This document shows positions 1 through 64,000 of a stretch of 64,000 nucleotides of DNA, piece by piece (position 1 is the stretch's first letter; each line of letters starts with the position of its first letter). Made by a program: the position numbers and the translations under genes. The stretch is taken from assembly GCA_022041995.1 (NCBI GenBank), contig CP074381.1:248001-312000 (forward strand). The letters are read 5' to 3'. Under the pieces are notes generated by a model. That model was not told the origin of the DNA, did not search any database, and saw nothing but the letters and a program-made list of their open reading frames with translations. Source of the stretch: Cupriavidus necator. GTDB lineage: Bacteria > Pseudomonadota > Gammaproteobacteria > Burkholderiales > Burkholderiaceae.

Positions 1-436
1 CCTGCACGCTGACCTTCTTGCCGTTCAGGTCGGCCGGGGCGTGGATGGCGGTGTTGCCGCTCTTGACCAGCGCCACCAGGCCGCCGGTGTAGTACGGCTC
101 AGTGAAGTCCACCACCTTGCGGCGCTCGGGGGTGATGTAGATGCCGGACACGGCCATGTCGAAGCGGCGCGAGACCAGCCCCGGGATCAGGCCCTTGAAG
201 TCGATGTCGGTCCATTCCACCCGCTTGCCCATCGTCTTGGCCATGGCCTCCACCAGTTCCACGTCAAAGCCGGTGCGCTTGCCGTTCTCGGTGAATTCCA
301 TCGGCGGGAAGGTGGCGTCGGTGGCCACGCGCAGCACGGCGCTGTCCTGCGCGTGCGCGACGGTGCCGAAGGTCAGGGCGGTCAGGGTTGCCAGGCCGGC
401 GAGGCTGACCATCAGGCATTTGCGGCGAAGGTTCAT
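1..436 (-). CDS. Amino-acid ABC transporter substrate-binding protein (partial)
   Basis: Periplasmic solute-binding protein of the SBP_bac_3 family, which delivers polar amino acids to an ABC permease. The reading frame is open to the left edge, so only the first ~145 residues are present. An N-terminal signal peptide ends near an AHA motif around residue 29, followed by the family's opening pattern (RVATDATFPPMEF, then GFDVELVEAMAK). The start is the ATG at 436, with GGAG 6-7 bases upstream. It lies downstream of and co-directional with the IclR gene, so the two may share regulation. The permease and ATPase genes would be expected beyond the edge. Family is clear; substrate is not. Confidence 0.9.
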   Translation of the reverse strand, partial: MNLRRKCLMVSLAGLATLTALTFGTVAHAQDSAVLRVATDATFPPMEFTENGKRTGFDVELVEAMAKTMGKRVEWTDIDFKGLIPGLVSRRFDMAVSGIYITPERRKVVDFTEPYYTGGLVALVKSGNTAIHAPADLNGKKVSVQ

Positions 437-468
437 GGAAGTCTCCTATTCTCGGGAACGAGGGATCT

Positions 469-493
469 GCCGTCGCATGGGTCTGCCGACGGC
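469..493. other. Small hairpin between IclR gene and binding-protein gene
   Basis: A 7-bp perfect inverted repeat, GCCGTCG / CGACGGC, with an 11-base loop lies in the 88-bp gap. No T tract follows on either strand, so it is a weak terminator or leader structure at best. Confidence 0.3.
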
Positions 494-524
494 GGCGGTA
501 ATGATTGGCTTGGTAGCCTGGTAT

Positions 525-1319
525 TCAGTAAGACTGCAGCCGCGCGGAAATCCGCATCGCCGCTGCCACGGTCATGTCGATCAGCGCGCTCTCGCGCCCT
601 TGCCGCCGCGTGGCCGGCACCATCAGCGTGATGGAACCCAGCGCATCGGCCTTGCTGCGCCGCGAGAACAGCGGCGCGCTCACGCCCCACACGCCCGGAT
701 CCACCTCGCCCTCGCTGACCGCGTAACCGGTCTCGCGAATGGCGGCCAGCTCGGCCAGCAGCCGTTCGGCTTCGCCTGGCTCGCACTGGGCACGGACCAG
801 GCGCTCGCGCGCTTCGTCGCGCATGAACGCCAGCAGCGACTTGGCCGACGCACCGGCGCGCAGCGGCACGCCGCGGCCCTTCTCGAACGAGCAGCGCAGC
901 GACTGGCGGCTCTCCACCATCTCCAGGCACACCACGTGATCCTTGACGGCCACGACCAGACCCACGCTTTCATCGGACTGCTGCGCCAGCAGCTGCATGT
1001 CGGGCAAGGCTTCGCGCGCCAGGTGCGAGGCCATGTCAAAGCCGAGCGCCAGTTGCAGGCTGATCGGGCCCGGCGCGTATTCGCCGTCGGACTCCAGCAC
1101 AAAGCCCCAGCGCTTGAGCATCATCAGCTGCCGGTAGAGCGTGCTCTTGGGCAGGCCGGTCTTGGCAACCAGCTCGCGCACCGTGATCGGCGCGCCGTGT
1201 TGCGCCAGCGTTGCCAGCACGAACAGCACGCGATCGGCTCCGCCCGCGGGCTGGCCGGGTTCGGCAGGCGTGGGCGTCGCGGGCTTCACGGAGGGAGGGT
1301 TGTCGACGGCATTCAACAT
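525..1319 (-). CDS. IclR family transcriptional regulator
   Basis: A 264-residue DNA-binding regulator with an IclR winged helix (about residues 20-80, containing ITVRELVAKTGLPKSTLYRQ) and a C-terminal IclR effector-binding domain. The ATG at 1319 is preferred over longer frames because it gives the usual IclR length and leaves a short Pro/Ala-rich leader before the helix-turn-helix. It is co-directional with the amino-acid binding protein downstream, so control of that transport system is a reasonable inference. The effector is unknown. Confidence 0.9.
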   Translation of the reverse strand: MLNAVDNPPSVKPATPTPAEPGQPAGGADRVLFVLATLAQHGAPITVRELVAKTGLPKSTLYRQLMMLKRWGFVLESDGEYAPGPISLQLALGFDMASHLAREALPDMQLLAQQSDESVGLVVAVKDHVVCLEMVESRQSLRCSFEKGRGVPLRAGASAKSLLAFMRDEARERLVRAQCEPGEAERLLAELAAIRETGYAVSEGEVDPGVWGVSAPLFSRRSKADALGSITLMVPATRRQGRESALIDMTVAAAMRISARLQSY

Positions 1320-1408
1320 AGGGCCCAAGAATAGGACCTGATTCCCGGAAATCAAAACCGTGAGTCCCGGAAAATGGGAATGATCGACTAGGGATAACCC
1401 TTGATGAT

Positions 1409-1641
1409 TGGCAGATTGATTGCCAAGTGCGCGGGGCGCCGCTGCGTCGCGATCAGTAGATACCGGGGAGCAGCCGCCACGTCCTGTCGCAGTACGACGC
1501 ATATTCAACGCCGGACTGGTCGCGCAGCAGCGCTTCTTCGGCCCGGATGCGCGCCAGCAGCGCGGGCACCATCAGCAGCGTCAGCACCACGCCCACGCCG
1601 GAGCGAAAGGTCAGTACCCATCCCAGCGAACTGATCAGGAA
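1409..1641. repeat. Left direct-repeat copy flanking the siderophore block
   Basis: About 233 bp that aligns with 9867-10103. The alignment begins at TGGCAGATTGAT in both copies and ends at ATCAGGA. The inner ~100 bp (about 1545-1641) differs by a single base by eye; the outer part has many substitutions and small indels. Both copies have the same orientation and bracket the whole siderophore operon. Confidence 0.85.
1453..1641 (-). pseudogene. 3' fragment of an isoprenylcysteine-methyltransferase-like gene
   Basis: Read on the minus strand, this keeps the C-terminal ~60 codons of the membrane methyltransferase encoded intact at 9915-10574, ending in RTWRLLPGIY and a TGA stop; the intact gene ends RTWRMLPGIY. 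The protein-level match is better than the DNA match, so this is an old coding tail and not a recent PCR-like duplicate. Similarity stops abruptly at 1641, with no start codon or N-terminal part. It is most simply a scar left by insertion of the siderophore block at this gene. Confidence 0.8.
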
Positions 1642-1684
1642 AAGCAGCGCTCAGCGCGGGGTTCGAGGCAAAGAGCGCAAGATG

Positions 1685-2449
1685 TCAACGCCGATAGCCA
1701 GCCACCAGCTGCTTCATGGCCCGGAAGGCCGTGGCGCGGTCGTCGCCGAGCAGGAAGGCGTGCACGCCTTGTTCGCGCCAGTGCTCGCACTGTCCGGCCG
1801 CACGCGGAATCGCGCAGAACGGCACGCCACGTGCCTGGCAGGCCTGCGCAATGCGGCGGATTGCCGCCTGCACGGAAGGATGCTGTGCGTCAGCTGGCAC
1901 GCCAAGGCTTTGCGACAAGTCGATCGCACCTTCCAGCACCATGTCGATGCCCGGCACGGCGACGATCTCTTCGATGGCATCGACGCCCTCCCGGTCTTCG
2001 ATCATGGCCACCACCATCAGCTCACGATTGGCCCGCTCAATGTAGGCCGGCAACGTCAGCGTGCCAAAGCCGGTGGTCCGGCCCCCGGCAATGCCGCGCG
2101 TGCCGAGCGGGTGGTAGCGCGCGCTGTCGACGGCCAGCTGGGCTACCTCCCGGCTGGACACGTGTGGCACCACGATCCCCTGCGCGCCGGCATCCAGTAC
2201 GCGCAGGATGATGTCCGGCGCCGCCCATGGCACCCGTATGAGGGCGGTAGTGCCAGCGCATTCCGCGGCGCGGATCATGTTCTCCAGCGTCTGGGGGTTC
2301 ACGCCGACGTGCTCGAGGTCCAGGATCACGAAGTCAAAGCCGGCGTAGCCGATCATCTCTGTCATCAGCGGCAATGGCAGCGAGTTGATCAGGCCGAACA
2401 CATCGCGCCCGGCCGCGAGCGCGGCCTTCAGCTTATTCGGCTGCAGCAT
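1685..2449 (-). CDS. HpcH/HpaI aldolase-family protein, SbnG-like citrate synthase candidate
   Basis: A 254-residue class II aldolase-fold enzyme of the HpcH/HpaI family. Visible motifs are DFVILDLEHVGVNP near residue 40, GIVVPHV, MIEDREGVDAIEEI (metal-binding Glu) and DMVLEGAIDLSQSLG (metal-binding Asp). In Staphylococcus aureus the family member SbnG makes citrate for staphyloferrin B. Here it is the last gene of a citrate-siderophore operon, so citrate supply is the likely role; that is inference. It overlaps the end of the decarboxylase gene by 17 bp. The ATG at 2449 has AGAGA about 7 bases upstream, better spaced than the alternative ATG at 2455. Confidence 0.8.
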   Translation of the reverse strand: MLQPNKLKAALAAGRDVFGLINSLPLPLMTEMIGYAGFDFVILDLEHVGVNPQTLENMIRAAECAGTTALIRVPWAAPDIILRVLDAGAQGIVVPHVSSREVAQLAVDSARYHPLGTRGIAGGRTTGFGTLTLPAYIERANRELMVVAMIEDREGVDAIEEIVAVPGIDMVLEGAIDLSQSLGVPADAQHPSVQAAIRRIAQACQARGVPFCAIPRAAGQCEHWREQGVHAFLLGDDRATAFRAMKQLVAGYRR

Positions 2450-3674
2450 GGGCATTCTCTGCGGGAAGGTAGCAATGCCGCGGGTGCGGGTGGCGCAGGA
2501 AGTCGTGGTGCGAGATATGCCAGGCGTATGCGCCGGCATACGGGAACACCACCATGTCGCCGGCGCGCACGCGCGCCACTGGCGCGTCGTGGGCAAGGAT
2601 GTCCTTCGGCGTGCAGAGCTGCCCGACTACGCTGACGCGCGCGTCCTGCACGCCGGGGCGGGCAAACGGGTAGCGCCACGATTCCACAGGCAGCACCCGG
2701 AACGGGTGGCTGTGCCCCTGCGCATACGGCGTGCGGAAGTGGTGCGTGCCGCCGCAGGCCACGACGAAGGCACGGTCGAAGGCGTGTTTCACATCGATCA
2801 CCTCCATCGCGTAGTAGCCGCAGAAGGCGGTGATATAACGCCCGCATTCAAAGCGCACGGTGAGCCCGTCGCGCTGCGCCGACAACGCCGGGAGGCCTGC
2901 GGTAAAGGCGGCCCAGTCGAACTGCCGCTCGGGCTCGCGGTAGTTGACGCCGATGCCGCCGCCGACGTTGACCTGGTCCAGCGTATCGAGCCCATACTCT
3001 GCACGCCAGCGCCTGACCTGTTGCAGATAGGCGTCGAGCAGCCGCAGGTGGGCGGCAGCGTCGAGCTGGTGCGACATCAGGTGGAAATGGAAGCCACGCA
3101 GCCGGATCTCCGGATGCGCGCGCAGCCACGCCAGGCAGGCCGGCAACTGGTCGCCGGCGATGCCGAATGGCGTGGGCTTGCCCCCCATCATCAGCGTGGT
3201 GGCCTGCAGTCCTTCGATGGCAAGGTTGACACGCAGCAGCACCGGGGCCGTGACGCCGCGCTCGCGCGCGAGCCAGGCCAGCCGTTCGAGTTCATGCAGG
3301 CTTTCCACGTGCAGCGCCTCGACCCCGAGATCGAGCGCGCTGGCCAGTTCCGCATCGGTCTTGCCGGGGCCGCTGAAGATCAGCGGCACCTCGGCAAAGT
3401 GTTCGCGCACCCATGCCAGCTCGCCGCCGGAGGAGATCTCGAAGCCGTGCGCCAGCGGCGCCAGCGTCTGCAGGATCGGCAGGTCGGAGTTGGCCTTGAT
3501 CGCGTAGAACAGCTCGAATCCGGGCGGCAGGCTGAGCGCCGTGGCCGCGGCGTGGCGCCGCAGCGCCTCCAGGTCGTAGACATAGGTGCACAGGGGGGCG
3601 CTGGCCTTGGCCAGCGCATCGTGCAGGTGGGTGGCGACGCGTGTCCAGCGCAGTTCGGGGGTGCTCATTGCCAT
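2433..3674 (-). CDS. pvsE: PLP-dependent decarboxylase, PvsE-like (siderophore biosynthesis)
   Basis: A 413-residue fold-type III decarboxylase of the Orn/DAP/Arg family. The PLP lysine is in LFYAIKAN (Lys60), the glycine-rich phosphate loop in VNVGGGIGVNY, and the catalytic-cysteine region in GQLCTPKD. In vibrioferrin (PvsE) and staphyloferrin B (SbnH) pathways this enzyme decarboxylates an amino-acid unit, giving the diamine or ethanolamine-type linker. It overlaps the upstream synthetase by about 10 bp and the downstream aldolase by 17 bp, so the operon is translationally coupled. GGAGG sits 4 bases before the ATG at 3674; a second in-frame ATG at 3668 has 10-base spacing and is also possible. 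Confidence 0.85.
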   Translation of the reverse strand: MAMSTPELRWTRVATHLHDALAKASAPLCTYVYDLEALRRHAAATALSLPPGFELFYAIKANSDLPILQTLAPLAHGFEISSGGELAWVREHFAEVPLIFSGPGKTDAELASALDLGVEALHVESLHELERLAWLARERGVTAPVLLRVNLAIEGLQATTLMMGGKPTPFGIAGDQLPACLAWLRAHPEIRLRGFHFHLMSHQLDAAAHLRLLDAYLQQVRRWRAEYGLDTLDQVNVGGGIGVNYREPERQFDWAAFTAGLPALSAQRDGLTVRFECGRYITAFCGYYAMEVIDVKHAFDRAFVVACGGTHHFRTPYAQGHSHPFRVLPVESWRYPFARPGVQDARVSVVGQLCTPKDILAHDAPVARVRAGDMVVFPYAGAYAWHISHHDFLRHPHPRHCYLPAENAHAAAE

Positions 3675-5500
3675 GCGGCCTCCACCCCGGCGAAAGGAAT
3701 GGGATTGGTGACGGGCACGTAGGTGGAAGCGCGGTCAGCACGCTGGAAGAAGCGGTTGCTGAAATTGGTCTTGGCCGGGAAGGGATTGCCGGCCAGCAGT
3801 CCGTTGATGCGCCGCGCCGAGGCCGCATTGCCATAGCGATGCTGGTAGGTATGCAGGTGATGGCGCACGACCGACCACAGCCGCGTGGTCATGGCCGCCC
3901 TGCCGGCACCGAGCTGGGCGACGACTTCGCACAGGTTGTTGACGAACAGGCAATAGGCCACGCGGTTCCAGCCTTGTTCTTCGTCGTACCAGAGCGAGGC
4001 CTGGGCGCGTTCGCTGAGCCCGGGCATGGACGACGCGGGATGGCGCGAAGGCGTCAGCTTCACGCCCTCGAAGTCGCGCAGGAAGAGCTGCGCGGGCATG
4101 TCCTGGCGCAGGCCGAGCACCACGTTCTGCAGGTGCGGCTCGAAGATGACGCCGTGCGCGAAGAAGAGGTGGAAGACCGGGTAGATGAGTTGCGACACGT
4201 AGGCGGAGAACCAGCGTTCGGTCATGGCATCCACGGGCGTCCCGGCCTGCGCGGCGAGCGCCGCCAAGAGGCGCTGCATGCGGGCTTCGCCGTAGTAGTG
4301 GTTGCCGAACAGCGAGCCGGCCAGCAGCGGCACGCAATCAGGCGTGCGCAGCGTATCCACGCTCTGGCGCAGGATCAGGCCGAAGCCCTCGATGACCTGA
4401 CGATTCTTTTCGATATCGGCGTCCTTCAGGTCCACTGACAGGAATGCCGGCTCCTCCATCAGCGCCAGGCCCGGGAACAGCCGCCCGAGATCCGGCAGCA
4501 GCGGACGCAGCACGCGATTGACGTGCATGGCGCTCTCCAGCTCGTACCACGCGTTCTTGCGCACGCAGTTGGTGATGCGGATGTTCAGCGAAAGCTTGTA
4601 GAAATACGGATTGCCGGGCTGGTACAGGGTGCGGATCGATGAGGTGGGAAAGAAGTCCGCGCCCTGCGTGCCCAGGTCCTGCATGCGGCCGCTTGCGAGG
4701 GCATCGCGCACCAGCGGGTGCTCGCGCAGGTAGGCCGCCTGCCAGGGGTGGACCGGTACCGCCACGCGGTCGGCGGGTACTGCCGGGGCATTCGCCGTGA
4801 TCAGCTGGTCGCAGCTGGCGTCGAGCAGTGACTGCTGCGCGATGTCGTCGCGCGGCACCGCGAACCACGCGAGCGGAAAGCGGGTGCGCAGTTCAGGCGA
4901 GTAGCGCAGCAGGTCGTCGTCGGAGAAGCCCTGCCGGCTCTTCGGCGTGGGGTGGAACGGATGGCCGAAGGTCAGCGATTGCTCGGAGTCGATATAGGCC
5001 TCCACCGGATCGGCCGGAATCGCGGCGGACACCGGCACGGACAGGACTTCTGTGCTGACGGCCACGCTGTTGCGGATCTGCTCCATCAGCTCGGTATTGG
5101 GCGGCAGTTCGTGCTGCTGCGCCATCTCGCGCAACAGCAGCGCGGCCTGCGATTCCCAGTCGAGCAGCGCCCACGGCTTGTTTTCGGCCTTGTGGAATAC
5201 CGGCGACAGGTAGCGGTAGTTGCCAGTCAGCCAGGCACCGCCGACCACGGCCAGGAGGCGATCGTGGATATGCGGCAACTGCACTTCCAGGACCTGGGCC
5301 TGCTCGCGCTGCAGCGTCATGGTGATCGTCGCCGGCCAGTCATTCTGCCCGGCGGGCGGGCCGACGCGCAGCTGGCCGGCGGGCGCCGCGACCTCGCGGC
5401 AGTAGCAGTTCAACAGCGTTTCCTGGCAGCGCCGCGTGGCGGCCAGTTTCGCCGACGTGCGGCTCATGCCGTTAACTTCCATCTTGGTTTGCACTTGCAT
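3665..5500 (-). CDS. pvsD: NRPS-independent siderophore synthetase, IucA/IucC family, PvsD-like
   Basis: A 611-residue NIS synthetase that uses ATP to condense a carboxylate such as citrate or its adduct with an amine or alcohol. Family motifs are visible: HPFHPTPKSRQGF (about residue 180), VHPWQ (about 250), KLSLNIRITNCVRKN (about 310), EPHLQNVVL (about 455), and the C-terminal FerS/FhuF-like region. The length fits IucA/IucC proteins. The start at 5500 is the first of two in-frame methionines, with a GAGG about 10 bases away. It is the fourth gene of the operon, after the exporter, exactly as pvsD follows pvsC in the vibrioferrin cluster. Confidence 0.88.
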   Translation of the reverse strand: MQVQTKMEVNGMSRTSAKLAATRRCQETLLNCYCREVAAPAGQLRVGPPAGQNDWPATITMTLQREQAQVLEVQLPHIHDRLLAVVGGAWLTGNYRYLSPVFHKAENKPWALLDWESQAALLLREMAQQHELPPNTELMEQIRNSVAVSTEVLSVPVSAAIPADPVEAYIDSEQSLTFGHPFHPTPKSRQGFSDDDLLRYSPELRTRFPLAWFAVPRDDIAQQSLLDASCDQLITANAPAVPADRVAVPVHPWQAAYLREHPLVRDALASGRMQDLGTQGADFFPTSSIRTLYQPGNPYFYKLSLNIRITNCVRKNAWYELESAMHVNRVLRPLLPDLGRLFPGLALMEEPAFLSVDLKDADIEKNRQVIEGFGLILRQSVDTLRTPDCVPLLAGSLFGNHYYGEARMQRLLAALAAQAGTPVDAMTERWFSAYVSQLIYPVFHLFFAHGVIFEPHLQNVVLGLRQDMPAQLFLRDFEGVKLTPSRHPASSMPGLSERAQASLWYDEEQGWNRVAYCLFVNNLCEVVAQLGAGRAAMTTRLWSVVRHHLHTYQHRYGNAASARRINGLLAGNPFPAKTNFSNRFFQRADRASTYVPVTNPIPFAGVEAAWQ

Positions 5501-5527
5501 GTCTTGTGACCTCGTTCTCGGGAGGGA

Positions 5528-6703
5528 TCAGAGTGTGCTCATCCGCTGCCTGGCGAAGAAAATCAGGTAAGCGACGGCCGGCGCGAGCAGCGCCGCGCCG
5601 AGCAGGTAAGGCGCACGCTGGCCGGCCAGGCTGACTGCCGCGCCGGCGCCAAGCCCGGCCACGACGCCGCCCCATTTCGAACTGCTTTCGAACCAGCCAA
5701 AGGTCCGGCCGGCGTTGCCGGCGTGCACCATGCTTGCCACTAGCGCGTGCAGGGCGATGAATCCGACCGTCATGGCGGTGCCCATCAGCAGGCGCCAGGC
5801 CACCAGCGCCGGCAGGCCAAGCGGCGCCGCCTGTGCCAGCAGGGTGATCACCAGCGTGCCGTAGGCGGTGGCGAGCAGCCCCAGCGATGGGGCCAGCCCC
5901 AGCCGCCGTGACAGCAGCGGTGCGGCGGCCAGGTACACCAGGTGTGGCAGGCCGAAGAGCAGCCCGGCCGTGGCCGCGGACAGAACAGGCATGCGCTGCT
6001 GCATGTCAGGGATGAAGTACGGGAACGTCACGACGGTGGCGAACACGAACGCGAACTGCAATACGTAGATCTGCCGCGGCGAGGCTGGCGCCGCGGCGCT
6101 TGCATCGCCGGCGCGTGCTGCCGGGCGCTTGGCAGCGCTGGCGCCTTCGCCCGCAGGCAGCGATGCGATCAGCGCCGCGGCGGCCAGCGGCAGCAACGCC
6201 AGGCAGCGGTACAGCACGATCGGCGATTCCGCCCCCATCCACAGGCCCAGGCAGGCGGGTGCCGCCACCAGCGCGGCGCGCGCGGACCACTGCATCGCCG
6301 TCAGGCTGCGCGTGAGCGTGGTACCGCTGGCGACCGTTGCCAGGTAGGCATTGGAGGCCGAAAACGTGCCGCCCAGCACGCCCTGCAGCACCAGCGCCGT
6401 CAGGAATGCGAACGAATTGGTGGCGTAGCTGGCAAGCAGGAAGCTTGCCGCCAGGCCCAGTTGCGCGCGCATCAGCAGCCGCTTCTTGCCAAAGCGGTCA
6501 GCAAGCCGGCCCCACCATGGCGCCGACACCGCTGCCAGCAGCGTCGGCACCACGTAGAACGCGCCCGCGAGCCACGGCACGTCGTTGTGCAGCGAGCGCT
6601 GCAGGATCAGCGCGAAGAAAGGCGGCATGCCCAGCGCCGCAAACGCGGCGATGAAATGGCACAGCATGACCACCGCGACCACCTGTCGCGTGCCGGTACT
6701 CAT
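5528..6703 (-). CDS. pvsC: MFS siderophore exporter, PvsC-like
   Basis: A 391-residue major facilitator protein with about 12 hydrophobic segments and the MFS motif A (GRLADRFGKKRLL) between TM2 and TM3. A hydrophilic Ala-rich loop separates the two halves at about residues 195-220. Its start codon overlaps the stop of the upstream synthetase (ATGA). Its position between two NIS synthetases matches pvsC of vibrioferrin clusters, which exports the product across the inner membrane. Substrate is inferred from context. Confidence 0.85.
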   Translation of the reverse strand: MSTGTRQVVAVVMLCHFIAAFAALGMPPFFALILQRSLHNDVPWLAGAFYVVPTLLAAVSAPWWGRLADRFGKKRLLMRAQLGLAASFLLASYATNSFAFLTALVLQGVLGGTFSASNAYLATVASGTTLTRSLTAMQWSARAALVAAPACLGLWMGAESPIVLYRCLALLPLAAAALIASLPAGEGASAAKRPAARAGDASAAAPASPRQIYVLQFAFVFATVVTFPYFIPDMQQRMPVLSAATAGLLFGLPHLVYLAAAPLLSRRLGLAPSLGLLATAYGTLVITLLAQAAPLGLPALVAWRLLMGTAMTVGFIALHALVASMVHAGNAGRTFGWFESSSKWGGVVAGLGAGAAVSLAGQRAPYLLGAALLAPAVAYLIFFARQRMSTL

Positions 6704-8520
6704 GTGGCCACCCGGAGGAAGTTGGGCGCGCGCTTGCCGTAGAACTTGTTGACGTCGGTCGCGCCGGTCTGCGCCTTCTCCACCAGCGACGCCGCGGTCA
6801 GCAGGTACTTGAGGTGCAGCCGCTCGTCGTCAAGCAGCACCTGGCGCGCGAAGCCGGTGTCTTCGCCGGCGGCGTCCAGGTCGGCAAGCACGGCCTCCAC
6901 ATGGCGCTGCACGCGCGCGTAGCCCGCGGCGGGATCGGTGCCGCCACGCTGCGCAAGGCCTTCCACCAGCGCCGCAATGTTCAGCTGCAGCGTGATGGTG
7001 ACGAACATCTGTGCCAGCGGCAGCGCCTCGGCTACGCCAATGCGCTGGTCTTCCAGGCTATCGAGACGCGCCGACAGGGCCGGCCAGCGGCGCGCGAGCG
7101 TGCCGCGGTCGATGCGTGCGGCATCGTTGTCCTTCAGCAGCAGGCGCAAGCCTTCGTCGCTGTAGACCAGCATCGAATTCTGCTGGTTCGACTCCAGGGC
7201 AATACCGTAGCGCAGCCACAGCGTCAGGTGCAGCTGCAGCGTGAGCGCCAGGTAGGCGTCGAACCAGGCATCGAGATCGCCGCCGTGGTAGCGGCCGGCG
7301 AGTTCCTCGGCCACGCTCATGCCGCCGGCGGTTTCCGCCAACAGGCCGGCCACCGGCACCACCGTAGCGTTCGCCAGTTGCTGTCCGGGGTAGCGGCGCA
7401 GGATGTAGCCCAGGAACGGGCGCTGGTCCACATGGGTGCCATTGGCCTCGTCCGTAAACAGCACCTGCCCGTTGAGGCCCGGTTCGCGCCGGACGATATC
7501 GCCGAGCAGTGACTGGATGCGATGCCCGTCGCCGATGGTACTGGGCTTGATGGTGCGGATGTTTTTGGCGCCCAGGGTGCGGATCGTGAGCGGCAGTTTG
7601 ACGTGCCATTCGGGCGCATCAAGCAGGACCAGCGAGCGCACCGACAGGGTGGGCGACACGCGCAGGTACGCGCGCGGGGCGCGGATGACCTGGCCGTCGA
7701 GCCCGGCTTCGGCCATGAAGCCGTCCAGGTGATGCTGCCACACGAACGGATGCACGGGCACCAGCGCATGCGAGCGGGCGAGCGCGGGATCGAGGCCGAC
7801 ATCGGCGAAATCCGGCCAGTTTGGCGGCAGCGTCTCGCCACTGCGATGATGGCGCTCGCGCGGGACCGCCAGCCAGTTCAGCGCGAATACCGGCTGGAAC
7901 TCGGGCGCATAGTGGGCCAGATCGCTGGCGGCAAAGCCAAGCTTGGCGCGCGCGGTGGGATAGTAGGGGTGGTCCAGAAAGCCCGCGACACGGTCGTAGT
8001 GCAGCATGCGCTGGTCCCATCCCGGCAGCGCGTGGCCGTCTGCGCTGTCCGGCTGCGCGAACCAGCGCGCCCGTTCGGCCAGCGAAGCCTTGCGGTGCTC
8101 GACAGCCGCACGGCATTCGTCGCCATAGGCGGTGAACAGGCGTTCTTCTTCGGCTGGAAGGTTGCCGGCAAATGCTGAGAGGATGGTGTCGACGTCATGC
8201 AGCGCGGAGCACGCGCCGACGTCACCGCGCAGCAGCGGCAGGCGGGTCAGGCGCCATTCCTGCATGTAGCGGGTGGGCGTCACCGGGATCCAGAGGGTGC
8301 CGGCGCCAAGGTGCGCCACGCGCAGCCACTGCTGGCTGGCGTCGAAACCGTGCGCGGTGGCGGCCGGTACGGCATCGGCACCGTGCACCTCGCCGCGGCT
8401 GACGCATGCGCGGACATCTTCGCGCAGCAGGGTGTCGACGACGCGGACGCAGATATAGGCGGCATCCGCATCCGGGGTCGCGGCGGACAGGCCCGGCTGG
8501 TCAGGCAGGCGTGCGGTCAT
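6700..8520 (-). CDS. pvsB: NRPS-independent siderophore synthetase, IucA/IucC family, PvsB-like
   Basis: A 606-residue NIS synthetase distinct from the one at 3665-5500. Motifs are HPYYPTARAKLGF (about residue 185), VHPFVWQHHL (about 255), KLPLTIRTLGAKNIRTIKP (about 305) and ESNQQNSMLV (about 445), where the usual EpHxQN pattern becomes ESNQQN. The start overlaps the stop of the ATP-grasp gene (TAATG) and the stop overlaps the exporter start, so translation is coupled on both sides. Having two NIS enzymes means two separate condensations; which adds citrate first cannot be read from sequence. Confidence 0.88.
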   Translation of the reverse strand: MTARLPDQPGLSAATPDADAAYICVRVVDTLLREDVRACVSRGEVHGADAVPAATAHGFDASQQWLRVAHLGAGTLWIPVTPTRYMQEWRLTRLPLLRGDVGACSALHDVDTILSAFAGNLPAEEERLFTAYGDECRAAVEHRKASLAERARWFAQPDSADGHALPGWDQRMLHYDRVAGFLDHPYYPTARAKLGFAASDLAHYAPEFQPVFALNWLAVPRERHHRSGETLPPNWPDFADVGLDPALARSHALVPVHPFVWQHHLDGFMAEAGLDGQVIRAPRAYLRVSPTLSVRSLVLLDAPEWHVKLPLTIRTLGAKNIRTIKPSTIGDGHRIQSLLGDIVRREPGLNGQVLFTDEANGTHVDQRPFLGYILRRYPGQQLANATVVPVAGLLAETAGGMSVAEELAGRYHGGDLDAWFDAYLALTLQLHLTLWLRYGIALESNQQNSMLVYSDEGLRLLLKDNDAARIDRGTLARRWPALSARLDSLEDQRIGVAEALPLAQMFVTITLQLNIAALVEGLAQRGGTDPAAGYARVQRHVEAVLADLDAAGEDTGFARQVLLDDERLHLKYLLTAASLVEKAQTGATDVNKFYGKRAPNFLRVAT

Positions 8521-9722
8521 TACGCGATCTCCCAGGCGAGCTTGCTGCTGGCCAGCTCCACGGCGGCGGCGAGACCCGTGGTATCCGGACCGCTGCCGCG
8601 CAGCACGCCCAGGTAGTCCTTGTTGGAGTTGGTCAGCTGGATGGCGTCGCCCACTTTGCGCAGGGGCTGGTAGGTCAGGCGCACGCCGTCGCCTTCATGC
8701 TGGCTGTGCGCAGGCGCATGCCGCAGCGTGCCTTCCGACTGGGCCGTGAAATAGCGGATCCAGGCCGCCCGCTTCGGCACCTCGAGCGCAGGCAGGGCCT
8801 CGCCAAGGTGCAGGCGCAGGACCTGCTCGAACAGCGGGAACTGGAGCGTGTCGGACAGCAGGAACTCGCGGTAATCGCCGATGCTGCGGTAGTTGATCTC
8901 GATAAGGCGCGGGCCTTTCGGCGTCAGCACGTATTCGGTATGGCAGGCGCCGAAGCCGATGCCGAAGCGGCGGATGGTGTCCAGGACTTCAGCCTCGACC
9001 GAGGCGGGCAGGCCGGTGCCCCATACGGCTTCCAGTTCAACGAAGTACGGCGGCGGCGACAGGCTCACGCGGAACCCGCCCAGCGCGCGGATCTCCTTGC
9101 CATCGCCCAGCGTCTCCAGCGTGAACAGAGGACCCTCCAGGTATTCCTCCAGCAACAGGGCCTGACCCGGGTGCCGGGCCCAAATTGCGCCGCAATGCAC
9201 GGCAAGCTCGGCGTGGCTGCGCGCCAGGCTGACCTGCTGGCTGGCCACGCCTTCGCGCGGCTTGACGATGCACGGCATCGGGACATTGGCGAGGGCCGCC
9301 AGGCCGTCTGCATCGCAGACGACCGCGTGCCAGAGCGTGTCGATGCCCGACTCCGCCAGCCGCCGCCGCATTTCCGCCTTGTTCTTGGCGGCGTAGGTGG
9401 TTCGCCAGTCCTTGCCCGGCAGGCCGAAGTAAGCCGCCGCAATTGCCGTGGCCGTCTGCAGGTGATCACTGTTGGAGTAGACCGCCGCGGGCTTGCCACC
9501 GCGTCGGGTGATCGCATCGATGACCGCCAGCGGGTTGAAGACGTCGCACGAGACAACGTCATCCGGATAGGCGGGCAAGCCAGCACTGGCAAAGTGGGCG
9601 CGATGCGCATCGGCGCAGTCGGTCAGCAAGATGACGGAGAGCCCGAGTGTCCGTGCCGCCGGCAGGAAGCCTTCGTTGACGGGGGCGGTCGGTACATGGG
9701 CGAGTACGAAGATTTCTTGCAT
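8520..9722 (-). CDS. pvsA: ATP-grasp ligase, PvsA-like (first gene of siderophore operon)
   Basis: A 400-residue ATP-grasp protein. The ATP-binding lysine motif is CIVKPREGVASQQV (about residue 150), the acidic hinge LLLEEYLEGPLFTLETL (about 210), and the magnesium-binding end RLIEINYRSIGDY (about 290). In the vibrioferrin operon of Vibrio the first gene, pvsA, is an ATP-grasp amino-acid ligase, and Xanthomonas xss clusters share this order. The pairing of ATP-grasp with two NIS synthetases separates this locus from staphyloferrin B, which has three NIS enzymes plus SbnA and SbnB. The start ATG at 9722 follows a 140-bp leader with a Fur-like dyad. Confidence 0.85.
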   Translation of the reverse strand: MQEIFVLAHVPTAPVNEGFLPAARTLGLSVILLTDCADAHRAHFASAGLPAYPDDVVSCDVFNPLAVIDAITRRGGKPAAVYSNSDHLQTATAIAAAYFGLPGKDWRTTYAAKNKAEMRRRLAESGIDTLWHAVVCDADGLAALANVPMPCIVKPREGVASQQVSLARSHAELAVHCGAIWARHPGQALLLEEYLEGPLFTLETLGDGKEIRALGGFRVSLSPPPYFVELEAVWGTGLPASVEAEVLDTIRRFGIGFGACHTEYVLTPKGPRLIEINYRSIGDYREFLLSDTLQFPLFEQVLRLHLGEALPALEVPKRAAWIRYFTAQSEGTLRHAPAHSQHEGDGVRLTYQPLRKVGDAIQLTNSNKDYLGVLRGSGPDTTGLAAAVELASSKLAWEIA

Positions 9723-9794
9723 GAATTAGGAACCTTGAACCTGGTTGTGCAGCTGGAGATGTTTTGGCTAAGCGTGCTTAATGAATCGTGATGC

Positions 9795-9815
9795 TAATCG
9801 CAATGATTCGCATTA
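9795..9815 (-). promoter_or_regulatory. Fur-box-like dyad upstream of siderophore operon
   Basis: A 21-bp imperfect palindrome centred on 9805 has symmetric blocks TAAT, AAT, ATT and ATTA. Its core AATGATTCGCATT resembles Fur sites of proteobacteria. It lies 73-93 bp before the first gene of an iron-siderophore operon, where a Fur operator is expected. On the minus strand it sits between a TTGCGT and a TAGCAT hexamer 18 bp apart, a weak possible promoter. Repression by iron-loaded Fur is inferred. Confidence 0.55.
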
Positions 9816-9866
9816 CGCAAGTATGATACGTTTTGTTACGACAAATTAAGAAAGCGCACCAGCGAC

Positions 9867-10103
9867 TGGCAGATTGATCGGCCAGGTGCGGTGGCATCGC
9901 TACGCCGCGATGGATTAGTAGATACCGGGCAGCATGCGCCAGGTCCTGGCGCAGTACGATGCGTACGCGTCGCCAAACTGGTCGAGCAGCAGCGCCTCTT
10001 CGGCCCGGATGCGCGCCAGCAGCGCGGGCACCATCAGCAGCGTCAGCACCACGCCCACGCCGGAGCGAAAGGCCAGTACCCATCCCAGCGAACTGATCAG
10101 GAA
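9867..10103. repeat. Right direct-repeat copy flanking the siderophore block
   Basis: Partner of 1409-1641, same orientation. This copy covers the last ~63 codons of the intact methyltransferase gene at 9915-10574 plus 48 bp downstream of it. The two copies are 8.2 kb apart and enclose only the siderophore operon and its regulatory region. Confidence 0.85.
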
Positions 10104-10574
10104 GCCGAGGTAGCTAGGGTGCCGGATCACGCCATAGACCCCGGTGGTCACCAGTGTGTGCCCTGGCTGGATCGCCACCAGCCCGCTGAAGCGCCGCCCC
10201 AGCACAAACACCGGCCACAGCCGCAGCACGCCGCCGCCGGCAAACAGCGCCACGCCGATCCAGCGCATGGCGTCGCCATCCAGTGTCCAGAAACCGATAC
10301 GGTCGGTATAAGGCGGCAGGTAAGCCGCCAGCAGCCCAAGCACGCCAAAGACTGCCAACACCCAGCGGTTGCCGCGGTCCTCGCGCATGCCGCTGCTGAT
10401 GTTGCCGCCCGAGAAGAGTGCCGCGATCGACAGGGCGAACAGCACCAGGGTCAGGGCCACGCGCGCCGGGTGCGCGAAGAAGGGGGCGATGCCGCCCCAA
10501 CCTGCGATGGCGATGGCGAGGTAGGCGAGCGTGCCGGCGAGCGTGGCAATTGCCAGGCCGGGAGTCGGGCGCAT
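9915..10574 (-). CDS. Isoprenylcysteine carboxyl methyltransferase-family membrane protein
   Basis: A 219-residue integral membrane protein of the ICMT/PEMT family with about five hydrophobic segments. The C-terminal block GVYGVIRHPSYLGFLISSLGW followed by RAEEALLLDQFGDAY is the family's SAM-binding signature. Bacterial members methylate unknown small molecules or lipids. The ATG at 10574 is chosen because GGAGG sits 6 bases upstream; the longer frame from 10604 lacks that. The 3' third is duplicated at 1409-1641. It is unrelated to siderophore synthesis and probably marks the native neighbour at the insertion point. Confidence 0.85.
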   Translation of the reverse strand: MRPTPGLAIATLAGTLAYLAIAIAGWGGIAPFFAHPARVALTLVLFALSIAALFSGGNISSGMREDRGNRWVLAVFGVLGLLAAYLPPYTDRIGFWTLDGDAMRWIGVALFAGGGVLRLWPVFVLGRRFSGLVAIQPGHTLVTTGVYGVIRHPSYLGFLISSLGWVLAFRSGVGVVLTLLMVPALLARIRAEEALLLDQFGDAYASYCARTWRMLPGIY

Positions 10575-10719
10575 GGTGAACCTCCGTTGCGGCGGTGGAT
10601 GCACAAGCGAAGGGTAAGCCTCGGGCGGCCCGGATGTCGAGGGTGGCCGGGTCGTGATTAAATCTGCGTCTTGCGCCGGCGCATGCCGGGGCGCAGAGAA
10701 CCGCTATCGCTACACCACC

Positions 10720-11043
10720 ATGCCCCTGATCGACATCAAGAACCTCCAGCAAGCCGCCCATGCCTTCGGCGAGGCCCGCCACTGGGGCAAGTACCACAGC
10801 CCCAAGAACCTCGCGATGGCGCTGAGCGTGGAGGTGTCCGAGCTGGTCGAGATCTTCCAGTGGCAGACCGACGCGGAATCGCGCGCCATCATGTCCACCG
10901 ACGAGCGCGACCATGTGGAGCAGGAGCTTGCCGATATCACCATCTACCTGGCGCAGTTGGTGACAGCGCTGGGTGTGGACCTGGACGCGGCGATCCGCGC
11001 CAAGATGGAGCTGAACGCCAGGAAGTACCCGCTGCCGGAATGA
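10720..11043 (+). CDS. MazG-like nucleotide pyrophosphohydrolase
   Basis: A 107-residue all-alpha NTP pyrophosphatase of the MazG-like / dCTPase (RS21-C6) type, which hydrolyses non-canonical or surplus NTPs to NMP and pyrophosphate. The metal-binding acidic pattern is visible as EVSELVE (about residue 35) and DHVEQELADITIYL (about 65). The ATG at 10720 gives the usual length and starts PLIDIKNLQ; the upstream frame is not family-like. It is transcribed divergently from the ICMT gene with 145 bp between. Confidence 0.88.
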   Translation: MPLIDIKNLQQAAHAFGEARHWGKYHSPKNLAMALSVEVSELVEIFQWQTDAESRAIMSTDERDHVEQELADITIYLAQLVTALGVDLDAAIRAKMELNARKYPLPE

Positions 11044-11065
11044 GGCGCCCGGCGACGGCGTGAGC

Positions 11066-11925
11066 TTACGAAAATGGCCGGCTCGCCGCCAGGACGCACA
11101 ACAGCAGCACCCCGTTCAAGGCAAGCAGTCCGCTCACCAACAGCACGATGGGCGGCGCATCCCGTGTCCGCTCGCGCAGGCGGCTGACCCCCGGCAGCCA
11201 TTCGCCTCGCATGCGCCGGGACCAGCAGGCGATGCCCGCGCCGCACATGCCCAGCCAAGCCAGCGTGCCCAGCGATGCCCAGCCGCGTGGTTGCGGCGCC
11301 AGCGTCGGCCGGATGGAAGCCTGTTGGAGCGTCGGGCCGGAGGCTCTCTGGATCAGCACAGGGTGCGCTTGAGTCCCCGGTTCGGCTAACGCCTCTGACG
11401 GTGGCCGGGCTTGAGCCTGCTCCGCTACTGGTTGAGCCGCTGGAGGTGGTGGCGCGACGGCTGGCCGCGAGGCCTCGACCCTGACCGCCGCTTGCTTGTT
11501 CCTCGACACCTCTCGCGCCCGCCCCGCCGGCGGCGTTGGTCGCGGCGCGGCAGCCCGAGGGGTGGCTTCTTGCCTGGCTGCCGGCGCCAACTGGCAAAGA
11601 CCCTGTCCAGGCATGTCACCGACGTGCAGGCGTCCCGTCGCTCACGCCAGGCGGCGATGTCGCTCCCATGGATCGCGCCGGCGCGCAGCTGGCGCTGCTG
11701 GTCCGCATGGATGCGCTCATGTTCGCGCTGGAGCATCGCGTGGTCGCAGATCAGGTCGGCGGCATGTGGCACTGACTGCAGGCAGGACGTGCCGGCGGCG
11801 AGCGGATCGTCGCAGCGGGAAGGACGCATCGTGGTCTTGCAGGCGATATCCGACGCCTGCGCACTGGCAGCCAGCAGAAGACCGAACGCGATGCACGCGG
11901 CCAGACGGCCCGAAAGCCTTGTCAT
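11066..11925 (-). CDS. LprI-like (DUF1311-type) envelope protein, frameshifted as sequenced
   Basis: Two overlapping frames look like one gene. The first (from the ATG at 11925) has a signal peptide ending AQAS and a cysteine-rich LprI-like segment with WRERRDACTSVTCLDRVF. The second continues as a Pro/Ala-rich linker and two hydrophobic segments near the C terminus, ending at 11066. The switch falls near 11580. Adding one base makes the span 861 nt, or 286 codons. Either the base is a sequencing loss in a G/C run or the gene is really split. LprI relatives are periplasmic and some inhibit lysozyme; function here is unknown. Confidence 0.55.
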
Positions 11926-12009
11926 CCTGTCGCCCGGGATAGTGGGGATCGACCGGCGCTAAAGCGGGCGCCGATGGACTTCTATTCTGGAACGGCGCTG
12001 GCAATCTAC

Positions 12010-12042
12010 GGTTCGCTATCCCACAGAACTGTGTAGCGAACC
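12010..12042. repeat. Strong inverted repeat upstream of LprI-like gene
   Basis: Two nested dyads: outer arms GGTTCGCTA / TAGCGAACC (9 bp, perfect) and inner arms CACAG / CTGTG around AA. It lies 85-117 bp before the ATG at 11925 and about 80 bp after the DUF2938 gene, with no T tract. It could be a terminator, an RNA leader hairpin or an operator. The other ~160 bp of this 198-bp gap show nothing clear. Confidence 0.6.
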
Positions 12043-12123
12043 TTACGCGCGGTCTCGGATGCGTAGCCGAGGCCACAAATCCCGAAAGCTGCGGGCATGG
12101 TGGTCTGCCGCTGTATCCGTTTG

Positions 12124-12633
12124 TCAGATCGATCCTGCTACCAGGCTCACAACCCAACCCGCCACATAGAGCCCCAGCCCGAACACCGCATGCGTCACCA
12201 GGCTATGCGCCCGTGCCACATTTGGCCGTGGCGTGCGGCTTGCAGCGATGCCGGCACCCATCGCCGGCTGCATCAGCAGGAACGGTGCCGCCACACTGCC
12301 GATGCCGACGATCAACGCGGGTGCCAGCGTCGGATGACGCGCCCAGTCGAGTCCCCATAGCCCCAGCAGAATGGCCGCGAATACGATGCCGGTCAGGTAA
12401 TGCGCGATCCAGCCGATCGCGCGCTCGCCGCGCACCGGTGGCGATGCCGCGATGGGATGGTGGCAAAGGCGCCCTCGCGGCAGCCACACGAGCCAGCGGC
12501 CTGCCAGTCCATAGTCCAGCGCAGGGACGCCCATGAACCGCTTGCGGAGGAAGGCCCAGGCGTCCATCGCCAGCGTTGCGCCGGTGCCGATCACGATTGC
12601 ATTGAACAGGAGCGCCATCGCTGTATCAGTCAT
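12124..12633 (-). CDS. DUF2938 family membrane protein
   Basis: A 169-residue inner-membrane protein with four hydrophobic segments, including GTGATLAMDAWAFLRKR near the N terminus and GLGLYVAGWVVSLVAGS at the C terminus, matching the DUF2938 family of unknown function. The ATG at 12633 has GGGGAG 6 bases upstream. It overlaps the end of the upstream methyltransferase gene by 8 bp, so the two are co-translated and probably under the same MerR-type promoter. Confidence 0.85.
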   Translation of the reverse strand: MTDTAMALLFNAIVIGTGATLAMDAWAFLRKRFMGVPALDYGLAGRWLVWLPRGRLCHHPIAASPPVRGERAIGWIAHYLTGIVFAAILLGLWGLDWARHPTLAPALIVGIGSVAAPFLLMQPAMGAGIAASRTPRPNVARAHSLVTHAVFGLGLYVAGWVVSLVAGSI

Positions 12634-13516
12634 GGGCAGTCTCCCCGGCCGACTGTGATGGAGCCGAAGTCCGGGCTGTGATCATCCAGCAAGCAGCGGT
12701 GTAGCGCACAGTTGCGCCATGAACATAAGGCTCGAATGCCGCGCGGACGGTTTCGATGACCCTGGCGCGGGTGCTTGCATCCGTCTCGCGCAGGGCCAGG
12801 CCGACGGGACCCAGGCGGGACAGGTAGTCCACCAGCGCAGGCTCCGGCAGCGTGCAGGCGAGCTCGACCGGCTGGATATCGATCCCGGTCCAGCCGCCCG
12901 CTTCCAGGATGGCCTGCACGCGCTGGCGGTCGCCGAAGGCGAACTGCCCCGGCGCGCCCGGCTGCCGCGGCGGCAGGTTGGACAGCAGCGGTGCGGCCGC
13001 TCGCTCGGCGGTGGTCATGAATGGGTTCTCCGCGGCGCTGCGCCAGGCGATGCAGTGGAGCGTGGCGTCCGGTGTTGCGGCCTGGCGCAGGTTGGCAAAG
13101 GCCCGCACCGGATCGCTGAAGAACATCACGCCCAGGCGCGACACGATGCTGTCGAAGCTTGCTGGGGCGAAGGCGTAGTCCTGCGCGTCGGCGCGAATAA
13201 AGCTGGCAGTCGAGCCGTCGTGCTGCGCGCGTGCCCGTGCAGCGGCGAGCATCGGCTCGGAAATATCGATGCCGGTGCATCTGCCCAGCGTGCCGAGCTT
13301 GCGCGCCAGCGCGATCGTGGTGCTGCCGGTGCCGCAGCCGACATCGAGCACACGCTGCGCAGAGGTCTTGCCGACCGTATCGACAAGGAGGCCTTCCAGC
13401 GGCCGGAGCATGTCGTCGAGCACCGTCTGCTCCGCGACCCAGGCATGGCCGGACGGGCCGTTCCATAGTGCGGCCTGGTCGCCGCCGATGCTGCGGGTCT
13501 GTTGTTGCACATCCAT
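12626..13516 (-). CDS. Class I SAM-dependent methyltransferase
   Basis: A 296-residue Rossmann-fold methyltransferase. Motif I is RVLDVGCGTGSTTIALA (about residue 55); the acidic ribose-binding turn is GIDISEPML and the next motif FIRADAQDY. It resembles the UbiE/Methyltransf_11 group; substrate unknown. The ATG at 13516 has AGGGG about 8 bases upstream; an in-frame ATG at 13522 is also possible. Its promoter faces the MerR gene across a SoxR-box-like dyad, so activation by that regulator is likely. Confidence 0.85.
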   Translation of the reverse strand: MDVQQQTRSIGGDQAALWNGPSGHAWVAEQTVLDDMLRPLEGLLVDTVGKTSAQRVLDVGCGTGSTTIALARKLGTLGRCTGIDISEPMLAAARARAQHDGSTASFIRADAQDYAFAPASFDSIVSRLGVMFFSDPVRAFANLRQAATPDATLHCIAWRSAAENPFMTTAERAAAPLLSNLPPRQPGAPGQFAFGDRQRVQAILEAGGWTGIDIQPVELACTLPEPALVDYLSRLGPVGLALRETDASTRARVIETVRAAFEPYVHGATVRYTAACWMITARTSAPSQSAGETAHD

Positions 13517-13556
13517 GGTCATATCCCCTTGCACGCCGTCCTGGCATGGAAGCTAC

Positions 13557-13588
13557 ACTGTGCCAGTTCAAGTCGACTTGAGGTCAAG
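13557..13588 (-). promoter_or_regulatory. MerR/SoxR-type promoter with palindromic operator
   Basis: On the minus strand a TTGACC -35 (13582-13587) and a CACAGT -10 (13557-13562) are separated by 19 bp, the stretched spacing typical of MerR-activated promoters. The spacer holds the perfect 12-bp palindrome CAAGTCGACTTG (13569-13580), close to the SoxR box CCTCAAGTTAACTTGAGG. It drives the methyltransferase gene, with the MerR gene starting 3 bp beyond on the other strand. Confidence 0.7.
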
Positions 13589-13590
13589 CG

Positions 13591-14025
13591 GTGACAAGCC
13601 TGGATATTGCGGAAGTGGCCCAGCAGGCTGGCGTGCCGGCCTCGACGCTGCGGTACTACGAGGAAAAGGGGCTGATCGCCTCAATCGGCCGGCGCGGGAT
13701 GCGGCGCGTGTTCGATGCCGGCGTGCTGGAGCGGCTGGCGCTGATCGCACTGGGGCGCGCCGCCGGCTTCTCGCTGGATGACATTGCGCAGATGTTCTCG
13801 CCACAGGGCCAGCCGCGCATCGACCGGCAGATGCTGGCGGCCAAGGTGGATGAGCTGGACCGGACCATCCGCAAGCTGACTGCGATGCGCGACGGATTGC
13901 GGCATGCGGCGGTTTGTCCGGCGCCAAGCCATATGGAGTGCCCGACGTTCAGGCGGATTCTGCGGGCGGCGGCGTCGGGGGCGATTGGTGGAAGGAAGCA
14001 TGCCCACGGGCTTCCAACGGACTGA
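13591..14025 (+). CDS. MerR family transcriptional regulator
   Basis: A 144-residue MerR-type regulator with an N-terminal helix-turn-helix (IAEVAQQAGVPASTLRYYEEKGLI), the dimerization helix (about residues 75-110) and a C-terminal tail with two cysteines in CPAPSHMECPTF. SoxR carries a four-cysteine iron-sulfur cluster motif in this region, which is absent here, so the SoxR-like operator does not mean a SoxR-like redox sensor. The start is the GTG at 13591, right after the operator. It is divergent from, and probably activates, the methyltransferase-DUF2938 pair. Confidence 0.88.
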   Translation: MTSLDIAEVAQQAGVPASTLRYYEEKGLIASIGRRGMRRVFDAGVLERLALIALGRAAGFSLDDIAQMFSPQGQPRIDRQMLAAKVDELDRTIRKLTAMRDGLRHAAVCPAPSHMECPTFRRILRAAASGAIGGRKHAHGLPTD

Positions 14026-14136
14026 CGTTCCGCCCTGAACAAGCGTTTCGCAAGGCCCCTTTTTGGACTCTGTGGAGTTTGGCGGGGCCATTCTCCGCGG
14101 CACGATCTGATCCAGCTGGCTCACCGATATATTCAT

Positions 14137-14260
14137 CTATTGAATACTACGGGTCTGTTCCGCGGCTGCACGATTGATCTCTGAAATAATGCCGGTCACC
14201 CTGTAGACGTGGCTGACGATCTCGCCCATGGTGTCGCCGGCGCGGCGGACCTGCCGGAGC
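14137..14260 (-). pseudogene. Remnant of a methyl-accepting chemotaxis protein
   Basis: The minus strand encodes about 40 residues, RRAGDTMGEIVSHVYRVTG then IISEINRAAAEQTRSIQ and a stop, which matches the signalling-domain end of MCPs (typical pattern: TMxEIV..V.RVTdImgEI..AS.EQs.gI). Upstream codons lose similarity and there is no N-terminal sensor. The fragment is too short to function, so it is a decayed or deleted chemoreceptor gene. It lies in the 526-bp stretch between the MerR and lipoprotein genes. Confidence 0.6.
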
Positions 14261-14306
14261 GGGGGGTCGGCGCGATCAAACGCTGTTCCGATGCGTTGCA
14301 ATACAA

Positions 14307-14324
14307 GCTGCGTTGCAACGCAGC
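14307..14324. promoter_or_regulatory. 18-bp perfect palindrome
   Basis: GCTGCGTTGCAACGCAGC reads identically on both strands. Its half TGCGTTGCA occurs again at 14292-14300, 17 bp upstream in the same orientation. It lies 228 bp before the DUF4382 lipoprotein start and beside the chemoreceptor remnant. It could be an operator; the binding factor is unknown. Confidence 0.4.
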
Positions 14325-14551
14325 GGTTGATGCCGATGCGGGCGCGTGGCAGCACGACAGCTGCCGCAGCAGAACGCGTGTCGCAGCGCATCGGACGCGG
14401 CCTGAACGAGAGCACATCTTCGTCAAGCCTTGCTGACCGGTCATGCAGGCAAGCTGCTGACTTTTTCACAACGCATTACAAAGACTTACAGCCGTTATTC
14501 GATCAGCAACATATTCTCGGATCAGACCACAAACAAAGCGGAGAAACTATC

Positions 14552-15754
14552 GTGTCAGTCAGTTCTTTTACTTCTGCGCCGCTGCGCATCCTTGCCCTGA
14601 GCGGCGCCCTGGCGCTGGCTGCCTGTGGCGGTGGTGGCGGCGATGATGGCGCCGGACAAGGGACGCTCAAGGTCTCGATGACCGATGCGCCGGCCTGCGG
14701 TTTCAACAACGTCTTCGTGACCGTCAACAAGGTGCGCGTGCATAGCAGCGCCAGCGCCGAGGCAAGCGCCGCGGGCTGGGTCGATATCGATGTCGTGCCG
14801 GCACGCAAGATCGACCTGCTGTCGCTGACCAATGGTGTGATGACGGTGCTGGGCCAGACCGCGCTGCCTGCCGGCAACTACCAGCAGGTGCGCCTGGTGC
14901 TCGATGCCAACCGTGGCGGCGGCGCCGGTGCGCTGGCTAATTCGGTGGTGCCGACCGGCGGCACCGAGCAAGCGCTGGATACGCCGAGCGCCGTGCAGTC
15001 CGGCATCAAGATCAACCGGCCGTTCACGGTGGCACGCGATACGCTGACCGACCTGGTGCTGGACTTTGACGCGTGCAAGTCGGTCGTCACGCGCGGCAAC
15101 GGCACCTATGGCCTGAAGCCGGTGGTGTCGGCGATCCCGACAACGGTCAGCGGCGAAGTCACCGGCGTGGTGAGCGGCGCGCCGGGCGCGCGTGTCTATG
15201 CCGAGCGCAACGGCGTGGTGGTGAAGTCGACGGTGGCGGATGCCAATGGCAACTTCCGGCTGGTGCCGATCGAGCAGAGCAGCACGGCCGGCACGGTGGA
15301 TGTGGTGGTGGTGCCGGGTACGACCAATGGCAAGGCGGCGGGCATCGTGCGCAGCGTGCCGGTGGTGGTGGGCACGCCCACGGCGATCTCGACCGCGGCG
15401 GCGCCGATGACGCTGCCTGCATCGACCTATCGCCGCGTTTCGGGTACGGTGACGCCGGCTTCGGCAGAAGCGACCCTGCGCGCGCTGCAACTGGTCAGCG
15501 GCGGCACCTTTGAGATCGCGGCGACGGCTGCCGCAAGCGATACCGGCGCCTACAGCCTGTTCACGGGCGAGCCGGCGCTGCCGGTGGCCGCGCCGGTGAT
15601 CGGCACCTACCAGGCCGCGCTGCCGATCCCGCTGTCGCCGGATGGCGCTGCCGCGGGCAAGTACAGTGTGCAGGCCACCAGCGCCAGCGGTGCCGTGCAG
15701 ACGAAGCCGGCCGATGTGAGCGCCGCGGACGCTTTGGTGAACTTCACGTTCTGA
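14552..15754 (+). CDS. DUF4382 domain lipoprotein
   Basis: A 400-residue predicted lipoprotein. A signal peptide ends in the lipobox LALAAC, followed by a Gly-rich spacer. Residues ~35-190 form a DUF4382 domain (GTLKVSMTDAPACGFNNVFV; VDIDVVPARKIDLLSLTNG; LPAGNYQQVRLVLDAN). The C-terminal half is a carboxypeptidase-regulatory-like beta domain (about 205-270) plus further Ser/Ala-rich repeats. The start is the GTG at 14552 with GGAG 8 bases upstream; longer frames run through non-coding sequence. Role unknown. A strong terminator follows. Confidence 0.88.
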   Translation: MSVSSFTSAPLRILALSGALALAACGGGGGDDGAGQGTLKVSMTDAPACGFNNVFVTVNKVRVHSSASAEASAAGWVDIDVVPARKIDLLSLTNGVMTVLGQTALPAGNYQQVRLVLDANRGGGAGALANSVVPTGGTEQALDTPSAVQSGIKINRPFTVARDTLTDLVLDFDACKSVVTRGNGTYGLKPVVSAIPTTVSGEVTGVVSGAPGARVYAERNGVVVKSTVADANGNFRLVPIEQSSTAGTVDVVVVPGTTNGKAAGIVRSVPVVVGTPTAISTAAAPMTLPASTYRRVSGTVTPASAEATLRALQLVSGGTFEIAATAAASDTGAYSLFTGEPALPVAAPVIGTYQAALPIPLSPDGAAAGKYSVQATSASGAVQTKPADVSAADALVNFTF

Positions 15755-15777
15755 TTCTCCGGGGGGTCAGGCAGGAA

Positions 15778-15815
15778 GCCGGAAGGGGGCGTTGCCCTCT
15801 TTCGGCCTTTTTGTC
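15778..15815 (+). terminator. Rho-independent terminator after DUF4382 gene
   Basis: Inverted repeat GCCGGAAGGGGGC / GCCCTCTTTCGGC with a short GTT loop and G-U pairs, followed by a T run (CTTTTTG), 24 bp after the stop codon. Confidence 0.8.
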
Positions 15816-15898
15816 TGGGCAGCGGGCCTTGACGCGCAGCCACCGCTTGCCGTGGTTTCCCGCTAGACTGCCAGTCTCGCGTTTCGGGAGATCGCGCC

Positions 15899-16804
15899 AT
15901 GGCAGCACGCACCGCGGCGAAAGCCGCATCCACGCCTGCAACAACGTCCGGGGCCACGCCCAAGGCCAAGGCACGCAACGCCTCTACGTCCGCCAAGCCG
16001 GTGCGCGTCGGCATCGGTGGCTGGAATTTCGCCCCGTGGCGCGACAACTTCTATCCCGCCGGCCTGCCCCACGCGCGTGAACTGGCCTATGCCAGCCGCC
16101 ACCTCAGCGCGATCGAAATCAACAGCACGTATCACGGCACGCAGAAGCGCACCTCGTTCGCCAAATGGCGCGACGAGACACCGGATGACTTCGTGTTCGC
16201 GGTGAAGGCATCGCGCTTTGCCACCAACCGGCGCGTACTGGCGGAGTCCGGTGAATCGATCGAACGCTTTATCGACAGCGGCATTGCCGAGCTGGGCCGC
16301 AAGCTGGGGCCGGTGGTATGGCAGTTCGCGCCGACCAAGCAGTTCGATGCGGAAGACTTCGAGGCCTTCCTGCAGCTGCTGCCGGATTCGGTGGAAGGCG
16401 TGAAGCTGCGCCACGTGCTGGAAGTGCGGCACGACAGCTTCCTGTCGCCGGACTACCTGAAGCTTGCGCGCAAGTACAAGGCCGCCACGGTCTTTACGGA
16501 TTCACCCAAGTTCCCGTCGATGGCGGATCTCACCGCGGACTTCGTCTATGCGCGGCTGATGGCCAGCAGCGGGAAGCTGAAGGCCGGCTACGCGCCCAAG
16601 GCGCTGGATGCATGGGCAGAACGCGCGCGCGCCTGGGCACACGGCCGACAGCCGGAAGACCTGCCGGCCGTGGAAGACCGCAAGCCCGCCGCGCGCAAGC
16701 GCGAGGTCTTTGTCTTCTTTATCAACGGCGCCAAGGAACGCGCGCCGGCCGCGGCGCAGGCGCTGCTGGCGCGGCTGGACTGGACGCCGCCGGCCGATGA
16801 CTGA
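15899..16804 (+). CDS. DUF72 domain-containing protein
   Basis: A 301-residue TIM-barrel-like DUF72 protein (YecE type). After a basic Ala/Thr-rich leader of ~35 residues come the family blocks VGIGGWNFAPWRDNFYPAGL, LSAIEINSTYHGTQ, FVFAVKASRFATNRR and VFFINGAKERAPAAAQ. Biochemical function is not established for the family. It is a single gene between a terminator and dbpA. Confidence 0.9.
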   Translation: MAARTAAKAASTPATTSGATPKAKARNASTSAKPVRVGIGGWNFAPWRDNFYPAGLPHARELAYASRHLSAIEINSTYHGTQKRTSFAKWRDETPDDFVFAVKASRFATNRRVLAESGESIERFIDSGIAELGRKLGPVVWQFAPTKQFDAEDFEAFLQLLPDSVEGVKLRHVLEVRHDSFLSPDYLKLARKYKAATVFTDSPKFPSMADLTADFVYARLMASSGKLKAGYAPKALDAWAERARAWAHGRQPEDLPAVEDRKPAARKREVFVFFINGAKERAPAAAQALLARLDWTPPADD

Positions 16805-16836
16805 CGGATCGACATCCCTGGTCGCTATAATCGCGC

Positions 16837-18246
16837 ATGAACTCGACCCCCGCCCAGCCGCAAGCCGGCATCGCTTTTTCCACCCTGCCGCTGTCGCCCA
16901 CCATGCTCGCCACGCTGGCGCAGCTTGGCTATGACGAAATGACGCCGATCCAGGCGGCCAGCCTGCCGATCACATTGGCGGGCCAGGACCTGGTGGCGCA
17001 GGCCAAGACCGGCAGCGGCAAGACCGCCGCCTTCGCACTCGCGCTGCTGCACCGGCTCGATCCGCGCCGCTTCGATGTGCAGGCGATGGTGCTGTGCCCC
17101 ACGCGCGAGCTGGCCGACCAGGTCACGCAGGAAATCCGCCGCCTGGCGCGCGCGGAAGAGAACATCAAGGTGCTGACGCTGTGCGGCGGCTCGCCAATGC
17201 GGCCGCAGGTCGACAGCCTGATCCATGGCGCGCATATCGTGGTGGGCACGCCCGGCCGCATCCTGGATCACATCGACCGCGGCAGCCTGGACCTGTCGGG
17301 CATCAACACGCTGGTGCTGGACGAGGCCGACCGCATGCTCGACATGGGCTTCTTCGACGACATCGCCTATGTGGCCAGCCGCTGCCCGAAGGACCGGCAG
17401 ACGCTGCTGTTCTCTGCCACCTACCCGCCCGGCATCGACAAGCTCAGCCACCGATTCCTGCGCAACCCGCAGTCGGTCAAGCTGGAGTCGACGCATGACA
17501 ACAGCACCATCCGCCAGCGCTTCTATGAGGTCGAGGAAGGCGAGCGCCTGAGCGCAGTGGGGCGCCTGCTGGACCACTTCCGGCCGGTGAGCACGCTGGC
17601 GTTCTGCAATACCAAGGCGCGCTGCCGCGAGCTGGTGGAGCTGCTGCGCGCGCAGGGCTACCAGGCGCTGGCGCTGCACGGCGAGCTGGAGCAGCGCGAG
17701 CGCGACCAGGTGCTGGTGCAGTTTGCCAACCGCAGCTGCTCGGTTCTGGTGGCCACCGACGTCGCCGCGCGCGGGCTGGATATCGCGCAGCTTGAGGCGG
17801 TGATCAATGTCGAGATCACGCCCGATCCTGAAGTCCACGTGCACCGCATCGGCCGCACCGGCCGCGCCGACCAGGAAGGCTGGGCCTTCAGCCTGGTCAG
17901 CATGGACGAGATGGGCCGCGTGGGCAACCTGGAACAGCACCACGGCGGCGAATTCGAATGGCACCCGCTCGCCGACCTGAGGCCCGCCGGCGATGAACGC
18001 CTGCTGCCGCCGATGGTGACCTTGCAGATGCTGGGCGGCCGCAAGGAGAAGATCCGCCCCGGCGATATCCTGGGCGCGCTGACCGGCGACGCGGGCTTCA
18101 CCAAGGAGCAGATCGGCAAGATCAATGTGCTGGAGATGTCGACCTATATCGCGGTGGAGCGCAGCATCGGGCGCGAGGCAGTGAAGCGGCTCAATGCCGG
18201 CAAGGTCAAGGGCAAGAAGGTGAAGGTGCGGATGCTGACGGAGTGA
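16837..18246 (+). CDS. dbpA: ATP-dependent RNA helicase DbpA
   Basis: A 469-residue DEAD-box helicase. Motifs in order: Q motif (MTPIQAASLP), motif I AKTGSGKT, Ia PTRELADQ, II DEAD, III SAT, V ATDVAARGLDI, VI HRIGRTGRA. The C-terminal ~75 residues (EKIRPGDILGALTGDAGFTKEQIGKINV) form the DbpA RNA-binding domain, which targets 23S rRNA helix 92 and separates DbpA from other DEAD-box proteins. It acts in 50S subunit assembly. The start ATG lies 33 bp after the DUF72 stop. Confidence 0.95.
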   Translation: MNSTPAQPQAGIAFSTLPLSPTMLATLAQLGYDEMTPIQAASLPITLAGQDLVAQAKTGSGKTAAFALALLHRLDPRRFDVQAMVLCPTRELADQVTQEIRRLARAEENIKVLTLCGGSPMRPQVDSLIHGAHIVVGTPGRILDHIDRGSLDLSGINTLVLDEADRMLDMGFFDDIAYVASRCPKDRQTLLFSATYPPGIDKLSHRFLRNPQSVKLESTHDNSTIRQRFYEVEEGERLSAVGRLLDHFRPVSTLAFCNTKARCRELVELLRAQGYQALALHGELEQRERDQVLVQFANRSCSVLVATDVAARGLDIAQLEAVINVEITPDPEVHVHRIGRTGRADQEGWAFSLVSMDEMGRVGNLEQHHGGEFEWHPLADLRPAGDERLLPPMVTLQMLGGRKEKIRPGDILGALTGDAGFTKEQIGKINVLEMSTYIAVERSIGREAVKRLNAGKVKGKKVKVRMLTE

Positions 18247-18427
18247 GGCAGGGGCCCCATGCGGGGTGCCGGTTCGCGGCCCTGACGCCACGGCTGCCAT
18301 GCGTGCGTCACAGCATTGCTTACAAAGATTAGCGTAAGTCACCCTGTGAGGGCGCGCGTTCCTTTGCTACTCTGATTGCATTGGCATCGAAGCAGGCACC
18401 GCATTCTCGACCGAAAAGGAGTTGGTG

Positions 18428-18868
18428 ATGAAAACCGCACGCCAGGTTCTGGAGTCCAAGCCGAGTCAGGCCATTTACAGCGTCCCGCCCACGGCAACCG
18501 TTTACGCCGCGCTGCAACTGATGGCGGAAAAAGGCATCGGCGCGCTGCTGGTGATAGAGCAAGGCGAGATCAAGGGGATCCTGAGCGAGCGCGACTACGC
18601 GCGCAAGGTGATCCTGATGCAGCGCACCTCGCGCGAGACACTGGTGCGCGACATCATGACCACCGCGGTGATCTATGTCGGCGGCAGCCAGACCACTGAC
18701 GAATGCATGGCGCTAATGACCCGGCACCGGCTGCGCCACCTGCCGGTGATGGAGCGCGACGAGCTGATCGGCATGCTCTCGATCGGCGACCTGGTGAAGG
18801 ACATCATCTCCGAGCAGCAGTTCATCATCGAGCAGCTGGAGCATTACATCACTGGCGGCGGGCGTTAG
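18428..18868 (+). CDS. Tandem CBS domain protein
   Basis: A 146-residue cytosolic protein made of two CBS domains (about residues 8-65 and 75-135), with patterns IGALLVIEQGEIKGILSERDY and LRHLPVMERDELIGMLSIGDL. Stand-alone CBS pairs bind adenine nucleotides and act as energy or redox sensors. The ATG at 18428 follows AAGGAG by 6 bases; GTG at 18425 is a weaker choice. It has its own ~180-bp upstream region. Confidence 0.9.
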   Translation: MKTARQVLESKPSQAIYSVPPTATVYAALQLMAEKGIGALLVIEQGEIKGILSERDYARKVILMQRTSRETLVRDIMTTAVIYVGGSQTTDECMALMTRHRLRHLPVMERDELIGMLSIGDLVKDIISEQQFIIEQLEHYITGGGR

Positions 18869-18919
18869 GCTTCGCGCCGTTCGCCGTGGCCGCGCTGAGG
18901 CCTTGCGCTTGTCGATTGC

Positions 18920-18945
18920 GCCCTCTCCGTCGCGCGGGAGAGGGC
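18920..18945. repeat. GC-rich hairpin between CBS gene and exporter gene
   Basis: Perfect 9-bp arms GCCCTCTCC / GGAGAGGGC around an 8-base loop, 52 bp after the CBS stop and with no T tract. It resembles the dispersed CCCTCTCC/GGAGAGGG intergenic hairpins common in Burkholderiales. It may act as a weak terminator. The rest of the 287-bp gap holds only the exporter's AT-richer leader around 19010-19050. Confidence 0.5.
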
Positions 18946-19155
18946 CCAGCACGCTGGTCTGAAGCGGTCGACAACTAGTCCAGGTCCCGATCATCTCGTC
19001 GCAAGCACGATATGCGCTGGCCGCATATAATTATGCGTTCGCTGAATTAGGCCACCCGCAACGGCATCGCCCTCTCTTTTGCGTGGTTTCCCGGCCGAGA
19101 TTCCCTGCATTTGACGTTGCTTTTGCCGCACATTGCTGCGGTTTCGTGCTTGCCC

Positions 19156-20721
19156 ATGTCTTCCCCCTCTTCCGCCGTATCCGTCCAGGACACCACGCCG
19201 GCCCTGCCCGCCCACGACCATCGCGCCGTGATGCGGGTGATCGGCGGCATCGTCCTGTGCATCCTGCTGGCCGCGCTCGACCAGACCGTGGTGATCCCGG
19301 CGGTGCCGGCCATTGCCAATGACCTGAACGGCTTCAGCCACCTGTCGTGGATCGTGACGGCGTATCTGATCGTGTCGACGGTGACCACGCCGCTGTATGG
19401 CAAGCTGTCGGACAGCTTTGGCCGGCGGCGCCTGCTGATGGTGGCGATCACGCTGTTTATCGGCGCCTCGGTGGCATGCGCGCTGGCGCAGACGCTGGGC
19501 CAGCTGATCCTGTTCCGCGCGCTGCAGGGGGTGGGCGGCGGCGGCCTGATGTCGCTGGCGCAGGCAGCCATTGCCGATGTGGTGGCGCCGCGCCAGCGCG
19601 GGCGCTACCAGGGCTACCTGGCCACGGTGTGGGCGGTGGCGTCGATCGCCGGGCCGCTGGTGGGCGGCTGGGTCTCTGACCATATGTCGTGGCGCTGGCT
19701 GTTCTGGGTCAACGTGCCGCTGGGCCTGCTGGCGATGTTCATGTGCTACCGCGGGCTGGCCATGCTGCCGCCGCGTGGCGGGCGTGCGCGCGTGGACTGG
19801 CTGGGGGCGCTGCTGCTGGCGGTGGCCATCGTCGCCTTCCTGCTGGCGATGAGCTGGGGCGGCGACGTCTACGACTGGCTCTCGCCAGAACTGGGCGCCC
19901 TGCTCCTGGCCGCAGTGGCCGCGGTGGTCCTGCTGACCTGGCAGGAGCGCCGCGCCGCGGACCCGATGCTGCCGCCGCGCCTGTTTGCCAACCGTGCCTA
20001 TGTGATGGGCGTGGCCGCCTCGGCGCTGGCCGCGCTTGATATCTTCCTGTGCATCTTCGCCCTGCCCCTGCACTTCCAGCTGGTGCGCGGCGCCGATGCA
20101 TCGACCTCCGGCCTGCTGGTGATGCCGTTCCTGCTGGCCACCGTGGCGGGCAACTTTATCGTGGCGTGGCTGGCGCCGCGCGTGGGCCGCATGCGCGGCA
20201 TCCTGACCGGCGGCTATATCGCCGGCGCGCTGGGGCTGATCGCACTGGCGCTGGTGACGCCGGCGGTGCCGCTGGCGGTGGTGCTGGCGGCAATGACGCT
20301 GGCCGGCGTGGGCCTGGGCATGACCATGGTGGCCACGCTGATGAGCGTGCAGAACGCGCTGGAGCGCCGCGACACCGGCGCCGGCACGGGCGCGCTGCTG
20401 GTGCTGCGCTCGCTCGGCAGCGCGCTGGGCGGGGCGCTTGCCGGCACGCTGCTGACGCTGGAATTCCGCCATGCGCTGGCGGCCTCGGGTGTCACGCAGG
20501 CGCTGGACCTGGGCGCGCTGCGCCACGGCAGCGAGGCCTTTGCGCAACTGTCGCCGTCGGTGCGCGCGGTGCTGGCGGGCGGCGTGGAATCGGGCTTCCA
20601 CCTGATCTTTGCCGCGGGCGCGGCGGCGGCAGTGCTGGCGCTGCTGATCGTGCGCCGCATGCCGGACCTGGAACTGCGCAGCGGCGTCACTGAACACGCG
20701 GCCACGCTGGCGATGGACTGA
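19156..20721 (+). CDS. DHA2-family MFS multidrug exporter
   Basis: A ~521-residue major facilitator with 14 predicted membrane segments, typical of DHA2 (EmrB/QacA-type) proton antiporters. Markers are LAALDQTVVIPAVPAI in TM1, motif A GKLSDSFGRRRLL, and motif C-like GPLVGGWVSDHMSWRWLFWVN. The start is uncertain: the ATG at 19156 gives a normal cytoplasmic N terminus, while one at 19111 adds 15 hydrophobic residues. Substrate unknown; no regulator is adjacent. Confidence 0.88.
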   Translation: MSSPSSAVSVQDTTPALPAHDHRAVMRVIGGIVLCILLAALDQTVVIPAVPAIANDLNGFSHLSWIVTAYLIVSTVTTPLYGKLSDSFGRRRLLMVAITLFIGASVACALAQTLGQLILFRALQGVGGGGLMSLAQAAIADVVAPRQRGRYQGYLATVWAVASIAGPLVGGWVSDHMSWRWLFWVNVPLGLLAMFMCYRGLAMLPPRGGRARVDWLGALLLAVAIVAFLLAMSWGGDVYDWLSPELGALLLAAVAAVVLLTWQERRAADPMLPPRLFANRAYVMGVAASALAALDIFLCIFALPLHFQLVRGADASTSGLLVMPFLLATVAGNFIVAWLAPRVGRMRGILTGGYIAGALGLIALALVTPAVPLAVVLAAMTLAGVGLGMTMVATLMSVQNALERRDTGAGTGALLVLRSLGSALGGALAGTLLTLEFRHALAASGVTQALDLGALRHGSEAFAQLSPSVRAVLAGGVESGFHLIFAAGAAAAVLALLIVRRMPDLELRSGVTEHAATLAMD

Positions 20722-20803
20722 CGGGCGCCGCATCCGGCCGGCCGCCATCGGCGTAAACTACGCGTACCCGATACAGCGAGCCGACCACCGGAGCCCCGTC
20801 GCC

Positions 20804-21412
20804 ATGATCCGTCGTCCCCTGCTTTCCAGCCTGGCTGCCGCCCTGACCCTTGCGGCGGCCAGCACCGTCCTGCTGCCGGCACCCGCGCGCGCCGCCGACA
20901 AGCCCGCCGCGGCGCCTGCCGCGGGCGCCTGCCCCGCCTCGCTCAACTTTACCTTCCCGCGCCTGCAGGACGATGCACCGCAGAACCTGTGCCAGTACGC
21001 CGGCAAGGTGGTGCTGGTGGTCAATACCGCCAGCTATTGCGGCTTCACGCCGCAGTACGAGGGGCTGGAGGCGCTGTACGCCAGGTACGGCGCGCGCGGG
21101 CTGGTGGTGCTGGGCTTCCCGTCCAATGACTTCTCGCAGGAACCCGGCTCGCAGAAAGAGATCGCGGACTTCTGCTACAACACCTACGGCGTCAAGTTCC
21201 CGATGCTCGGCAAGTCGCATGTGCGCGGCAGCGATGCCAACCCGATGTACGCGCTGCTGGCAAAGCAAACCGGCACCACGCCCAAGTGGAATTTCTACAA
21301 GTACCTGATCGGCCGCGACGGCCAGGTGGTGGCCAGCTACGGCAGCCGCACCAGGCCGGACGACAAGGAACTGGTGGCGAAGATCGAATCGCTGCTCGGC
21401 GCGCAGCGCTGA
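20804..21412 (+). CDS. Periplasmic glutathione peroxidase-like protein
   Basis: A 202-residue thiol peroxidase of the GPx family. An N-terminal signal peptide ends near ARAA (residue 31), so it is likely periplasmic. The peroxidatic cysteine is in NTASYCGFTPQY, followed by LGFPSNDFSQEPG and the Trp/Asn motif KWNFYKYLI that completes the catalytic tetrad. Bacterial homologues usually use thioredoxin-like donors. It is convergent with the GST gene, 26 bp apart. Confidence 0.92.
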   Translation: MIRRPLLSSLAAALTLAAASTVLLPAPARAADKPAAAPAAGACPASLNFTFPRLQDDAPQNLCQYAGKVVLVVNTASYCGFTPQYEGLEALYARYGARGLVVLGFPSNDFSQEPGSQKEIADFCYNTYGVKFPMLGKSHVRGSDANPMYALLAKQTGTTPKWNFYKYLIGRDGQVVASYGSRTRPDDKELVAKIESLLGAQR

Positions 21413-21438
21413 GCGAGCGATTTTCCGCGTGGCTGGGA

Positions 21439-22065
21439 TCAGTCGCGCACCAGCCCTTCGGCCCGCATCGCTTCCTGCACCGCCGGCCGTGCCGCAACGC
21501 GCGACAGGTATTGCTGCAGCGCCGGGTAGTCGTTGAGCGGCAGCTTCAGGATACGGGCCCAGCCGACGATGGTGAAGCAGTACGCATCCGCCACCGTGAA
21601 CCTGTCGCCGGTCAGGTACTGGCGGGTTTGCAGGTGCTGGTCGAGCTCGGCAAAGCGCCGGTGCAGCCTGGCCTTGCACTCGTCCTGCGTGCTCTGTGCG
21701 GTTTCCTTGTGCCACAGCCACGGGCTGAAGACCTTGTGCAGCTCGGTTGAGACCAGCGTGATCCAGCCGGTGGCTTCCAGCCGCTCGCGCGTGCCGGCGG
21801 CGGGCAGCAGCGCGCGTTCGGGCACCATGTCCGCGATGTATTGCAGCAGCGATGCCGCCTCGGTATGGCGCGAGCCGTCGTCGAGCTGCAGCAGCGGCAC
21901 GTAGCCGCGCGGGTTGATGGTGTAGTAGTCGTCGGTGCCGTTTTCAGGCACGGCCAGCTTGTGGTGGTGCAGGTCGACCCTGGCCAGTGTGACCGGCAGG
22001 CCGGCTTCGCGCAGGGCGATATGGACGGCCATCGAGCAGACGCCGGGAGTGTAGTAGAGCTTCAT
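21439..22065 (-). CDS. Glutathione S-transferase
   Basis: A 208-residue GST with an N-terminal thioredoxin-like domain (MKLYYTPGVCSMAVHIALREAGL; cis-Pro loop GYVPLL) and a C-terminal helical domain with the N-capping motif LTGDRFTVADAYCF. The active-site region TPGVCSM matches beta-class bacterial GSTs, which use cysteine. It follows the catabolic operon on the same strand but is separated from it by a strong hairpin, so it is probably a separate unit. Confidence 0.92.
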   Translation of the reverse strand: MKLYYTPGVCSMAVHIALREAGLPVTLARVDLHHHKLAVPENGTDDYYTINPRGYVPLLQLDDGSRHTEAASLLQYIADMVPERALLPAAGTRERLEATGWITLVSTELHKVFSPWLWHKETAQSTQDECKARLHRRFAELDQHLQTRQYLTGDRFTVADAYCFTIVGWARILKLPLNDYPALQQYLSRVAARPAVQEAMRAEGLVRD

Positions 22066-22144
22066 TGCGATCCTGTGGTGGTTGCCTGGCCGCCACGCCA
22101 TGCGGCGGCTGTGCAGGCAGTCTAGGATCGCCCCCCTTTATGCA

Positions 22145-22174
22145 GCAATGCGCGTCCTTGCGGACGCGCATTGC
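22145..22174 (-). terminator. Strong hairpin ending the catabolic operon
   Basis: Perfect 13-bp arms, GCAATGCGCGTCC / GGACGCGCATTGC, with a 4-base loop, 38 bp after the stop of the racemase-like gene. Only a short AT stretch follows in the direction of transcription, so termination may depend on the stem more than on a U tract. Confidence 0.65.
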
Positions 22175-22212
22175 AGATTTGCACAGGGCTAAGTTTGCGC
22201 GCTCGCTTGCGC

Positions 22213-22950
22213 TCAGTTGAGCAGCTTTGCCAGCGCCGGCGGCAGGCCGGCGTTGGGCTTGCGCGGCGGCCGCGCGAAGCTGCCCTGCGTGGCGCTGCCG
22301 GGGCGCAGGGCCACCAGCGATTCGCAGTGCCGCACCGCGCTGGACACGCCATCCACCACCGGCACCGGGATGCGCCCTTGCAGCGAGCGCGCCAGTCCCG
22401 CCAGCGGCGCGCCGGCGACGATGATCACGTCGGCGCCGTCCTGCTCGATGGCCTGCAGCGCCAGTTGCTCCAGCCGCGCGGCATGGTCTTCCTGCACGCT
22501 GCCGATATCGCGCAGGGGCTCCTGCAGCGAGCGCACGCTGGCCAGCCGCGACGACAGGCCGTTGGCCGCCACGCATTCGCGGTACCACGCCTGGATGCGG
22601 TGCGAGATCGCGATGATGGAAAAGCGTTGCCCCAGCAGGCAGGCGCTGGCCAGCGCCGCTTCGGTCATGCCGACGACCGGGACGTCGAACAGCTCTTTCA
22701 GCCCGGCCAGGCCGGGGTCGCCGAACGCGGCGACCACCAGGCCGTCGAACTGGCCGGCGTGTTCCGCGGCGGCGCAGGCGGTGGCATAGCCGCCGACCAG
22801 CGCCTCGAAGCGCGTTTCGATATAGGCCACGCCGAAGGGCGCGGTGGCCATCTGCAGCGTGGTGGTGGCGGCCGCGGTGCGGCGCGCCTCCGCCTCGATC
22901 AGCGCCGTGACGGATTCGCTGATATTGGGATTGACGATCAGGAGTTTCAT
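22213..22950 (-). CDS. Asp/Glu/hydantoin racemase-fold protein lacking both catalytic cysteines
   Basis: A 245-residue protein of the Asp/Glu racemase superfamily, hydantoin/allantoin racemase branch (MKLLIVNPNISESVT start). Racemases of this branch use two cysteines, in ACF.D.GL and GCAGM contexts. Here the equivalent sites read VVAAFGDPGL (Ala75) and IIVAGAPLAG (about residues 176-185), so neither cysteine is present. It is unlikely to racemize by the known two-base mechanism and may be a lyase, hydrolase or binding protein. It is the last gene of the operon, 31 bp after the dihydropyrimidinase-like gene. Confidence 0.82.
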   Translation of the reverse strand: MKLLIVNPNISESVTALIEAEARRTAAATTTLQMATAPFGVAYIETRFEALVGGYATACAAAEHAGQFDGLVVAAFGDPGLAGLKELFDVPVVGMTEAALASACLLGQRFSIIAISHRIQAWYRECVAANGLSSRLASVRSLQEPLRDIGSVQEDHAARLEQLALQAIEQDGADVIIVAGAPLAGLARSLQGRIPVPVVDGVSSAVRHCESLVALRPGSATQGSFARPPRKPNAGLPPALAKLLN

Positions 22951-22981
22951 GTTCGGAATGGGTTGGCTGCAGGCGTGGCGA

Positions 22982-24412
22982 TCAGCCCAGCATCGGCGCG
23001 CCCGCCGGCAGGAACTGCCCGCGTCCGGCCTGGGGTTCCTGGTACTGGCCATCGCGCACCAGCATCTCGCCGCGCGAGAAGCAATGCACCGGCCAGCCGG
23101 TCACTTCGATGCCTTCGTACGGCGTGTAGTCCACCGCGTGGTGCAGCGCGCTGTTGCGGATCTGCACGCGCTTGTTCGGGTCCCACAGCACGATGTCTGC
23201 ATCCGCGCCGATGGCGATGGTGCCCTTGCGCGGATACAGGCCATACAGCCGCGCCGGCCGCCATGAGGTCAGCTCGACAAACTGGTGCAGCGACAGCTTG
23301 CCGCGTGCCACGCCGTCGAACAGCAGCGGCAGGCGCGTCTCGATGCCCGGCACGCCGTTGGGGATATGCTCGAACGAAGGCCGTTCGCCGCCCGGCTGCT
23401 TGCCTTGCGGGTCGTCATAGCGGAACGGTGCATGGTCTGACGAGAACACGCTGAACACGCCATTGGTCAGCGCGCGCCATACCGCGGCCTGGTTCTCCGG
23501 GTCGCGCGGCGGCGGGCTGCACACGCACTTGGCGCCTTCGTAGCCGTCGTCGCCGGGCAGGGCCATGTCGTCGGCGGTCAGGTACAGGTACTGCGGGCAG
23601 GTCTCGGCCAGGATCTGCAGCCCCCTGCCTTGTGCCCAGCGGATCTGCTCGATCGCTTCCTTGCCCGAGACATGCACGATCAGGATCGGCACGTCGACCA
23701 GTTCGGCAAAGGTGATGGCGCGGTGCGTGGCCTCGCGCTCCACCGCGGCGGGCCGTGCCAGGCCGTGGAAGCGCGGTGCGATGCGCCCTTCCCCGACCAG
23801 CTTGTCGGTCAGCCACGAGATGCAGTCGGCGTTCTCGGCATGCACCATCACCAGCGCGCCGTTCTGCTTGGCGACGTCGAGCACCGACAGCATCTCGCGG
23901 TCAGACAGCTTCAGGTCGTCGTAGGTCATATAGACCTTGAACGAGCTGTAGCCCTTGCGGATCAGCGTCGGCAGCTCATCGGCCAGCACTGCCGGCGTGG
24001 GGTCGGCCACGATCAGGTGGAAGGCGTAGTCGATCACCGCGCGGCCTTCCGCGCGGCGATGGTAGTCCGCCACGGCAGCCTTGAGCGATGCGCCCTTCTC
24101 CTGCGCGGCAAACGGGATCACAGTGGTGGTGCCGCCGCACACCGCGGCGCGCGTGCCCGTGAAGAAGTCGTCGGCCATGCGCAGGCCGTCGGGCATGGGC
24201 TGGTCGAGGTGGCAATGGCCGTCGACGCCGCCGGGCAGCGCCAGCAGGCCATCGGCATCGATCTCGCGCGCGCCGGGTGGTACCTCAGGCAGCGCGTGGC
24301 CGAGCGCGACGATCTGCCCGTTGCGCACGCCGATGTCGCAGCGGAAGCGGTCGGAGGCAGTGACCACGTCCGCGCGGCGGATCACCAGGTCAAGGCTGTC
24401 GTGAGCGGACAT
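22982..24412 (-). CDS. Dihydropyrimidinase/hydantoinase-family amidohydrolase
   Basis: A 476-residue cyclic amidohydrolase with a full binuclear metal site: HxH in GGVDGHCHLDQP, the carboxylated lysine in SSFKVYMTYDD, histidines in MVHAEN and IVHVSG, and the aspartate in FSSDHAP. Enzymes of this family open six- or five-membered cyclic ureides and imides. The start ATG at 24412 lies 4 bp after the stop of the upstream AMDase-like gene, so expression is coupled. The neighbours do not include a carbamoyl-amino-acid hydrolase, so a simple pyrimidine or hydantoin pathway is not obvious. Confidence 0.9.
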   Translation of the reverse strand: MSAHDSLDLVIRRADVVTASDRFRCDIGVRNGQIVALGHALPEVPPGAREIDADGLLALPGGVDGHCHLDQPMPDGLRMADDFFTGTRAAVCGGTTTVIPFAAQEKGASLKAAVADYHRRAEGRAVIDYAFHLIVADPTPAVLADELPTLIRKGYSSFKVYMTYDDLKLSDREMLSVLDVAKQNGALVMVHAENADCISWLTDKLVGEGRIAPRFHGLARPAAVEREATHRAITFAELVDVPILIVHVSGKEAIEQIRWAQGRGLQILAETCPQYLYLTADDMALPGDDGYEGAKCVCSPPPRDPENQAAVWRALTNGVFSVFSSDHAPFRYDDPQGKQPGGERPSFEHIPNGVPGIETRLPLLFDGVARGKLSLHQFVELTSWRPARLYGLYPRKGTIAIGADADIVLWDPNKRVQIRNSALHHAVDYTPYEGIEVTGWPVHCFSRGEMLVRDGQYQEPQAGRGQFLPAGAPMLG

Positions 24413-24416
24413 CGGC

Positions 24417-25145
24417 TTACTCCACTTCGCGGAACAGGCGGCCCCAGCCGCGCAGTTCGCGCGTATCGACGCCGCACAGGCGCAGCGACTTCCACACCAC
24501 GGTGGAGATGGTGTCGTACAGCGGAATGCCGGTTTCGGCTTCAAGTTCTTCGGCCAGGTGCGCGGCGCGCAGGTTGGTGCAGAAGGTGGTGATGGCCTGC
24601 GGCTGGTGCTGGGCCAGGCCGCGCACCATCTCGCGGATGGTGTCTTCCTCGACCTCGGCGAAGCTGTAGTTCACATGCAGGTCCAGGTGGCTTTCGGCCA
24701 CGCAGTGAAAGCCGCTGCGCTCATAGTTGGCGATGATGCGCTGCTGCACATCGTCCAGGTACGGCGTGGCCAGGCCGAAGTTGCGCGCGCCGGTCTTTTC
24801 CAGGATCTCGTTGAGCGCCAGCACCGAGGTGGTGGCCGGGATGCCGGTGGCTTCGGTGATCTGCTTGCACAGCGCTTCATCCTTGTCGAAGCCGAGCCAG
24901 CCGGAAGAGGTGCCGTTCCAGGCGATGACATCGACGCGCGCATCGGCCAGCAGGCTGGCGGCGGCCAGGATCTTGTCCAGGTTGAACTGGCCCAGGGCCT
25001 GGTCGCGCAGCGAGATCTCGGTCACGGTGAAGCGCGAGAAATGCGCGCTGACGTTGGGCAGGCCGGCAACCATCGCGCTGGTGATGGGTTCGAGCGCCGT
25101 GTTGGAAGACGGCGTCAGCATGCCGAGGCGGATTTGCTTGGTCAT
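24417..25145 (-). CDS. Arylmalonate decarboxylase-like protein (Asp/Glu racemase superfamily)
   Basis: A 242-residue protein. It is likely to be auto-annotated as maleate cis-trans isomerase or Asp/Glu racemase, but its active site resembles Bordetella arylmalonate decarboxylase. Residues 78-80 are Gly-Thr-Ser, the dioxyanion hole, where racemases and maleate isomerase carry the first cysteine. A single catalytic-type cysteine (Cys189, in TTFCTN) matches AMDase Cys188. LATPYLDDVQQR and the C-terminal GWGRLF also fit AMDase. A cofactor-free decarboxylation of a disubstituted malonate is the inference. It sits directly before the amidohydrolase gene. The start is the ATG at 25145. Confidence 0.8.
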   Translation of the reverse strand: MTKQIRLGMLTPSSNTALEPITSAMVAGLPNVSAHFSRFTVTEISLRDQALGQFNLDKILAAASLLADARVDVIAWNGTSSGWLGFDKDEALCKQITEATGIPATTSVLALNEILEKTGARNFGLATPYLDDVQQRIIANYERSGFHCVAESHLDLHVNYSFAEVEEDTIREMVRGLAQHQPQAITTFCTNLRAAHLAEELEAETGIPLYDTISTVVWKSLRLCGVDTRELRGWGRLFREVE

Positions 25146-25200
25146 TTCAGTCGTTCTCAGGAGTTGGGCGGGCGCCGTCTCATGGGCGGCGCCTCTGCGG

Positions 25201-26397
25201 TTATTGTTCGGGTTTGTCGTTGAAGGCGAGGGCGGTGCCGGGTACGCGCTGGCTGGCGCGCGCCAGTTCAAGTTCCTTCTGCAGTGCGGCCTGGCGCGCG
25301 GCATCCGGCCTGACGGACTTGCCGGCCTGGAGCGCGGGCAGTACGTATTCATTCACCATGCGGCGGTACAGGTCAAGGTACGCCGCGTCACGCAGGCCGC
25401 CTTGCGTGGACATGATGCTGTTCATCACGATCACCGCGTTCTGCTTCGGCAGCACGGTGATGAACTGGCCCTTGTAGCCCATCGCACTGAACTCGCGCTC
25501 GCTCTGCACGATGTTGTTGACCCAGCAGTAGAAACCATAGTCCTTCGCCGGACCCGCAGGCGTGATCATGCGTGCGACCCAAGAGGCCGGCACGATCTGC
25601 TGCCCGTTCCAGCGACCTTCGTTCAGCATCAGCATGCCGAGCTTGGCCATGTCGATGGACCGCAGCCGCAGGCCCCAGCCGCCCGATACCGCGCCCTTGC
25701 CGTCGGCGCCGTCCCAGCGGTAGTGGCTCATGCCGAGCGGGCCGAACAGGCGCGCCTTGGCGTACTGGTCTTCGGGCTGCCCGGCGGCCTGCGTGATGGT
25801 GGCGCCGACAAGCACGGGATTGACGTCGATATAGTCGAACTCGGCGCCGGCCTTGGTGCGCACGGCGGCGGTCGCCGCCACGCGCAGGCGGTCCGGCACG
25901 CCGTAGTAGAGCGTGTCGGTGCCTTCCACCAGCTTGTACGACAGGCCGCTGGACATCGACATCAGGTGGCGCAACTGGATCGCCTGCTTGTCTGCCAGCG
26001 CCGGGGCGAGGTCGGGGCGCGCTGCCGCCAGGCGCTGCGCGGGCGCGTCTTCGGCGCTCAGCTTGCCGTCGCCGACCAGCGTGCCGACCAGCAGGGCGCT
26101 GATGAACTTGGTGACGGAATACAGCTCGTGGTTGTAGTCGCGCGCCAGGCCGTCGCCGTAGCGCTCGAACACCAGCTTGCCGTCCTTGATGATGAGCAGG
26201 CTGCGTACGTCGAGCTTGTCGCGGCGGATCCATTCGGACAGTGCGACGAGTTTTGCCGAATCGACGCCGACGGCTTCGGGTTGGGCGGTCGGCAGTCCAT
26301 CACCGGCAGGTGCCGAGGGCGCTGCCGGCGCGGCGTGCGCCTGCGCTGCGCCCAGCACGAGCAAGGCTGCAGCCAGCATACGTGGGAAGCGGGTCAT
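25201..26397 (-). CDS. Secreted serine hydrolase, beta-lactamase class C-like
   Basis: A 398-residue protein with a signal peptide ending AQAHAAP and the serine beta-lactamase/transpeptidase fold. The nucleophile motif is S-V-T-K at residues 94-97 and the Tyr box is SGLSYK; a third element may be GYKGQ near the C terminus. Members include esterases, amidases and D-aminopeptidases. The start ATG at 26397 has GGAGGAG 10 bases upstream; the long upstream frame is not coding. As second gene of the catabolic operon it may process the substrate outside the inner membrane. Confidence 0.85.
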   Translation of the reverse strand: MTRFPRMLAAALLVLGAAQAHAAPAAPSAPAGDGLPTAQPEAVGVDSAKLVALSEWIRRDKLDVRSLLIIKDGKLVFERYGDGLARDYNHELYSVTKFISALLVGTLVGDGKLSAEDAPAQRLAAARPDLAPALADKQAIQLRHLMSMSSGLSYKLVEGTDTLYYGVPDRLRVAATAAVRTKAGAEFDYIDVNPVLVGATITQAAGQPEDQYAKARLFGPLGMSHYRWDGADGKGAVSGGWGLRLRSIDMAKLGMLMLNEGRWNGQQIVPASWVARMITPAGPAKDYGFYCWVNNIVQSEREFSAMGYKGQFITVLPKQNAVIVMNSIMSTQGGLRDAAYLDLYRRMVNEYVLPALQAGKSVRPDAARQAALQKELELARASQRVPGTALAFNDKPEQ

Positions 26398-26501
26398 GAC
26401 ATGTCTCCTCCACCGCTGCGCCGGTAGCGGCCGGCGCAGCGTGTGTGGTTTGCCTTGCATGAGGCAATGTTTGAGTGTGGGTCCTTGGGTGCCGCAGTGG
26501 A

Positions 26502-27800
26502 TCAGACCGGGATCTTGGTCTCGTAGTCGATCGCGGTGGAAGCGAACAACAGGCCCACGCCGGCGGCCGCGAAGAACATCAGCGCCAGGAAGTAGGAGCC
26601 CGTGGCCTGCACGATCAGGCCAACGATGATCGGCACGCTGATGCCGGCGATATTGCCGCCCAGGTTCATCAGGCCGCCCAGGAAGCCAATCTTGTTGCGG
26701 GTGGCCAGCATCGACGGCACGGACCAGAACAGGCCGCACCAGCGCAGGAAGAAGAGGGTGGAAGAGAGCAGCGCCACCACGGCCACTGCGTCGGTGACAT
26801 AGGCCACCGAAAAGATCGACACGGTGGCGACCACGGCCGCAATGCCGAACAGCGTGCGCATCACCACGTTGGGGCGGCCGCCGGCTTCCTTCCACTTGTC
26901 GGCGATCCAGCCGCCGACGAGTTCGCCGACGAAGCCGCTCATGAAAATGATGAAGCTTGCGCCGCCCATCGTCTTGAGGTCAAAGCCGCGGGCCTTGCTC
27001 AGGTAGGTCGGCATCCAGGTGAGCAGGCCGTAGAAGACGGCGTTGAAGCACATCCAGCTGATGGCCATGCACCACACCGAGCGGTACTTGAAGAAGTCGA
27101 GCGAACGGCCGGACAGGTTGGCCGGCTCGGCGCTGTGCTCGCGTGCTTGTGCTTCTTCGATGTGGCGCGCTTCGAGTTCATTGACGCCGCTGTGTTCGCG
27201 CGGCGAATTGCGGATGTACCACCAGGCCACGAAGCCGGCGAGCACGGTGCCGACGCCGGCTACCACGAACGACATGCGCCACGAGCCGAGCTCGCTGATC
27301 AGCCCGGCAATGATGAGCGAGCCGAGCGCTGCGCCCAGCGGCGCGCCGCCGTCAAGCAGCGTGGCGCCGCGACCGCGTTCGTTCTGCGTCATCCAGATGG
27401 CGTTGAGCTTGCCGCCGGCCGGGTAGATCGGCGCTTCGGAGGCGCCCAGCCCGAGCCGGGTGATCAGCAGCGAGGTGGCGTTGGTGCAGACCGCCGCGAT
27501 CGCCTGGAAGAAGCCCCAGAACACGGTGGCGCAGGCAATCACGATGCGCGGCTTGTACTTGTCGGCCAGCATGCCGCCCGGGATCTGCATGAAGGCGTAA
27601 GTCCAGAAGAAGGAGCTGAGGATCAGCCCCTGCATGGCGGGACTGAGGTCGAACTCCTTGGCGATCAGTGGCATGGCCACCGACAGCGAGGCGCGGTCAA
27701 TGTAATTGATCGCGACGAGGAACAGCATCATCAAAAAAATCTTCCAGCGCACCGAGGTCTTGGCCTCTGTGATCACTGTCGCCCGGCTTGTCGTCTCCAT
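26502..27800 (-). CDS. MFS transporter, anion:cation symporter (ACS) type
   Basis: A 432-residue transporter with 12 predicted helices. NYIDRASLSVAMPLI in TM1 and ADKYKPRIVIACATVFWG (motif A) are typical of the ACS family, which imports organic anions such as glucarate, phthalate or hydroxycinnamates with protons. The ATG at 27800 follows AGGAG by 8 bases. It is the first gene of the leftward operon, so uptake of the pathway's acidic substrate is likely. Confidence 0.9.
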   Translation of the reverse strand: METTSRATVITEAKTSVRWKIFLMMLFLVAINYIDRASLSVAMPLIAKEFDLSPAMQGLILSSFFWTYAFMQIPGGMLADKYKPRIVIACATVFWGFFQAIAAVCTNATSLLITRLGLGASEAPIYPAGGKLNAIWMTQNERGRGATLLDGGAPLGAALGSLIIAGLISELGSWRMSFVVAGVGTVLAGFVAWWYIRNSPREHSGVNELEARHIEEAQAREHSAEPANLSGRSLDFFKYRSVWCMAISWMCFNAVFYGLLTWMPTYLSKARGFDLKTMGGASFIIFMSGFVGELVGGWIADKWKEAGGRPNVVMRTLFGIAAVVATVSIFSVAYVTDAVAVVALLSSTLFFLRWCGLFWSVPSMLATRNKIGFLGGLMNLGGNIAGISVPIIVGLIVQATGSYFLALMFFAAAGVGLLFASTAIDYETKIPV

Positions 27801-27865
27801 GACGGCGTCTCCTGTTTTAGTCCTTGGGTGAGGCAGTTCTGTTGGCGTTCTGCGCAACAGGTCGG

Positions 27866-27894
27866 AGTATAGGATACGTAATCTGTAATTACAA
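27866..27894 (-). promoter_or_regulatory. Promoter of catabolic operon with palindromic operator
   Basis: On the minus strand TTGTAA (27889-27894) and TATACT (27866-27871) are spaced by exactly 17 bp, a near-consensus sigma-70 promoter about 65 bp before the MFS start. The palindrome GTAATTAC (27885-27892) overlaps the -35 element and is a good candidate for the GntR operator, the regulator being encoded divergently. Confidence 0.7.
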
Positions 27895-27988
27895 CGCGTG
27901 TAAGTCATTGATTTTGCTATATTGCACATGCACAATTTTGGTATGTGGTAGCCTTGTCGTGGTGCATTTCCCCATTCTGGTGACGTCT

Positions 27989-28735
27989 GTGACACAAACG
28001 CTTTCCCAAACCACGCGCCTGCGCACGCTCGGCATGTCGGCCGAAATCGCCGCCCGGTTGCGCACCATGATCGAAGAGGGCGAACTGCCGCCCGGCGCGA
28101 GGATCGATGAACGGGCCTTCTGCGAGACCTTCGATGTCTCCAAGACGCCGCTGCGCGAGGCGCTGAAGGTGCTGGTGTCCGAGGGGCTGGTGCTGCACCG
28201 GCAGTACATCGGCTACCGCGTGGCGCCGCTGGACCTGGACGAGTTGCGCGCCACCTTCGAGACCCTGCACGGCCTGGAGGCGCTGGCGGGCGAACTGGCC
28301 GCGCAGCGCCTGGGCGCGGCGGCCATGGCCAAGCTGGAGCGGCGCCACCTGGCCATGATCGATGCGCATGCCGCCGGCCGGCGCACCGACTATTTCCGCA
28401 TCAACCAGGAAATCCACCAGCTGATTATCGACGGCGCCGCCAACCCGGTGCTGGCCGGCGTCTATGCCGCGCTGATGAGCAAGGTGCACCGCGCACGCGG
28501 TGCGGCCAATGCCGATACCATCCGCTGGCAGGAGTCGCATGAGGAACACGAGGCCATCATGGCCGCACTGCGCGAACCGGGCCGGCCGCGCCTGGCGCAG
28601 GTGCTGCGCGCCCACTCGGAGAACACCGCCACGGAAGTCCTGAGCGTGGTGGCGCAGACCCTGGCCGAAGCCGGCGCAACCGGCGCAACCGGCGCATCTG
28701 GCGCATCTGGCGCCGCCCTCAAGAAATCCGCCTGA
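27989..28735 (+). CDS. GntR family (FCD) transcriptional regulator
   Basis: A ~248-residue regulator with an N-terminal winged helix (IDERAFCETFDVSKTPLREALKVL) and a C-terminal FCD ligand-binding domain (about residues 90-215, helical, with metal-binding histidines in the RINQEIHQLI and ESHEEHEAIM helices). The start is uncertain: GTG at 27989 or 27980 restores the expected helix before the HTH, while ATG at 28034 trims it. It is divergent from the transport-amidohydrolase operon and probably represses it. The tail has a 9-bp tandem repeat encoding GATGATGASGASGA. Confidence 0.85.
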   Translation: MTQTLSQTTRLRTLGMSAEIAARLRTMIEEGELPPGARIDERAFCETFDVSKTPLREALKVLVSEGLVLHRQYIGYRVAPLDLDELRATFETLHGLEALAGELAAQRLGAAAMAKLERRHLAMIDAHAAGRRTDYFRINQEIHQLIIDGAANPVLAGVYAALMSKVHRARGAANADTIRWQESHEEHEAIMAALREPGRPRLAQVLRAHSENTATEVLSVVAQTLAEAGATGATGASGASGAALKKSA

Positions 28736-28760
28736 ACAACCCCTGAAGACAACGACGACG

Positions 28761-29609
28761 ATGAAACTGGTTCGAGTAGGCAATCCCGGCGCCGAGCGCC
28801 CGGGCATGATCGATGCGCAAGGCCGCGTGCGCGACCTGTCCGGCGTGGTGGCCGATATCGGCGCGGCGCAGCTGGCGCCGGCGGCGCTGGCGCAGCTGGC
28901 GCAGGTGGACCCCGCGTCGCTCCCGGTGATCGAGGGCGCACGCTTTGGCGTGCCCTGGAGCGGAGTCGGCAAGATCGTGGCGATCGGCCTGAACTATGCC
29001 GACCACGCCGCCGAGGCCGGCATGCCGCTGCCGGCCGAGCCGATCGTGTTCCTGAAGGCCAACAGCTCGCTGAATGGTCCCAACGACGCGGTGATGCTGC
29101 CGTTCGGCTCGGAGAAGACCGACTGGGAAGTTGAGCTGGGCGTGGTCATCGGCAGCACCGCGCGCAATGTCTCGCGCGAAGCGGCGCTGAACCACGTGGC
29201 CGGCTACTGCGTGGTCAACGACGTGTCCGAGCGCGAATTCCAGATCGAGCGCGGCGGCACCTGGGACAAGGGCAAGGGCTGCGACACCTTCTGCCCGGCC
29301 GGCCCCTGGCTGGTGACGCGCGACGAAGTGCAGGACCCGCAGGCGCTGGGCCTGTGGCTGGAGGTCAATGGCGAGCGCGTGCAGAAGGGCAGCACCGCCA
29401 CCATGGTCTTCGACGTGGCCACCGTGGTCAGCTATGTCAGCCGCTTCATGACGCTGCTGCCGGGCGACCTGATCGCGACAGGCACGCCGCCGGGCGTGGG
29501 CATGGGCTTCAAGCCCCCGCGCTTCCTGAAGGCCGGCGACACCATGCGCCTGGGCGTGGACGGGCTGGGCGAGCAGACGCAGCAGGTGATGCCCTACGGC
29601 GAACGCTGA
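28761..29609 (+). CDS. Fumarylacetoacetate hydrolase-family protein
   Basis: A 282-residue FAH-family enzyme, a group that hydrolyses or decarboxylates beta-diketo and related acids. Metal-binding acids appear in the EKTDWEVELGVVIG block and DVSEREFQ; the conserved loop is GTPPGVGMG near the C terminus. It starts 25 bp after the GntR gene, so the two form an operon. It may act on the acid released by the neighbouring decarboxylase and amidohydrolase; that link is inferred from position only. Confidence 0.9.
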   Translation: MKLVRVGNPGAERPGMIDAQGRVRDLSGVVADIGAAQLAPAALAQLAQVDPASLPVIEGARFGVPWSGVGKIVAIGLNYADHAAEAGMPLPAEPIVFLKANSSLNGPNDAVMLPFGSEKTDWEVELGVVIGSTARNVSREAALNHVAGYCVVNDVSEREFQIERGGTWDKGKGCDTFCPAGPWLVTRDEVQDPQALGLWLEVNGERVQKGSTATMVFDVATVVSYVSRFMTLLPGDLIATGTPPGVGMGFKPPRFLKAGDTMRLGVDGLGEQTQQVMPYGER

Positions 29610-29627
29610 GGGCAGGGCAGTGGCAAC

Positions 29628-29649
29628 GCGTCACCCTCCGGGGTGACGC
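29628..29649 (+). terminator. Hairpin after the FAH-family gene
   Basis: GCGTCACC / GGTGACGC arms, extended by a C/G pair, around TCCG, 18 bp after the stop; no clear T run. Confidence 0.5.
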
Positions 29650-29703
29650 ATGCCGGCAGCGCTGCTGCGGGCAAAGACACCATCCCCAATGGTTCCCCAT
29701 CGA

Positions 29704-29743
29704 TACGCTTTCACACAAAGCGTTGGGTTTCCATACAAAGCGT
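29704..29743 (+). promoter_or_regulatory. Repeated AAAGCGT elements upstream of M20 gene
   Basis: ACAAAGCGT occurs at 29715-29723 and 29735-29743, exactly 20 bp (two helical turns) apart. An inverted copy, ACGCTTT, lies at 29705-29711. Such spacing suits a regulator binding on one face of the DNA; the AraC-type protein at 31144-32022 is one candidate. The elements lie about 135-175 bp before the M20 start. Confidence 0.45.
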
Positions 29744-29878
29744 ACGATTAGGGCAACAGTTCCGGTGCTGAAGCAGGCCCGATTACATGGTTTTACAGGA
29801 AATCGCACACTTGGCGTTTCGCTCGCGTTTTCTGCGTGAAATACTGGTTATACAGGTTTCGCCAGAGAGCAAAACACC

Positions 29879-31126
29879 ATGTCTGAGCACGCCCCCGAAA
29901 TCGAGTCCTACCTCGGCACCACCCTCACGGCGTCCCCCACGGCGCCACTCAAGCACCGGTACTGCGCGCTGGCCGACACCCTGGACAGCCGCGCTGAACT
30001 CGAAGTCATCCGGCGCAATATCCACCAGCATCCCGAATTAGCCTTCGACGAGGTCCGCACCTCGGGCCTGGTCGCCAGCCTGCTGGAGACGTGGGGCTAC
30101 ACGGTCACGCGCGGCGTGGGCGGCACCGGAGTGGTGGGCACCCTGCGCTGCGGGGACAGCGGGCACAGCGTGGGCATCCGCGCCGACATGGACGCCCTGC
30201 CGATCCACGAACGCACCGCGCTGCCATACGCCAGCGTCAATGCCGGCCGCATGCACGCCTGTGGCCACGACGGCCATACCGCGATGCTGCTCGGTGCGGC
30301 AAAACACCTGGCGCGCACGCGCAACTTTGACGGCACCGTGCACCTGATCTTCCAGCCGGCCGAGGAAATCGGCGCGGGCGGCGGCGCCGAGCGCATGCTG
30401 GCCGACGGGCTGTTCGAGCGCTTTCCCTGCGATGCGATCTTCGGGCTGCACAACCATCCGGGGGTGGAGCAGGGCAATTTCCTGTTCCGCTCGGGTCCCT
30501 TCATGGCGGCGTGCGACACGGTCACCATCACCATCCGCGGCAAGGGCGGCCACGCCGCGCGCCCGCACCAGTCGGTCGACCCCATCCTGGTGGCAGGCAG
30601 CCTGGTGATGGCGCTGCAGTCGGTGGTGGCGCGCTATGTCGACCCGAACGAGACCGCGGTGGTGACGATCGGCACGCTGCACGCCGGCCACGCGCCCAAT
30701 GTGATCCCGGACAATGCGCGCATGGAGATCAGCGTGCGCTCATTCAACCCCGAGGTGCGCGCATCGGTGGAGAACCGCATCCGCCAGCTGGCCACGTCGC
30801 ACGCCGAGGGCTACGGCGCGGTGGCCGAGGTCGACTATGTGCGCGGCTACCCCGTGCTGGTCAACAGCGAGCGCGAGACCGAGTTCGCGCGCCAGGTGGC
30901 CGAGGAGCTGGTCGGCCCCGGCAAGGTGGTGGACCAGGCCGCGCGCATCGCCGGCAGCGAGGACTTTGCCTACTTTCTGCAGCAGCGCCCGGGCTGCTTC
31001 GTGCGGCTGGGCAACGGTGCCAACCAGCCGCTGCTGCACAACGCCGGCTACGACTTCAACGACGAGAACCTGACCGTCGGCGCGGCCTACTGGACGCGGC
31101 TGGTGGAGCGATACCTGGCGCGCTGA
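29879..31126 (+). CDS. M20 family amidohydrolase (hippurate hydrolase-like)
   Basis: A 415-residue M20D metallo-amidohydrolase. Metal ligands are visible in GIRADMDALPI, HACGHDGHTAML, FQPAEEIGAGGG, LHNHPG and, near the end, GSEDFAYFLQQRPG. The lid-domain pattern GKGGHAARPHQSVDPI is also present. Relatives cleave N-acyl amino acids, hippurate or indole-acetyl conjugates. It has its own ~270-bp upstream region with repeated elements, so it may be regulated separately from the FAH gene. Confidence 0.92.
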   Translation: MSEHAPEIESYLGTTLTASPTAPLKHRYCALADTLDSRAELEVIRRNIHQHPELAFDEVRTSGLVASLLETWGYTVTRGVGGTGVVGTLRCGDSGHSVGIRADMDALPIHERTALPYASVNAGRMHACGHDGHTAMLLGAAKHLARTRNFDGTVHLIFQPAEEIGAGGGAERMLADGLFERFPCDAIFGLHNHPGVEQGNFLFRSGPFMAACDTVTITIRGKGGHAARPHQSVDPILVAGSLVMALQSVVARYVDPNETAVVTIGTLHAGHAPNVIPDNARMEISVRSFNPEVRASVENRIRQLATSHAEGYGAVAEVDYVRGYPVLVNSERETEFARQVAEELVGPGKVVDQAARIAGSEDFAYFLQQRPGCFVRLGNGANQPLLHNAGYDFNDENLTVGAAYWTRLVERYLAR

Positions 31127-31143
31127 CCGCCCTGGCGCCCCGC

Positions 31144-32022
31144 TCAGCGAAAGAACGCACTTGGCGGCACGCCGAACTGACGCCTGAACATGGTCGCAAA
31201 CGCGCTCGGGCTGTCGTAGCCCAGGTCCAGCGCCACATCCACGACCTTGCTGCCGGCGGCCAGTTTCTCCAGCGCCGCCAGCAGGCGCGCCTGCTGGCGC
31301 CATTGGCCGAAAGTCATCCCGGTTTCACGCGCAAAGCGGCGCTGGATGGTCTTGGGGTCCACCCCCAGCCGTGAGCCCCAGTCCGCCAGCGTCAGCGCCG
31401 TATCGGGCGCGCCGGTGATGGCATCGCAGATCTGCCGCAGGCTGTCATCGGCCGGGCGCGGCAGGTGCAGCGGCAGCGACGGCACCAGCATCACTTCATC
31501 GAGCAACAGCCGCATCAGCCGCGCGTCGCGCGTGTCGGGGGCGTAGGGCAGGGGGATGTCGATCGCGGCCAGGATCAACTCGCGCAGCAGCGCGGAGATG
31601 CCCAGCACGGTGCAGCGCTGCGGCAGGTCGGGCGCGGCATCGGGGCGGATATAGGCGGTGCGCATCTGCACCCGGCCGACCATGCGGATCCAGTGCGTGG
31701 TGCCGCCCGGCATCCACATGCCGCGCGTGGGCGGCACGATCCACTGGCCGTCGGCCGTGGCCACCACCATCACGCCGTGCACCGCATGGATCAGCTGCGC
31801 GTGCGGATGCTGGTGCGGGTTGGTCACGTGGCCGGGCAGGTAGTCGGCGGCCATGGCGGTGACGGGAAGGGGGCTGCGGTCGAAGCGGACGTAGGGCGGA
31901 GGATCGGCGTAGGTGTCGCCCAGCGCCAGCGTCCCGGGCGTGGGGGCAGGGGGCGCATGCTGGCCGCGGGGGCGGCGGCGGACCGCGCCCGGAGCAGAAA
32001 GGGGGCGAGGGGCGCGCGGCAT
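31144..32022 (-). CDS. AraC family transcriptional regulator
   Basis: A 292-residue regulator with a cupin-type N-terminal sensor (PHQHPHAQLIHAVHGVMVV; MWMPGGTTHWIRM) and a C-terminal AraC double helix-turn-helix (LTLADWGSRLGVDPKTIQRRF; VDVALDLGYDSPSAFATMFRRQFG). It is convergent with the M20 gene and divergent from the Fsr-like exporter, which in related genomes often sits next to such a regulator. Its target is probably that exporter; inference. Confidence 0.9.
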   Translation of the reverse strand: MPRAPRPLSAPGAVRRRPRGQHAPPAPTPGTLALGDTYADPPPYVRFDRSPLPVTAMAADYLPGHVTNPHQHPHAQLIHAVHGVMVVATADGQWIVPPTRGMWMPGGTTHWIRMVGRVQMRTAYIRPDAAPDLPQRCTVLGISALLRELILAAIDIPLPYAPDTRDARLMRLLLDEVMLVPSLPLHLPRPADDSLRQICDAITGAPDTALTLADWGSRLGVDPKTIQRRFARETGMTFGQWRQQARLLAALEKLAAGSKVVDVALDLGYDSPSAFATMFRRQFGVPPSAFFR

Positions 32023-32149
32023 GTCCTTTTCTCCAAGGTTGCGGACCTATTCTCGCAGGACAGGCGCCGGGGCGCCAGCTAGCATCGGTGCTCAGTTCCT
32101 TCCAGGCCGGCGCCCCCGCTGGCCGCTTTCCGTCTGTCGAGAGCCGCCA

Positions 32150-33384
32150 ATGAGCACAACCATCGACTCCGCGCCTGCTGGCGCGACACCCTCCGCGACA
32201 TCCCCCAGGCCGAACGCACTGGCTTCCGCGTGTTGTCGGCGATCAGCTTCGCCCACTTCCTCAACGACATGATCCAGTCGTTGATCCTGGCCATCTATCC
32301 GATGCTCAAGGGGGGCTTCAACCTGAGCTTCACGCAGATCGGCCTGCTGACCATGACCTACCAGGTCACGGCGTCGCTGCTGCAGCCGGTGGTTGGGCTG
32401 TACACCGACAAGCATCCCAGGCCGTATTCACTGGCCATCGCCATGGCGTTCACGCTGGCGGGCTTGCTGCTGCTGTCGGTGGCGCCAACCTACGGCGTGC
32501 TGCTGGTGGCCGCTGCGCTGGTCGGCACGGGGTCGTCGATCTTCCACCCCGAGTCGTCGCGCGTGGCGCGCATGGCCTCTGGCGGCCAGCACGGGCTGGC
32601 GCAGTCGATCTTCCAGGTCGGCGGCAACGGCGGCAGCGCCATGGGGCCGCTGCTGGCCGCGCTGATCGTGCACCAGCAGGCCAGCCTGGCGTGGTTCTCG
32701 CTGGCGGCGCTGGTGGGCATCGTGGTGCTGTGGCGCATCGGCGGCTGGTATGCGCGCCAGCTGGCGCAGGGCGCGCGCAAGCGCAAGGCCGCGGGCGCGG
32801 TCGCCGGCCCGGTGCCCACGCGCGTGGTGGTGCGGGCCATGGTGGTGCTGATGGTGCTGGTGTTCTCCAAGTACTTCTACATGGCCAGCCTGACCTCTTA
32901 CTACACCTTTTACCTGATGGAGCGCTTCGGGCTGGCGCGCCAGGACGCGCAGCTGCACCTGTTCATGTTCCTGGCCGCGGTGGCGGCGGGCACCATCCTG
33001 GGCGGCCCGATCGGCGACCGCATCGGCCGCAAGCGCGTGATCTGGGCCTCGATCCTTGGCGTGGCGCCGTTCACCCTGGTGCTGCCGCACGTGGGCCTGT
33101 TCTGGACCACGGTGCTGACCTTCATCATCGGCTTTATCCTGGCCTCGGCGTTCTCGGCGATCCTGGTGTTCGCGCAGGAGCTGATTCCCGGCAAGGTGGG
33201 CATGGTGTCGGGCCTGTTCTTCGGCTTCGCCTTCGGCATGGGCGGCATCGGCGCCGCGGTGCTGGGCGGCATGGCCGATACGCACGGCATCCGCGCGGTG
33301 TACGAGTACTGCGCCTACCTGCCGCTGCTGGGCCTGCTGACGGTATTCCTGCCCGACCTGCGCGAGCGTGCGCAGCGGGCCTGA
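32150..33384 (+). CDS. MFS exporter, fosmidomycin-resistance (Fsr) type, frameshifted N terminus
   Basis: A ~411-residue transporter. The ATG at 32150 starts a plausible N terminus (MSTTIDSAPAGA), but the frame is lost near 32190, where a run of C bases appears one short. From about 32192 the other frame continues as RDIPQAERTGFR into TM1 (FAHFLNDMIQSLILAIYP), typical of Fsr. Restoring one C makes the span 412 codons. If the shift is real, translation could only start at the GTG at 32230 (384 residues) and would still keep all helices. MFS motifs: GPIGDRIGRKRV and FHPESSRVARMA. Confidence 0.82.
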
Positions 33385-33387
33385 CGC

Positions 33388-33939
33388 TCAGGCCGGCTCA
33401 TTGCCTTCGCCGCCTCCGCCCGGTGGCGGCTCGAACATGCGCAGCCAGCGGCGCAGCAGCGCGGCCAGCTGCGCGCGCTCCGTCGCAGTCAGGTCCGCCA
33501 GCAGGCGGTGCTCGTTGGCCACGTGCAGTTCCAGCGCGCGGTCGACGCGCTCGCGTCCGGCCTCGGTCAGTTCCACCAGCAGCCCGCGCCGGTCCTCCGG
33601 ATTGGGCTGGCGCCGCACCAGCCCGGCCCGCTCCAGGTGGTCGAGCCGGTTGGTCATGGTGCCCGAAGTGATCATCAGCGACCCGATCAGCGCGCCCGGC
33701 GACAGCGCATACGGCGGCCCCGCGCGCCGCAGCGTCGCCAGTACATCGAATTCCCACGGCTGCAGGCCGGTTTCCCCAAGCGCGGCTTCAATGGCGCGGC
33801 TGGTATGGCGGTTGAGCCGTCCCAGCCGGCCGATCACGCCCATCGGCGAGGCATCCAGGTCCGGGCGCTCACGCGCCCATTGGGCGAGAATGCCGTCGAC
33901 GTGGTCAGGCGTGTCTTCGGGTTTGCGGCGGGCAGTCAT
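33388..33939 (-). CDS. MarR family transcriptional regulator
   Basis: A 183-residue winged-helix regulator (LQPWEFDVLATLRRAGPPYALSPGAL; TMTNRLDHLERAGLVRR, then the wing NPEDRRGLLVELTEAGR). The ATG at 33939 is preferred; the longer frame from a TTG at 34002 would run through the operator. It is divergent from the EamA exporter, with two matched palindromic sites between them, so it very likely represses both genes and responds to the exporter's substrate. Confidence 0.88.
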   Translation of the reverse strand: MTARRKPEDTPDHVDGILAQWARERPDLDASPMGVIGRLGRLNRHTSRAIEAALGETGLQPWEFDVLATLRRAGPPYALSPGALIGSLMITSGTMTNRLDHLERAGLVRRQPNPEDRRGLLVELTEAGRERVDRALELHVANEHRLLADLTATERAQLAALLRRWLRMFEPPPGGGGEGNEPA

Positions 33940-33984
33940 CAGGGGGGGCAGGCGTGCGGACACGCGATGGGCGGAACACCGAAG

Positions 33985-34036
33985 TATCTTGACATCAACC
34001 AATCGGCTTCGTAAAGTCTATTTATCTTGACATCAA
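33985..34036. promoter_or_regulatory. Divergent promoters with duplicated MarR operator
   Basis: The 14-mer TATCTTGACATCAA occurs at 33985-33998 and 34023-34036, 38 bp apart. The second copy extends into the near-palindrome ATCTTGACATCAAGAAT, typical of MarR sites. For the exporter, TTGACA (33989-33994) and TAAAGT (34012-34017) are 17 bp apart. For marR on the other strand, TTGATG (34031-34036) and TACGAA (34008-34013) are also 17 bp apart. Each operator covers one -35. Confidence 0.75.
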
Positions 34037-34046
34037 GAATATCGAC

Positions 34047-34961
34047 ATGAAGGCGAGTGGATCTTCCTCCCTGGCCGCGACCGGCGGCGCAACCCTCAGG
34101 GACATCCTGCTGACCGGGCTGGCCCCGGCCATCTGGGGCAGCACCTACCTGGTCACCAGCCAGTGGCTGCCGCCGGGGCAGCCGTTGCTGTCAGGCGTGA
34201 TCCGGGCGCTGCCGGCCGGGCTGGCGATGCTCGCGTTCGGCCGGCAACTGCCGCGCGGCAGCTGGTGGTGGCGCGCGGCGGTGCTGGGCGTGCTCAATAT
34301 CGGATTCTTCCAGGCCATGCTGTTTATCGCCGCGTACCGGCTGCCGGGCGGCGTGGCGGCCACGGTCGGCGCGATCCAGCCGCTGATCGTGGTGGTGCTG
34401 GCGTGGGCCTGGCTGGGCGCGCGCCCGCGGCCGGCCGCCTGGCTGGCCGGCGTGGGCGGGCTGCTGGGCGTGGCGCTGCTGGTGCTGGGCCCGGCCGCGC
34501 GGCTAGACGCCGTCGGCGTGGCGGCGGCAGCGGCCGGGGCGGTATCGATGGCGGTGGGCACGGTGCTGACGCGGCACTGGCGCCCGCCGGTCTCGCCGCT
34601 GGTGCTGACGGCATGGCAGCTGTGCGCGGGCGGGCTGTTCCTGCTGCCGTTCGCACTGGTGCTGGAGCCGCTGCCCGGGCATTTCACGCTGGCTAACTGG
34701 CTTGGCTATGCGTGGCTGAGCATTGTCGGGGCCGGCTTCAGCTATGCGCTGTGGTTCCGCGGTGTCGGGCGCATGCCGTCGTCCGCGGTGGCGGCGCTGG
34801 GGCTGCTGAGCCCGGTCAGCGCCACCGTGCTCGGCTTCCTGGTGCTGGGCCAGGCATTGACGGCGATGCAGGCGGCCGGCGCGCTGCTGGTGCTGGGCAG
34901 CGTGTGGCTGGGCCAGCGCGCGGCGACGCCGGCCGCGGTGCCGCGCACGCAGCCGGCCTGA
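34047..34961 (+). CDS. EamA/DMT family exporter
   Basis: A 304-residue drug/metabolite transporter with 10 predicted helices in two EamA repeats (about residues 18-140 and 155-290). Family marks are APAIWGSTYLVT in TM1 and LSPVSATVLGFLVLGQALT in the second repeat. There is no good ribosome binding site before the ATG at 34047. The second operator lies just upstream. Exported compound unknown; amino acids and antimetabolites are common for the family. Confidence 0.9.
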   Translation: MKASGSSSLAATGGATLRDILLTGLAPAIWGSTYLVTSQWLPPGQPLLSGVIRALPAGLAMLAFGRQLPRGSWWWRAAVLGVLNIGFFQAMLFIAAYRLPGGVAATVGAIQPLIVVVLAWAWLGARPRPAAWLAGVGGLLGVALLVLGPAARLDAVGVAAAAAGAVSMAVGTVLTRHWRPPVSPLVLTAWQLCAGGLFLLPFALVLEPLPGHFTLANWLGYAWLSIVGAGFSYALWFRGVGRMPSSAVAALGLLSPVSATVLGFLVLGQALTAMQAAGALLVLGSVWLGQRAATPAAVPRTQPA

Positions 34962-35006
34962 TCGCATTGCGTCAGCGGCTGCTGCCGGGCGTCATTTTGC
35001 GGCATC

Positions 35007-35315
35007 ATGGCGGGCATGGAGTCTGCCGTGCCCCCGTCCCCGCCCCCCGTCCAACCTGTGCCGGCACCGTCTGCCACGCCCGCCACGCCTGCCTGCGAGC
35101 GCTGCCTGGCGCTCGCCGCCGACCCGCGCCGGCGCGAGCCGCCGTCCTGCCTGGCGCTGCGCGGCACGGTGCCGTTGGTGAGCCAGAGCGCCGCCGGCGT
35201 GCCGTTCAGCATGCTGACCTTTGCCTGCCGCGACTGCGGCACGGTATGGCGGCTGTATGACAGGGCCAACGAACTCTTTGTCTCGTGGGTGCCGGAACGC
35301 CCGCTGGTGCGCTGA
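35007..35315 (+). CDS. Small hypothetical protein with two CxxC motifs
   Basis: A 102-residue protein (97 if the second ATG, three codons on, is used). The first ~30 residues are Pro/Ala-rich; then CERC and, 40 residues later, CRDCGTVWRLYD suggest a zinc ribbon. I do not recognise a family. No ribosome binding site stands out. It is co-directional with the Bug receptor gene that follows 107 bp later. Confidence 0.6.
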   Translation: MAGMESAVPPSPPPVQPVPAPSATPATPACERCLALAADPRRREPPSCLALRGTVPLVSQSAAGVPFSMLTFACRDCGTVWRLYDRANELFVSWVPERPLVR

Positions 35316-35422
35316 CAGCGCGCACGTCCCGATCGGCTAAGATAGCGGCTGCCATGCGCCAGACCGGCAATCCGCTGCCGCTCCCGGCGCCCTCCTGTCG
35401 CAGTCTCTCCCGCATTTCCATC

Positions 35423-36406
35423 ATGGCCTTCCCCTTCCGCTCATCCGTGCTGGCCGCCTTGTGCGTGACCAGCGGTGCTGCCGCACTGCCTGCCGCCGCT
35501 GCCGACGCCTATCCCAGCCGTCCGATCCGCCTGATCGTCGCCTACCCGACCGGCGGCATCAGCGACACCGTGGCGCGCGCGCTCGGCGAGCGGCTGTCGG
35601 CGCAGATGGGCACCTCGGTGGTGGTCGAGAACAAGGCCGGCGCGGGCGGCAGCATCGGCATCGACGCGGTCGCCAAGGCTGCGCCTGACGGCTATACGCT
35701 GGGCTTTGCCGCCACCAGCCCGCTGACGCTCAACCCGCATGTCGGCCGCGTCAACTACGACCCGCAGAAAGACGTGGCGCCGGTGATGAGCGTGATGTAC
35801 TCGCCGGTGCTGGTGGTGGCCACCTCCGGCTTCAGCGGCAAGAGCTTTGCCGATATGGTCGGCCAGGCCAGCGCCAAACCGGGCTCGGTGCGCTGGGCAA
35901 CGTCGGGCCTGGGCACGGTCGGCCATGTGGTGCTGGAACAGATCAAGCAGAAGTCGAAGGCCGATATCACGCTGATCCCATACAAGGGCGCGGGCCAGCA
36001 GATGAACGACGCGCTCGGCGGCCAGTTCGAGGTGATGAGCACCAATGCCAGCCCGGTGCTGACCCAGCATATGCAGGCCGGCCGCCTGCGCGCGCTGGCG
36101 GTGGGTGCGCCCAGGCGCCTGGAGAGCCTGCCCTCGGTGCCGACACTGGCCGAGCTGGGCTACCCCAAGGCCAACCTGACCTCGACCTTCGGCATTTTCG
36201 CGCCGGGCAAAACGCCCGCGGCCATCATCAGCCGCCTGAACGCCGAACTGAACAAGGCGCTGGCCGAGCCGGAAGTCCATGAGCGCCTGCTCAAGGGCGG
36301 CGAGGTGCCGACCGGCGGCACGCCGGCGCAGTTTGCCAAGGCCATCCGCGACGAGTCCGCGGAGAACGCCCGCATCGTCAGGGAAGCGGACATCAAGGCC
36401 GATTGA
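35423..36406 (+). CDS. Tripartite tricarboxylate transporter (Bug) substrate-binding protein
   Basis: A 327-residue periplasmic receptor of the Bug family, greatly expanded in Bordetella and Cupriavidus. The signal peptide ends AAAADAYPSRPI, followed by the family blocks RLIVAYPTGGISDTVARALGE, VVENKAGAGGSIGIDAVAKA and LIPYKGAGQQMNDALGGQ. No TctA or TctB genes are nearby, so it is an orphan receptor. Ligands are usually small carboxylates. Confidence 0.92.
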   Translation: MAFPFRSSVLAALCVTSGAAALPAAAADAYPSRPIRLIVAYPTGGISDTVARALGERLSAQMGTSVVVENKAGAGGSIGIDAVAKAAPDGYTLGFAATSPLTLNPHVGRVNYDPQKDVAPVMSVMYSPVLVVATSGFSGKSFADMVGQASAKPGSVRWATSGLGTVGHVVLEQIKQKSKADITLIPYKGAGQQMNDALGGQFEVMSTNASPVLTQHMQAGRLRALAVGAPRRLESLPSVPTLAELGYPKANLTSTFGIFAPGKTPAAIISRLNAELNKALAEPEVHERLLKGGEVPTGGTPAQFAKAIRDESAENARIVREADIKAD

Positions 36407-36423
36407 GGCCTGCGGCTTCACAA

Positions 36424-37104
36424 CTAGGCCGCATCCAGGCGGCTGCCCAGCCCATACACCGACGACAGCCGCACGCCGTTGTGCGGCCACAGCGCCAGCT
36501 TGGTGCGCACGCGCGACAGGTGGCTGTCCACCGTGCGCGAGGCCGGGTCCATGTGGTAGCGCCAGACCTGGTCGGCCATGGTCTGGCGCAGCACCAGCGA
36601 ACCCAGGTTGCGGAACAGCAGCACCGCCAGGTCGAATTCCTTGGGGGCCAGCAGCACCGGCTTGCCCTGGACCCACACGCGCCGCTCCGTGGTGGCAAAG
36701 CGGAACACGCCGTGCTCCAGGTCGCATTCCTCGCCCGCTGGCCTGGCGCGGCGCAACAGCGCCAGCACGCGCGCGGCCAGCTCGGCCGTGCGCAGCGGCT
36801 TGGGCAGGTAGCTGTCGGCGCCTTGCGCAAAGCAGGCCGCGACGAAGGCTTCTTCGTTGGAGGTGCCGGTCAGCATCACCGGCATCTCGTTGCCGAGCGT
36901 GCGGCGCACCCATGCCAGCACTTCCAGGGCCGGAATCCCCGGCGTATCGCAATCGAGCATCAGCAGATCGAACGACCTGCCGCGCAGCGCGCCGATCATG
37001 GTGCGTGCGCTGAGATAGCGCGTGCACTGGTGGCCGTTCAGGCGCAGGGTCTGTTCGATGCTGACGGCGAGGGTCGGGTCCGCCTGCAGCGCGGCGATGT
37101 TCAC
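36424..37104 (-). CDS. OmpR-type response regulator (first of a pair)
   Basis: A 226-residue regulator. The receiver domain (about residues 1-115) has the phospho-acceptor Asp in LLMLDCDTPGI, Thr in MLTGTS and Lys in LPKPLRT; the N-terminal acidic pair is reduced to ALQADP. The C-terminal winged helix (about 125-225) carries LAPKEFDLAVLLFRNLG and VDSHLSRVRTKL. The start is the GTG at 37104 with AGGAG 8 bases upstream. It is a paralogue of, and divergent from, the next regulator. Confidence 0.87.
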   Translation of the reverse strand: MNIAALQADPTLAVSIEQTLRLNGHQCTRYLSARTMIGALRGRSFDLLMLDCDTPGIPALEVLAWVRRTLGNEMPVMLTGTSNEEAFVAACFAQGADSYLPKPLRTAELAARVLALLRRARPAGEECDLEHGVFRFATTERRVWVQGKPVLLAPKEFDLAVLLFRNLGSLVLRQTMADQVWRYHMDPASRTVDSHLSRVRTKLALWPHNGVRLSSVYGLGSRLDAA

Positions 37105-37325
37105 GAGAGTGGCTCCTGCGCGGGCGCATCGGAATGCGCCGATGGATGGACAGAGCATGGCACCGCGGGCCCGCTCGGCACGCAGCGAAGCCCATGGTAG
37201 GAGCGGCCTGCTGAGGCGAGAAGTAAAAGATTGTTGAAAGTCGAGATTGAGGTCTTTCCTATTCGTGCGGGCGACAAGTCGGTCTTAAATGTCCCGCTGG
37301 TGTCCTGTTCCGTCGGAGACAACAC

Positions 37326-38063
37326 ATGGGAAAGAAAATGGCATCGCGCATTGCATCGCTTGAGGACGCGCCCGCGGATGCGGCGCTGATCCGGCAGGTC
37401 ATTACCGGCGCGGGACATGACTGCGTGACCTTTGCTGAAAGCCGGCGCCTGCTGCTGGCGCTGCGCGACGCGGGCTTCGACCTGCTGCTGCTGGACTGGC
37501 AGATGCCGGACTTGTCGGGGCGCGAGGTGCTGGCCTGGGTGCGTACCCACCTCGACCGCCGCATCCCGGTGATGTTCCTGACCTGCCGCGAGGCCGAGCC
37601 CGACATCGTCAATGCCCTGGCGGCTGGCGCTGACGACTACATGGTCAAGCCGGTGCGCCCGGCCGAGCTGGCCGCGCGCATCGACTGCCTGCTGCGGCGC
37701 GCGTATCCCGCGCATCTGGCGCCGCTCGCGCCGTTGCGGCTGGGTGAGTACGCTTTCGACTGCGCCCTGCGCAAGGTCACCTGCAACGGCCATCCGGTCG
37801 GCCTGACGCCGAAAGAGTTCGACCTGGCGGTGCTGCTGTTCCGCAATGAGGGGCGCATCGTCACGCGCGACCACATCTCCGCCGCGGTCTGGGGCCGCGA
37901 GATCTCGCCGCTGTCGCGCACCATCGATACCCATGTCTCGCGCGTGCGCAGCAAGCTGGGCCTGCAGGCAGGGCATGGCTTGCGGCTGACCCCGGTCTAC
38001 ACGCATGGCTACCGGCTGGAGCGCACCGATCGCCCGGAGCGCACCGAGCGGGCTGCCGCATGA
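37326..38063 (+). CDS. OmpR-type response regulator (second of a pair)
   Basis: A 245-residue paralogue of the preceding regulator. The receiver has the acidic pair in SLEDAP, acceptor Asp in LLLDWQMPDLSG, Thr in FLTCRE and Lys in MVKPVRP. The winged helix is LTPKEFDLAVLLFRNEG and IDTHVSRVRSKLGL. The stop overlaps the start of the sensor-like gene (ATGA), so the two are coupled. The two regulators share nearly identical core motifs, which suggests local duplication. Confidence 0.9.
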   Translation: MGKKMASRIASLEDAPADAALIRQVITGAGHDCVTFAESRRLLLALRDAGFDLLLLDWQMPDLSGREVLAWVRTHLDRRIPVMFLTCREAEPDIVNALAAGADDYMVKPVRPAELAARIDCLLRRAYPAHLAPLAPLRLGEYAFDCALRKVTCNGHPVGLTPKEFDLAVLLFRNEGRIVTRDHISAAVWGREISPLSRTIDTHVSRVRSKLGLQAGHGLRLTPVYTHGYRLERTDRPERTERAAA

Positions 38064-38812
38064 AGGCGTCCCGCTTGCCCCGGGCGGGGCTGGCCGTGGC
38101 ACTGTGGCTCGGCGGCCGCTGGCTGGCCCGGTGCCTGCGCGGCCGGCCGGTTGGGCAGCGCCGCGCTGATGTGCGCGACCCCGACGCCGTGCACGGCATG
38201 CTCCTGCAAGTGCTTGGCCACGACCTGCGCGCACCCAATGCCTCGCTGCTGGCCTGGCTGGAGCTGCGCCGCACGCGGGACCAGGCCGACGCCGCGCTGC
38301 TGGCGCAGGTCGGCGGCCATGCGCGCCGTTCACTGTGCCAGATCGATGACCTGAACCGGCTGTTGCGCGAAACGCGCCACGCCTATCGCATGCGCCGTAT
38401 TGCCATGGAGTCGCTGCTGGATGAAGCGCTGGACCGCGTCTGGACCCTGGCCAGCGAGGCCGGCATCCGGTTTGAACGGCCGGCAGGCCGCCTGCCGCGC
38501 CTTGGCGGGGACCAGGCCATGCTGGCGCAAACGCTGGAATGGCTGCTGACCAGCGCCATTGGCGCCGCGGCGCGGGGGACTGCGCTGCGGGTCACATGCC
38601 GTGGCCACGCAGGCGGCCTGGCGCTGTGGCTGGCGTTCGATCCCGCCGATGACGAAAGCGCCGCGCGGCTGGCGCAGCCCGGGCCTGCGCTGTTGTGCGC
38701 ACAGCGCGTGGTGGCGCGCCATGGCGGCGTGCTGGTGCCGCTGCAGCCGATGGGCCAAGCCGCCGCGCCGGCCGGCTGGTACCTGTGGCTGCGGCGCCGG
38801 CCGCGCCCATGA
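38060..38812 (+). CDS. Degenerate sensor histidine kinase-like protein
   Basis: A 250-residue protein. A single hydrophobic N-terminal stretch (about residues 9-25) is followed by a HisKA-type helix with the phospho-acceptor motif LGHDLRAP (His54). The expected ATP-binding domain is degenerate: the N box reads LEWLLTSAIG with both asparagines lost, and no DxGxG motif is found (FDPADDESA in its place). It therefore probably cannot autophosphorylate. It may be a histidine phosphotransferase or a phosphatase for the coupled response regulator. No sensory domain is visible. Confidence 0.75.
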   Translation: MKASRLPRAGLAVALWLGGRWLARCLRGRPVGQRRADVRDPDAVHGMLLQVLGHDLRAPNASLLAWLELRRTRDQADAALLAQVGGHARRSLCQIDDLNRLLRETRHAYRMRRIAMESLLDEALDRVWTLASEAGIRFERPAGRLPRLGGDQAMLAQTLEWLLTSAIGAAARGTALRVTCRGHAGGLALWLAFDPADDESAARLAQPGPALLCAQRVVARHGGVLVPLQPMGQAAAPAGWYLWLRRRPRP

Positions 38813-38837
38813 AAAAAGGCACCCGAAGGTGCCTTTT
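38812..38837. terminator. Bidirectional rho-independent terminator
   Basis: GGCACC / GGTGCC stem with a CGAA tetraloop, six A on the left and four T on the right. It overlaps the stop of the sensor-like gene and lies 29 bp after the convergent porin, so it can serve both. Confidence 0.9.
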
Positions 38838-38865
38838 GCCAGGTACACCGCTGATCAGATGTCGA

Positions 38866-39963
38866 TCAGAAGATGTGGCGGATACCGAGGGCAGCGCCAG
38901 TCTGGTTGTTGCGGCCCGGCAATTCGGTGGTGGTGCCGCCCGAAACCTTGTTGAAGTCAACCGTGCCGTAGACCTGGGTGCGCTTGGACAGCGAGTACTC
39001 GGCCAGCAGCACGCCGGTGTAGCGGCGGCCGTTGTTGTCGTTCACGCCGTTCTTGTTCTCGACGTAGTCGCCGTAGAACACGCCGGTCAGCGCCAGGGCC
39101 GGGGTGGCCTGGTAGGTCAGGCCGATGTAGCCGATGGTGTCCTTGCGCGGGTTGCTGGCAGCGCCAGCCGTGACCACGGCCGGAGCAGGCGCGGCAGCCG
39201 AGTTGTTCAGGAACCCGTTGTCGATCACGCCGGTGCGGTCCTTGCCGCCGACGTAGCCCACGAACAGCTTGGCCGGGCCAAATGCGTACTTACCGGCAGC
39301 GCCCCACATTTGCTGCTTGTTGCCGTTGATGTCGCGGATTTCCTGGTACACGCCGCCGATGCCGAACGGACCGTACGAGTACGCGGCACGGGTGCCCCAG
39401 TACTGGTTCTTGGTCATGCTGCCCGGCTGCTCGCCGAAGCCGTAGCTGGCGCCCACGTCCAGGCCGCCGAACTTGCCGCCGTAGCTGACCACGTTGTCGC
39501 TGCGGAACTGGGTCAGGAAGAACGGCCAGGCGTTGGCGGTGTAGTTGCCGATGGTCAGCGGATCGTAGTCGCCGAAGAAGTTAAAGCCTTCGGTGTACTG
39601 GCGGCCCAGCTTGATCGTGCCGAAGTCACCCGACAGGCCAACGTAAGCCTGACGACCGAACAGGCGGCCATTCGGGTTGGTGGCGCTGGCCTGGTTGGAA
39701 CGGCCGGTATCCGGATCGAAGCCGCCTTCCAGCTGGAAGATCGCCTTCAGGTTGTTGCCCAGGGCTTCGCTGCCCTTCAGGCCCCAGCGGCTGTTGGTGA
39801 CCGCGCCGTTGGTCAGTTCGAACAGGTGATCGTTGTTGGCGTTGGCGTTCGTGGTGAAGCGCAGGCTCTGGTCAACGATTCCGTACAGGGTAACGGACGA
39901 TTGTGCGAACGCCGAACCTGCCAACAGGCTGCCGGCTGCGAGGACGATGGCCGATTTCTTCAT
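38866..39963 (-). CDS. Gram-negative porin, Burkholderiales OmpC-like type
   Basis: A 365-residue outer-membrane trimeric porin. The signal peptide is MKKSAIVLAAGSLLAGSAFA; the mature start QSSVTLYGIVDQSLRF and the C-terminal aromatic end GAALGIRHIF are typical of Bordetella/Burkholderia general porins. Loop 3 lies around LGRQYTEGFNFFGDYD. The start ATG follows AAGGAG by 5 bases. Codon use is strongly biased, as expected for an abundant protein. It has a long AT-rich upstream region (39964-40150). Confidence 0.95.
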   Translation of the reverse strand: MKKSAIVLAAGSLLAGSAFAQSSVTLYGIVDQSLRFTTNANANNDHLFELTNGAVTNSRWGLKGSEALGNNLKAIFQLEGGFDPDTGRSNQASATNPNGRLFGRQAYVGLSGDFGTIKLGRQYTEGFNFFGDYDPLTIGNYTANAWPFFLTQFRSDNVVSYGGKFGGLDVGASYGFGEQPGSMTKNQYWGTRAAYSYGPFGIGGVYQEIRDINGNKQQMWGAAGKYAFGPAKLFVGYVGGKDRTGVIDNGFLNNSAAAPAPAVVTAGAASNPRKDTIGYIGLTYQATPALALTGVFYGDYVENKNGVNDNNGRRYTGVLLAEYSLSKRTQVYGTVDFNKVSGGTTTELPGRNNQTGAALGIRHIF

Positions 39964-40328
39964 GGAGCTCCTTTTCTGTCTTGTATTGTGCTCACCGCCG
40001 GATCACGGCGGGGATAAAAGGTCTACGTTTCGTGTAAACGCCCGCGAAAATTTAACAAAACGACAGCTACAAGGACACAAAACTCCGCGAAGCTGCGCTT
40101 TCAAGCAGGATTTTGGTGCAAATCCGTTGTCTCGCCGCTACACAATTCTGAGTTGGTGCATTGCCGCAAATCGCAAGGTGGCCTGCAGACTGGCTGGCGG
40201 GGGCATGGCGGGGGAAACGGAGGCCGGCCGACCCCGGCGCGCAAGCGGCGCCGCGGTCGGCGGAAAGACGGGAAGTGCGGGAAAACCGAAGGAGGAGGAA
40301 CGAATCCGGCAGCGCCGGGAATCCGTCC
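39964..40328. other. Intergenic region between porin and minE
   Basis: A 365-bp gap. The first ~190 bp are unusually AT-rich for this genome and must hold the porin promoter (minus strand; candidates around 40040-40080), typical for a highly expressed, regulated gene. The remaining ~140 bp, next to the 3' end of minE, are GC-rich and hold no clear gene or terminator. Confidence 0.5.
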
Positions 40329-40583
40329 TCAGTTCTGCGGGATCTCGATCTTGACCTCGAGCACCTCGAGGTTGTCCTGGCGTTCCAGGCTGACGCGCAG
40401 GTCCTGGTCGCCGATCTTGACGTACTTGGAGATCACCGCCACCAGCTCGCGCTGCAGCGCGGGCAGGTAGTCGGCGGGCGCGGAATGGCCGGTGCGCTCG
40501 TGCGCCAGGATGATCTGCAGCCGCTCCTTGGCGACCGACGCGGACTTCTTCTTCTCTCCCAGCAGGAAGGAAAGGATCGACAT
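40329..40583 (-). CDS. minE: Cell division topological specificity factor MinE
   Basis: An 84-residue protein that stimulates the MinD ATPase and drives pole-to-pole oscillation. The N-terminal membrane/MinD-binding part ([26 protein letters not shown]) and the C-terminal topological-specificity beta strand ([19 protein letters not shown]) are both present at normal length. It is the last gene of minCDE, 21 bp after minD. Confidence 0.97.
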
Positions 40584-40604
40584 GGGGTGAGCCCTCCTTG
40601 ACCG

Positions 40605-41420
40605 TTACTTGTTGCCGAAGATGCGGGAGAGCAGACCCGGCTTCTGGTAGTCGGTGAAACGCATCGGCTTGTCCTTGCCGAGGAAACGGTCCACCACGTC
40701 GCTGTAGGCATCCGACACGTCGCTGCCTTCCAGGTGGATGGCGGGCGTGCCCTGGTTGGAAGCGTGCAGCACGGCTTCAGACTCAGGCACCACGCCGATC
40801 AGCTTGATGCGCAGGATTTCCTGGATGTCGGTCAGCGACAGCATTTCGCCGCCATGCACGCGCTTGGGGTTGTAGCGGGTGATCAGCAGGTGTTCCTTGA
40901 TCGGGTCGCCGCCTTCGCTGGCGCGCTTGGTCTTGGACGCCAGGATGCCCAGGATGCGGTCCGAATCGCGCACCGACGACACTTCCGGGTTGGTCACGAT
41001 CAGCGCCTCGTCAGCGAAGTACATCGCCATCAGCGCGCCCGACTCGATGCCGGCGGGCGAGTCGCAGACGATGTATTCGAAATCCATCTCGATCAGGCCG
41101 TTGATGACCTTCTCGACGCCGTCGCGCGTGAGCGCATCCTTGTCGCGCGTCTGCGAGGCCGGCAGGATGAACAGGTTCTCGCACTTCTTGTCCTTGATCA
41201 GCGCCTGGCGCAGGTTGGCTTCGCCCTGCACCACGTTGATCAGGTCGTACACCACGCGGCGCTCGCAACCCATGATCAGGTCAAGGTTGCGCAGGCCGAC
41301 GTCGAAGTCGATCACGGCAGTCTTGTGGCCGCGCAGGGCCAGGCCGGCGGCAAAGCTGGCGCTGGTGGTGGTCTTGCCGACGCCTCCCTTGCCGGAGGTC
41401 ACAACGATGATTTTTGCCAT
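40605..41420 (-). CDS. minD: Septum site-determining protein MinD
   Basis: A 271-residue ParA-family ATPase that recruits MinC to the membrane. The deviant Walker A is GKGGVGKTT (residues 10-18), and switch regions include DFDVGLRNLD and DSPAGIESGA. The C-terminal amphipathic helix, GLLSRIFG, is the membrane-targeting sequence. Normal length and position between minC and minE. Confidence 0.98.
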   Translation of the reverse strand: MAKIIVVTSGKGGVGKTTTSASFAAGLALRGHKTAVIDFDVGLRNLDLIMGCERRVVYDLINVVQGEANLRQALIKDKKCENLFILPASQTRDKDALTRDGVEKVINGLIEMDFEYIVCDSPAGIESGALMAMYFADEALIVTNPEVSSVRDSDRILGILASKTKRASEGGDPIKEHLLITRYNPKRVHGGEMLSLTDIQEILRIKLIGVVPESEAVLHASNQGTPAIHLEGSDVSDAYSDVVDRFLGKDKPMRFTDYQKPGLLSRIFGNK

Positions 41421-41487
41421 GGCTCTTTGGTCCAGTAATAAGTTGAAGCTTGCGCTCTCTGCGATTCGGTCCCGAGGGCTGCCGCGG

Positions 41488-42299
41488 TTACTTGAGCCGC
41501 AGCGCTTCGAGGATCAGTTTTTCATCGGCCAGGCGCACCTGGGCGGTCTTGCCGAGCACATCGGCCGGAAGCGTCTGCTCCGCGGTCCGGTAGATGCCGG
41601 CGATGGAAATCAGTTCAGGCTCCATGCACGTGCTGAAGATGCGCGCGCCGGTGTTGCCCTTGACGCCCGCCAGCGCACGGCCGCGCAGCGGAGCATAGAT
41701 ATGGATGTTGCCTTCGGCGATCACCTCGGCGCCGTAGCTGACCACGTCCAGGATGACCACGTCGCCCTGCGCGTAGACCTGCTGGCCCGAGCGCAGCGGC
41801 TTGTCGATCAGCATGGTCTGGGTCTGGCGGATGGCAGCGGTCACGGCGGCGTCGGTGGCGGCCTGCGCGGCGGCGCGGATGGATTCCTCGCGCGCGGCCT
41901 GTTCGGCGGCGGCCTGTTCCGCCGCGGCTGCGGCCCTGGCCTCGGCGGCGCGGTCGGTGGCGCGGTCGGCGCCACTGCCGCGGCGGGCCTGGCTGTCCAG
42001 CAGCGGCAGGCCGAAGCGCTCGGCCCACTCGCGCTGGCCGGGGCGGGCCACCACGCCGATGGCGCGGGCCTTGAGCGTGGCCAGGGTCTCGATCACGGTG
42101 CCAAGCGCGACTTCGCTGTCATCTTCCAGCGCGCGCAGGTCCAGCGCGATCACGTCATTGGAGAAGAAGTCGGGGTGGCTTCAAAGCGGGAGAGGAGGTC
42201 ATCCCGCAGCGCAGCCATGTCGGCGGTCTGGAGGGCGAGAAGGAGGGCGTCTACGTTGCCACTGCGCAGCTCGAAGCGTGGCGATTTCTTCTGGGACAT
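41488..42299 (-). CDS. minC: Septum inhibitor MinC, frameshifted as sequenced
   Basis: The N-terminal domain ([20 protein letters not shown]) is read from the ATG at 42299 until the frame breaks at about 42171. The other frame then carries the rest: [18 protein letters not shown], an Ala/Glu-rich linker (about residues 110-150) and the C-terminal beta-helix domain ([37 protein letters not shown]) that binds MinD and FtsZ. One added base restores 813 nt and the expected [12 protein letters not shown]. The 67-bp gap to minD is normal. A sequencing error is more likely than a true minC mutant. Confidence 0.9.
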
Positions 42300-42529
42300 A
42301 GCCGGGTGACCGTGGAAATGCCACATTCTAACTTCGTATCTGTCGCGAACTGTAACAATTGGATCGATATGTACAGCAGGTGGCGCGTGGGTTCCATATG
42401 CGCGTGTACGGCACACCGTAGCGCGGGGCAAGTGCGGCCAGCGTGGTTTGCCGCGCGAGGCAACGCGCATCGAGTCCGGCGCAGCGTAAAGGCTTGTTAC
42501 GATTGCGCCATCTGATCAGCGGAGTTTTC

Positions 42530-43501
42530 ATGGGCGCCATCGTCAATTGCGTGGCCTACCGGCAGGGCAAGCGGCTCAGCACGGTGGGCATGGAGGAGAT
42601 CCCCGCAGTGCTGAGGGTGCCGGGCACCTTTGTCTGGCTGGGCTTGCATGAGCCTGACCTCGCGCTGCTGCGCCAGGCCCAGCAGGCGTTCGGCTTGCAC
42701 GACCTGGCGGTGGAAGATGCGCTCGATGCGCACCAGCGCCCCAAGCTCGAGTCCTACGGCGATTCGGTCTTCGTGGTGCTCAACACGGCGCAACTGGTGG
42801 AAGATGAAGTCGTGGTCGGCGAGACCCATCTCTTTGTCGGCCCAAACTACGTGGTTTCGGTGCGCCACGGTGTCAGCAGCACCTATGCGCCCGTGCGCGA
42901 GCGCTGCGAGCACGACCCGCACGGCCTGGCCAATGGCCCGGGCTATGTGCTGTACGCGCTGATGGACTTTATCGTCGACCACTACATGCCCATCGTCACG
43001 CGCCTGGAAGACACCTTCGAGGCGCTGGAGCAGGGCATCTTCCGCGACGAGTTCGACCGCGCGGCGATCGAGCGCCTGTACCAGATCAAGCGCCAGGTGC
43101 TGCGCCTGCGCAATGCGGTCAGCCCGGTGGAAGACATGTGCGGCCAGCTGATCCGGCTGCACGAGGACCTGGTGCCAAAGGAGCTGCGCGCTTATTTCCG
43201 CGACATCGAAGACCACGCCAGCCGGCTGGTGCGCACCCTCGACGTGGTGCGCGAAATGCTGACCACCGCCGTGCAGGTCAACCTGGCCCTCGTCACCGTG
43301 GGCCAGAACGAGGTGGTCAAGCGCCTGGCCGGCTGGGGCGCAATCCTGGCGATCCCGACCGTGATCTTCAGCCTGTATGGCATGAACTTCAATTTTATGC
43401 CTGAGCTGAAAATCCCCTTCGCCTACCCGGTGGTGATCGGCGTGACCGCGGTCGCCTGCGGGGGACTGTGGCGGCGGCTGCATCGGGCCGGGTGGATCTG
43501 A
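42530..43501 (+). CDS. corA: CorA-type magnesium/cobalt channel
   Basis: A 323-residue inner-membrane divalent-cation channel. A long cytosolic domain (about residues 1-260) ends in the stalk helix; two C-terminal helices flank the selectivity motif YGMNFNFMPEL (GMN followed by MPEL). The ATG at 42530 follows GGAG by 6 bases; the longer frame runs into non-coding sequence. It is divergent from minC over a 230-bp region that carries the minC promoter. Confidence 0.93.
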   Translation: MGAIVNCVAYRQGKRLSTVGMEEIPAVLRVPGTFVWLGLHEPDLALLRQAQQAFGLHDLAVEDALDAHQRPKLESYGDSVFVVLNTAQLVEDEVVVGETHLFVGPNYVVSVRHGVSSTYAPVRERCEHDPHGLANGPGYVLYALMDFIVDHYMPIVTRLEDTFEALEQGIFRDEFDRAAIERLYQIKRQVLRLRNAVSPVEDMCGQLIRLHEDLVPKELRAYFRDIEDHASRLVRTLDVVREMLTTAVQVNLALVTVGQNEVVKRLAGWGAILAIPTVIFSLYGMNFNFMPELKIPFAYPVVIGVTAVACGGLWRRLHRAGWI

Positions 43502-43655
43502 AGACCTGATTTTATCTGTTCGACGAATGATGGCGGCAGCTATTGTGGCCGATTGATTATTCGCATGGATATTCTGGCGATTCCGCGCCTGCCTACCGGC
43601 GCGGTGTCCTGACTCCTACACTGGAATCAGGAAGGCGCCGTGCCCGGAGTCCGCC

Positions 43656-44360
43656 ATGTCGATTGCCCGCCCCCCGATTGCCGCCCTGCTCGCCGGCGCC
43701 GCCGCCGCATGGCTGTTGTGGATGCAGCCGGCAGCCTCCGCACCGCAGCCGCCTGCCCCCGCGCAGGCCCAGACCCGCGACGCGGTCACCGCGTATGAAG
43801 CGGGCAACTTCGACCAGGCCCTGCGCGGCTTTGCCGATGCCGCCCGGCTGGGCAACCGTCTGGCCCAATTCAACTACGCAATGATGCTGCTGCGCGGCGA
43901 GGGCACTGCCGCCCGCCCGCAGGAGGCGCTGGTCTGGCTGAAAAAAGCGGCCGACAACCAGATGACGCATGCGCAGTACACCTGGGGCGACCTTTATGAG
44001 CGCGGCGAACTGGTGCCGAAGTCACTGGAGCAAGCCAACCGCTGGTATGCACTGGCCGCACAGGGCGGGCATGTGCAGGCGCAGATGGCGCTGGCGACGA
44101 ATTACTTCACTGGCCGGGGCGTGCCGCGCGACTACGGACAGGCGTTCATGTGGTACAGCCGCGCCGCCAGTGCCGGCGACGGCGGCGCGCAATACATCGT
44201 CGGCAGCTACTACGAGCACGGTGAGCCCGGGGTGGTCGACCGGGATCTCGAGCAGGCCAAGATCTGGTATGCGCGCTCAGCCGCGCACGGCGATCCGGGC
44301 GCGCTGGCGAAGTTGCGGTCGTTGCTGGAGGAGTCGGTGCGGGGAAGGGCGGCGAGGTAG
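43656..44360 (+). CDS. Sel1-like repeat protein
   Basis: A 234-residue protein with an N-terminal signal or anchor (about residues 8-30) and five Sel1/TPR-like repeats, for example AQFNYAMMLLRGEGTAA, AQYTWGDLYERGEL, AQMALATNYFTGRGV and AQYIVGSYYEHGEPGV. Such repeats form helical scaffolds for protein contacts, often periplasmic. No catalytic domain. The partner is unknown. Confidence 0.88.
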   Translation: MSIARPPIAALLAGAAAAWLLWMQPAASAPQPPAPAQAQTRDAVTAYEAGNFDQALRGFADAARLGNRLAQFNYAMMLLRGEGTAARPQEALVWLKKAADNQMTHAQYTWGDLYERGELVPKSLEQANRWYALAAQGGHVQAQMALATNYFTGRGVPRDYGQAFMWYSRAASAGDGGAQYIVGSYYEHGEPGVVDRDLEQAKIWYARSAAHGDPGALAKLRSLLEESVRGRAAR

Positions 44361-44464
44361 CGCAGCGGGCTGACTGTGCCCGGAAGCGTCAACCATGTCC
44401 TCGCACGCCTGTCACCTGTGTCCCCGGTCTGTACCGCGGGGGAGGGGAGCAGACCGGCGCGGGA

Positions 44465-45295
44465 TCATGGCTTCCCGCCGCCCCCGCCTTCCTCATCATG
44501 CAAATGCTCGATGATCGCCGCCACCCGGTCCCCCAGGTATTTGTTGGCCGAGATCTCGAGCGCCCGCATCATCTCCGTCTCCGCCATCACCAGCGCCAGC
44601 GGGCGGATGCGCCACAGGATGTCCACCAGCCGCGGCACGTCCTGCGGCGGCGGCAGCTTGCCAACGCCAAAGCGGTCCAGCTCGCGCACCACGGTAGCGA
44701 CGATATGGTCCGATACCGCCTGGAAATGCCCGCGCGACTGGGCGATGATCTCCAGCACGTCTTCCAGCGCAAAGCCCGCCTGGGCGATCTCCGCGCCCGC
44801 GGCCAGCGCGCGCGGGCTGCGCGCGAGATAGCCCAGGCCGTCCGGCTCCAGCAGCCCCAGTGAGATCGCCTTGGCCAGCGCCGGGCGCGAGATCGCGCGC
44901 CCGAACAGCCGTGCCAGCGCCAGGTAGGAGTAGTGCCGCGGCGTCTCGCTGGTCCACGGGCTGCTGATGGCGGTTTCCAGCCCCAGGATCGAGCGCAGGT
45001 CGTGCCCTTCGACGATGGCCTTGAGCAGCTCGGTGATATTGGCCAGCGTATAGCCGCGCGCCAGCAGGTGGTGGATCAGCTTGAGCCGCCCCAGGTGCGC
45101 CTGCGTGTAGATGCCCACGCGCCCGCGCCGCTGCGGCGGATCGATCAGGCCGCGGTCCTGGTAGGAGCGCACGTTGCGCACCGTGGTGCCGGCCACGCGC
45201 GCCAGTTCGTCGATGGTGTATTCCGGGGCGGGCGGCATGGTGTCGGACGCCTGGCTGGTCGGGGACGAGGGGGTGCGGCGCCGGATCAGTGTCAT
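44465..45295 (-). CDS. MerR family transcriptional regulator
   Basis: A 276-residue regulator with an N-terminal MerR helix-turn-helix (YTIDELARVAGTTVRNVRSYQDRGLI; the family wing in GRVGIYTQAHLGRL). The long C-terminal helical part (about residues 110-270) is unlike metal-sensing MerR proteins; long MerR-like proteins of this size occur in actinobacteria and Burkholderiales with unknown ligands. The first ~20 residues before MPPAPEYTID may not be translated. Confidence 0.85.
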   Translation of the reverse strand: MTLIRRRTPSSPTSQASDTMPPAPEYTIDELARVAGTTVRNVRSYQDRGLIDPPQRRGRVGIYTQAHLGRLKLIHHLLARGYTLANITELLKAIVEGHDLRSILGLETAISSPWTSETPRHYSYLALARLFGRAISRPALAKAISLGLLEPDGLGYLARSPRALAAGAEIAQAGFALEDVLEIIAQSRGHFQAVSDHIVATVVRELDRFGVGKLPPPQDVPRLVDILWRIRPLALVMAETEMMRALEISANKYLGDRVAAIIEHLHDEEGGGGGKP

Positions 45296-45393
45296 GCGAA
45301 AAATTCTAACCGACGAATGCGGCAGGCAAAGGTGGCGGCCGGTTTTGCCGATAATGAGGGCATTGCCGCTCCACCCTCAACGGTCCGCCTTCC

Positions 45394-46338
45394 ATGCATA
45401 TCCGCTGGCTCGAAGACTTCGTCTGCCTGGCCCAGGCCGGCAGCCTGGCGCGCGCCGCCGAGCTGCGCAACGTGACCCCGCCCGCGTTTGGCCGGCGCAT
45501 GCAGGCGCTTGAGGTCTGGGCCGGCGCCCCGCTGATCGACCGCAGCGCGTTCCCGGTACGGCTGACCGCCGAGGGCCGCCAGTTCCTGGAAGCGGCGCAG
45601 AGCGCTTTGCGCACGCTGGACGAGACCCGCCTGGCGCTGCGCGCCGCGCACCGCGCCGACGCCAGCACGGTCACCATTGCCACCGGCAAGACCCTGGCGC
45701 GCTCGATGGTGCCGGCGTGGCTGGCGGGCCTGCGCGAGGCGCTGCGGCACGACCCCGCGGCGGCCGGCTTCCGCACCCGGCTGTCGACCTTCCCGATGCA
45801 TGACGCGCTGGCCATGTTTGCCGAGGGCGATGCCGATTTCCTGCTTTGCTACAGCCCGCCGGACCTGCCGGTGATGCTGGACGACGCGCGCTACCAGTTC
45901 CACCTGGCCGGCGTGGAGCGGCTGGTGTGCGTGAGCGCCGCCGATGCGCGCGGCGCGCCGCTGCACCGGCTGGCGACCGGCAAGGCTGCGGCGAAGCCGG
46001 TGCCCATGATCGCTTACGCCGAGACCCTGACACTCGGCCGCATGGTCAACCAGGAGATCGCGCGCCGCAAGCTGGCACCGCGGCTGGACGTGATCGCGGT
46101 CAGCGACTTTGCCGAGTCGGTGCACGAGATGGTGCGCCAGCGCATGGGCCTGGCCTGGCTGCCGGCGCGGCTGATTGCCGACGACCTGCACGCGGGGCGC
46201 CTGGTGCGTGCCATCGGCGGCGTACGCGGCGATGATGGCGGCGACCTCGCGCTCGATATCCGCCTGTACCGCCAGCGCGCGCCGATGCGCGCGCTGGCCG
46301 AGGCCTTCTGGCGGGCGGCGGTGCAGGCACCGCGCTGA
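45394..46338 (+). CDS. LysR family transcriptional regulator
   Basis: A 314-residue LysR regulator: N-terminal helix-turn-helix (WLEDFVCLAQAGSLARAAELRNVTPPAFGRRMQALE) and a C-terminal periplasmic-binding-like effector domain. It lies upstream of, and co-directional with, a Bug receptor and an aspartoacylase-like gene; a 15-bp dyad in the 121-bp gap may be its binding site. Regulation of the two downstream genes is inferred. Confidence 0.9.
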   Translation: MHIRWLEDFVCLAQAGSLARAAELRNVTPPAFGRRMQALEVWAGAPLIDRSAFPVRLTAEGRQFLEAAQSALRTLDETRLALRAAHRADASTVTIATGKTLARSMVPAWLAGLREALRHDPAAAGFRTRLSTFPMHDALAMFAEGDADFLLCYSPPDLPVMLDDARYQFHLAGVERLVCVSAADARGAPLHRLATGKAAAKPVPMIAYAETLTLGRMVNQEIARRKLAPRLDVIAVSDFAESVHEMVRQRMGLAWLPARLIADDLHAGRLVRAIGGVRGDDGGDLALDIRLYRQRAPMRALAEAFWRAAVQAPR

Positions 46339-46355
46339 TGCGCCTTCGGCCACCA

Positions 46356-46370
46356 TTGCCGAATCGGCAA
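46356..46370. promoter_or_regulatory. Dyad upstream of Bug receptor gene
   Basis: TTGCCG AAT CGGCAA, perfect 6-bp arms, about 90 bp before the receptor start. Size and symmetry fit a LysR-type site (T-N11-A style). Confidence 0.45.
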
Positions 46371-46459
46371 CCGCCCTTGCCAAAGCTGCACGCCGGGCCG
46401 GTTCCGCGCTCACTACCATCGGTCCACAACAACCATTCCGGGACCCCAGAGCCAAGACC

Positions 46460-47427
46460 ATGAAGACCATCCTGCGCGCGGCCGCTGCCGCACTCTGCCT
46501 TGCCGCTTCCGCCGGCGCCGTTGCCTCCGCCTGGCCCGCCAAACCGATCACGCTGGTGGTGGGCTACACCGCTGGCGGCAGCGTCGACCTGGTGGCAAGA
46601 ACCATCGCCCCGGAGCTGGGCAAGCGCCTGGGCCAGAGCGTGGTGATCGAGAACCTGGGCGGCGCCGGCGGCACCATCGGCGCGGCCAAGGTGGTCAAGG
46701 CCGAGGCCGACGGCTACACCCTGCTGATGGGCTCGGGCAGTGAAGTGTCGATCGCCCGCCTGACCAACCCCGCCGTGCGCTACGACGGCGAGAAGGACCT
46801 GGCGCCGGTGACCTTCGTCGGCACCCAGCCGATGGTGCTGGTCGGCAAGCCCGGCCTGCCCGCGAAGAACGCCGCCGAGCTGATTGCGCTGGCCAGGGCG
46901 CAGCCGGGCAAGCTGTCGTATGCCTCCTCGGGCGTGGGCACGCCGCTGAACCTGGCCGGCGAGCTGATCAAGCAGCAGGGCCAGGTCAATATCACGCATG
47001 TGCCTTACAAGGGCGCGTCGGCGATGGCCACCGACCTGCTCGGCGGCCAGATCGACCTGGCGGTGATGGTGCTGTCGTCGGCGCTGCCGCATATCCAGGC
47101 CGGCCGCGTGCAGGCCTACGGCGTGACCAACGCCAGGCGCTCGCCGGTGGCGCCGAACGTGCCCGCGCTGGCCGAGACGCCCGCGCTCAAGGCGTCGACA
47201 TGGGCGTGTGGTTCGGCCTGATGGGCCCGGCCAGGCTGCCGCAGGCGGTGGTGGAGCGCCTGAACACCGAGATGCAGGCGGTGCTGGCCATGCCGGATGT
47301 GAAGAAGAAACTGGCAGAAGCCGGTGTGGAAGTGGCGCCGGCCAATCCGGCGCAGTTCGGCAGCTTTATCAGGCGCGAGACGGGGCGCTATCGCACCATC
47401 GTGCAGACGGCCGGCATTCACGAGTGA
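46460..47427 (+). CDS. Bug-family substrate-binding protein, frameshifted as sequenced
   Basis: A tripartite tricarboxylate transporter receptor. The signal peptide (MKTILRAAAAALCLAASAGA) is followed by ITLVVGYTAGGSVDLVARTIA, VVIENLGGAGGTIGAAKV and THVPYKGASAMATDLLGGQ. The frame breaks near 47191 (AAGGCGTC, probably AAGGGCGTC); the C-terminal part continues as MGVWFGLMGPARLPQAVVERL in the next frame. One base restores 323 codons. No TctAB genes are nearby. The next gene is an aspartoacylase-like enzyme, so the pair may handle an N-acyl amino acid. Confidence 0.87.
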
Positions 47428-47533
47428 TGAGGCGGGCGGCGCTGGCAAGACCCCGCCGCCCATCCTCAACCTGATCCCCAGAACACGACCCGGCGGCACC
47501 GACCCGCCAGGCACCCTGAACGCACCGATTCCC

Positions 47534-48507
47534 ATGACCCAGCCCACCGCACCGACCGAGGCCTACCCCGTCGATGTCGCATTCCCCGACATCCGCGCCT
47601 GCGCGGCCGGCAACACCGGCATCCCCTACCTGTTCACCTTCGACAGCGGCCAGCCCGGCCCGCACGTGATGGTCAACGCGCTGACCCACGGCAACGAGGT
47701 CTGTGGCGCCATCGCCGTCAAGGCGCTGCTGGACCACGGCCTGCGCCCCCGCCGCGGCCGGCTGACGCTGGCATTTGCCAACGTCGATGCGTACCACAGC
47801 TTCGATGCCGCCAGGCCCGACGCATCGCGCTTTGTCGACCAGGATTTCAACCGCGTATGGACCGCCAGGGTGCTGGATGACGCCAGCCTGGATTCATCGG
47901 AGTTGCGCGCGCGCGCGCCATGCGCCCGGTGATCGATACCGTCGACCTGCTGCTGGACCTGCATTCGATGCACGAGAAAAGCCGGCCGCTGATCGTATCC
48001 GGCCCGCTCGACAAGGGCATCGCCCTGGCGCGCGCGCTGGGCGCGCCGGCCGATGTGATCGTCGACGAAGGCCACCCCGAAGGCCGCCGCATGCGCGACT
48101 ACGATGGCTTTGGCGATGCCGCCAGCCCGCGCAATGCACTGCTGATCGAATGCGGCCAGCACTGGGAGCCCGCCGCCGTGACCGTGGCGCAGGACAGCAC
48201 CGCGCGCTTCCTGCTGCATGCCGGCGTGATCGATGAAAGCGACTTGCCCGCGGGCTGGCTGCAGCCGCTGCCCGCCACGCAGCGCGTGGTGCGCGTGACC
48301 GAGCCGGTGGTGGCCACCAGCATGGACTTCCGCTTTGCCGGCCCCTACACCGGGCTGGAGACTTTTACCGAGGCCGGGACCGTAATCGGCTGGCGCGACG
48401 GCGAGCCAGTGGTGACGCCGTATCCGGACTGCGTGCTGGTGATGCCGTCGCTGCGCCAGTTGCGCCCGGGCGTGACCGTGGTGCGCCTGGGCCGGCTGGA
48501 GCGCTGA
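47534..48507 (+). CDS. Succinylglutamate desuccinylase/aspartoacylase-family protein, frameshifted as sequenced
   Basis: An M14-type zinc deacylase. Metal and catalytic blocks are VNALTHGNEVCGAIAV (His-x-x-Glu), DQDFNRVW, and DLLLDLHSMHEKSRP (the third ligand). The frame breaks within the GC-alternating stretch near 47905-47918, giving two partial frames; one added base restores 325 codons (324 residues). The family removes acyl groups from N-acyl amino acids such as N-acetylaspartate. Co-directional with the Bug receptor, 106 bp downstream. Confidence 0.85.
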
Positions 48508-48595
48508 TCCGGGTACGCTGGGCCAGGCGCGGCTGCGCCCGGCAAGATGCTGCGCGGAGCGGCATGGTCCGGCCCTCCGGTTGACTGCAGACAGG

Positions 48596-49137
48596 CTAGG
48601 CCGCTGGGTCGGCCGTTCCCGCGGCGGCGGGGGCGGCGGCAGCATGCCGGGGAACAGCTGTTCGACCAGTTCATCCAGCTTGGACGACGGCTGCACGAAG
48701 TTGCTCAGGTTGAGCCCGCCCGCGCTGCGGTTGGCGCTATAGATGGCCTTGCCGACGCGGTCGCCGTTGCGGAACACGGTGATGTCCGCGCTGTTCAGGT
48801 AGGCAGTCCAGTACCACGCGCTGCGCGCCGTGTACAGCGCCACCACCGGGCATGCCGCGATCGAGGTCTGCGGCTGCAGCACCTTCACCTCGAAATTGCG
48901 CCGCCGCAGCGATGAGAGAAAGTTCTCGACAAAGTCATTGCCCGTGACCGGGTTCACCACTACGCACAGCAGCGTGCCGTTGGCGCCGTAGTGGCCCAGC
49001 GGGCCGCCGCCGGCCGGCACCTGGAACGCGACCAGGGGATCGGTGCGGTCGGGCCGGTCGACCGGGGTCACTGCCTGGTAGGTCGAGCAACCGGTGATCA
49101 GCAGGCCAAGGCCTGCGGCCAGCAGAGCTTTGTACAT
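48596..49137 (-). CDS. Putative lipoprotein (Sbal_3080-like), frameshifted near C terminus
   Basis: A predicted ~180-residue lipoprotein with lipobox LLITGC (MYKALLAAGLGLLITGC). The body contains TLLCVVVNPVTGNDFVENFLSSLRR, ACPVVALYTARSAWYWTAYL and NFVQPSSKLDELVEQLFPG. As sequenced, the frame runs on, without a stop, deep into the antisense of the deacylase gene. One extra C in the poly-C run at 48629-48633 gives an Ala-rich end and a TAG at 48596, total 543 nt. Family recognition is tentative; role unknown. Confidence 0.65.
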
Positions 49138-49276
49138 GGATGTCCTGTGTGGCTGGGGCGGGCTGCCACGCAAGACGCAGTGGCCACCGCATACCTTCAC
49201 ACTGTAGGCGCCGGTACGCCGATCCAATCGTCCAAACAGAGGCGCAAAACGGCCGCTTCTGCGCCGGGGTGGCGCC

Positions 49277-49480
49277 TCAGCCGCCCGCGCCGCCGCCTTG
49301 CGCCAGCCGGCCCACCAGCACCAGGCAAAGCCCGGCAAGGCAGACCCCAATGACTGCGACCTGCAGCCGCGTGACGGGTCTGCCGCCAAACAGCGTCTGG
49401 CTGAGCCAGGCGGGCGAGACCACGCCGACGATGGTGGCCACCATGATCAGGATGGCAAGGACGGACAGAACGGATTGCAT
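49277..49480 (-). CDS. Small two-helix membrane protein
   Basis: A 67-residue protein with two hydrophobic segments (about residues 3-25 and 40-60) separated by the basic loop GGRPVTRLQ, ending in Gly/Ala. No known domain. It lies between the lipoprotein gene and the OB-fold gene, all on the minus strand, 30 bp after the latter. Start ATG at 49480. Confidence 0.6.
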   Translation of the reverse strand: MQSVLSVLAILIMVATIVGVVSPAWLSQTLFGGRPVTRLQVAVIGVCLAGLCLVLVGRLAQGGGAGG

Positions 49481-49510
49481 GGCGGGACTCCGGAAGCTTG
49501 GATGGGGCGA

Positions 49511-50079
49511 TCAGTTGGCGCCGCCGCGCAGCAGGCAGTCGCGCAGCAGCGGTGCGCCATCCGCCAGCCCCGCGCCGTTGCATTCCAGCGCCACTTTCTG
49601 GCCGCGCCGCACCATGGTGGCTCGGGCTTCCACCCCGCACACCCGCCCTGCCGGGCCGCAGATCTGGCGTTGCAGCAGCAGTGCGCGCACATTCACGCCG
49701 GGATCGTTGGTGCGGATATCGACAAAGACCTGGTCGCCTCGCGGCGAATGCCGCTGGCGACGCCTTCGACGATCAGGTACTGGCCCAGGTAGCGGGTGTC
49801 GGCTTCCTTGGGGTTGTCGCGGTAGTCCTTCAGCAGCGTGTCGGCCTGGAGCTGCGGCAGCCGGTCCGCGGGGCGCTCCGGGTCGATGCTGATCGGGTCG
49901 AGCGTGCCATCGCGCGGCACCCCGCGCACGACGCTGGCCGGCACCGCGCTGGCTTCGGCCTGTGCCTCGGGCGCGGCACCGCCGACATCGTCGCGGCGGT
50001 CATTGCCGGCAAACCACAACATGCCAAGGACAGCCACGGCGACGATGGCAATAAGGATTTGCTGGGTACGGTTCAACAT
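49511..50079 (-). CDS. OB-fold (tRNA_anti-like) membrane-anchored protein, frameshifted as sequenced
   Basis: An N-terminal hydrophobic anchor (ILIAIVAVAVLGMLWFAG) is followed by a loop and an OB-fold-like domain (LLKDYRDNPKEADTRYLGQYLIVEGVASGIRRE) that continues, after a break near 49737, as VNVRALLLQRQICGPAGR and ends with VALECNGAGLADGAPLLRDC. One added C restores 570 nt (189 residues). Similar tRNA_anti-like proteins are found in envelopes of proteobacteria; function unknown. Confidence 0.72.
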
Positions 50080-50120
50080 CGGAAGGTCCTGCGTCAGTGA
50101 ATGCGGAAGGCGGAACGGGA

Positions 50121-51365
50121 TTATGCGCCCTGCCTGCCGCAAAAGCGCTCAATCGCCGCCACGGCATTGTCGACGCCGCGCTCGGCAGCCATCGCTCGGC
50201 CCAGCCTGGCGGCCCGTTCGCGCGTGGCCGGTTGCCCGGCAAAGGCGATCATCGACGCCAGCCGCGGCGCGTCGATCTTGTGCCCGGCGACATAGCGCGG
50301 CGCCACGCCCAGCGCCGCCAGCCGGCCCGCCCAGAAGAACTGGTCGCCCGCAAACGGCAGCACAATCGCCGGCACCCCCGCCGCCGCGGCCGCATGCGTG
50401 GTGCCCGCACCGCCGTGATGGATTGCCGCCGACACGCGCGGCAACAGCCAGTCATGCGGGGTGGCGCCCACCACGTGGAAGTTGGATGGCAACGCCGCCA
50501 CGTCGATGCCGCTCCAGCCCGGATAGAACAGCGCGCGCCGGCCATCGACCGCCTGCATCAGCGCCGTCATCACCTTGTGCCGGTCAAAGCCCGCCATGCT
50601 GCCAAAGCCGATATACAGCGGCGCCTCGCCGGCCGCCAGGAAGTCGCGCAGCGGCGCGTCCGCTTGCCAGTCCGGCTGCGGCGGCATGGTCCACGCGCCG
50701 CTCACCAGCCAGTTGTCATGCCAGTCATGCGGACGCGGCACCAGGTGTGGCGACATCGCATACAGCGTCGGAAAATTCGCCCACATCGCCTTGCGCGCTG
50801 ACGCGCCGAACAGCCTGGACCGCGCGGCATTGGTAGCGGTACGGAACATGCGCCACAGCACGAAGTTGATCACGTGGTGGCTGGCGCGATTGGCCCACCC
50901 CGGCATCCTGAACGGCGGCAGCAGCGCGGACGGAAAGGCCCGCGTCGGCGAGATCGGGAACATGCCCGCGCCGATCACCGGCTTGCCCAGCTGCTCGCCC
51001 ACCGACAGCGCCACATATGCCGTCAGCCCCGAGAACACGATGCCATCGGCAGCGCGCGCGGCCTCCGCCAGTTGTGCCATCCACGCCTCGGTGTTGTCCT
51101 CGGCGATGCGCGCGAATGCCCGCGTGGCCTCGGCGACGTTGCCGCCTTCGGTCATCAGCTTGTGCAGCGCGCCGCCCGGCGCCAGCGTCTGCTGGATATC
51201 GCCTGCCATCGGGGCAAAGGCCAGGCCGTGCTCTGCCGCGAGCGGGGCCGCCGAGCGTTCGCCCAGCATCAGCACGTCGTGGCCGGCGGCGCGCAGGCCG
51301 AGGCCCAGCGCGACGATGGGGCGGCAGTCGCCCTGGGTACCGAAGGTGATGAGGAGGAGGCGCAT
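50121..51365 (-). CDS. UGT-type glycosyltransferase (GT1/GT28-like)
   Basis: A 414-residue GT-B glycosyltransferase. The N-terminal acceptor domain begins MRLLLITFGTQGDCRPIVALGLGL, the classic GTxGDxxP pattern of sterol/rhamnosyl transferases. The C-terminal donor site reads FHVVGATPHDWLLPRVSAAIHHGGAGTTHAAAAAGVPAIVLPFAGDQFFWA, with the HHGGAGT motif. Products of relatives include glycolipids and rhamnolipids. No other sugar genes are adjacent, so acceptor and donor are unknown. Confidence 0.9.
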   Translation of the reverse strand: MRLLLITFGTQGDCRPIVALGLGLRAAGHDVLMLGERSAAPLAAEHGLAFAPMAGDIQQTLAPGGALHKLMTEGGNVAEATRAFARIAEDNTEAWMAQLAEAARAADGIVFSGLTAYVALSVGEQLGKPVIGAGMFPISPTRAFPSALLPPFRMPGWANRASHHVINFVLWRMFRTATNAARSRLFGASARKAMWANFPTLYAMSPHLVPRPHDWHDNWLVSGAWTMPPQPDWQADAPLRDFLAAGEAPLYIGFGSMAGFDRHKVMTALMQAVDGRRALFYPGWSGIDVAALPSNFHVVGATPHDWLLPRVSAAIHHGGAGTTHAAAAAGVPAIVLPFAGDQFFWAGRLAALGVAPRYVAGHKIDAPRLASMIAFAGQPATRERAARLGRAMAAERGVDNAVAAIERFCGRQGA

Positions 51366-51512
51366 GCAGGTAGCAGCAGCTTCTGTCGGGTCAGAGATCT
51401 TCCGGTGTGGCCTTGCTGATTTGTTTTGCAGCTGACGCTGTTCACGCTCAATCTGCGTAATGCTCTTCTCCGCAGGTTTTCCAGGAGCGGCATCGCGGAC
51501 CTGGGATTCCGC

Positions 51513-52940
51513 TTACTTCCCGATACAAAACCGCGTAAAAATCGTCCCCAGCAAATCATCACTGGTGAACTCGCCGGTAATGCTGTTCAGGTGCTCCTGC
51601 GCCAGCCGCAGTTCTTCGGCAAACAGGTCCAGCGCCTGCGCCTGGCGCTCGCTCTGCTCGGCCGCCACATCCAGGTGCGATTGCGCCTGCCGCAGCGCGG
51701 TGAGATGCCGTTCCCGCGCCAGGAAGTTGCCTTCATTGCCTGACTGCCAGCCCACCAGCCGCAGCAGCTCGCGGCGCAGCAGTTCAATGCCGGACCCGGT
51801 GCGTGCCGAGATCCAGATCTCGGTCGGGTTGGGGCCGTTGGCCGCGACCACGTGCGGGCGGTTGCCGCCGAAGACGATATCGCCAACCGCGGGCGCCTTG
51901 TCGATCTTGTTGACGATGCGCACGATCGGCGAGCCCGGCGGCAGCTGGCCGCTGAGCTGGTCGTCGATGGCGTTGTCAATCTCTGACAGGCCGTGGCGCA
52001 GGTAGTCGGTGGCGTCGACCAGGTGCAGCACGATATCGGCCCGGCGGATGGCGTCCCAGGTGCGTTCGATGCCGATGCGCTCGACTTCGTCGGCGGTGTG
52101 CTCGCGCAGGCCGGCGGTGTCGATGATATGCAGCGGGATGCCGTCGATCTGGATGGTCTCGCGCACGCGGTCGCGCGTGGTGCCGGCGATGGGCGTGACG
52201 ATGGCCAGCTCCGCACCGGCCAGCGCGTTCAGCAGCGACGACTTGCCCACGTTGGGCTGGCCCGCCAGCACCACCGACAGGCCCTCGCGCAGCAGCGCGC
52301 CCTGGCGCGCCTGCGCCAGCACGCCGCCCAGTTCGGCGCGGATGGTGGCAAGCTGGCCGCGGGCGTCGGACTGCTCCAGGAAATCGATCTCTTCTTCGGG
52401 GAAGTCCAGCGTGGCTTCCACCAGCATGCGCAGGTGGATGACCTTATCCACAAGCTGGCGGATGGCGTTGGAGAACTCGCCCTCCATCGAACGCGCCGCT
52501 GAGCGCGCCGCGGCCTCGGTGCTGGCTTCGATCAGGTCGGCTACAGCCTCGGCCTGGGCCAGGTCGAGCTTGTCGTTGAGGAAGGCGCGCCGCGTGAACT
52601 CGCCGGGCTCTGCCAGGCGCAGGCCGATGCCGTCGCCCGCTTGCAGGCAGCGCGTCAGCAGCATCTGCATCACCACCGGGCCGCCGTGGCCCTGCAGCTC
52701 GAGCACTTCCTCGCCGGTATAGGAATTGGGCGCCGGGAAATACAGCGCCAGGCCGTGGTCGATGACCTTGCCATGGCCATCGAGGAAGGGCAGGTAGGTG
52801 GCGTGGCGCGGCTTCAACGCCTGGCCGCAGACGGCGCGCATCACGGGGCCGACATCGGGGCCCGACACACGCACCACGCCGATGCCGCCGCGTCCGGGCG
52901 CGGTGGCGATGGCGGCAATGGGAACCTGGGGAGCAGTCAT
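51513..52940 (-). CDS. mnmE: tRNA modification GTPase MnmE
   Basis: A 475-residue enzyme that, with MnmG, installs the 5-carboxymethylaminomethyl group on wobble uridine. The N-terminal folate-binding domain ([27 protein letters not shown]), the G domain (G1 [11 protein letters not shown]3 DTAG, G4 NKID) and the invariant C-terminal CIGK are all present. The ATG at 52940 gives standard length. In many proteobacteria it lies near the origin with rpmH-rnpA-yidC, but those genes are not seen in the adjoining sequence. Confidence 0.97.
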
Positions 52941-53012
52941 GGCGGTATTGTCGCAGATCGGGTGCCGTTGGCGTGGCACGCGGTGGGCAGGCCGCCATGG
53001 CGGGCGGGGTGG

Positions 53013-53830
53013 TCAGCTGGCGCCGGGCAGCGGGCGCGGCGCCTCGTCCGGCATTGCCTGCGCCTGCAGGCAATCGGCCAGCAGGCGGCGTGCGACCATG
53101 CCGTCGACAATGCGGCCGAGCTTCGCCTGCCGTTTGACCAGCTTGCGATGCAGGTCCCTGGCGTAGCGGGATGGCAGCACCGGCGCGAACGCCTCGATCA
53201 CATAGCGCAGTCGCTTGCCGGCGATGCGCTGCGCATGCACCGCGCGGGGATCGCCGCGGCGTGCAGCCTTTGCCAGCGCGCGCAGGCGCTTGCGGCCGCG
53301 GCGCACGCGCTTGCGCGCAAAGGGCCCGAGGCGGCCACCATCATTGCGGGTGCGGGCGGCCAGATGGGCCAGGTGCGCCAGGTCGCGATGCAGCGCGGGC
53401 AGGGGCCAGTCACGGTAGCCGGACAGGGCCGACAGCATGGTTGTACGTGCGGTGTCGCGGCGCTCACGGGCAGTGTCGGCGATGGCCGACAGCACAGTAT
53501 CGTCCGGTTCCAGTTCGCGTGCCGGGGCAATGGTTTCGGCCAGGAATACGTCCCAGTCGCGCACGTCGCTGGTGGCGTGCGCCAGCATGCGCAGGTCATG
53601 TTTCCAGCGATCGCGCTCCTGCCGCGGCAACGACGGCCCCAGGGCCCAGAGCACCGCGCGCGCATGGCGTACCGCCACACGCAGCGCGTGCAGGTCTTCG
53701 GGCTCGTCGCGGCGCAACAACTGGTCCAACCTTGCTTCGATGCGCGCCAGGCTTGCCTGCGTCAGCGCGGCAAAGGCGGCGGCGGGCCGCGTCTTGCTGC
53801 GTAGGGTGGGGGATGGTCGTCGGCGATCAT
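53013..53830 (-). CDS. CHAD domain protein, frameshifted near N terminus
   Basis: A ~272-residue helical CHAD protein rich in Arg and His (LHALRVAVRHARAVLW; HAQRIAGKRLRYVIEAF). CHAD domains bind polyphosphate, and Ralstonia eutropha CHAD proteins localise to polyphosphate granules. The likely start ATG at 53830 (MIADDHPP) loses frame in the run at 53808-53812; one added base restores 273 codons and continues as TLRSKTRPAAAFAALTQ. Without that repair the frame has only a TTG start at 53729. It is 72 bp from mnmE. Confidence 0.83.
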
Positions 53831-53903
53831 GGCGGGCTGCATGCGGTCAGGCGCGCATGCGGGTCGCGGATGCTTCCAGTGTAGGCGACAGCACGCCGGC
53901 CCG

Positions 53904-53963
53904 CTTTTACGCGGCGTAAAAGGCGCATGGATGGTTGACAGCCCGGCGCCTTCACGCTGGAAT
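53904..53963 (+). promoter_or_regulatory. Palindrome and promoter of the thioesterase gene
   Basis: CTTTTACG / CGTAAAAG (53904-53911 and 53915-53922, 3-base loop) lies just upstream of a promoter with TTGACA (53935-53940) and TGGAAT (53958-53963) 17 bp apart. The dyad ends 12 bp before the -35, a common activator or repressor position. It may also act on the divergent CHAD gene. Confidence 0.55.
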
Positions 53964-54004
53964 GCGCACATCCCGGTGATGCAGTGACCCGACAAGGAAC
54001 AGCC

Positions 54005-54442
54005 ATGACCACCGAACAGGAACGGCTTCTGCTGCGCGACACCATCGAGGCGGGCTTCCGCCAGGCCGCTTTCGTCAACGAAGTCGGCATCACGCTGGCG
54101 GACTGCGGGCCCGGCTGGTGCGAATCCACGCTGGCCATCACGCCGCGCCACCTGCAGCATGGCGGCATCGTCCATGCGGGCGTGCAGGCCACCATGGCGG
54201 ACCATACCGCGGGCGCGGCGGCATCCACCATCCTGGAGGCTGGCCAGCACGTGGTCACCGCGGAGTTCAAGATCAACCTGCTCAGGGCCGTGCGCAGCGA
54301 ACGGCTGCGCTGCCGTGCCGATGTGCTCAAGTCCGGCCGCGCGATCATCGTGGTGGAGGCAGATGTCTTTGCCGACGTCCACGGTGAATCCGTGCTGGTC
54401 AGCCGGCTGAACGCCACCATGAGCGTGCTGGACCTGGCCTGA
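54005..54442 (+). CDS. PaaI-family hotdog thioesterase
   Basis: A 145-residue single-hotdog acyl-CoA thioesterase. The central helix and catalytic region read LQHGGIVHAGVQATMADHTAGAAA, and the later strand is TAEFKINLLRAVRSERLRC. The ATG at 54005 has AAGGA about 7 bases upstream; an ATG-free upstream frame from 53984 is less likely. Stand-alone gene with its own promoter; substrate unknown. Confidence 0.9.
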   Translation: MTTEQERLLLRDTIEAGFRQAAFVNEVGITLADCGPGWCESTLAITPRHLQHGGIVHAGVQATMADHTAGAAASTILEAGQHVVTAEFKINLLRAVRSERLRCRADVLKSGRAIIVVEADVFADVHGESVLVSRLNATMSVLDLA

Positions 54443-54488
54443 GCTCCCTCCCACAGCTTGTGGCAGGCCGCTTCGATGTTGCAGGGTC

Positions 54489-55258
54489 TCAGCGCGTGGC
54501 GACGATGAACAGGCGCGGGAACGGCAGCAGCACCGACCCGTCCGGCAGCGCCGGGTACGCCTTGGCAATCTCGGCCTGGTAGCGTGCCAGGTAGGCGGCG
54601 CGCCCGGCCTCGTCCAGCGGCTGCAGGAAGGGGCGCAGGCCGCTGCCCTTGAACCACTCCACCACCGCGGCCGGGCCGCCCGCCAGCGGATGGTGGTACA
54701 CGGTCAGCCATACGTCCACGCGCTGGCACAGCGGGCGCAGCAGCTCGTAGTACCACTGCGCCGGGCGCGCTCGGCGCGAGCCTTGCTGGCGCCGGCGAGC
54801 TTTTCCGCCCACGGGCCTTGCGCCGCCACTTGGCGCATCAGCCGGTGCGCGGGTTCTTCCAGGTTGTCCGGCATCTGCACGGCCAGCGTGCCGCCGGGAG
54901 CGAGCCTGGATACCAGTGCCGGGAACAGGCTGGCGTGGTCAGGCAGCCACTGCAGCACGGCATTGGCCAGGATCACGTCATAGGGTCCGGCCTCGTCCCA
55001 GGCGCCGATGTCGGCCACGCGGAACTGCACGTCGGGGAGGCGCTTGCGCGCCGCGTCGATCATGTCCTGCGAGCTGTCCAGCCCGGTCACCGACGCCCCC
55101 GCATAGCGTGCCAGCAGCACCTCGGTAGAGTTGCCCGGTCCGCAGCCGATATCCACCGCGCTGCGCGCGATCGCATTGGGGATGGCAGCCACCAGGTCGC
55201 GGACCGGGCGGGTGCGTTCGTCTTCGAAGGCGACGTATTGGTGGGCGGACCAGCTCAT
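54489..55258 (-). CDS. tam: Trans-aconitate 2-methyltransferase, frameshifted as sequenced
   Basis: A SAM-dependent methyltransferase that detoxifies trans-aconitate. The start [22 protein letters not shown], motif [18 protein letters not shown] and [17 protein letters not shown] are characteristic. The frame breaks at the G run 54763-54765; the other frame resumes with [21 protein letters not shown] and ends at 54489. One base restores 257 codons, close to E. coli Tam (252 residues). Start ATG at 55258 has GGAG 6 bases upstream. Confidence 0.88.
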
Positions 55259-55343
55259 GGGGATCTCCTGACGCTTAGGGCAGGCCAGTAGGATACGCCT
55301 GCCGCTGGCGGTTCGCTGGTCCTGTCAGCCCGCCCTTGCCCCA

Positions 55344-56801
55344 TTACCCCAGTTTCTTCTTCAGCAGCTCATTCACCTGCGCCGGATTGGCCTTGCCCCT
55401 GGTGGCCTTCATCGCCTGCCCGACCAGCGCATTGAACGCCTTCTCCTTGCCCGAGCGGAATTCCTCGACCGACTTGGCGTTGGCCGCCAGCACGTCGTCG
55501 ATGATCTTCTCCAGCTCGCCGGTGTCGGACATCTGCTTCAGGCCCTTGGCCGCGATGATGGCGTCGGCATCGCCGCCGTGCTCGCCGGCCCACATCGCCG
55601 GGAACACGTCCTTCTTGGCGGTGTTGTTCGACACTGTGCCATCGGCGATGCGCGCGAGCAGGCTGGCCAGTTGCGCCGGCGTGACCGGTGCGGCGTCGAT
55701 GGTGATGCCTTCGCGGTTCAGCTGCGAGGCCACGTCGCCCATCAGCCAGTTGGCCGCGGGCTTGGCGTTGGCGGCGCCGGCACCGGCCACGACGGCCTCG
55801 TAGTACGTGGCGAATGCCTTGGTGGCGGTCAGCGTGGTGGCGTCATAGGCCGACAGGCCGTACTGCGAGACAAAGCGCGCCTGCATTGCCGCCGGCAGTT
55901 CCGGCAGTTCGCCGCGTACGCGCTCGATCCAGCTCGCGTCGATCTCCAGCGGCATCAGGTCGGGGTCGGGGAAGTAGCGGTAGTCGTGCGCGTCTTCCTT
56001 GGTGCGCATGGCGCGCGTTTCGCCCGTTTCCGGGTCGAACAGCACGGTGGCCTGCTGGATCTTGCGGCCGTCCTCGATCTCGGCGATCTGCCACTGCACT
56101 TCGTACTCGATGGCCTGCTGCAGGAAGCGGAACGAGTTCAGGTTCTTGATCTCGCGGCGGGTGCCGAATTCCTTCTGGCCGAGCGGGCGCACCGACACGT
56201 TGGCGTCGCAGCGGAAGCTGCCTTCCTGCATGTTGCCATCGCAGATGCCCAGCCACACTACCAGCGAGTGCAGCGTCTTGGCATAGGCCACGGCTTCGGC
56301 GGCGCTGCGCATGTCGGGCTCGGTGACGATTTCCAGCAGCGGGGTGCCGGCGCGGTTCAGGTCGATGCCGGTCATGCCGGCAAAGTCTTCGTGCAGGGAC
56401 TTGCCCGCGTCTTCTTCCAGGTGGGCGCGCGTCAGGTTGACGGTCTTTTCATAGAACTCGCCCTTCTTGCCTTCGACCTGGATGGTGATGGTGCCGCCCT
56501 GTACCACGGGGATCTCATACTGGCTGATCTGGTAGCCCTTGGGCAGGTCGGGGTAGAAGTAGTTCTTGCGCGCAAAGATGCTGCGCGGCGCGATGGTGGC
56601 GCCGATCGCCAGGCCGAACTGGATGGCGCGCTCGACCGCGCCCCGGTTGAGCACCGGCAGCACGCCCGGCAGCGCCAGGTCCACCGGCGAGGCCTGTGTG
56701 TTGGCCTCGGCCCCGAAGGCGGTGGAGGTGCCGGAAAAAATCTTGGAGGCCGTCGAAAGCTGAGCGTGCGTTTCGAGGCCGATCACCACTTCCCATTGCA
56801 T
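55344..56801 (-). CDS. gatB: Aspartyl/glutamyl-tRNA amidotransferase subunit B
   Basis: A 485-residue GatB, the kinase-like subunit that phosphorylates mischarged Glu-tRNA(Gln) or Asp-tRNA(Asn). Markers: [59 protein letters not shown] and the C-terminal YqeY/GatB helical domain. Normally it directly follows gatA; here two unrelated genes lie between, still on the same strand. Confidence 0.97.
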
Positions 56802-56891
56802 GGCGGTATTCCTGTTCGGTTCTTTCGGTTCTGTCTGTTGCGGTGGAGCGGCGGCGCCGCCCCGGTGTTCAGTCTGGTCTTGCCCCGGCCC

Positions 56892-57982
56892 TCAGGGGTC
56901 GGGGCTGGCAAGCCATGAGTCGAGCTGGGCCAGCGCGGCCACGCGGGCCACCGCATCGCCGCCGACGGTGACGCCCTGGGTCTTGCGCATGCCTGCCGGC
57001 ACGTCGCGGCGCATATGCAGCTCGCTGGTGCCGTCAAAGCCGTGATAGGCGCCCGGGTAGATCTCCAGCCGGAAGCGCGCGTCCGGCTGGCGCGCCAGCA
57101 CCGCGCTCTGCAGCATGGCGCAGCGGGTGGCGGGCGTCCAGTCGTCGGCGCCGCCGATCATCAGCAGCATCGGCGCGCGCAGGCGGTAGTTGTGCTGCTG
57201 CACCGCGCGCTTGCAGCCCGGATAGAACGCCACGGCGCGCTCCACCTGGGGCGTGCCGGCCGGCCACGGGCGGCTGGCATCGACCGTGGCCAGCACTGCC
57301 TGCGCGCCATTGGACCAGCCCAGCAGCACGATGCGCGCGGTGTCGATCGCCGGCTGCTGCGCCACCCAGCGCAGCGCGGCCAGCGCATCGGCGCGGCGCG
57401 TGCGGTCGTCGATGCCGCGCGTGTCGATGGGTTCGGAGCAGATGCCATGGGGCCTGCCGCGCGCGCTGAAGCTGTCGGGCATCAGCACGGCATAGCCGCG
57501 CTCGGTCAGCCAGTGTGCGTATTCGCGGTAGCGTTGCTGCAGCATTCCGGAAACGTCCGACCTGTCGGTTCCCGTGGCGCCCGCTGCGCTCGCGCGCGAG
57601 GGGCGCGCGGACAGCAGGCCGCCGCAGCCGTGCAATGCCACCACCACGGGCAGCGCGCGCGCGGTGGTGCCTTCGCGCGGCAGGAACCAGTAGGCGGTCA
57701 GCGCGGGCGTGGCCGCATCGCCGCGCAGCTCGACGCGCTGCGCGGGCACCGATGCTGTTGCCGCAGATCCTGGCGCGGCCCGGCTCACCGCATTCGGCGC
57801 CAGCACGCCGGCGGGCGTCAGCGGCGCCGGTTGTGCCAGCGCGGGGCGGGCAGGTCCGGCGTATGCGCCGCCGCGCCGGCCAGCCATGCGCCCAGCCCCA
57901 GTGCCACCGCGGCGCGCAGCACCGCCACCGCCGGGCGGGCGGTGCGCAGTGAGCGTTGCGGGGTGGCGGGTGCGTGGGTCAT
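56892..57982 (-). CDS. Dienelactone hydrolase-family protein, frameshifted in signal peptide
   Basis: An alpha/beta hydrolase. Core motifs: LPVVVALHGCGG (oxyanion strand), VLLGWSNGAQAVLA (nucleophile; G-W-S-N-G), MIGGADDWTP (acid) and GAYHGFDG (His). An ATG at 57982 begins a signal peptide (MTHAPATPQRSLRTARP...) that loses frame near 57868; one added base joins it to AYAGPARPALAQPAP and gives 364 codons. As sequenced, only a signal-less start at 57887 remains. It lies between the gatA-linked lipoprotein and gatB. Confidence 0.8.
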
Positions 57983-58040
57983 GACCGGCTTCGAGGGCTT
58001 CAGCGCGTGCGGGCGCAGGCGCCGCTGCCCGGCTCGAACA

Positions 58041-58475
58041 TCACGGCCAGGCTTCTTCGTAGATGCCGGGGGTGCAGCGCTGCTGGCAGTTGGCGTGCGC
58101 CAGCGTAACGCGGCGCGGGTCCTGCCAGACCATCAGCTTGCAAGCGCTGCCGTCTTTGGCGCGCAGCTCGATATGCGGCTTCTTCTGGACCTGGCGGAAG
58201 TCCGCCAGGTTGAAGCTGCACGAGCCGCGCTTGCCGACCCACAGCTTCCACGACAGCTGCTGCACGCTGTTGTCCGACACGCGCAGCTGGGCGTCTTCGC
58301 GGAAGCCGTCTTCCTCGGTGCGGCGGCAGTCGCCGGCCAGGTCGATATCGCGGCTGGGGATCGGCGTGGAGCGGCCCAGCCCGCCCGGCAGCGGGATGCA
58401 CCCGGCCACCGCCGCGGCCAGCGCGGCCGCGGCCATCAGGCGCAGAGTCAGCGAGGAGCGCGCGGTCATGTTCAT
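58041..58475 (-). CDS. Hypothetical lipoprotein
   Basis: A 144-residue protein with lipobox AAAVAGC (after [19 protein letters not shown]) and six cysteines in the mature part ([29 protein letters not shown] plus the lipid-bearing one). Its ATG overlaps the gatA stop (ATGA), so it is co-translated with gatA. I recognise no domain. Confidence 0.75.
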
Positions 58476-59977
58476 GCCTTGCCCGGACGGCGCAGGTGCC
58501 AGTCGGTTGCCTGCTGGAACGCGTGCGCGGTCTGCAGCAGGCGCGCCTCGTCGAAGTAGTTGCCGATCAGCTGCAGGCCCACCGGCATGCCGGCATCGCC
58601 GAAGCCGCACGGCACGCTCATGCCGGGCAGGCCGGCCAGGCTGGTCGACAGCGTGAAAATGTCGGCCAGGTACATCTGCACCGGGTCCGAGGTCTTTTCG
58701 CCCAGCTTCCACGCCACCGTCGGCGCCACCGGGCCCATGATCACGTCGCACTGGGCGAAGGCGCGCTGGAAGTCGTCGGCGATGATGCGGCGGATCTTCT
58801 GCGCCTGCAGGTAGTAGGCGTCGTAGTAGCCATGCGACAGCACATAGGTGCCAACCATGATGCGGCGCTTGACCTCGGCGCCGAAGCCTTCGGCGCGGCT
58901 CTTCTTGTACATGTCGAGCAGGTCGCGGTACTCGGCCGCGCGGTGGCCGTAGCGCACGCCGTCAAAGCGCGACAGGTTGGAAGAGGCTTCGGCCGGCGCG
59001 ATCACGTAGTACACCGGGATCGACAGCTCGGTCTTGGGCAGCGTCACCTCGACCAGCGTGGCGCCCAGCTTTTCATACTCGGCCAGCGCGGCGCGCACGG
59101 CCTGCTCGACGTCGGCCGACAGGCCCTTGCCGAAGTATTCCTTCGGCAGGCCGATGCGCAGCCCGGCCAGCGGGCGCTCGGCGGTGGCGCCGGCGCGCGG
59201 CTGGCCCAGCAGGCGGGTGTAGTCCTCGTCCACGCCGCCCTGCGCGGGCGTGATGCTGGTGGAGTCCCTGGGGTCGAAGCCGGCCATGGCGTTGAGCAGC
59301 AGCGCGCAGTCTTCGGCGCTATGGGCCATCGGGCCGGCCTGGTCCAGCGACGAGGCGAAGGCGATCATGCCGTAGCGCGACACGCGGCCGTAGGTCGGCT
59401 TGATGCCGGTGATGCCCGAGAACGACGCCGGCTGGCGGATCGAGCCACCGGTGTCGGTGCCGGTGGCGGCGGGGGCCAGGCCGGCGGCCACGGCCGCGGC
59501 CGAGCCGCCCGACGAGCCGCCGGGCACGCGGCTGGTGTCCCAGGGGTTCTGCACCGGGCCGAAATGCGAGTTCTCGTTGGACGAGCCCATCGCGAACTCG
59601 TCCATATTGGTCTTGCCCAGCGTAACCATGCCGGCCGCGGCCATGCGCTCGACCACGGTGGCGTCGAACGGGCTTTCATAGTTGCCCAGCATCTTCGAGC
59701 CGGCGGTGGCACGCCAGCCGCGCGTGACGAACACGTCCTTGTGCGCGATCGGCACGCCGGTCAGCGGCGCGGCCTCGCCGCGGGCGCGGCGTTCATCGGC
59801 GGCGCGCGCCTGCGCCAGGGTCCGCTCGGCATCGACGTGGATAAAGGCGTTGAGCGCGGTGGCCTGCTCGATGCGGGCCAGGTACTCGCGTGCGAGTTCC
59901 TCGGCGGAGACGGAGCGCGCGGCCAGCGCATCGGCAAGCTGGCGCAGGGAGGTCACGGAATCAGCGGAAAAGGGCAT
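58472..59977 (-). CDS. gatA: Aspartyl/glutamyl-tRNA amidotransferase subunit A
   Basis: A 501-residue amidase-signature protein that releases ammonia from glutamine for transamidation. The Ser-cisSer-Lys site is visible: Lys in [12 protein letters not shown], the Gly/Ser loop in [16 protein letters not shown], and [14 protein letters not shown]. Length and C terminus ([15 protein letters not shown]) are normal. It lies 91 bp after gatC. Confidence 0.97.
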
Positions 59978-60068
59978 GACAGTCGGTTGGCATCAGGGGT
60001 AGCGTACTGGCGGGTGGCCGGCGGCGGACAGGCTTGCACGGGTGCGTCGGGTCCGGGCCGGGCGGCGG

Positions 60069-60368
60069 TCATTCGATGACCTTGGGCACCAGGTACAGGC
60101 CGTCTTCGGTGGCCGGCGCGGGGCGCTGGTAGTCGGCGCGGCGGTCGGATTCGGTGACCACGTCCTCGCGCAGGCGCTGGACCATGTCGCGCACGGCCGA
60201 CAACGGGTGGGCCAGCGGTTCGATGCCGGTGGTGTCGACCGCCTGCATCTGCTCGACCAGCGAGAAAAAGTTGTTCAGCTGCGCAAGCGTCTGGGCGGCC
60301 TCGTCATCGCTGGTTTCGATGCGGGCCAGGTGGGCGATGCGCTTGACGTCGGATAGGTCGAGGGCCAT
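60069..60368 (-). CDS. gatC: Aspartyl/glutamyl-tRNA amidotransferase subunit C
   Basis: A 99-residue GatC that stabilises GatA against GatB. The start [18 protein letters not shown] and the later LREDVV and YLVPKVIE segments are typical. The ATG at 60368 gives the standard length; a longer frame to 60446 is not family-like. First gene of the leftward gat operon. Confidence 0.96.
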
Positions 60369-61998
<1,630 letters not shown>

Positions 61999-62194
61999 GA
62001 AGGACGCTCACGTGGCGATGCGCGGCCTGCCGGATCCAGCGATCATGGCGGCGTCGCGGCGCCTCATCCGCCGGGGCCAGGCCCCGGCAGCTCCCGCCGC
62101 CCGACCGTACCGCGCCCGTTCCCGCCAGGGATCGGGGCGCGGCACGGCGGGCGGCGGGGCGTTTCCGCGTGGCCTCCGGCCTTTGTTCGGGTAA

Positions 62195-63160
62195 ATGGAT
62201 TACTCCCCTCCGCCGCTCTTCAAGCAAGGCACCTCGGCTGTCGCCAGGCTGGTCCTGTACGTGGCTATCGCGCTGGCGCTGCTGGTGGTCGATGCCCGTT
62301 TCGACGCGCTCAGCGTGGGCCGGCAGGTTGCCGCCACCGTGCTGATGCCGGTCGAGCGCCTGGTGCTGACGCCGCGCGACGCACTGCGCACAATGTTCGA
62401 CTATGCGCAGTCGTCGGCGATGCTCGCCACCGAGAACCGCGAACTGCGCCAGAATGCCGTGCAGCAGGCCCAGGCCTCGGTGCGCCAGGCGCAGCTGGAG
62501 TCCGAGAACAACCAGCTGCGCAAGCTGCTCGGGCTGGCGCAGCAGTCGGCCACGCCGGTGACGTCCGCCGAGATCCTGTATGACGCGCGCGATCCCTACA
62601 GCCAGCGCATCGTGATCGACAAGGGCAGCCAGCACGGCCTGCGTGCGGGCTACCCGGTGATCGACGAGCGCGGCGTGGTGGGGCAGGTCACGCGCGTGTC
62701 GCCGTTCCAGTCCGAGGTGACGCTCCTGACCGACAAGGACCAGGCCATCCCCGTGCAGGTGGTGCGCAACGGCCTGCGCAGCGTGGCCTTCGGCGGTGCG
62801 CGCGCGGGCCAGCTGGACCTGCGCTTCATGGCCGCCGCCGCCGACCTGCAGCAGGGCGACCTGCTGGTGACCTCGGGCCTGGACGGCACCTACCCGCCGG
62901 GCCTGCCGGTGGCGAAGATCGTCCAGATCGAGCGCAAGGCCGATACCGCGTTCTCGCGCGTCTATTGCGAACCGGTGGCCGGCGTGCGTGCGCACCGCCA
63001 GCTGCTGGTGGTGCGCTACGACGCCGCCATCCCGGCGCGCGAATCGGTCGAAGCCAGGCCGCAGGCGCCGGTCAAGGGCGCCAAGTCCGCCGCGGCGCGC
63101 GCTGCCGCCGACAGCGCGGCGGCTGCCAGGGCCGCGCCCGCCAAGGAGGCACCACAGTGA
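62195..63160 (+). CDS. mreC: Rod shape-determining protein MreC
   Basis: A 321-residue bitopic protein: one N-terminal helix (about residues 17-35), a coiled coil (about 70-110, ENRELRQNAVQQAQASVRQAQ...) and the beta-sandwich MreC domain (DPYSQRIVIDKGSQHGLRAGYPVIDERGVVGQV). The C-terminal ~40 residues are Ala/Lys-rich. The 196-bp gap after mreB is GC-rich and holds no supported gene. It overlaps mreD by 4 bp. Confidence 0.96.
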   Translation: MDYSPPPLFKQGTSAVARLVLYVAIALALLVVDARFDALSVGRQVAATVLMPVERLVLTPRDALRTMFDYAQSSAMLATENRELRQNAVQQAQASVRQAQLESENNQLRKLLGLAQQSATPVTSAEILYDARDPYSQRIVIDKGSQHGLRAGYPVIDERGVVGQVTRVSPFQSEVTLLTDKDQAIPVQVVRNGLRSVAFGGARAGQLDLRFMAAAADLQQGDLLVTSGLDGTYPPGLPVAKIVQIERKADTAFSRVYCEPVAGVRAHRQLLVVRYDAAIPARESVEARPQAPVKGAKSAAARAAADSAAAARAAPAKEAPQ

Positions 63161-63668
63161 CCAACCCCCAATACCTGCTGCGGCCGGTCAATCCCACCTT
63201 TATCGCCTTCAGCTTCGTGCTGGCGTTCCTGTTCAACCTGATGCCCTGGGCACCACGCTGTGGATTCCCGACATGGTGGCGCTGGTGCTGGTGTTCTGGA
63301 ACATCCACCAGCCGCGCAAGGTAGGCATGGGCGTGGCCTTCCTGCTGGGCCTGCTGATGGACGTGCACGATGCCCGGCTGCTGGGCGAGCACGCGCTGGC
63401 CTACACCCTGCTGGCCTACTTTGCCATCACCATCCACCGCCGCGTGCTGTGGTTCACCGTCTATACCCAGGCACTGCACGTGCTGCCGCTGCTGTTCATC
63501 GTGCACGCGGTGCCGGTGCTGATCCGGCTGGCCATGGGCGCGCCGCTGCCGGGCTGGCAACTGTTGCTGGCGCCGGCGATCGAGGCGCTGCTGTGGCCGC
63601 TGGCCACCAGCCTGCTGCTGGCGCCGCAGCGCCGTTCGAGCGATGTCGACGAGACGCGGCCGATCTGA
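63157..63668 (+). CDS. mreD: Rod shape-determining protein MreD, frameshifted as sequenced
   Basis: A ~170-residue protein with about five membrane helices. It starts at the GTG at 63157 (TNPQYLLRPVNPTFIAFSFVLAFLFNLMPW), with AAGGAGG 8 bases upstream, and loses frame at the G run 63248-63250. The next frame resumes with TTLWIPDMVALVLVFWNIHQP and ends at 63668. One G makes 171 codons. MreD is essential for rod shape in most relatives, so a base-call error is the best explanation. Confidence 0.92.
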
Positions 63669-63728
63669 CGCCGCCATTGCCATCATCCGCCACCGCCCAC
63701 CACCGCCCCCTCCAGGCCACGCAGTACC

Positions 63729-64000
63729 ATGACCGAAATCCGCAACGTCGAACTGGAAATCGGCCGCTTCCGCATCCGCGTGGCGGCCGCGGCCCTGTTC
63801 ACGGTGATCTGCTTTGGCCTGCTGTTCTCGCGCTTCCTGTGGCTGCAGTGGTACAAGCATGACCAGTACTCGGCCAAGGCCGAGGACAACCGCATCTCGG
63901 TGGCGCCGATCGAGCCCAACCGCGGCATCATCATGGATCGCAACGGGATCGTGCTGGCGCGCAATTATTCGGCGTACACGCTGGAGATCACGCCGTCCAA
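63729..64000 (+). CDS. mrdA: Penicillin-binding protein 2 (partial)
   Basis: The first ~90 residues of PBP2, the elongation-specific transpeptidase. MTEIRNVELEIGRFRIR is followed by the single membrane helix (VAAAALFTVICFGLLFSRFLWL) and the start of the dimerization domain with NRGIIMDRNGIVLARN. The frame is open at the right edge. It follows mreD by 60 bp in the conserved order mreBCD-mrdA(-rodA). Confidence 0.95.
   Translation, partial: MTEIRNVELEIGRFRIRVAAAALFTVICFGLLFSRFLWLQWYKHDQYSAKAEDNRISVAPIEPNRGIIMDRNGIVLARNYSAYTLEITPS

Follow-up and report, generated by a model that had tools for sequence, protein, structure and literature searches.

Cupriavidus necator carries a gene cluster whose core, consisting of an MFS transporter, an AMDase-like protein (AMD), a hydantoinase (HYD), a racemase-fold protein (RAC) and a divergently encoded GntR regulator, is linked across genomes; a serine hydrolase (SerH) is an optional member and an FAH-family enzyme (FAH) is semi-linked. 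The cluster lies within a stretch of 64,000 nucleotides of contig CP074381.1 (hereafter the window; Table 1). Our preferred reading, which we hold tentatively and with somewhat less than even confidence, is that it constitutes an operon under GntR control, dedicated to the catabolism of a cyclic ureide or imide of acidic character that originates from a nucleobase-, pteridine- or barbiturate-like N-heterocycle.

Gene content, promoter and putative operator

Table 1. Features of the locus, with positions counted from the first nucleotide of the window.
Feature	Position	Strand	Basis
GST: GstA-type glutathione transferase	21439..22065	-	NF007831, 219.2 bits (cut-off 198)
Perfect hairpin of 13 bp in the RAC-GST gap	22145..22174	-	-27 kcal/mol, z -6.23
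RAC: allantoin/hydantoin-racemase-fold protein	22213..22950	-	PF01177, 137.7 bits
HYD: D-hydantoinase/dihydropyrimidinase, PRK13404 subfamily	22982..24412	-	NF009941 and TIGR02033 cut-offs passed
AMD: AMDase/maleate-isomerase-clade protein	24417..25145	-	AMDase/Asp-Glu-racemase domain, residue pattern
SerH: class-C-beta-lactamase-like serine hydrolase	25201..26397	-	PF00144, 93.2 bits
MFS transporter	26502..27800	-	PF07690, 183.5 bits
Promoter of leftward operon, TTGTAA-17-TATACT, and palindrome TGTAATTACA	27866..27894	-	
GntR (FCD) regulator, divergent	27980..28735	+	PF00392, PF07729
FAH-family enzyme, 25 bp downstream of GntR	28761..29609	+	PF01557, 247 bits
M20 amidohydrolase	29879..31126	+	TIGR01891, 375.7 bits (cut-off 153.75)

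Matches to Pfam and NCBIfam profiles confirm the places and families that the sequence-only reading of this interval had given to the proteins it named; its inventory holds for those genes and omitted GST. Purifying selection is evident across eight genes (median dN/dS 0.11-0.18), and the start codon of GntR is ambiguous (GTG at 27980 or at 27989). The hairpin between RAC and GST, which none of 200 shuffles equalled in stability and which is not followed by a T-run, is a possible transcript end; GST, behind this strong hairpin, is probably not a core gene.

HYD exceeds the cut-offs of NF009941 (PRK13404; 753.1 bits versus 647) and TIGR02033 (D-hydantoinase; 524.4 bits versus 393.25) and has all of its HxH, K, H, H and D motifs, which we take to be the metal site, in place. 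The best NCBIfam model for the MFS transporter, presumably of the ACS type, is the galactonate-transporter subfamily TIGR00893 (250.7 bits, below the cut-off of 395). SerH has an SVTK motif, an N-terminus that reads as signal-peptide-like and, as nearest solved structure, 8dc1 (Lsa45, E 3.5e-54); it is probably a secreted, accessory protein. FAH (452.6 bits) does not reach the cut-off of 500 for 2,4-didehydro-3-deoxy-L-rhamnonate hydrolase (NF053535).

The gap between GntR and MFS was compared in 45 intergenic regions (44 distinct, the window included) in which genes for GntR (at least 50% identity) and MFS (at least 60% identity) diverge less than 900 bp apart. Promoter and palindrome match at 28-31 of 31 positions in 39 of these regions and at 20-25 in the other six, as against at most 19 in 900 shuffled controls; the palindrome is exact in 38. 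This conservation is the evidence, since the promoter consensus alone turns up about as often as chance predicts (1 occurrence against 0.8 expected). Nor is a match to the palindromic 18-mer a proof by itself: at up to two mismatches it was found in 11 of 150 genomes of the order, and a reversed control in 5. The palindrome TGTAATTACA is presumably the operator of GntR. It is present as a single copy in the 9.6-Mb genome; no second site with up to three mismatches was found in the window or the genome, and M20 has no operator copy of its own. A regulon extending beyond the operon was rejected for lack of a second operator copy in window or genome.

Linkage of the genes across genomes

Linkage was tallied at 60 titled loci with AMD (27 of them from Cupriavidus), found through a peptide-pattern filter and counted only if they passed it, as tblastn matches of at least 45% identity within the available flank; short flanks at L034, L069, L085, L088, L089 and L092 weaken calls of absence there. 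A further 31 hand-picked loci (L097-L112 and L125-L139) partly duplicate titled genomes, and the intergenic region of one, L108, is identical to that of the titled locus L067. Gene strings at the compared loci come from a simple GC3-based caller, which misses genes.

HYD is near AMD at 45 titled loci, MFS (same strand, less than 4 kb away) at 40, RAC at 38 and GntR (divergent, less than 5 kb away) at 35, and all five are linked at 28. Proximity of HYD to AMD, also seen at 22 of the 31 further loci, spans 11 named genera from Cupriavidus to Rhizobium, plus metagenome-assembled genomes. Every titled locus with RAC (38/38) and 13 of the 14 such further loci also have HYD, the exception being L134, where HYD is absent from the available flank. 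HYD is not always needed, since AMD occurs without it in the flank at 15 titled and 9 further loci. This core linkage persists while flanking genes change between loci. SerH is near AMD at 16 titled loci, FAH at 27 (five of them at 46-59% identity) and M20 at 18, namely 17 Cupriavidus loci and that of Burkholderiaceae bacterium 16; M20 recurs at four further loci (L097, L098, L100 at 67% identity and L109 at 44%). GST accompanies AMD at 15 titled loci, 14 of them from Cupriavidus. M20, AraC and GST are thus mostly Cupriavidus flank genes, and FAH and M20 were dropped as core members on their counts.

The sequence-only reading had proposed one divergent regulon of eight genes, to be judged by the co-occurrence of the five leftward ones. 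MFS, AMD, HYD and RAC are indeed linked with GntR, and SerH proved optional; on the rightward side, the result is mixed for FAH and negative for M20. The eight-gene regulon was drawn too widely: conservation together with the single operator supports GntR(-FAH) and MFS-SerH-AMD-HYD-RAC, whereas M20 lies 269 bp beyond FAH, has no operator copy and is narrowly distributed.

An unlikely alternative is that two modules merely share a promoter, GntR-MFS-AMD(-FAH) serving an organic acid and HYD-RAC another compound. Eight titled Cupriavidus loci (L033-L038, L056 and L072) fit this view, having neither HYD nor RAC beside AMD and all retaining MFS, as does a separate MFS-HYD2-amidase-RAC2 cluster without AMD in the genome of C. 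necator itself; 13 of 15 close genomes searched have only HYD2 (71%) and RAC2 (51-53%), located elsewhere. Distance correlations (AMD-HYD 0.88, AMD-RAC 0.92, AMD-FAH 0.88, AMD-M20 0.80, AMD-MFS 0.63) give HYD and RAC no special place either, and were dropped as proof of a shared pathway because the values for flank genes are about as high as those for the core. Against two modules, AMD and HYD remain neighbours even where taxa differ considerably in their transporters and regulators.

Active-site residues of AMD and RAC

AMD carries the signature PSSN..H..R..W-GTS..PY..N..CTN, in which P12, S13, S14, N15, H35, R38, G78, T79, P128, Y129, N159, C189, T190 and N191 are invariant in 24 aligned sequences and recur at all 31 further loci, where identity falls as low as 38%. 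When its modelled fold is compared with the chains ranked by Foldseek, as was also done for RAC, the closest is maleate cis-trans isomerase (NicE/Iso; 2xec, Z 32.5, 1.7 A, 236 aligned), ahead of AMDase (EC 4.1.1.76; 3ixl, Z 30.4, 1.9 A, 230 aligned). With maleate isomerase AMD shares the PSSNT, HxSR, PY and Asn residues, which we assume to have carboxylate-binding roles in that enzyme. It keeps one of the two catalytic cysteines (C189), whereas the position of the first, nucleophilic one is occupied by Gly78 in 24 of 24 aligned sequences and at 31 of 31 further loci; in maleate isomerase this cysteine attacks C2 of maleate, according to PMC12576825.

AMDase shares with AMD the Gly-Thr-Ser at the first-cysteine site and equivalents of Tyr126 and Cys188: the residues G74, T75, S76, Y126 and single C188, which are criteria 2, 3 and 10 of PMC4996985, correspond to G78, T79, S80 (Ala in a few orthologues), Y129 and C189. 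The motifs LMGTSLSF and ILLSCGGL of that paper are absent from AMD, which has Thr190 in place of G189 and TTFCTNL in place of ILLSCGGL. Of the hydrophobic AMDase pocket, V156 aligns with the invariant Asn159 and M159 with the similar residue Phe162, and the region of L40, V43 and Y48 aligns poorly, with the invariant H35 and R38 there. AMD scores below the cut-offs of the AMDase model NF052327 (73.8 bits versus 225) and the EutA model TIGR02990 (71.3 bits versus 318). On the latter score AMD was dropped as a candidate EutA of ectoine utilisation; a search for EutA in 100 genomes was silent everywhere, the 14 controls included, and has no bearing on its presence.

Its residues place AMD outside both AMDase and maleate isomerase, and it would form a subfamily of its own that combines residues of the two. 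Since it has no nucleophilic cysteine but does have the acid Cys189, formation of an enediolate through loss of CO2 from a malonate-like acid, with protonation on one face, would be its most likely chemistry; with Asn159 for V156, and with G189 and SCGG missing, decarboxylation is not secured. The AMDase-like malonate decarboxylation suggested earlier is borne out in part: it agrees with the Gly/Cys arrangement and is at odds with the profile cut-off, Gly189, SCGG, Val156 and the closest fold. We regard it as somewhat unlikely that AMD is instead an isomerase, tautomerase or lyase acting on a maleate-like half-amide or dicarboxylate, in a pathway ending like nicotinate degradation. The precedence of 2xec over 3ixl, the amidases at several AMD loci and the PSSN, HxSR and Asn motifs in common with two maleate-isomerase-like proteins of the host (25 and 28% identical to AMD, NicE-like by reading) speak for this alternative, and Gly78 throughout speaks against it, as do the two NicE-like proteins already in the host; as these sit elsewhere in the genome, AMD was dropped as the host's NicE.

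The model of RAC (pLDDT 92.4) has the allantoin racemase fold (5lg5, Z 33.2, 1.6 A, 234 aligned), and allantoin/hydantoin racemases (AllR, HpxA, HyuE) have the full-length fold and the GDPG motif in common with it. Their catalytic cysteine pair (Cys79 and Cys184 in KpAllR) is replaced in RAC by Ala75 and Gly180. Among 47 homologues from L033-L112 (at least 30% identity over 80% of the length), 45 have Ala and 2 have Val at position 75, and all 47 have Gly at position 180. RAC is not cysteine-less, as had been supposed: it has four cysteines (59, 104, 126 and 209), none at a catalytic position. The two-cysteine racemase mechanism would be unavailable to RAC, both cysteines being missing.

The fold of RAC, the relation of HYD to allantoinases (AllB model TIGR03178, 248.7 bits) and polysaccharide-deacetylase genes near AMD in Castellaniella and Variovorax (Pfam-checked for L076 only), which we take to be of the PuuE type, recall an allantoin-like ureide route. 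AMD would begin by decarboxylating a 5-carboxylated ring, for which OHCU decarboxylase is a model, RAC would change the configuration of the resulting product and HYD would open the ring, with FAH and M20 replacing ureidoglycolate lyase and allantoate amidohydrolase. Such a route is improbable: RAC lacks both catalytic cysteines, HYD falls short of the AllB cut-off (357.85) and M20 far short of those for allantoate amidohydrolase, and FAH and M20 lie outside the conserved core. The canonical allantoin pathway was dropped because these family cut-offs are unmet.

N-heterocycle context and proposed pathway

Genes at distant AMD loci, part of them named by reading and some backed by profile or structure-relative matches, point to N-heterocycle catabolism. 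In Burkholderia and Paraburkholderia the neighbours of AMD include a xanthine-type NCS2 permease, UbiD, a UbiX-like flavoprotein, CobW and a PRK12393-type amidohydrolase whose best solved relative is 2paj, a 'putative cytosine/guanine deaminase' that we take to be isoxanthopterin deaminase. The best model for an amidohydrolase at L074 is TRZ/ATZ (228.9 bits, below the cut-off of 540). Mo-hydroxylase subunits lie less than 7 kb from AMD at L128, together with an amidase (a minus-strand gene separates these genes from AMD), and at L137, together with a deaminase-like amidohydrolase; at L133 an NCS1 permease adjoins HYD. The earlier proposal that a cyclic imide or ureide is taken up and its ring opened finds support in these predicted permeases, deaminase-like amidohydrolases, Mo-hydroxylase subunits and amidases and in the family scores of HYD.

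Known systems resemble the locus in part. The oxidative pyrimidine (barbiturate) pathway has a common logic of oxidised ring, ring opening and malonate-type product (as outlined in PMC3758960). Of 15 genomes with AMD that were searched for barbiturase (PF09663), 5 have it, and none of these belongs to the class of the host. The AtzD/barbiturase family has no match at E<=1e-20 in the host genome, so the canonical barbiturase route was dropped, and ring opening by HYD would rely on a non-homologous enzyme. HYD passes the D-hydantoinase/dihydropyrimidinase family cut-offs, as in hyu clusters, and PMC3546935 describes a hydantoin racemase in the neighbourhood of hydantoinase genes; unlike hyu clusters, the conserved core has no N-carbamoyl hydrolase and has AMD and MFS in place. 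AMDase neighbourhoods contain TTT, TRAP and ABC transporters together with MR/MLE genes, the section of PMC4996985 concerned names no hydantoinase among them, and the natural substrate of AMDase is still to be identified according to the same source. We found no paper describing the operon or the AMD/HYD/RAC set, judging mostly by titles and the starts of abstracts, with subscription journals little covered.

For the catabolic operon that we favour, we infer the following regulation and order of steps. Without substrate, GntR would block the promoter by occupying the palindrome within it, until an intermediate releases the regulator. MFS would import the compound and HYD, judging by its family, would hydrolyse a ring amide, with RAC acting on the substrate or product of HYD. 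AMD would then take a carboxylate-rich substrate, held by its maleate-isomerase-type Asn, His, Arg and Tyr residues; SerH and FAH would be optional steps before and after. It is possible, if doubtful, that the AMD clade is a new cofactor-free enzyme family, related to maleate isomerase but with one cysteine and a polar pocket, whose members decarboxylate or cleave N-heterocycles after ring opening; that RAC represents a new activity on the racemase fold without either catalytic cysteine; and that the two make up, together with the hydantoinase, a hitherto undescribed pathway that opens the rings of nucleobase- or pteridine-like compounds across Pseudomonadota.

Within the Asp/Glu racemase superfamily, the locus places two unassigned branches in a defined setting that is open to experiment. 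The cysteine pair is conserved across this superfamily, according to PMC12661438, whereas none of the 47 RAC homologues has it. If the substrate were known, a further catabolic route for N-heterocycles would be gained, along with a regulator and promoter whose use as a sensor could be tested.

Organization and predicted control of the locus

The host genome is 9.6 Mb in size, and the titled loci (60 AMD loci with organism titles) closest to its own are from Cupriavidus. The sequence-only reading had joined hydantoinase-, decarboxylase- and FAH-type enzymes here; protein families checked against NCBIfam and Pfam largely bear out this gene content. Gaps of 104, 55, 4 and 31 bp separate the leftward genes from MFS to RAC, and GST is set off from RAC by 147 bp and a strong hairpin; rightward, 25 bp lie between GntR and FAH and 269 bp between FAH and M20.

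Features of the locus, its surroundings and compared clusters (L-numbers, compared loci; G000, host genome)
Feature	Strand	Coordinates
Glutathione peroxidase-like gene (by reading), immediately left of locus		window 20804-21412
Locus		window 21439-31126
GST (GstA-type glutathione transferase)	minus	
13-bp perfect hairpin, RAC/GST gap		window 22145-22174
RAC (allantoin/hydantoin-racemase-fold protein)	minus	
HYD (D-hydantoinase/dihydropyrimidinase)	minus	
AMD (arylmalonate decarboxylase (AMDase)/maleate-isomerase-clade protein)	minus	
Serine hydrolase	minus	
MFS (transporter)	minus	
GntR (divergent FCD regulator)	plus	
FAH (FAA_hydrolase)	plus	
M20 (amidohydrolase)	plus	
AraC gene	minus	
TctC-type binding protein gene (by reading), right of locus		window 35285-36406
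AMD-free second cluster		L093:8107-14242 (G000:C1, about 3438600-3444740)
Nitrile/gentisate-like cluster		L095:1523-12764 (G000:C2)
Tandem GntR-MFS-AMD units		L101:4264-15651

A sequence, GTTGTAATTACAGATTACGTATCCTATACTC, recurs in the intergenic regions between divergent GntR and MFS genes (45 compared, 44 of them distinct, the window counted in) and reads as a promoter (-35 TTGTAA, 17 bp, -10 TATACT). Agreement with it is 28-31 of 31 positions in 39 regions and 20-25 in six (L070, L100, L101 twice, L103 and L109); among 900 shuffled regions the highest score was 19/31. A palindrome, TGTAATTACA, exact in 38 of the 45, overlaps the -35, and a second conserved block, AAATCAAtgAcTTAC, lies about 20 bp upstream. 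The 18-bp core occurs as a single copy in both window and genome (up to 3 mismatches). We infer from these sites that GntR would repress the MFS operon and itself. L101 holds a tandem pair of units and two serine hydrolase genes, and its promoter sites have diverged (25 and 21 of 31 positions matched).

Conservation and linkage of the gene set

With AMD as bait for a neighbourhood survey, matches at E<=1e-10 were found in 157 of 299 sampled genomes of the host's family: those at 59-100% identity form a large group, a single one (L104) stands at 39% and keeps the subfamily motif, and many are at <=34%. At E<=1e-40, the subfamily is present in 17 of 398 genomes sampled across the phylum. In the titled loci AMD is linked to HYD (45), MFS (40), RAC (38), GntR (35) and FAH (27), and less often to AraC (18), serine hydrolase (16), GST (15) and M20 (18); since 27 of these loci are from Cupriavidus, the counts are not independent. 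The proposal of one divergent regulon was too wide: M20 is infrequent, and a scan of window and genome for the 18-bp core (<=3 mismatches) found no operator-like site at it; what stands is a core of GntR, MFS, AMD, HYD and RAC, complete in 28/60 loci from Cupriavidus, Ralstonia, Pandoraea, Caballeronia and further Burkholderiaceae. That the core is kept while the flanks vary across AMD loci speaks most strongly for a functional cassette.

By genus, AMD and HYD occur together in titled loci of Cupriavidus, Ralstonia, Advenella, Pandoraea, Aromatoleum, Caballeronia, Pseudorhodoferax, Castellaniella, Variovorax, Telmatospirillum and Rhizobium. HYD is not beside AMD in the four Burkholderia titled loci or the single Paraburkholderia one, and both HYD and RAC are absent next to AMD in eight from Cupriavidus (L033-L038, L056 and L072). 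All 38 titled loci that have RAC also have HYD, as do 13 of the 14 RAC-bearing loci among 31 further ones, the exception being L134 (within the flank examined). Among 15 close genomes searched, orthologues of HYD and RAC are confined to the host and G261; HYD2 (70-71%) and RAC2 (51-53%) are located elsewhere in all 15. Median dN/dS for eight locus genes is 0.11-0.18. The correlation between the pairwise distances of AMD and those of another locus gene is 0.88 for HYD, 0.92 for RAC, 0.88 for FAH, 0.80 for M20 and 0.63 for MFS; because AMD tracks FAH and M20 too, and MFS less, the correlation is no evidence of a common pathway.

Residue patterns of AMD and RAC

AMD scores below the curated cut-offs for AMDase (73.8 versus 225 bits) and the ectoine utilisation protein EutA (71.3 versus 318). 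Its structure model, built from 24 sequences (pLDDT 92.7), best matches maleate isomerases (2xec, Z 32.5, 1.7 A, 236 aligned), with AMDase 3ixl second (Z 30.4) and allantoin racemase far lower (Z 18.4). AMD was aligned with the L114 protein, the sole one above the AMDase cut-off in 200 genomes of the order, and with host proteins like NicE (maleate cis-trans isomerase). Its PSSN, HxSR and Asn near 159 are maleate-isomerase features and its Gly-Thr-Ser and single Cys are AMDase features, which shows AMD to be, as judged by alignment, a residue hybrid of the two. Save for Ser80 to Ala in a few, the pattern is invariant in the 24 sequences; it is kept in all 31 further loci (to 38% identity), save for the same change in L137 and L139.

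PMC12576825 assigns different roles to the two Cys of maleate isomerase, attack on C2 of maleate to one and proton handling to the second; given these roles, AMD should not isomerise by that route, yet could protonate a carbanion. The same paper describes AMDase decarboxylation as driven by a hydrophobic pocket, of which Val156 is Asn in AMD. Decarboxylation would be the simplest carbanion-protonating reaction for AMD; because of this Asn, another enolate-forming reaction is possible. The scheme of uptake, ring opening and decarboxylation of a substituted malonate is plausible as catabolism, with its AMDase step unproven in view of the score and the Asn.

The RAC model (pLDDT 92.4) fits allantoin racemases over its full length (Z 33). 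PMC12661438 gives Cys79/Cys184 as the catalytic pair of the allantoin racemase KpAllR and reports Cys mutants of OpaE as inactive, whereas RAC has Ala75 and Gly180 at the catalytic positions, and Cys is found at either in 0 of 47 RAC homologues. RAC belongs to a conserved branch that evolves under purifying selection and so is not a decaying copy. The residue patterns of the AMD and RAC branches do not agree with the mechanism known from the family closest to each.

In the host, the second cluster comprises a separate GntR gene, an MFS of different type (by reading), HYD2 (70%), an amidase (PF01425) and RAC2 (53%) with the same Ala/Gly replacement.

Distant AMD neighbourhoods and the probable class of substrate

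In Burkholderia and Paraburkholderia, the genes beside AMD encode an NCS2 permease of the xanthine type, UbiD, CobW, a flavoprotein resembling UbiX, and an amidohydrolase of the PRK12393 type, which scores 802.6 bits against a cut-off of 543 and has 2paj as its best solved relative (E 2.5e-141). This neighbourhood suggests an undescribed route for N-heterocycle carboxylates. It is shared by L079, L081-L084, L102, L111 and L112 (gene calls incomplete in some), with LysR and amidohydrolase_2 added to the set.

Mo-hydroxylase subunits lie near AMD with an amidase in L128 (a minus-strand gene intervening) and with a deaminase-like amidohydrolase in L137, and an NCS1 permease is convergent to HYD in L133. 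Other AMD loci carry, by reading, NMT1-type ABC and TRAP systems, HyuA/HyuB and TRZ/ATZ-like amidohydrolases, one of the latter backed by a model match scoring below its cut-off. In L085, L086 and L092, AMD-HYD is followed by HyuB-/HyuA-like (oxoprolinase type) and class III aminotransferase-like genes (by reading). The barbiturase family has no match in the host genome (E<=1e-20). Elsewhere in the host, L095 reads as an unusual nitrile/gentisate-like set: flavin monooxygenase/oxidoreductase, cupin dioxygenase, FAH, nitrilase, NicE-like, SDR and second monooxygenase-like genes.

The locus combines parts of known kinds in a set of which we found no description in the literature searched. The permease, amidohydrolase, Mo-hydroxylase and amidase neighbours support a substrate of N-heterocycle origin, the compound not being fixed by them, and the earlier idea of an imide, ureide or barbiturate-like compound fits these genes at distant AMD loci.
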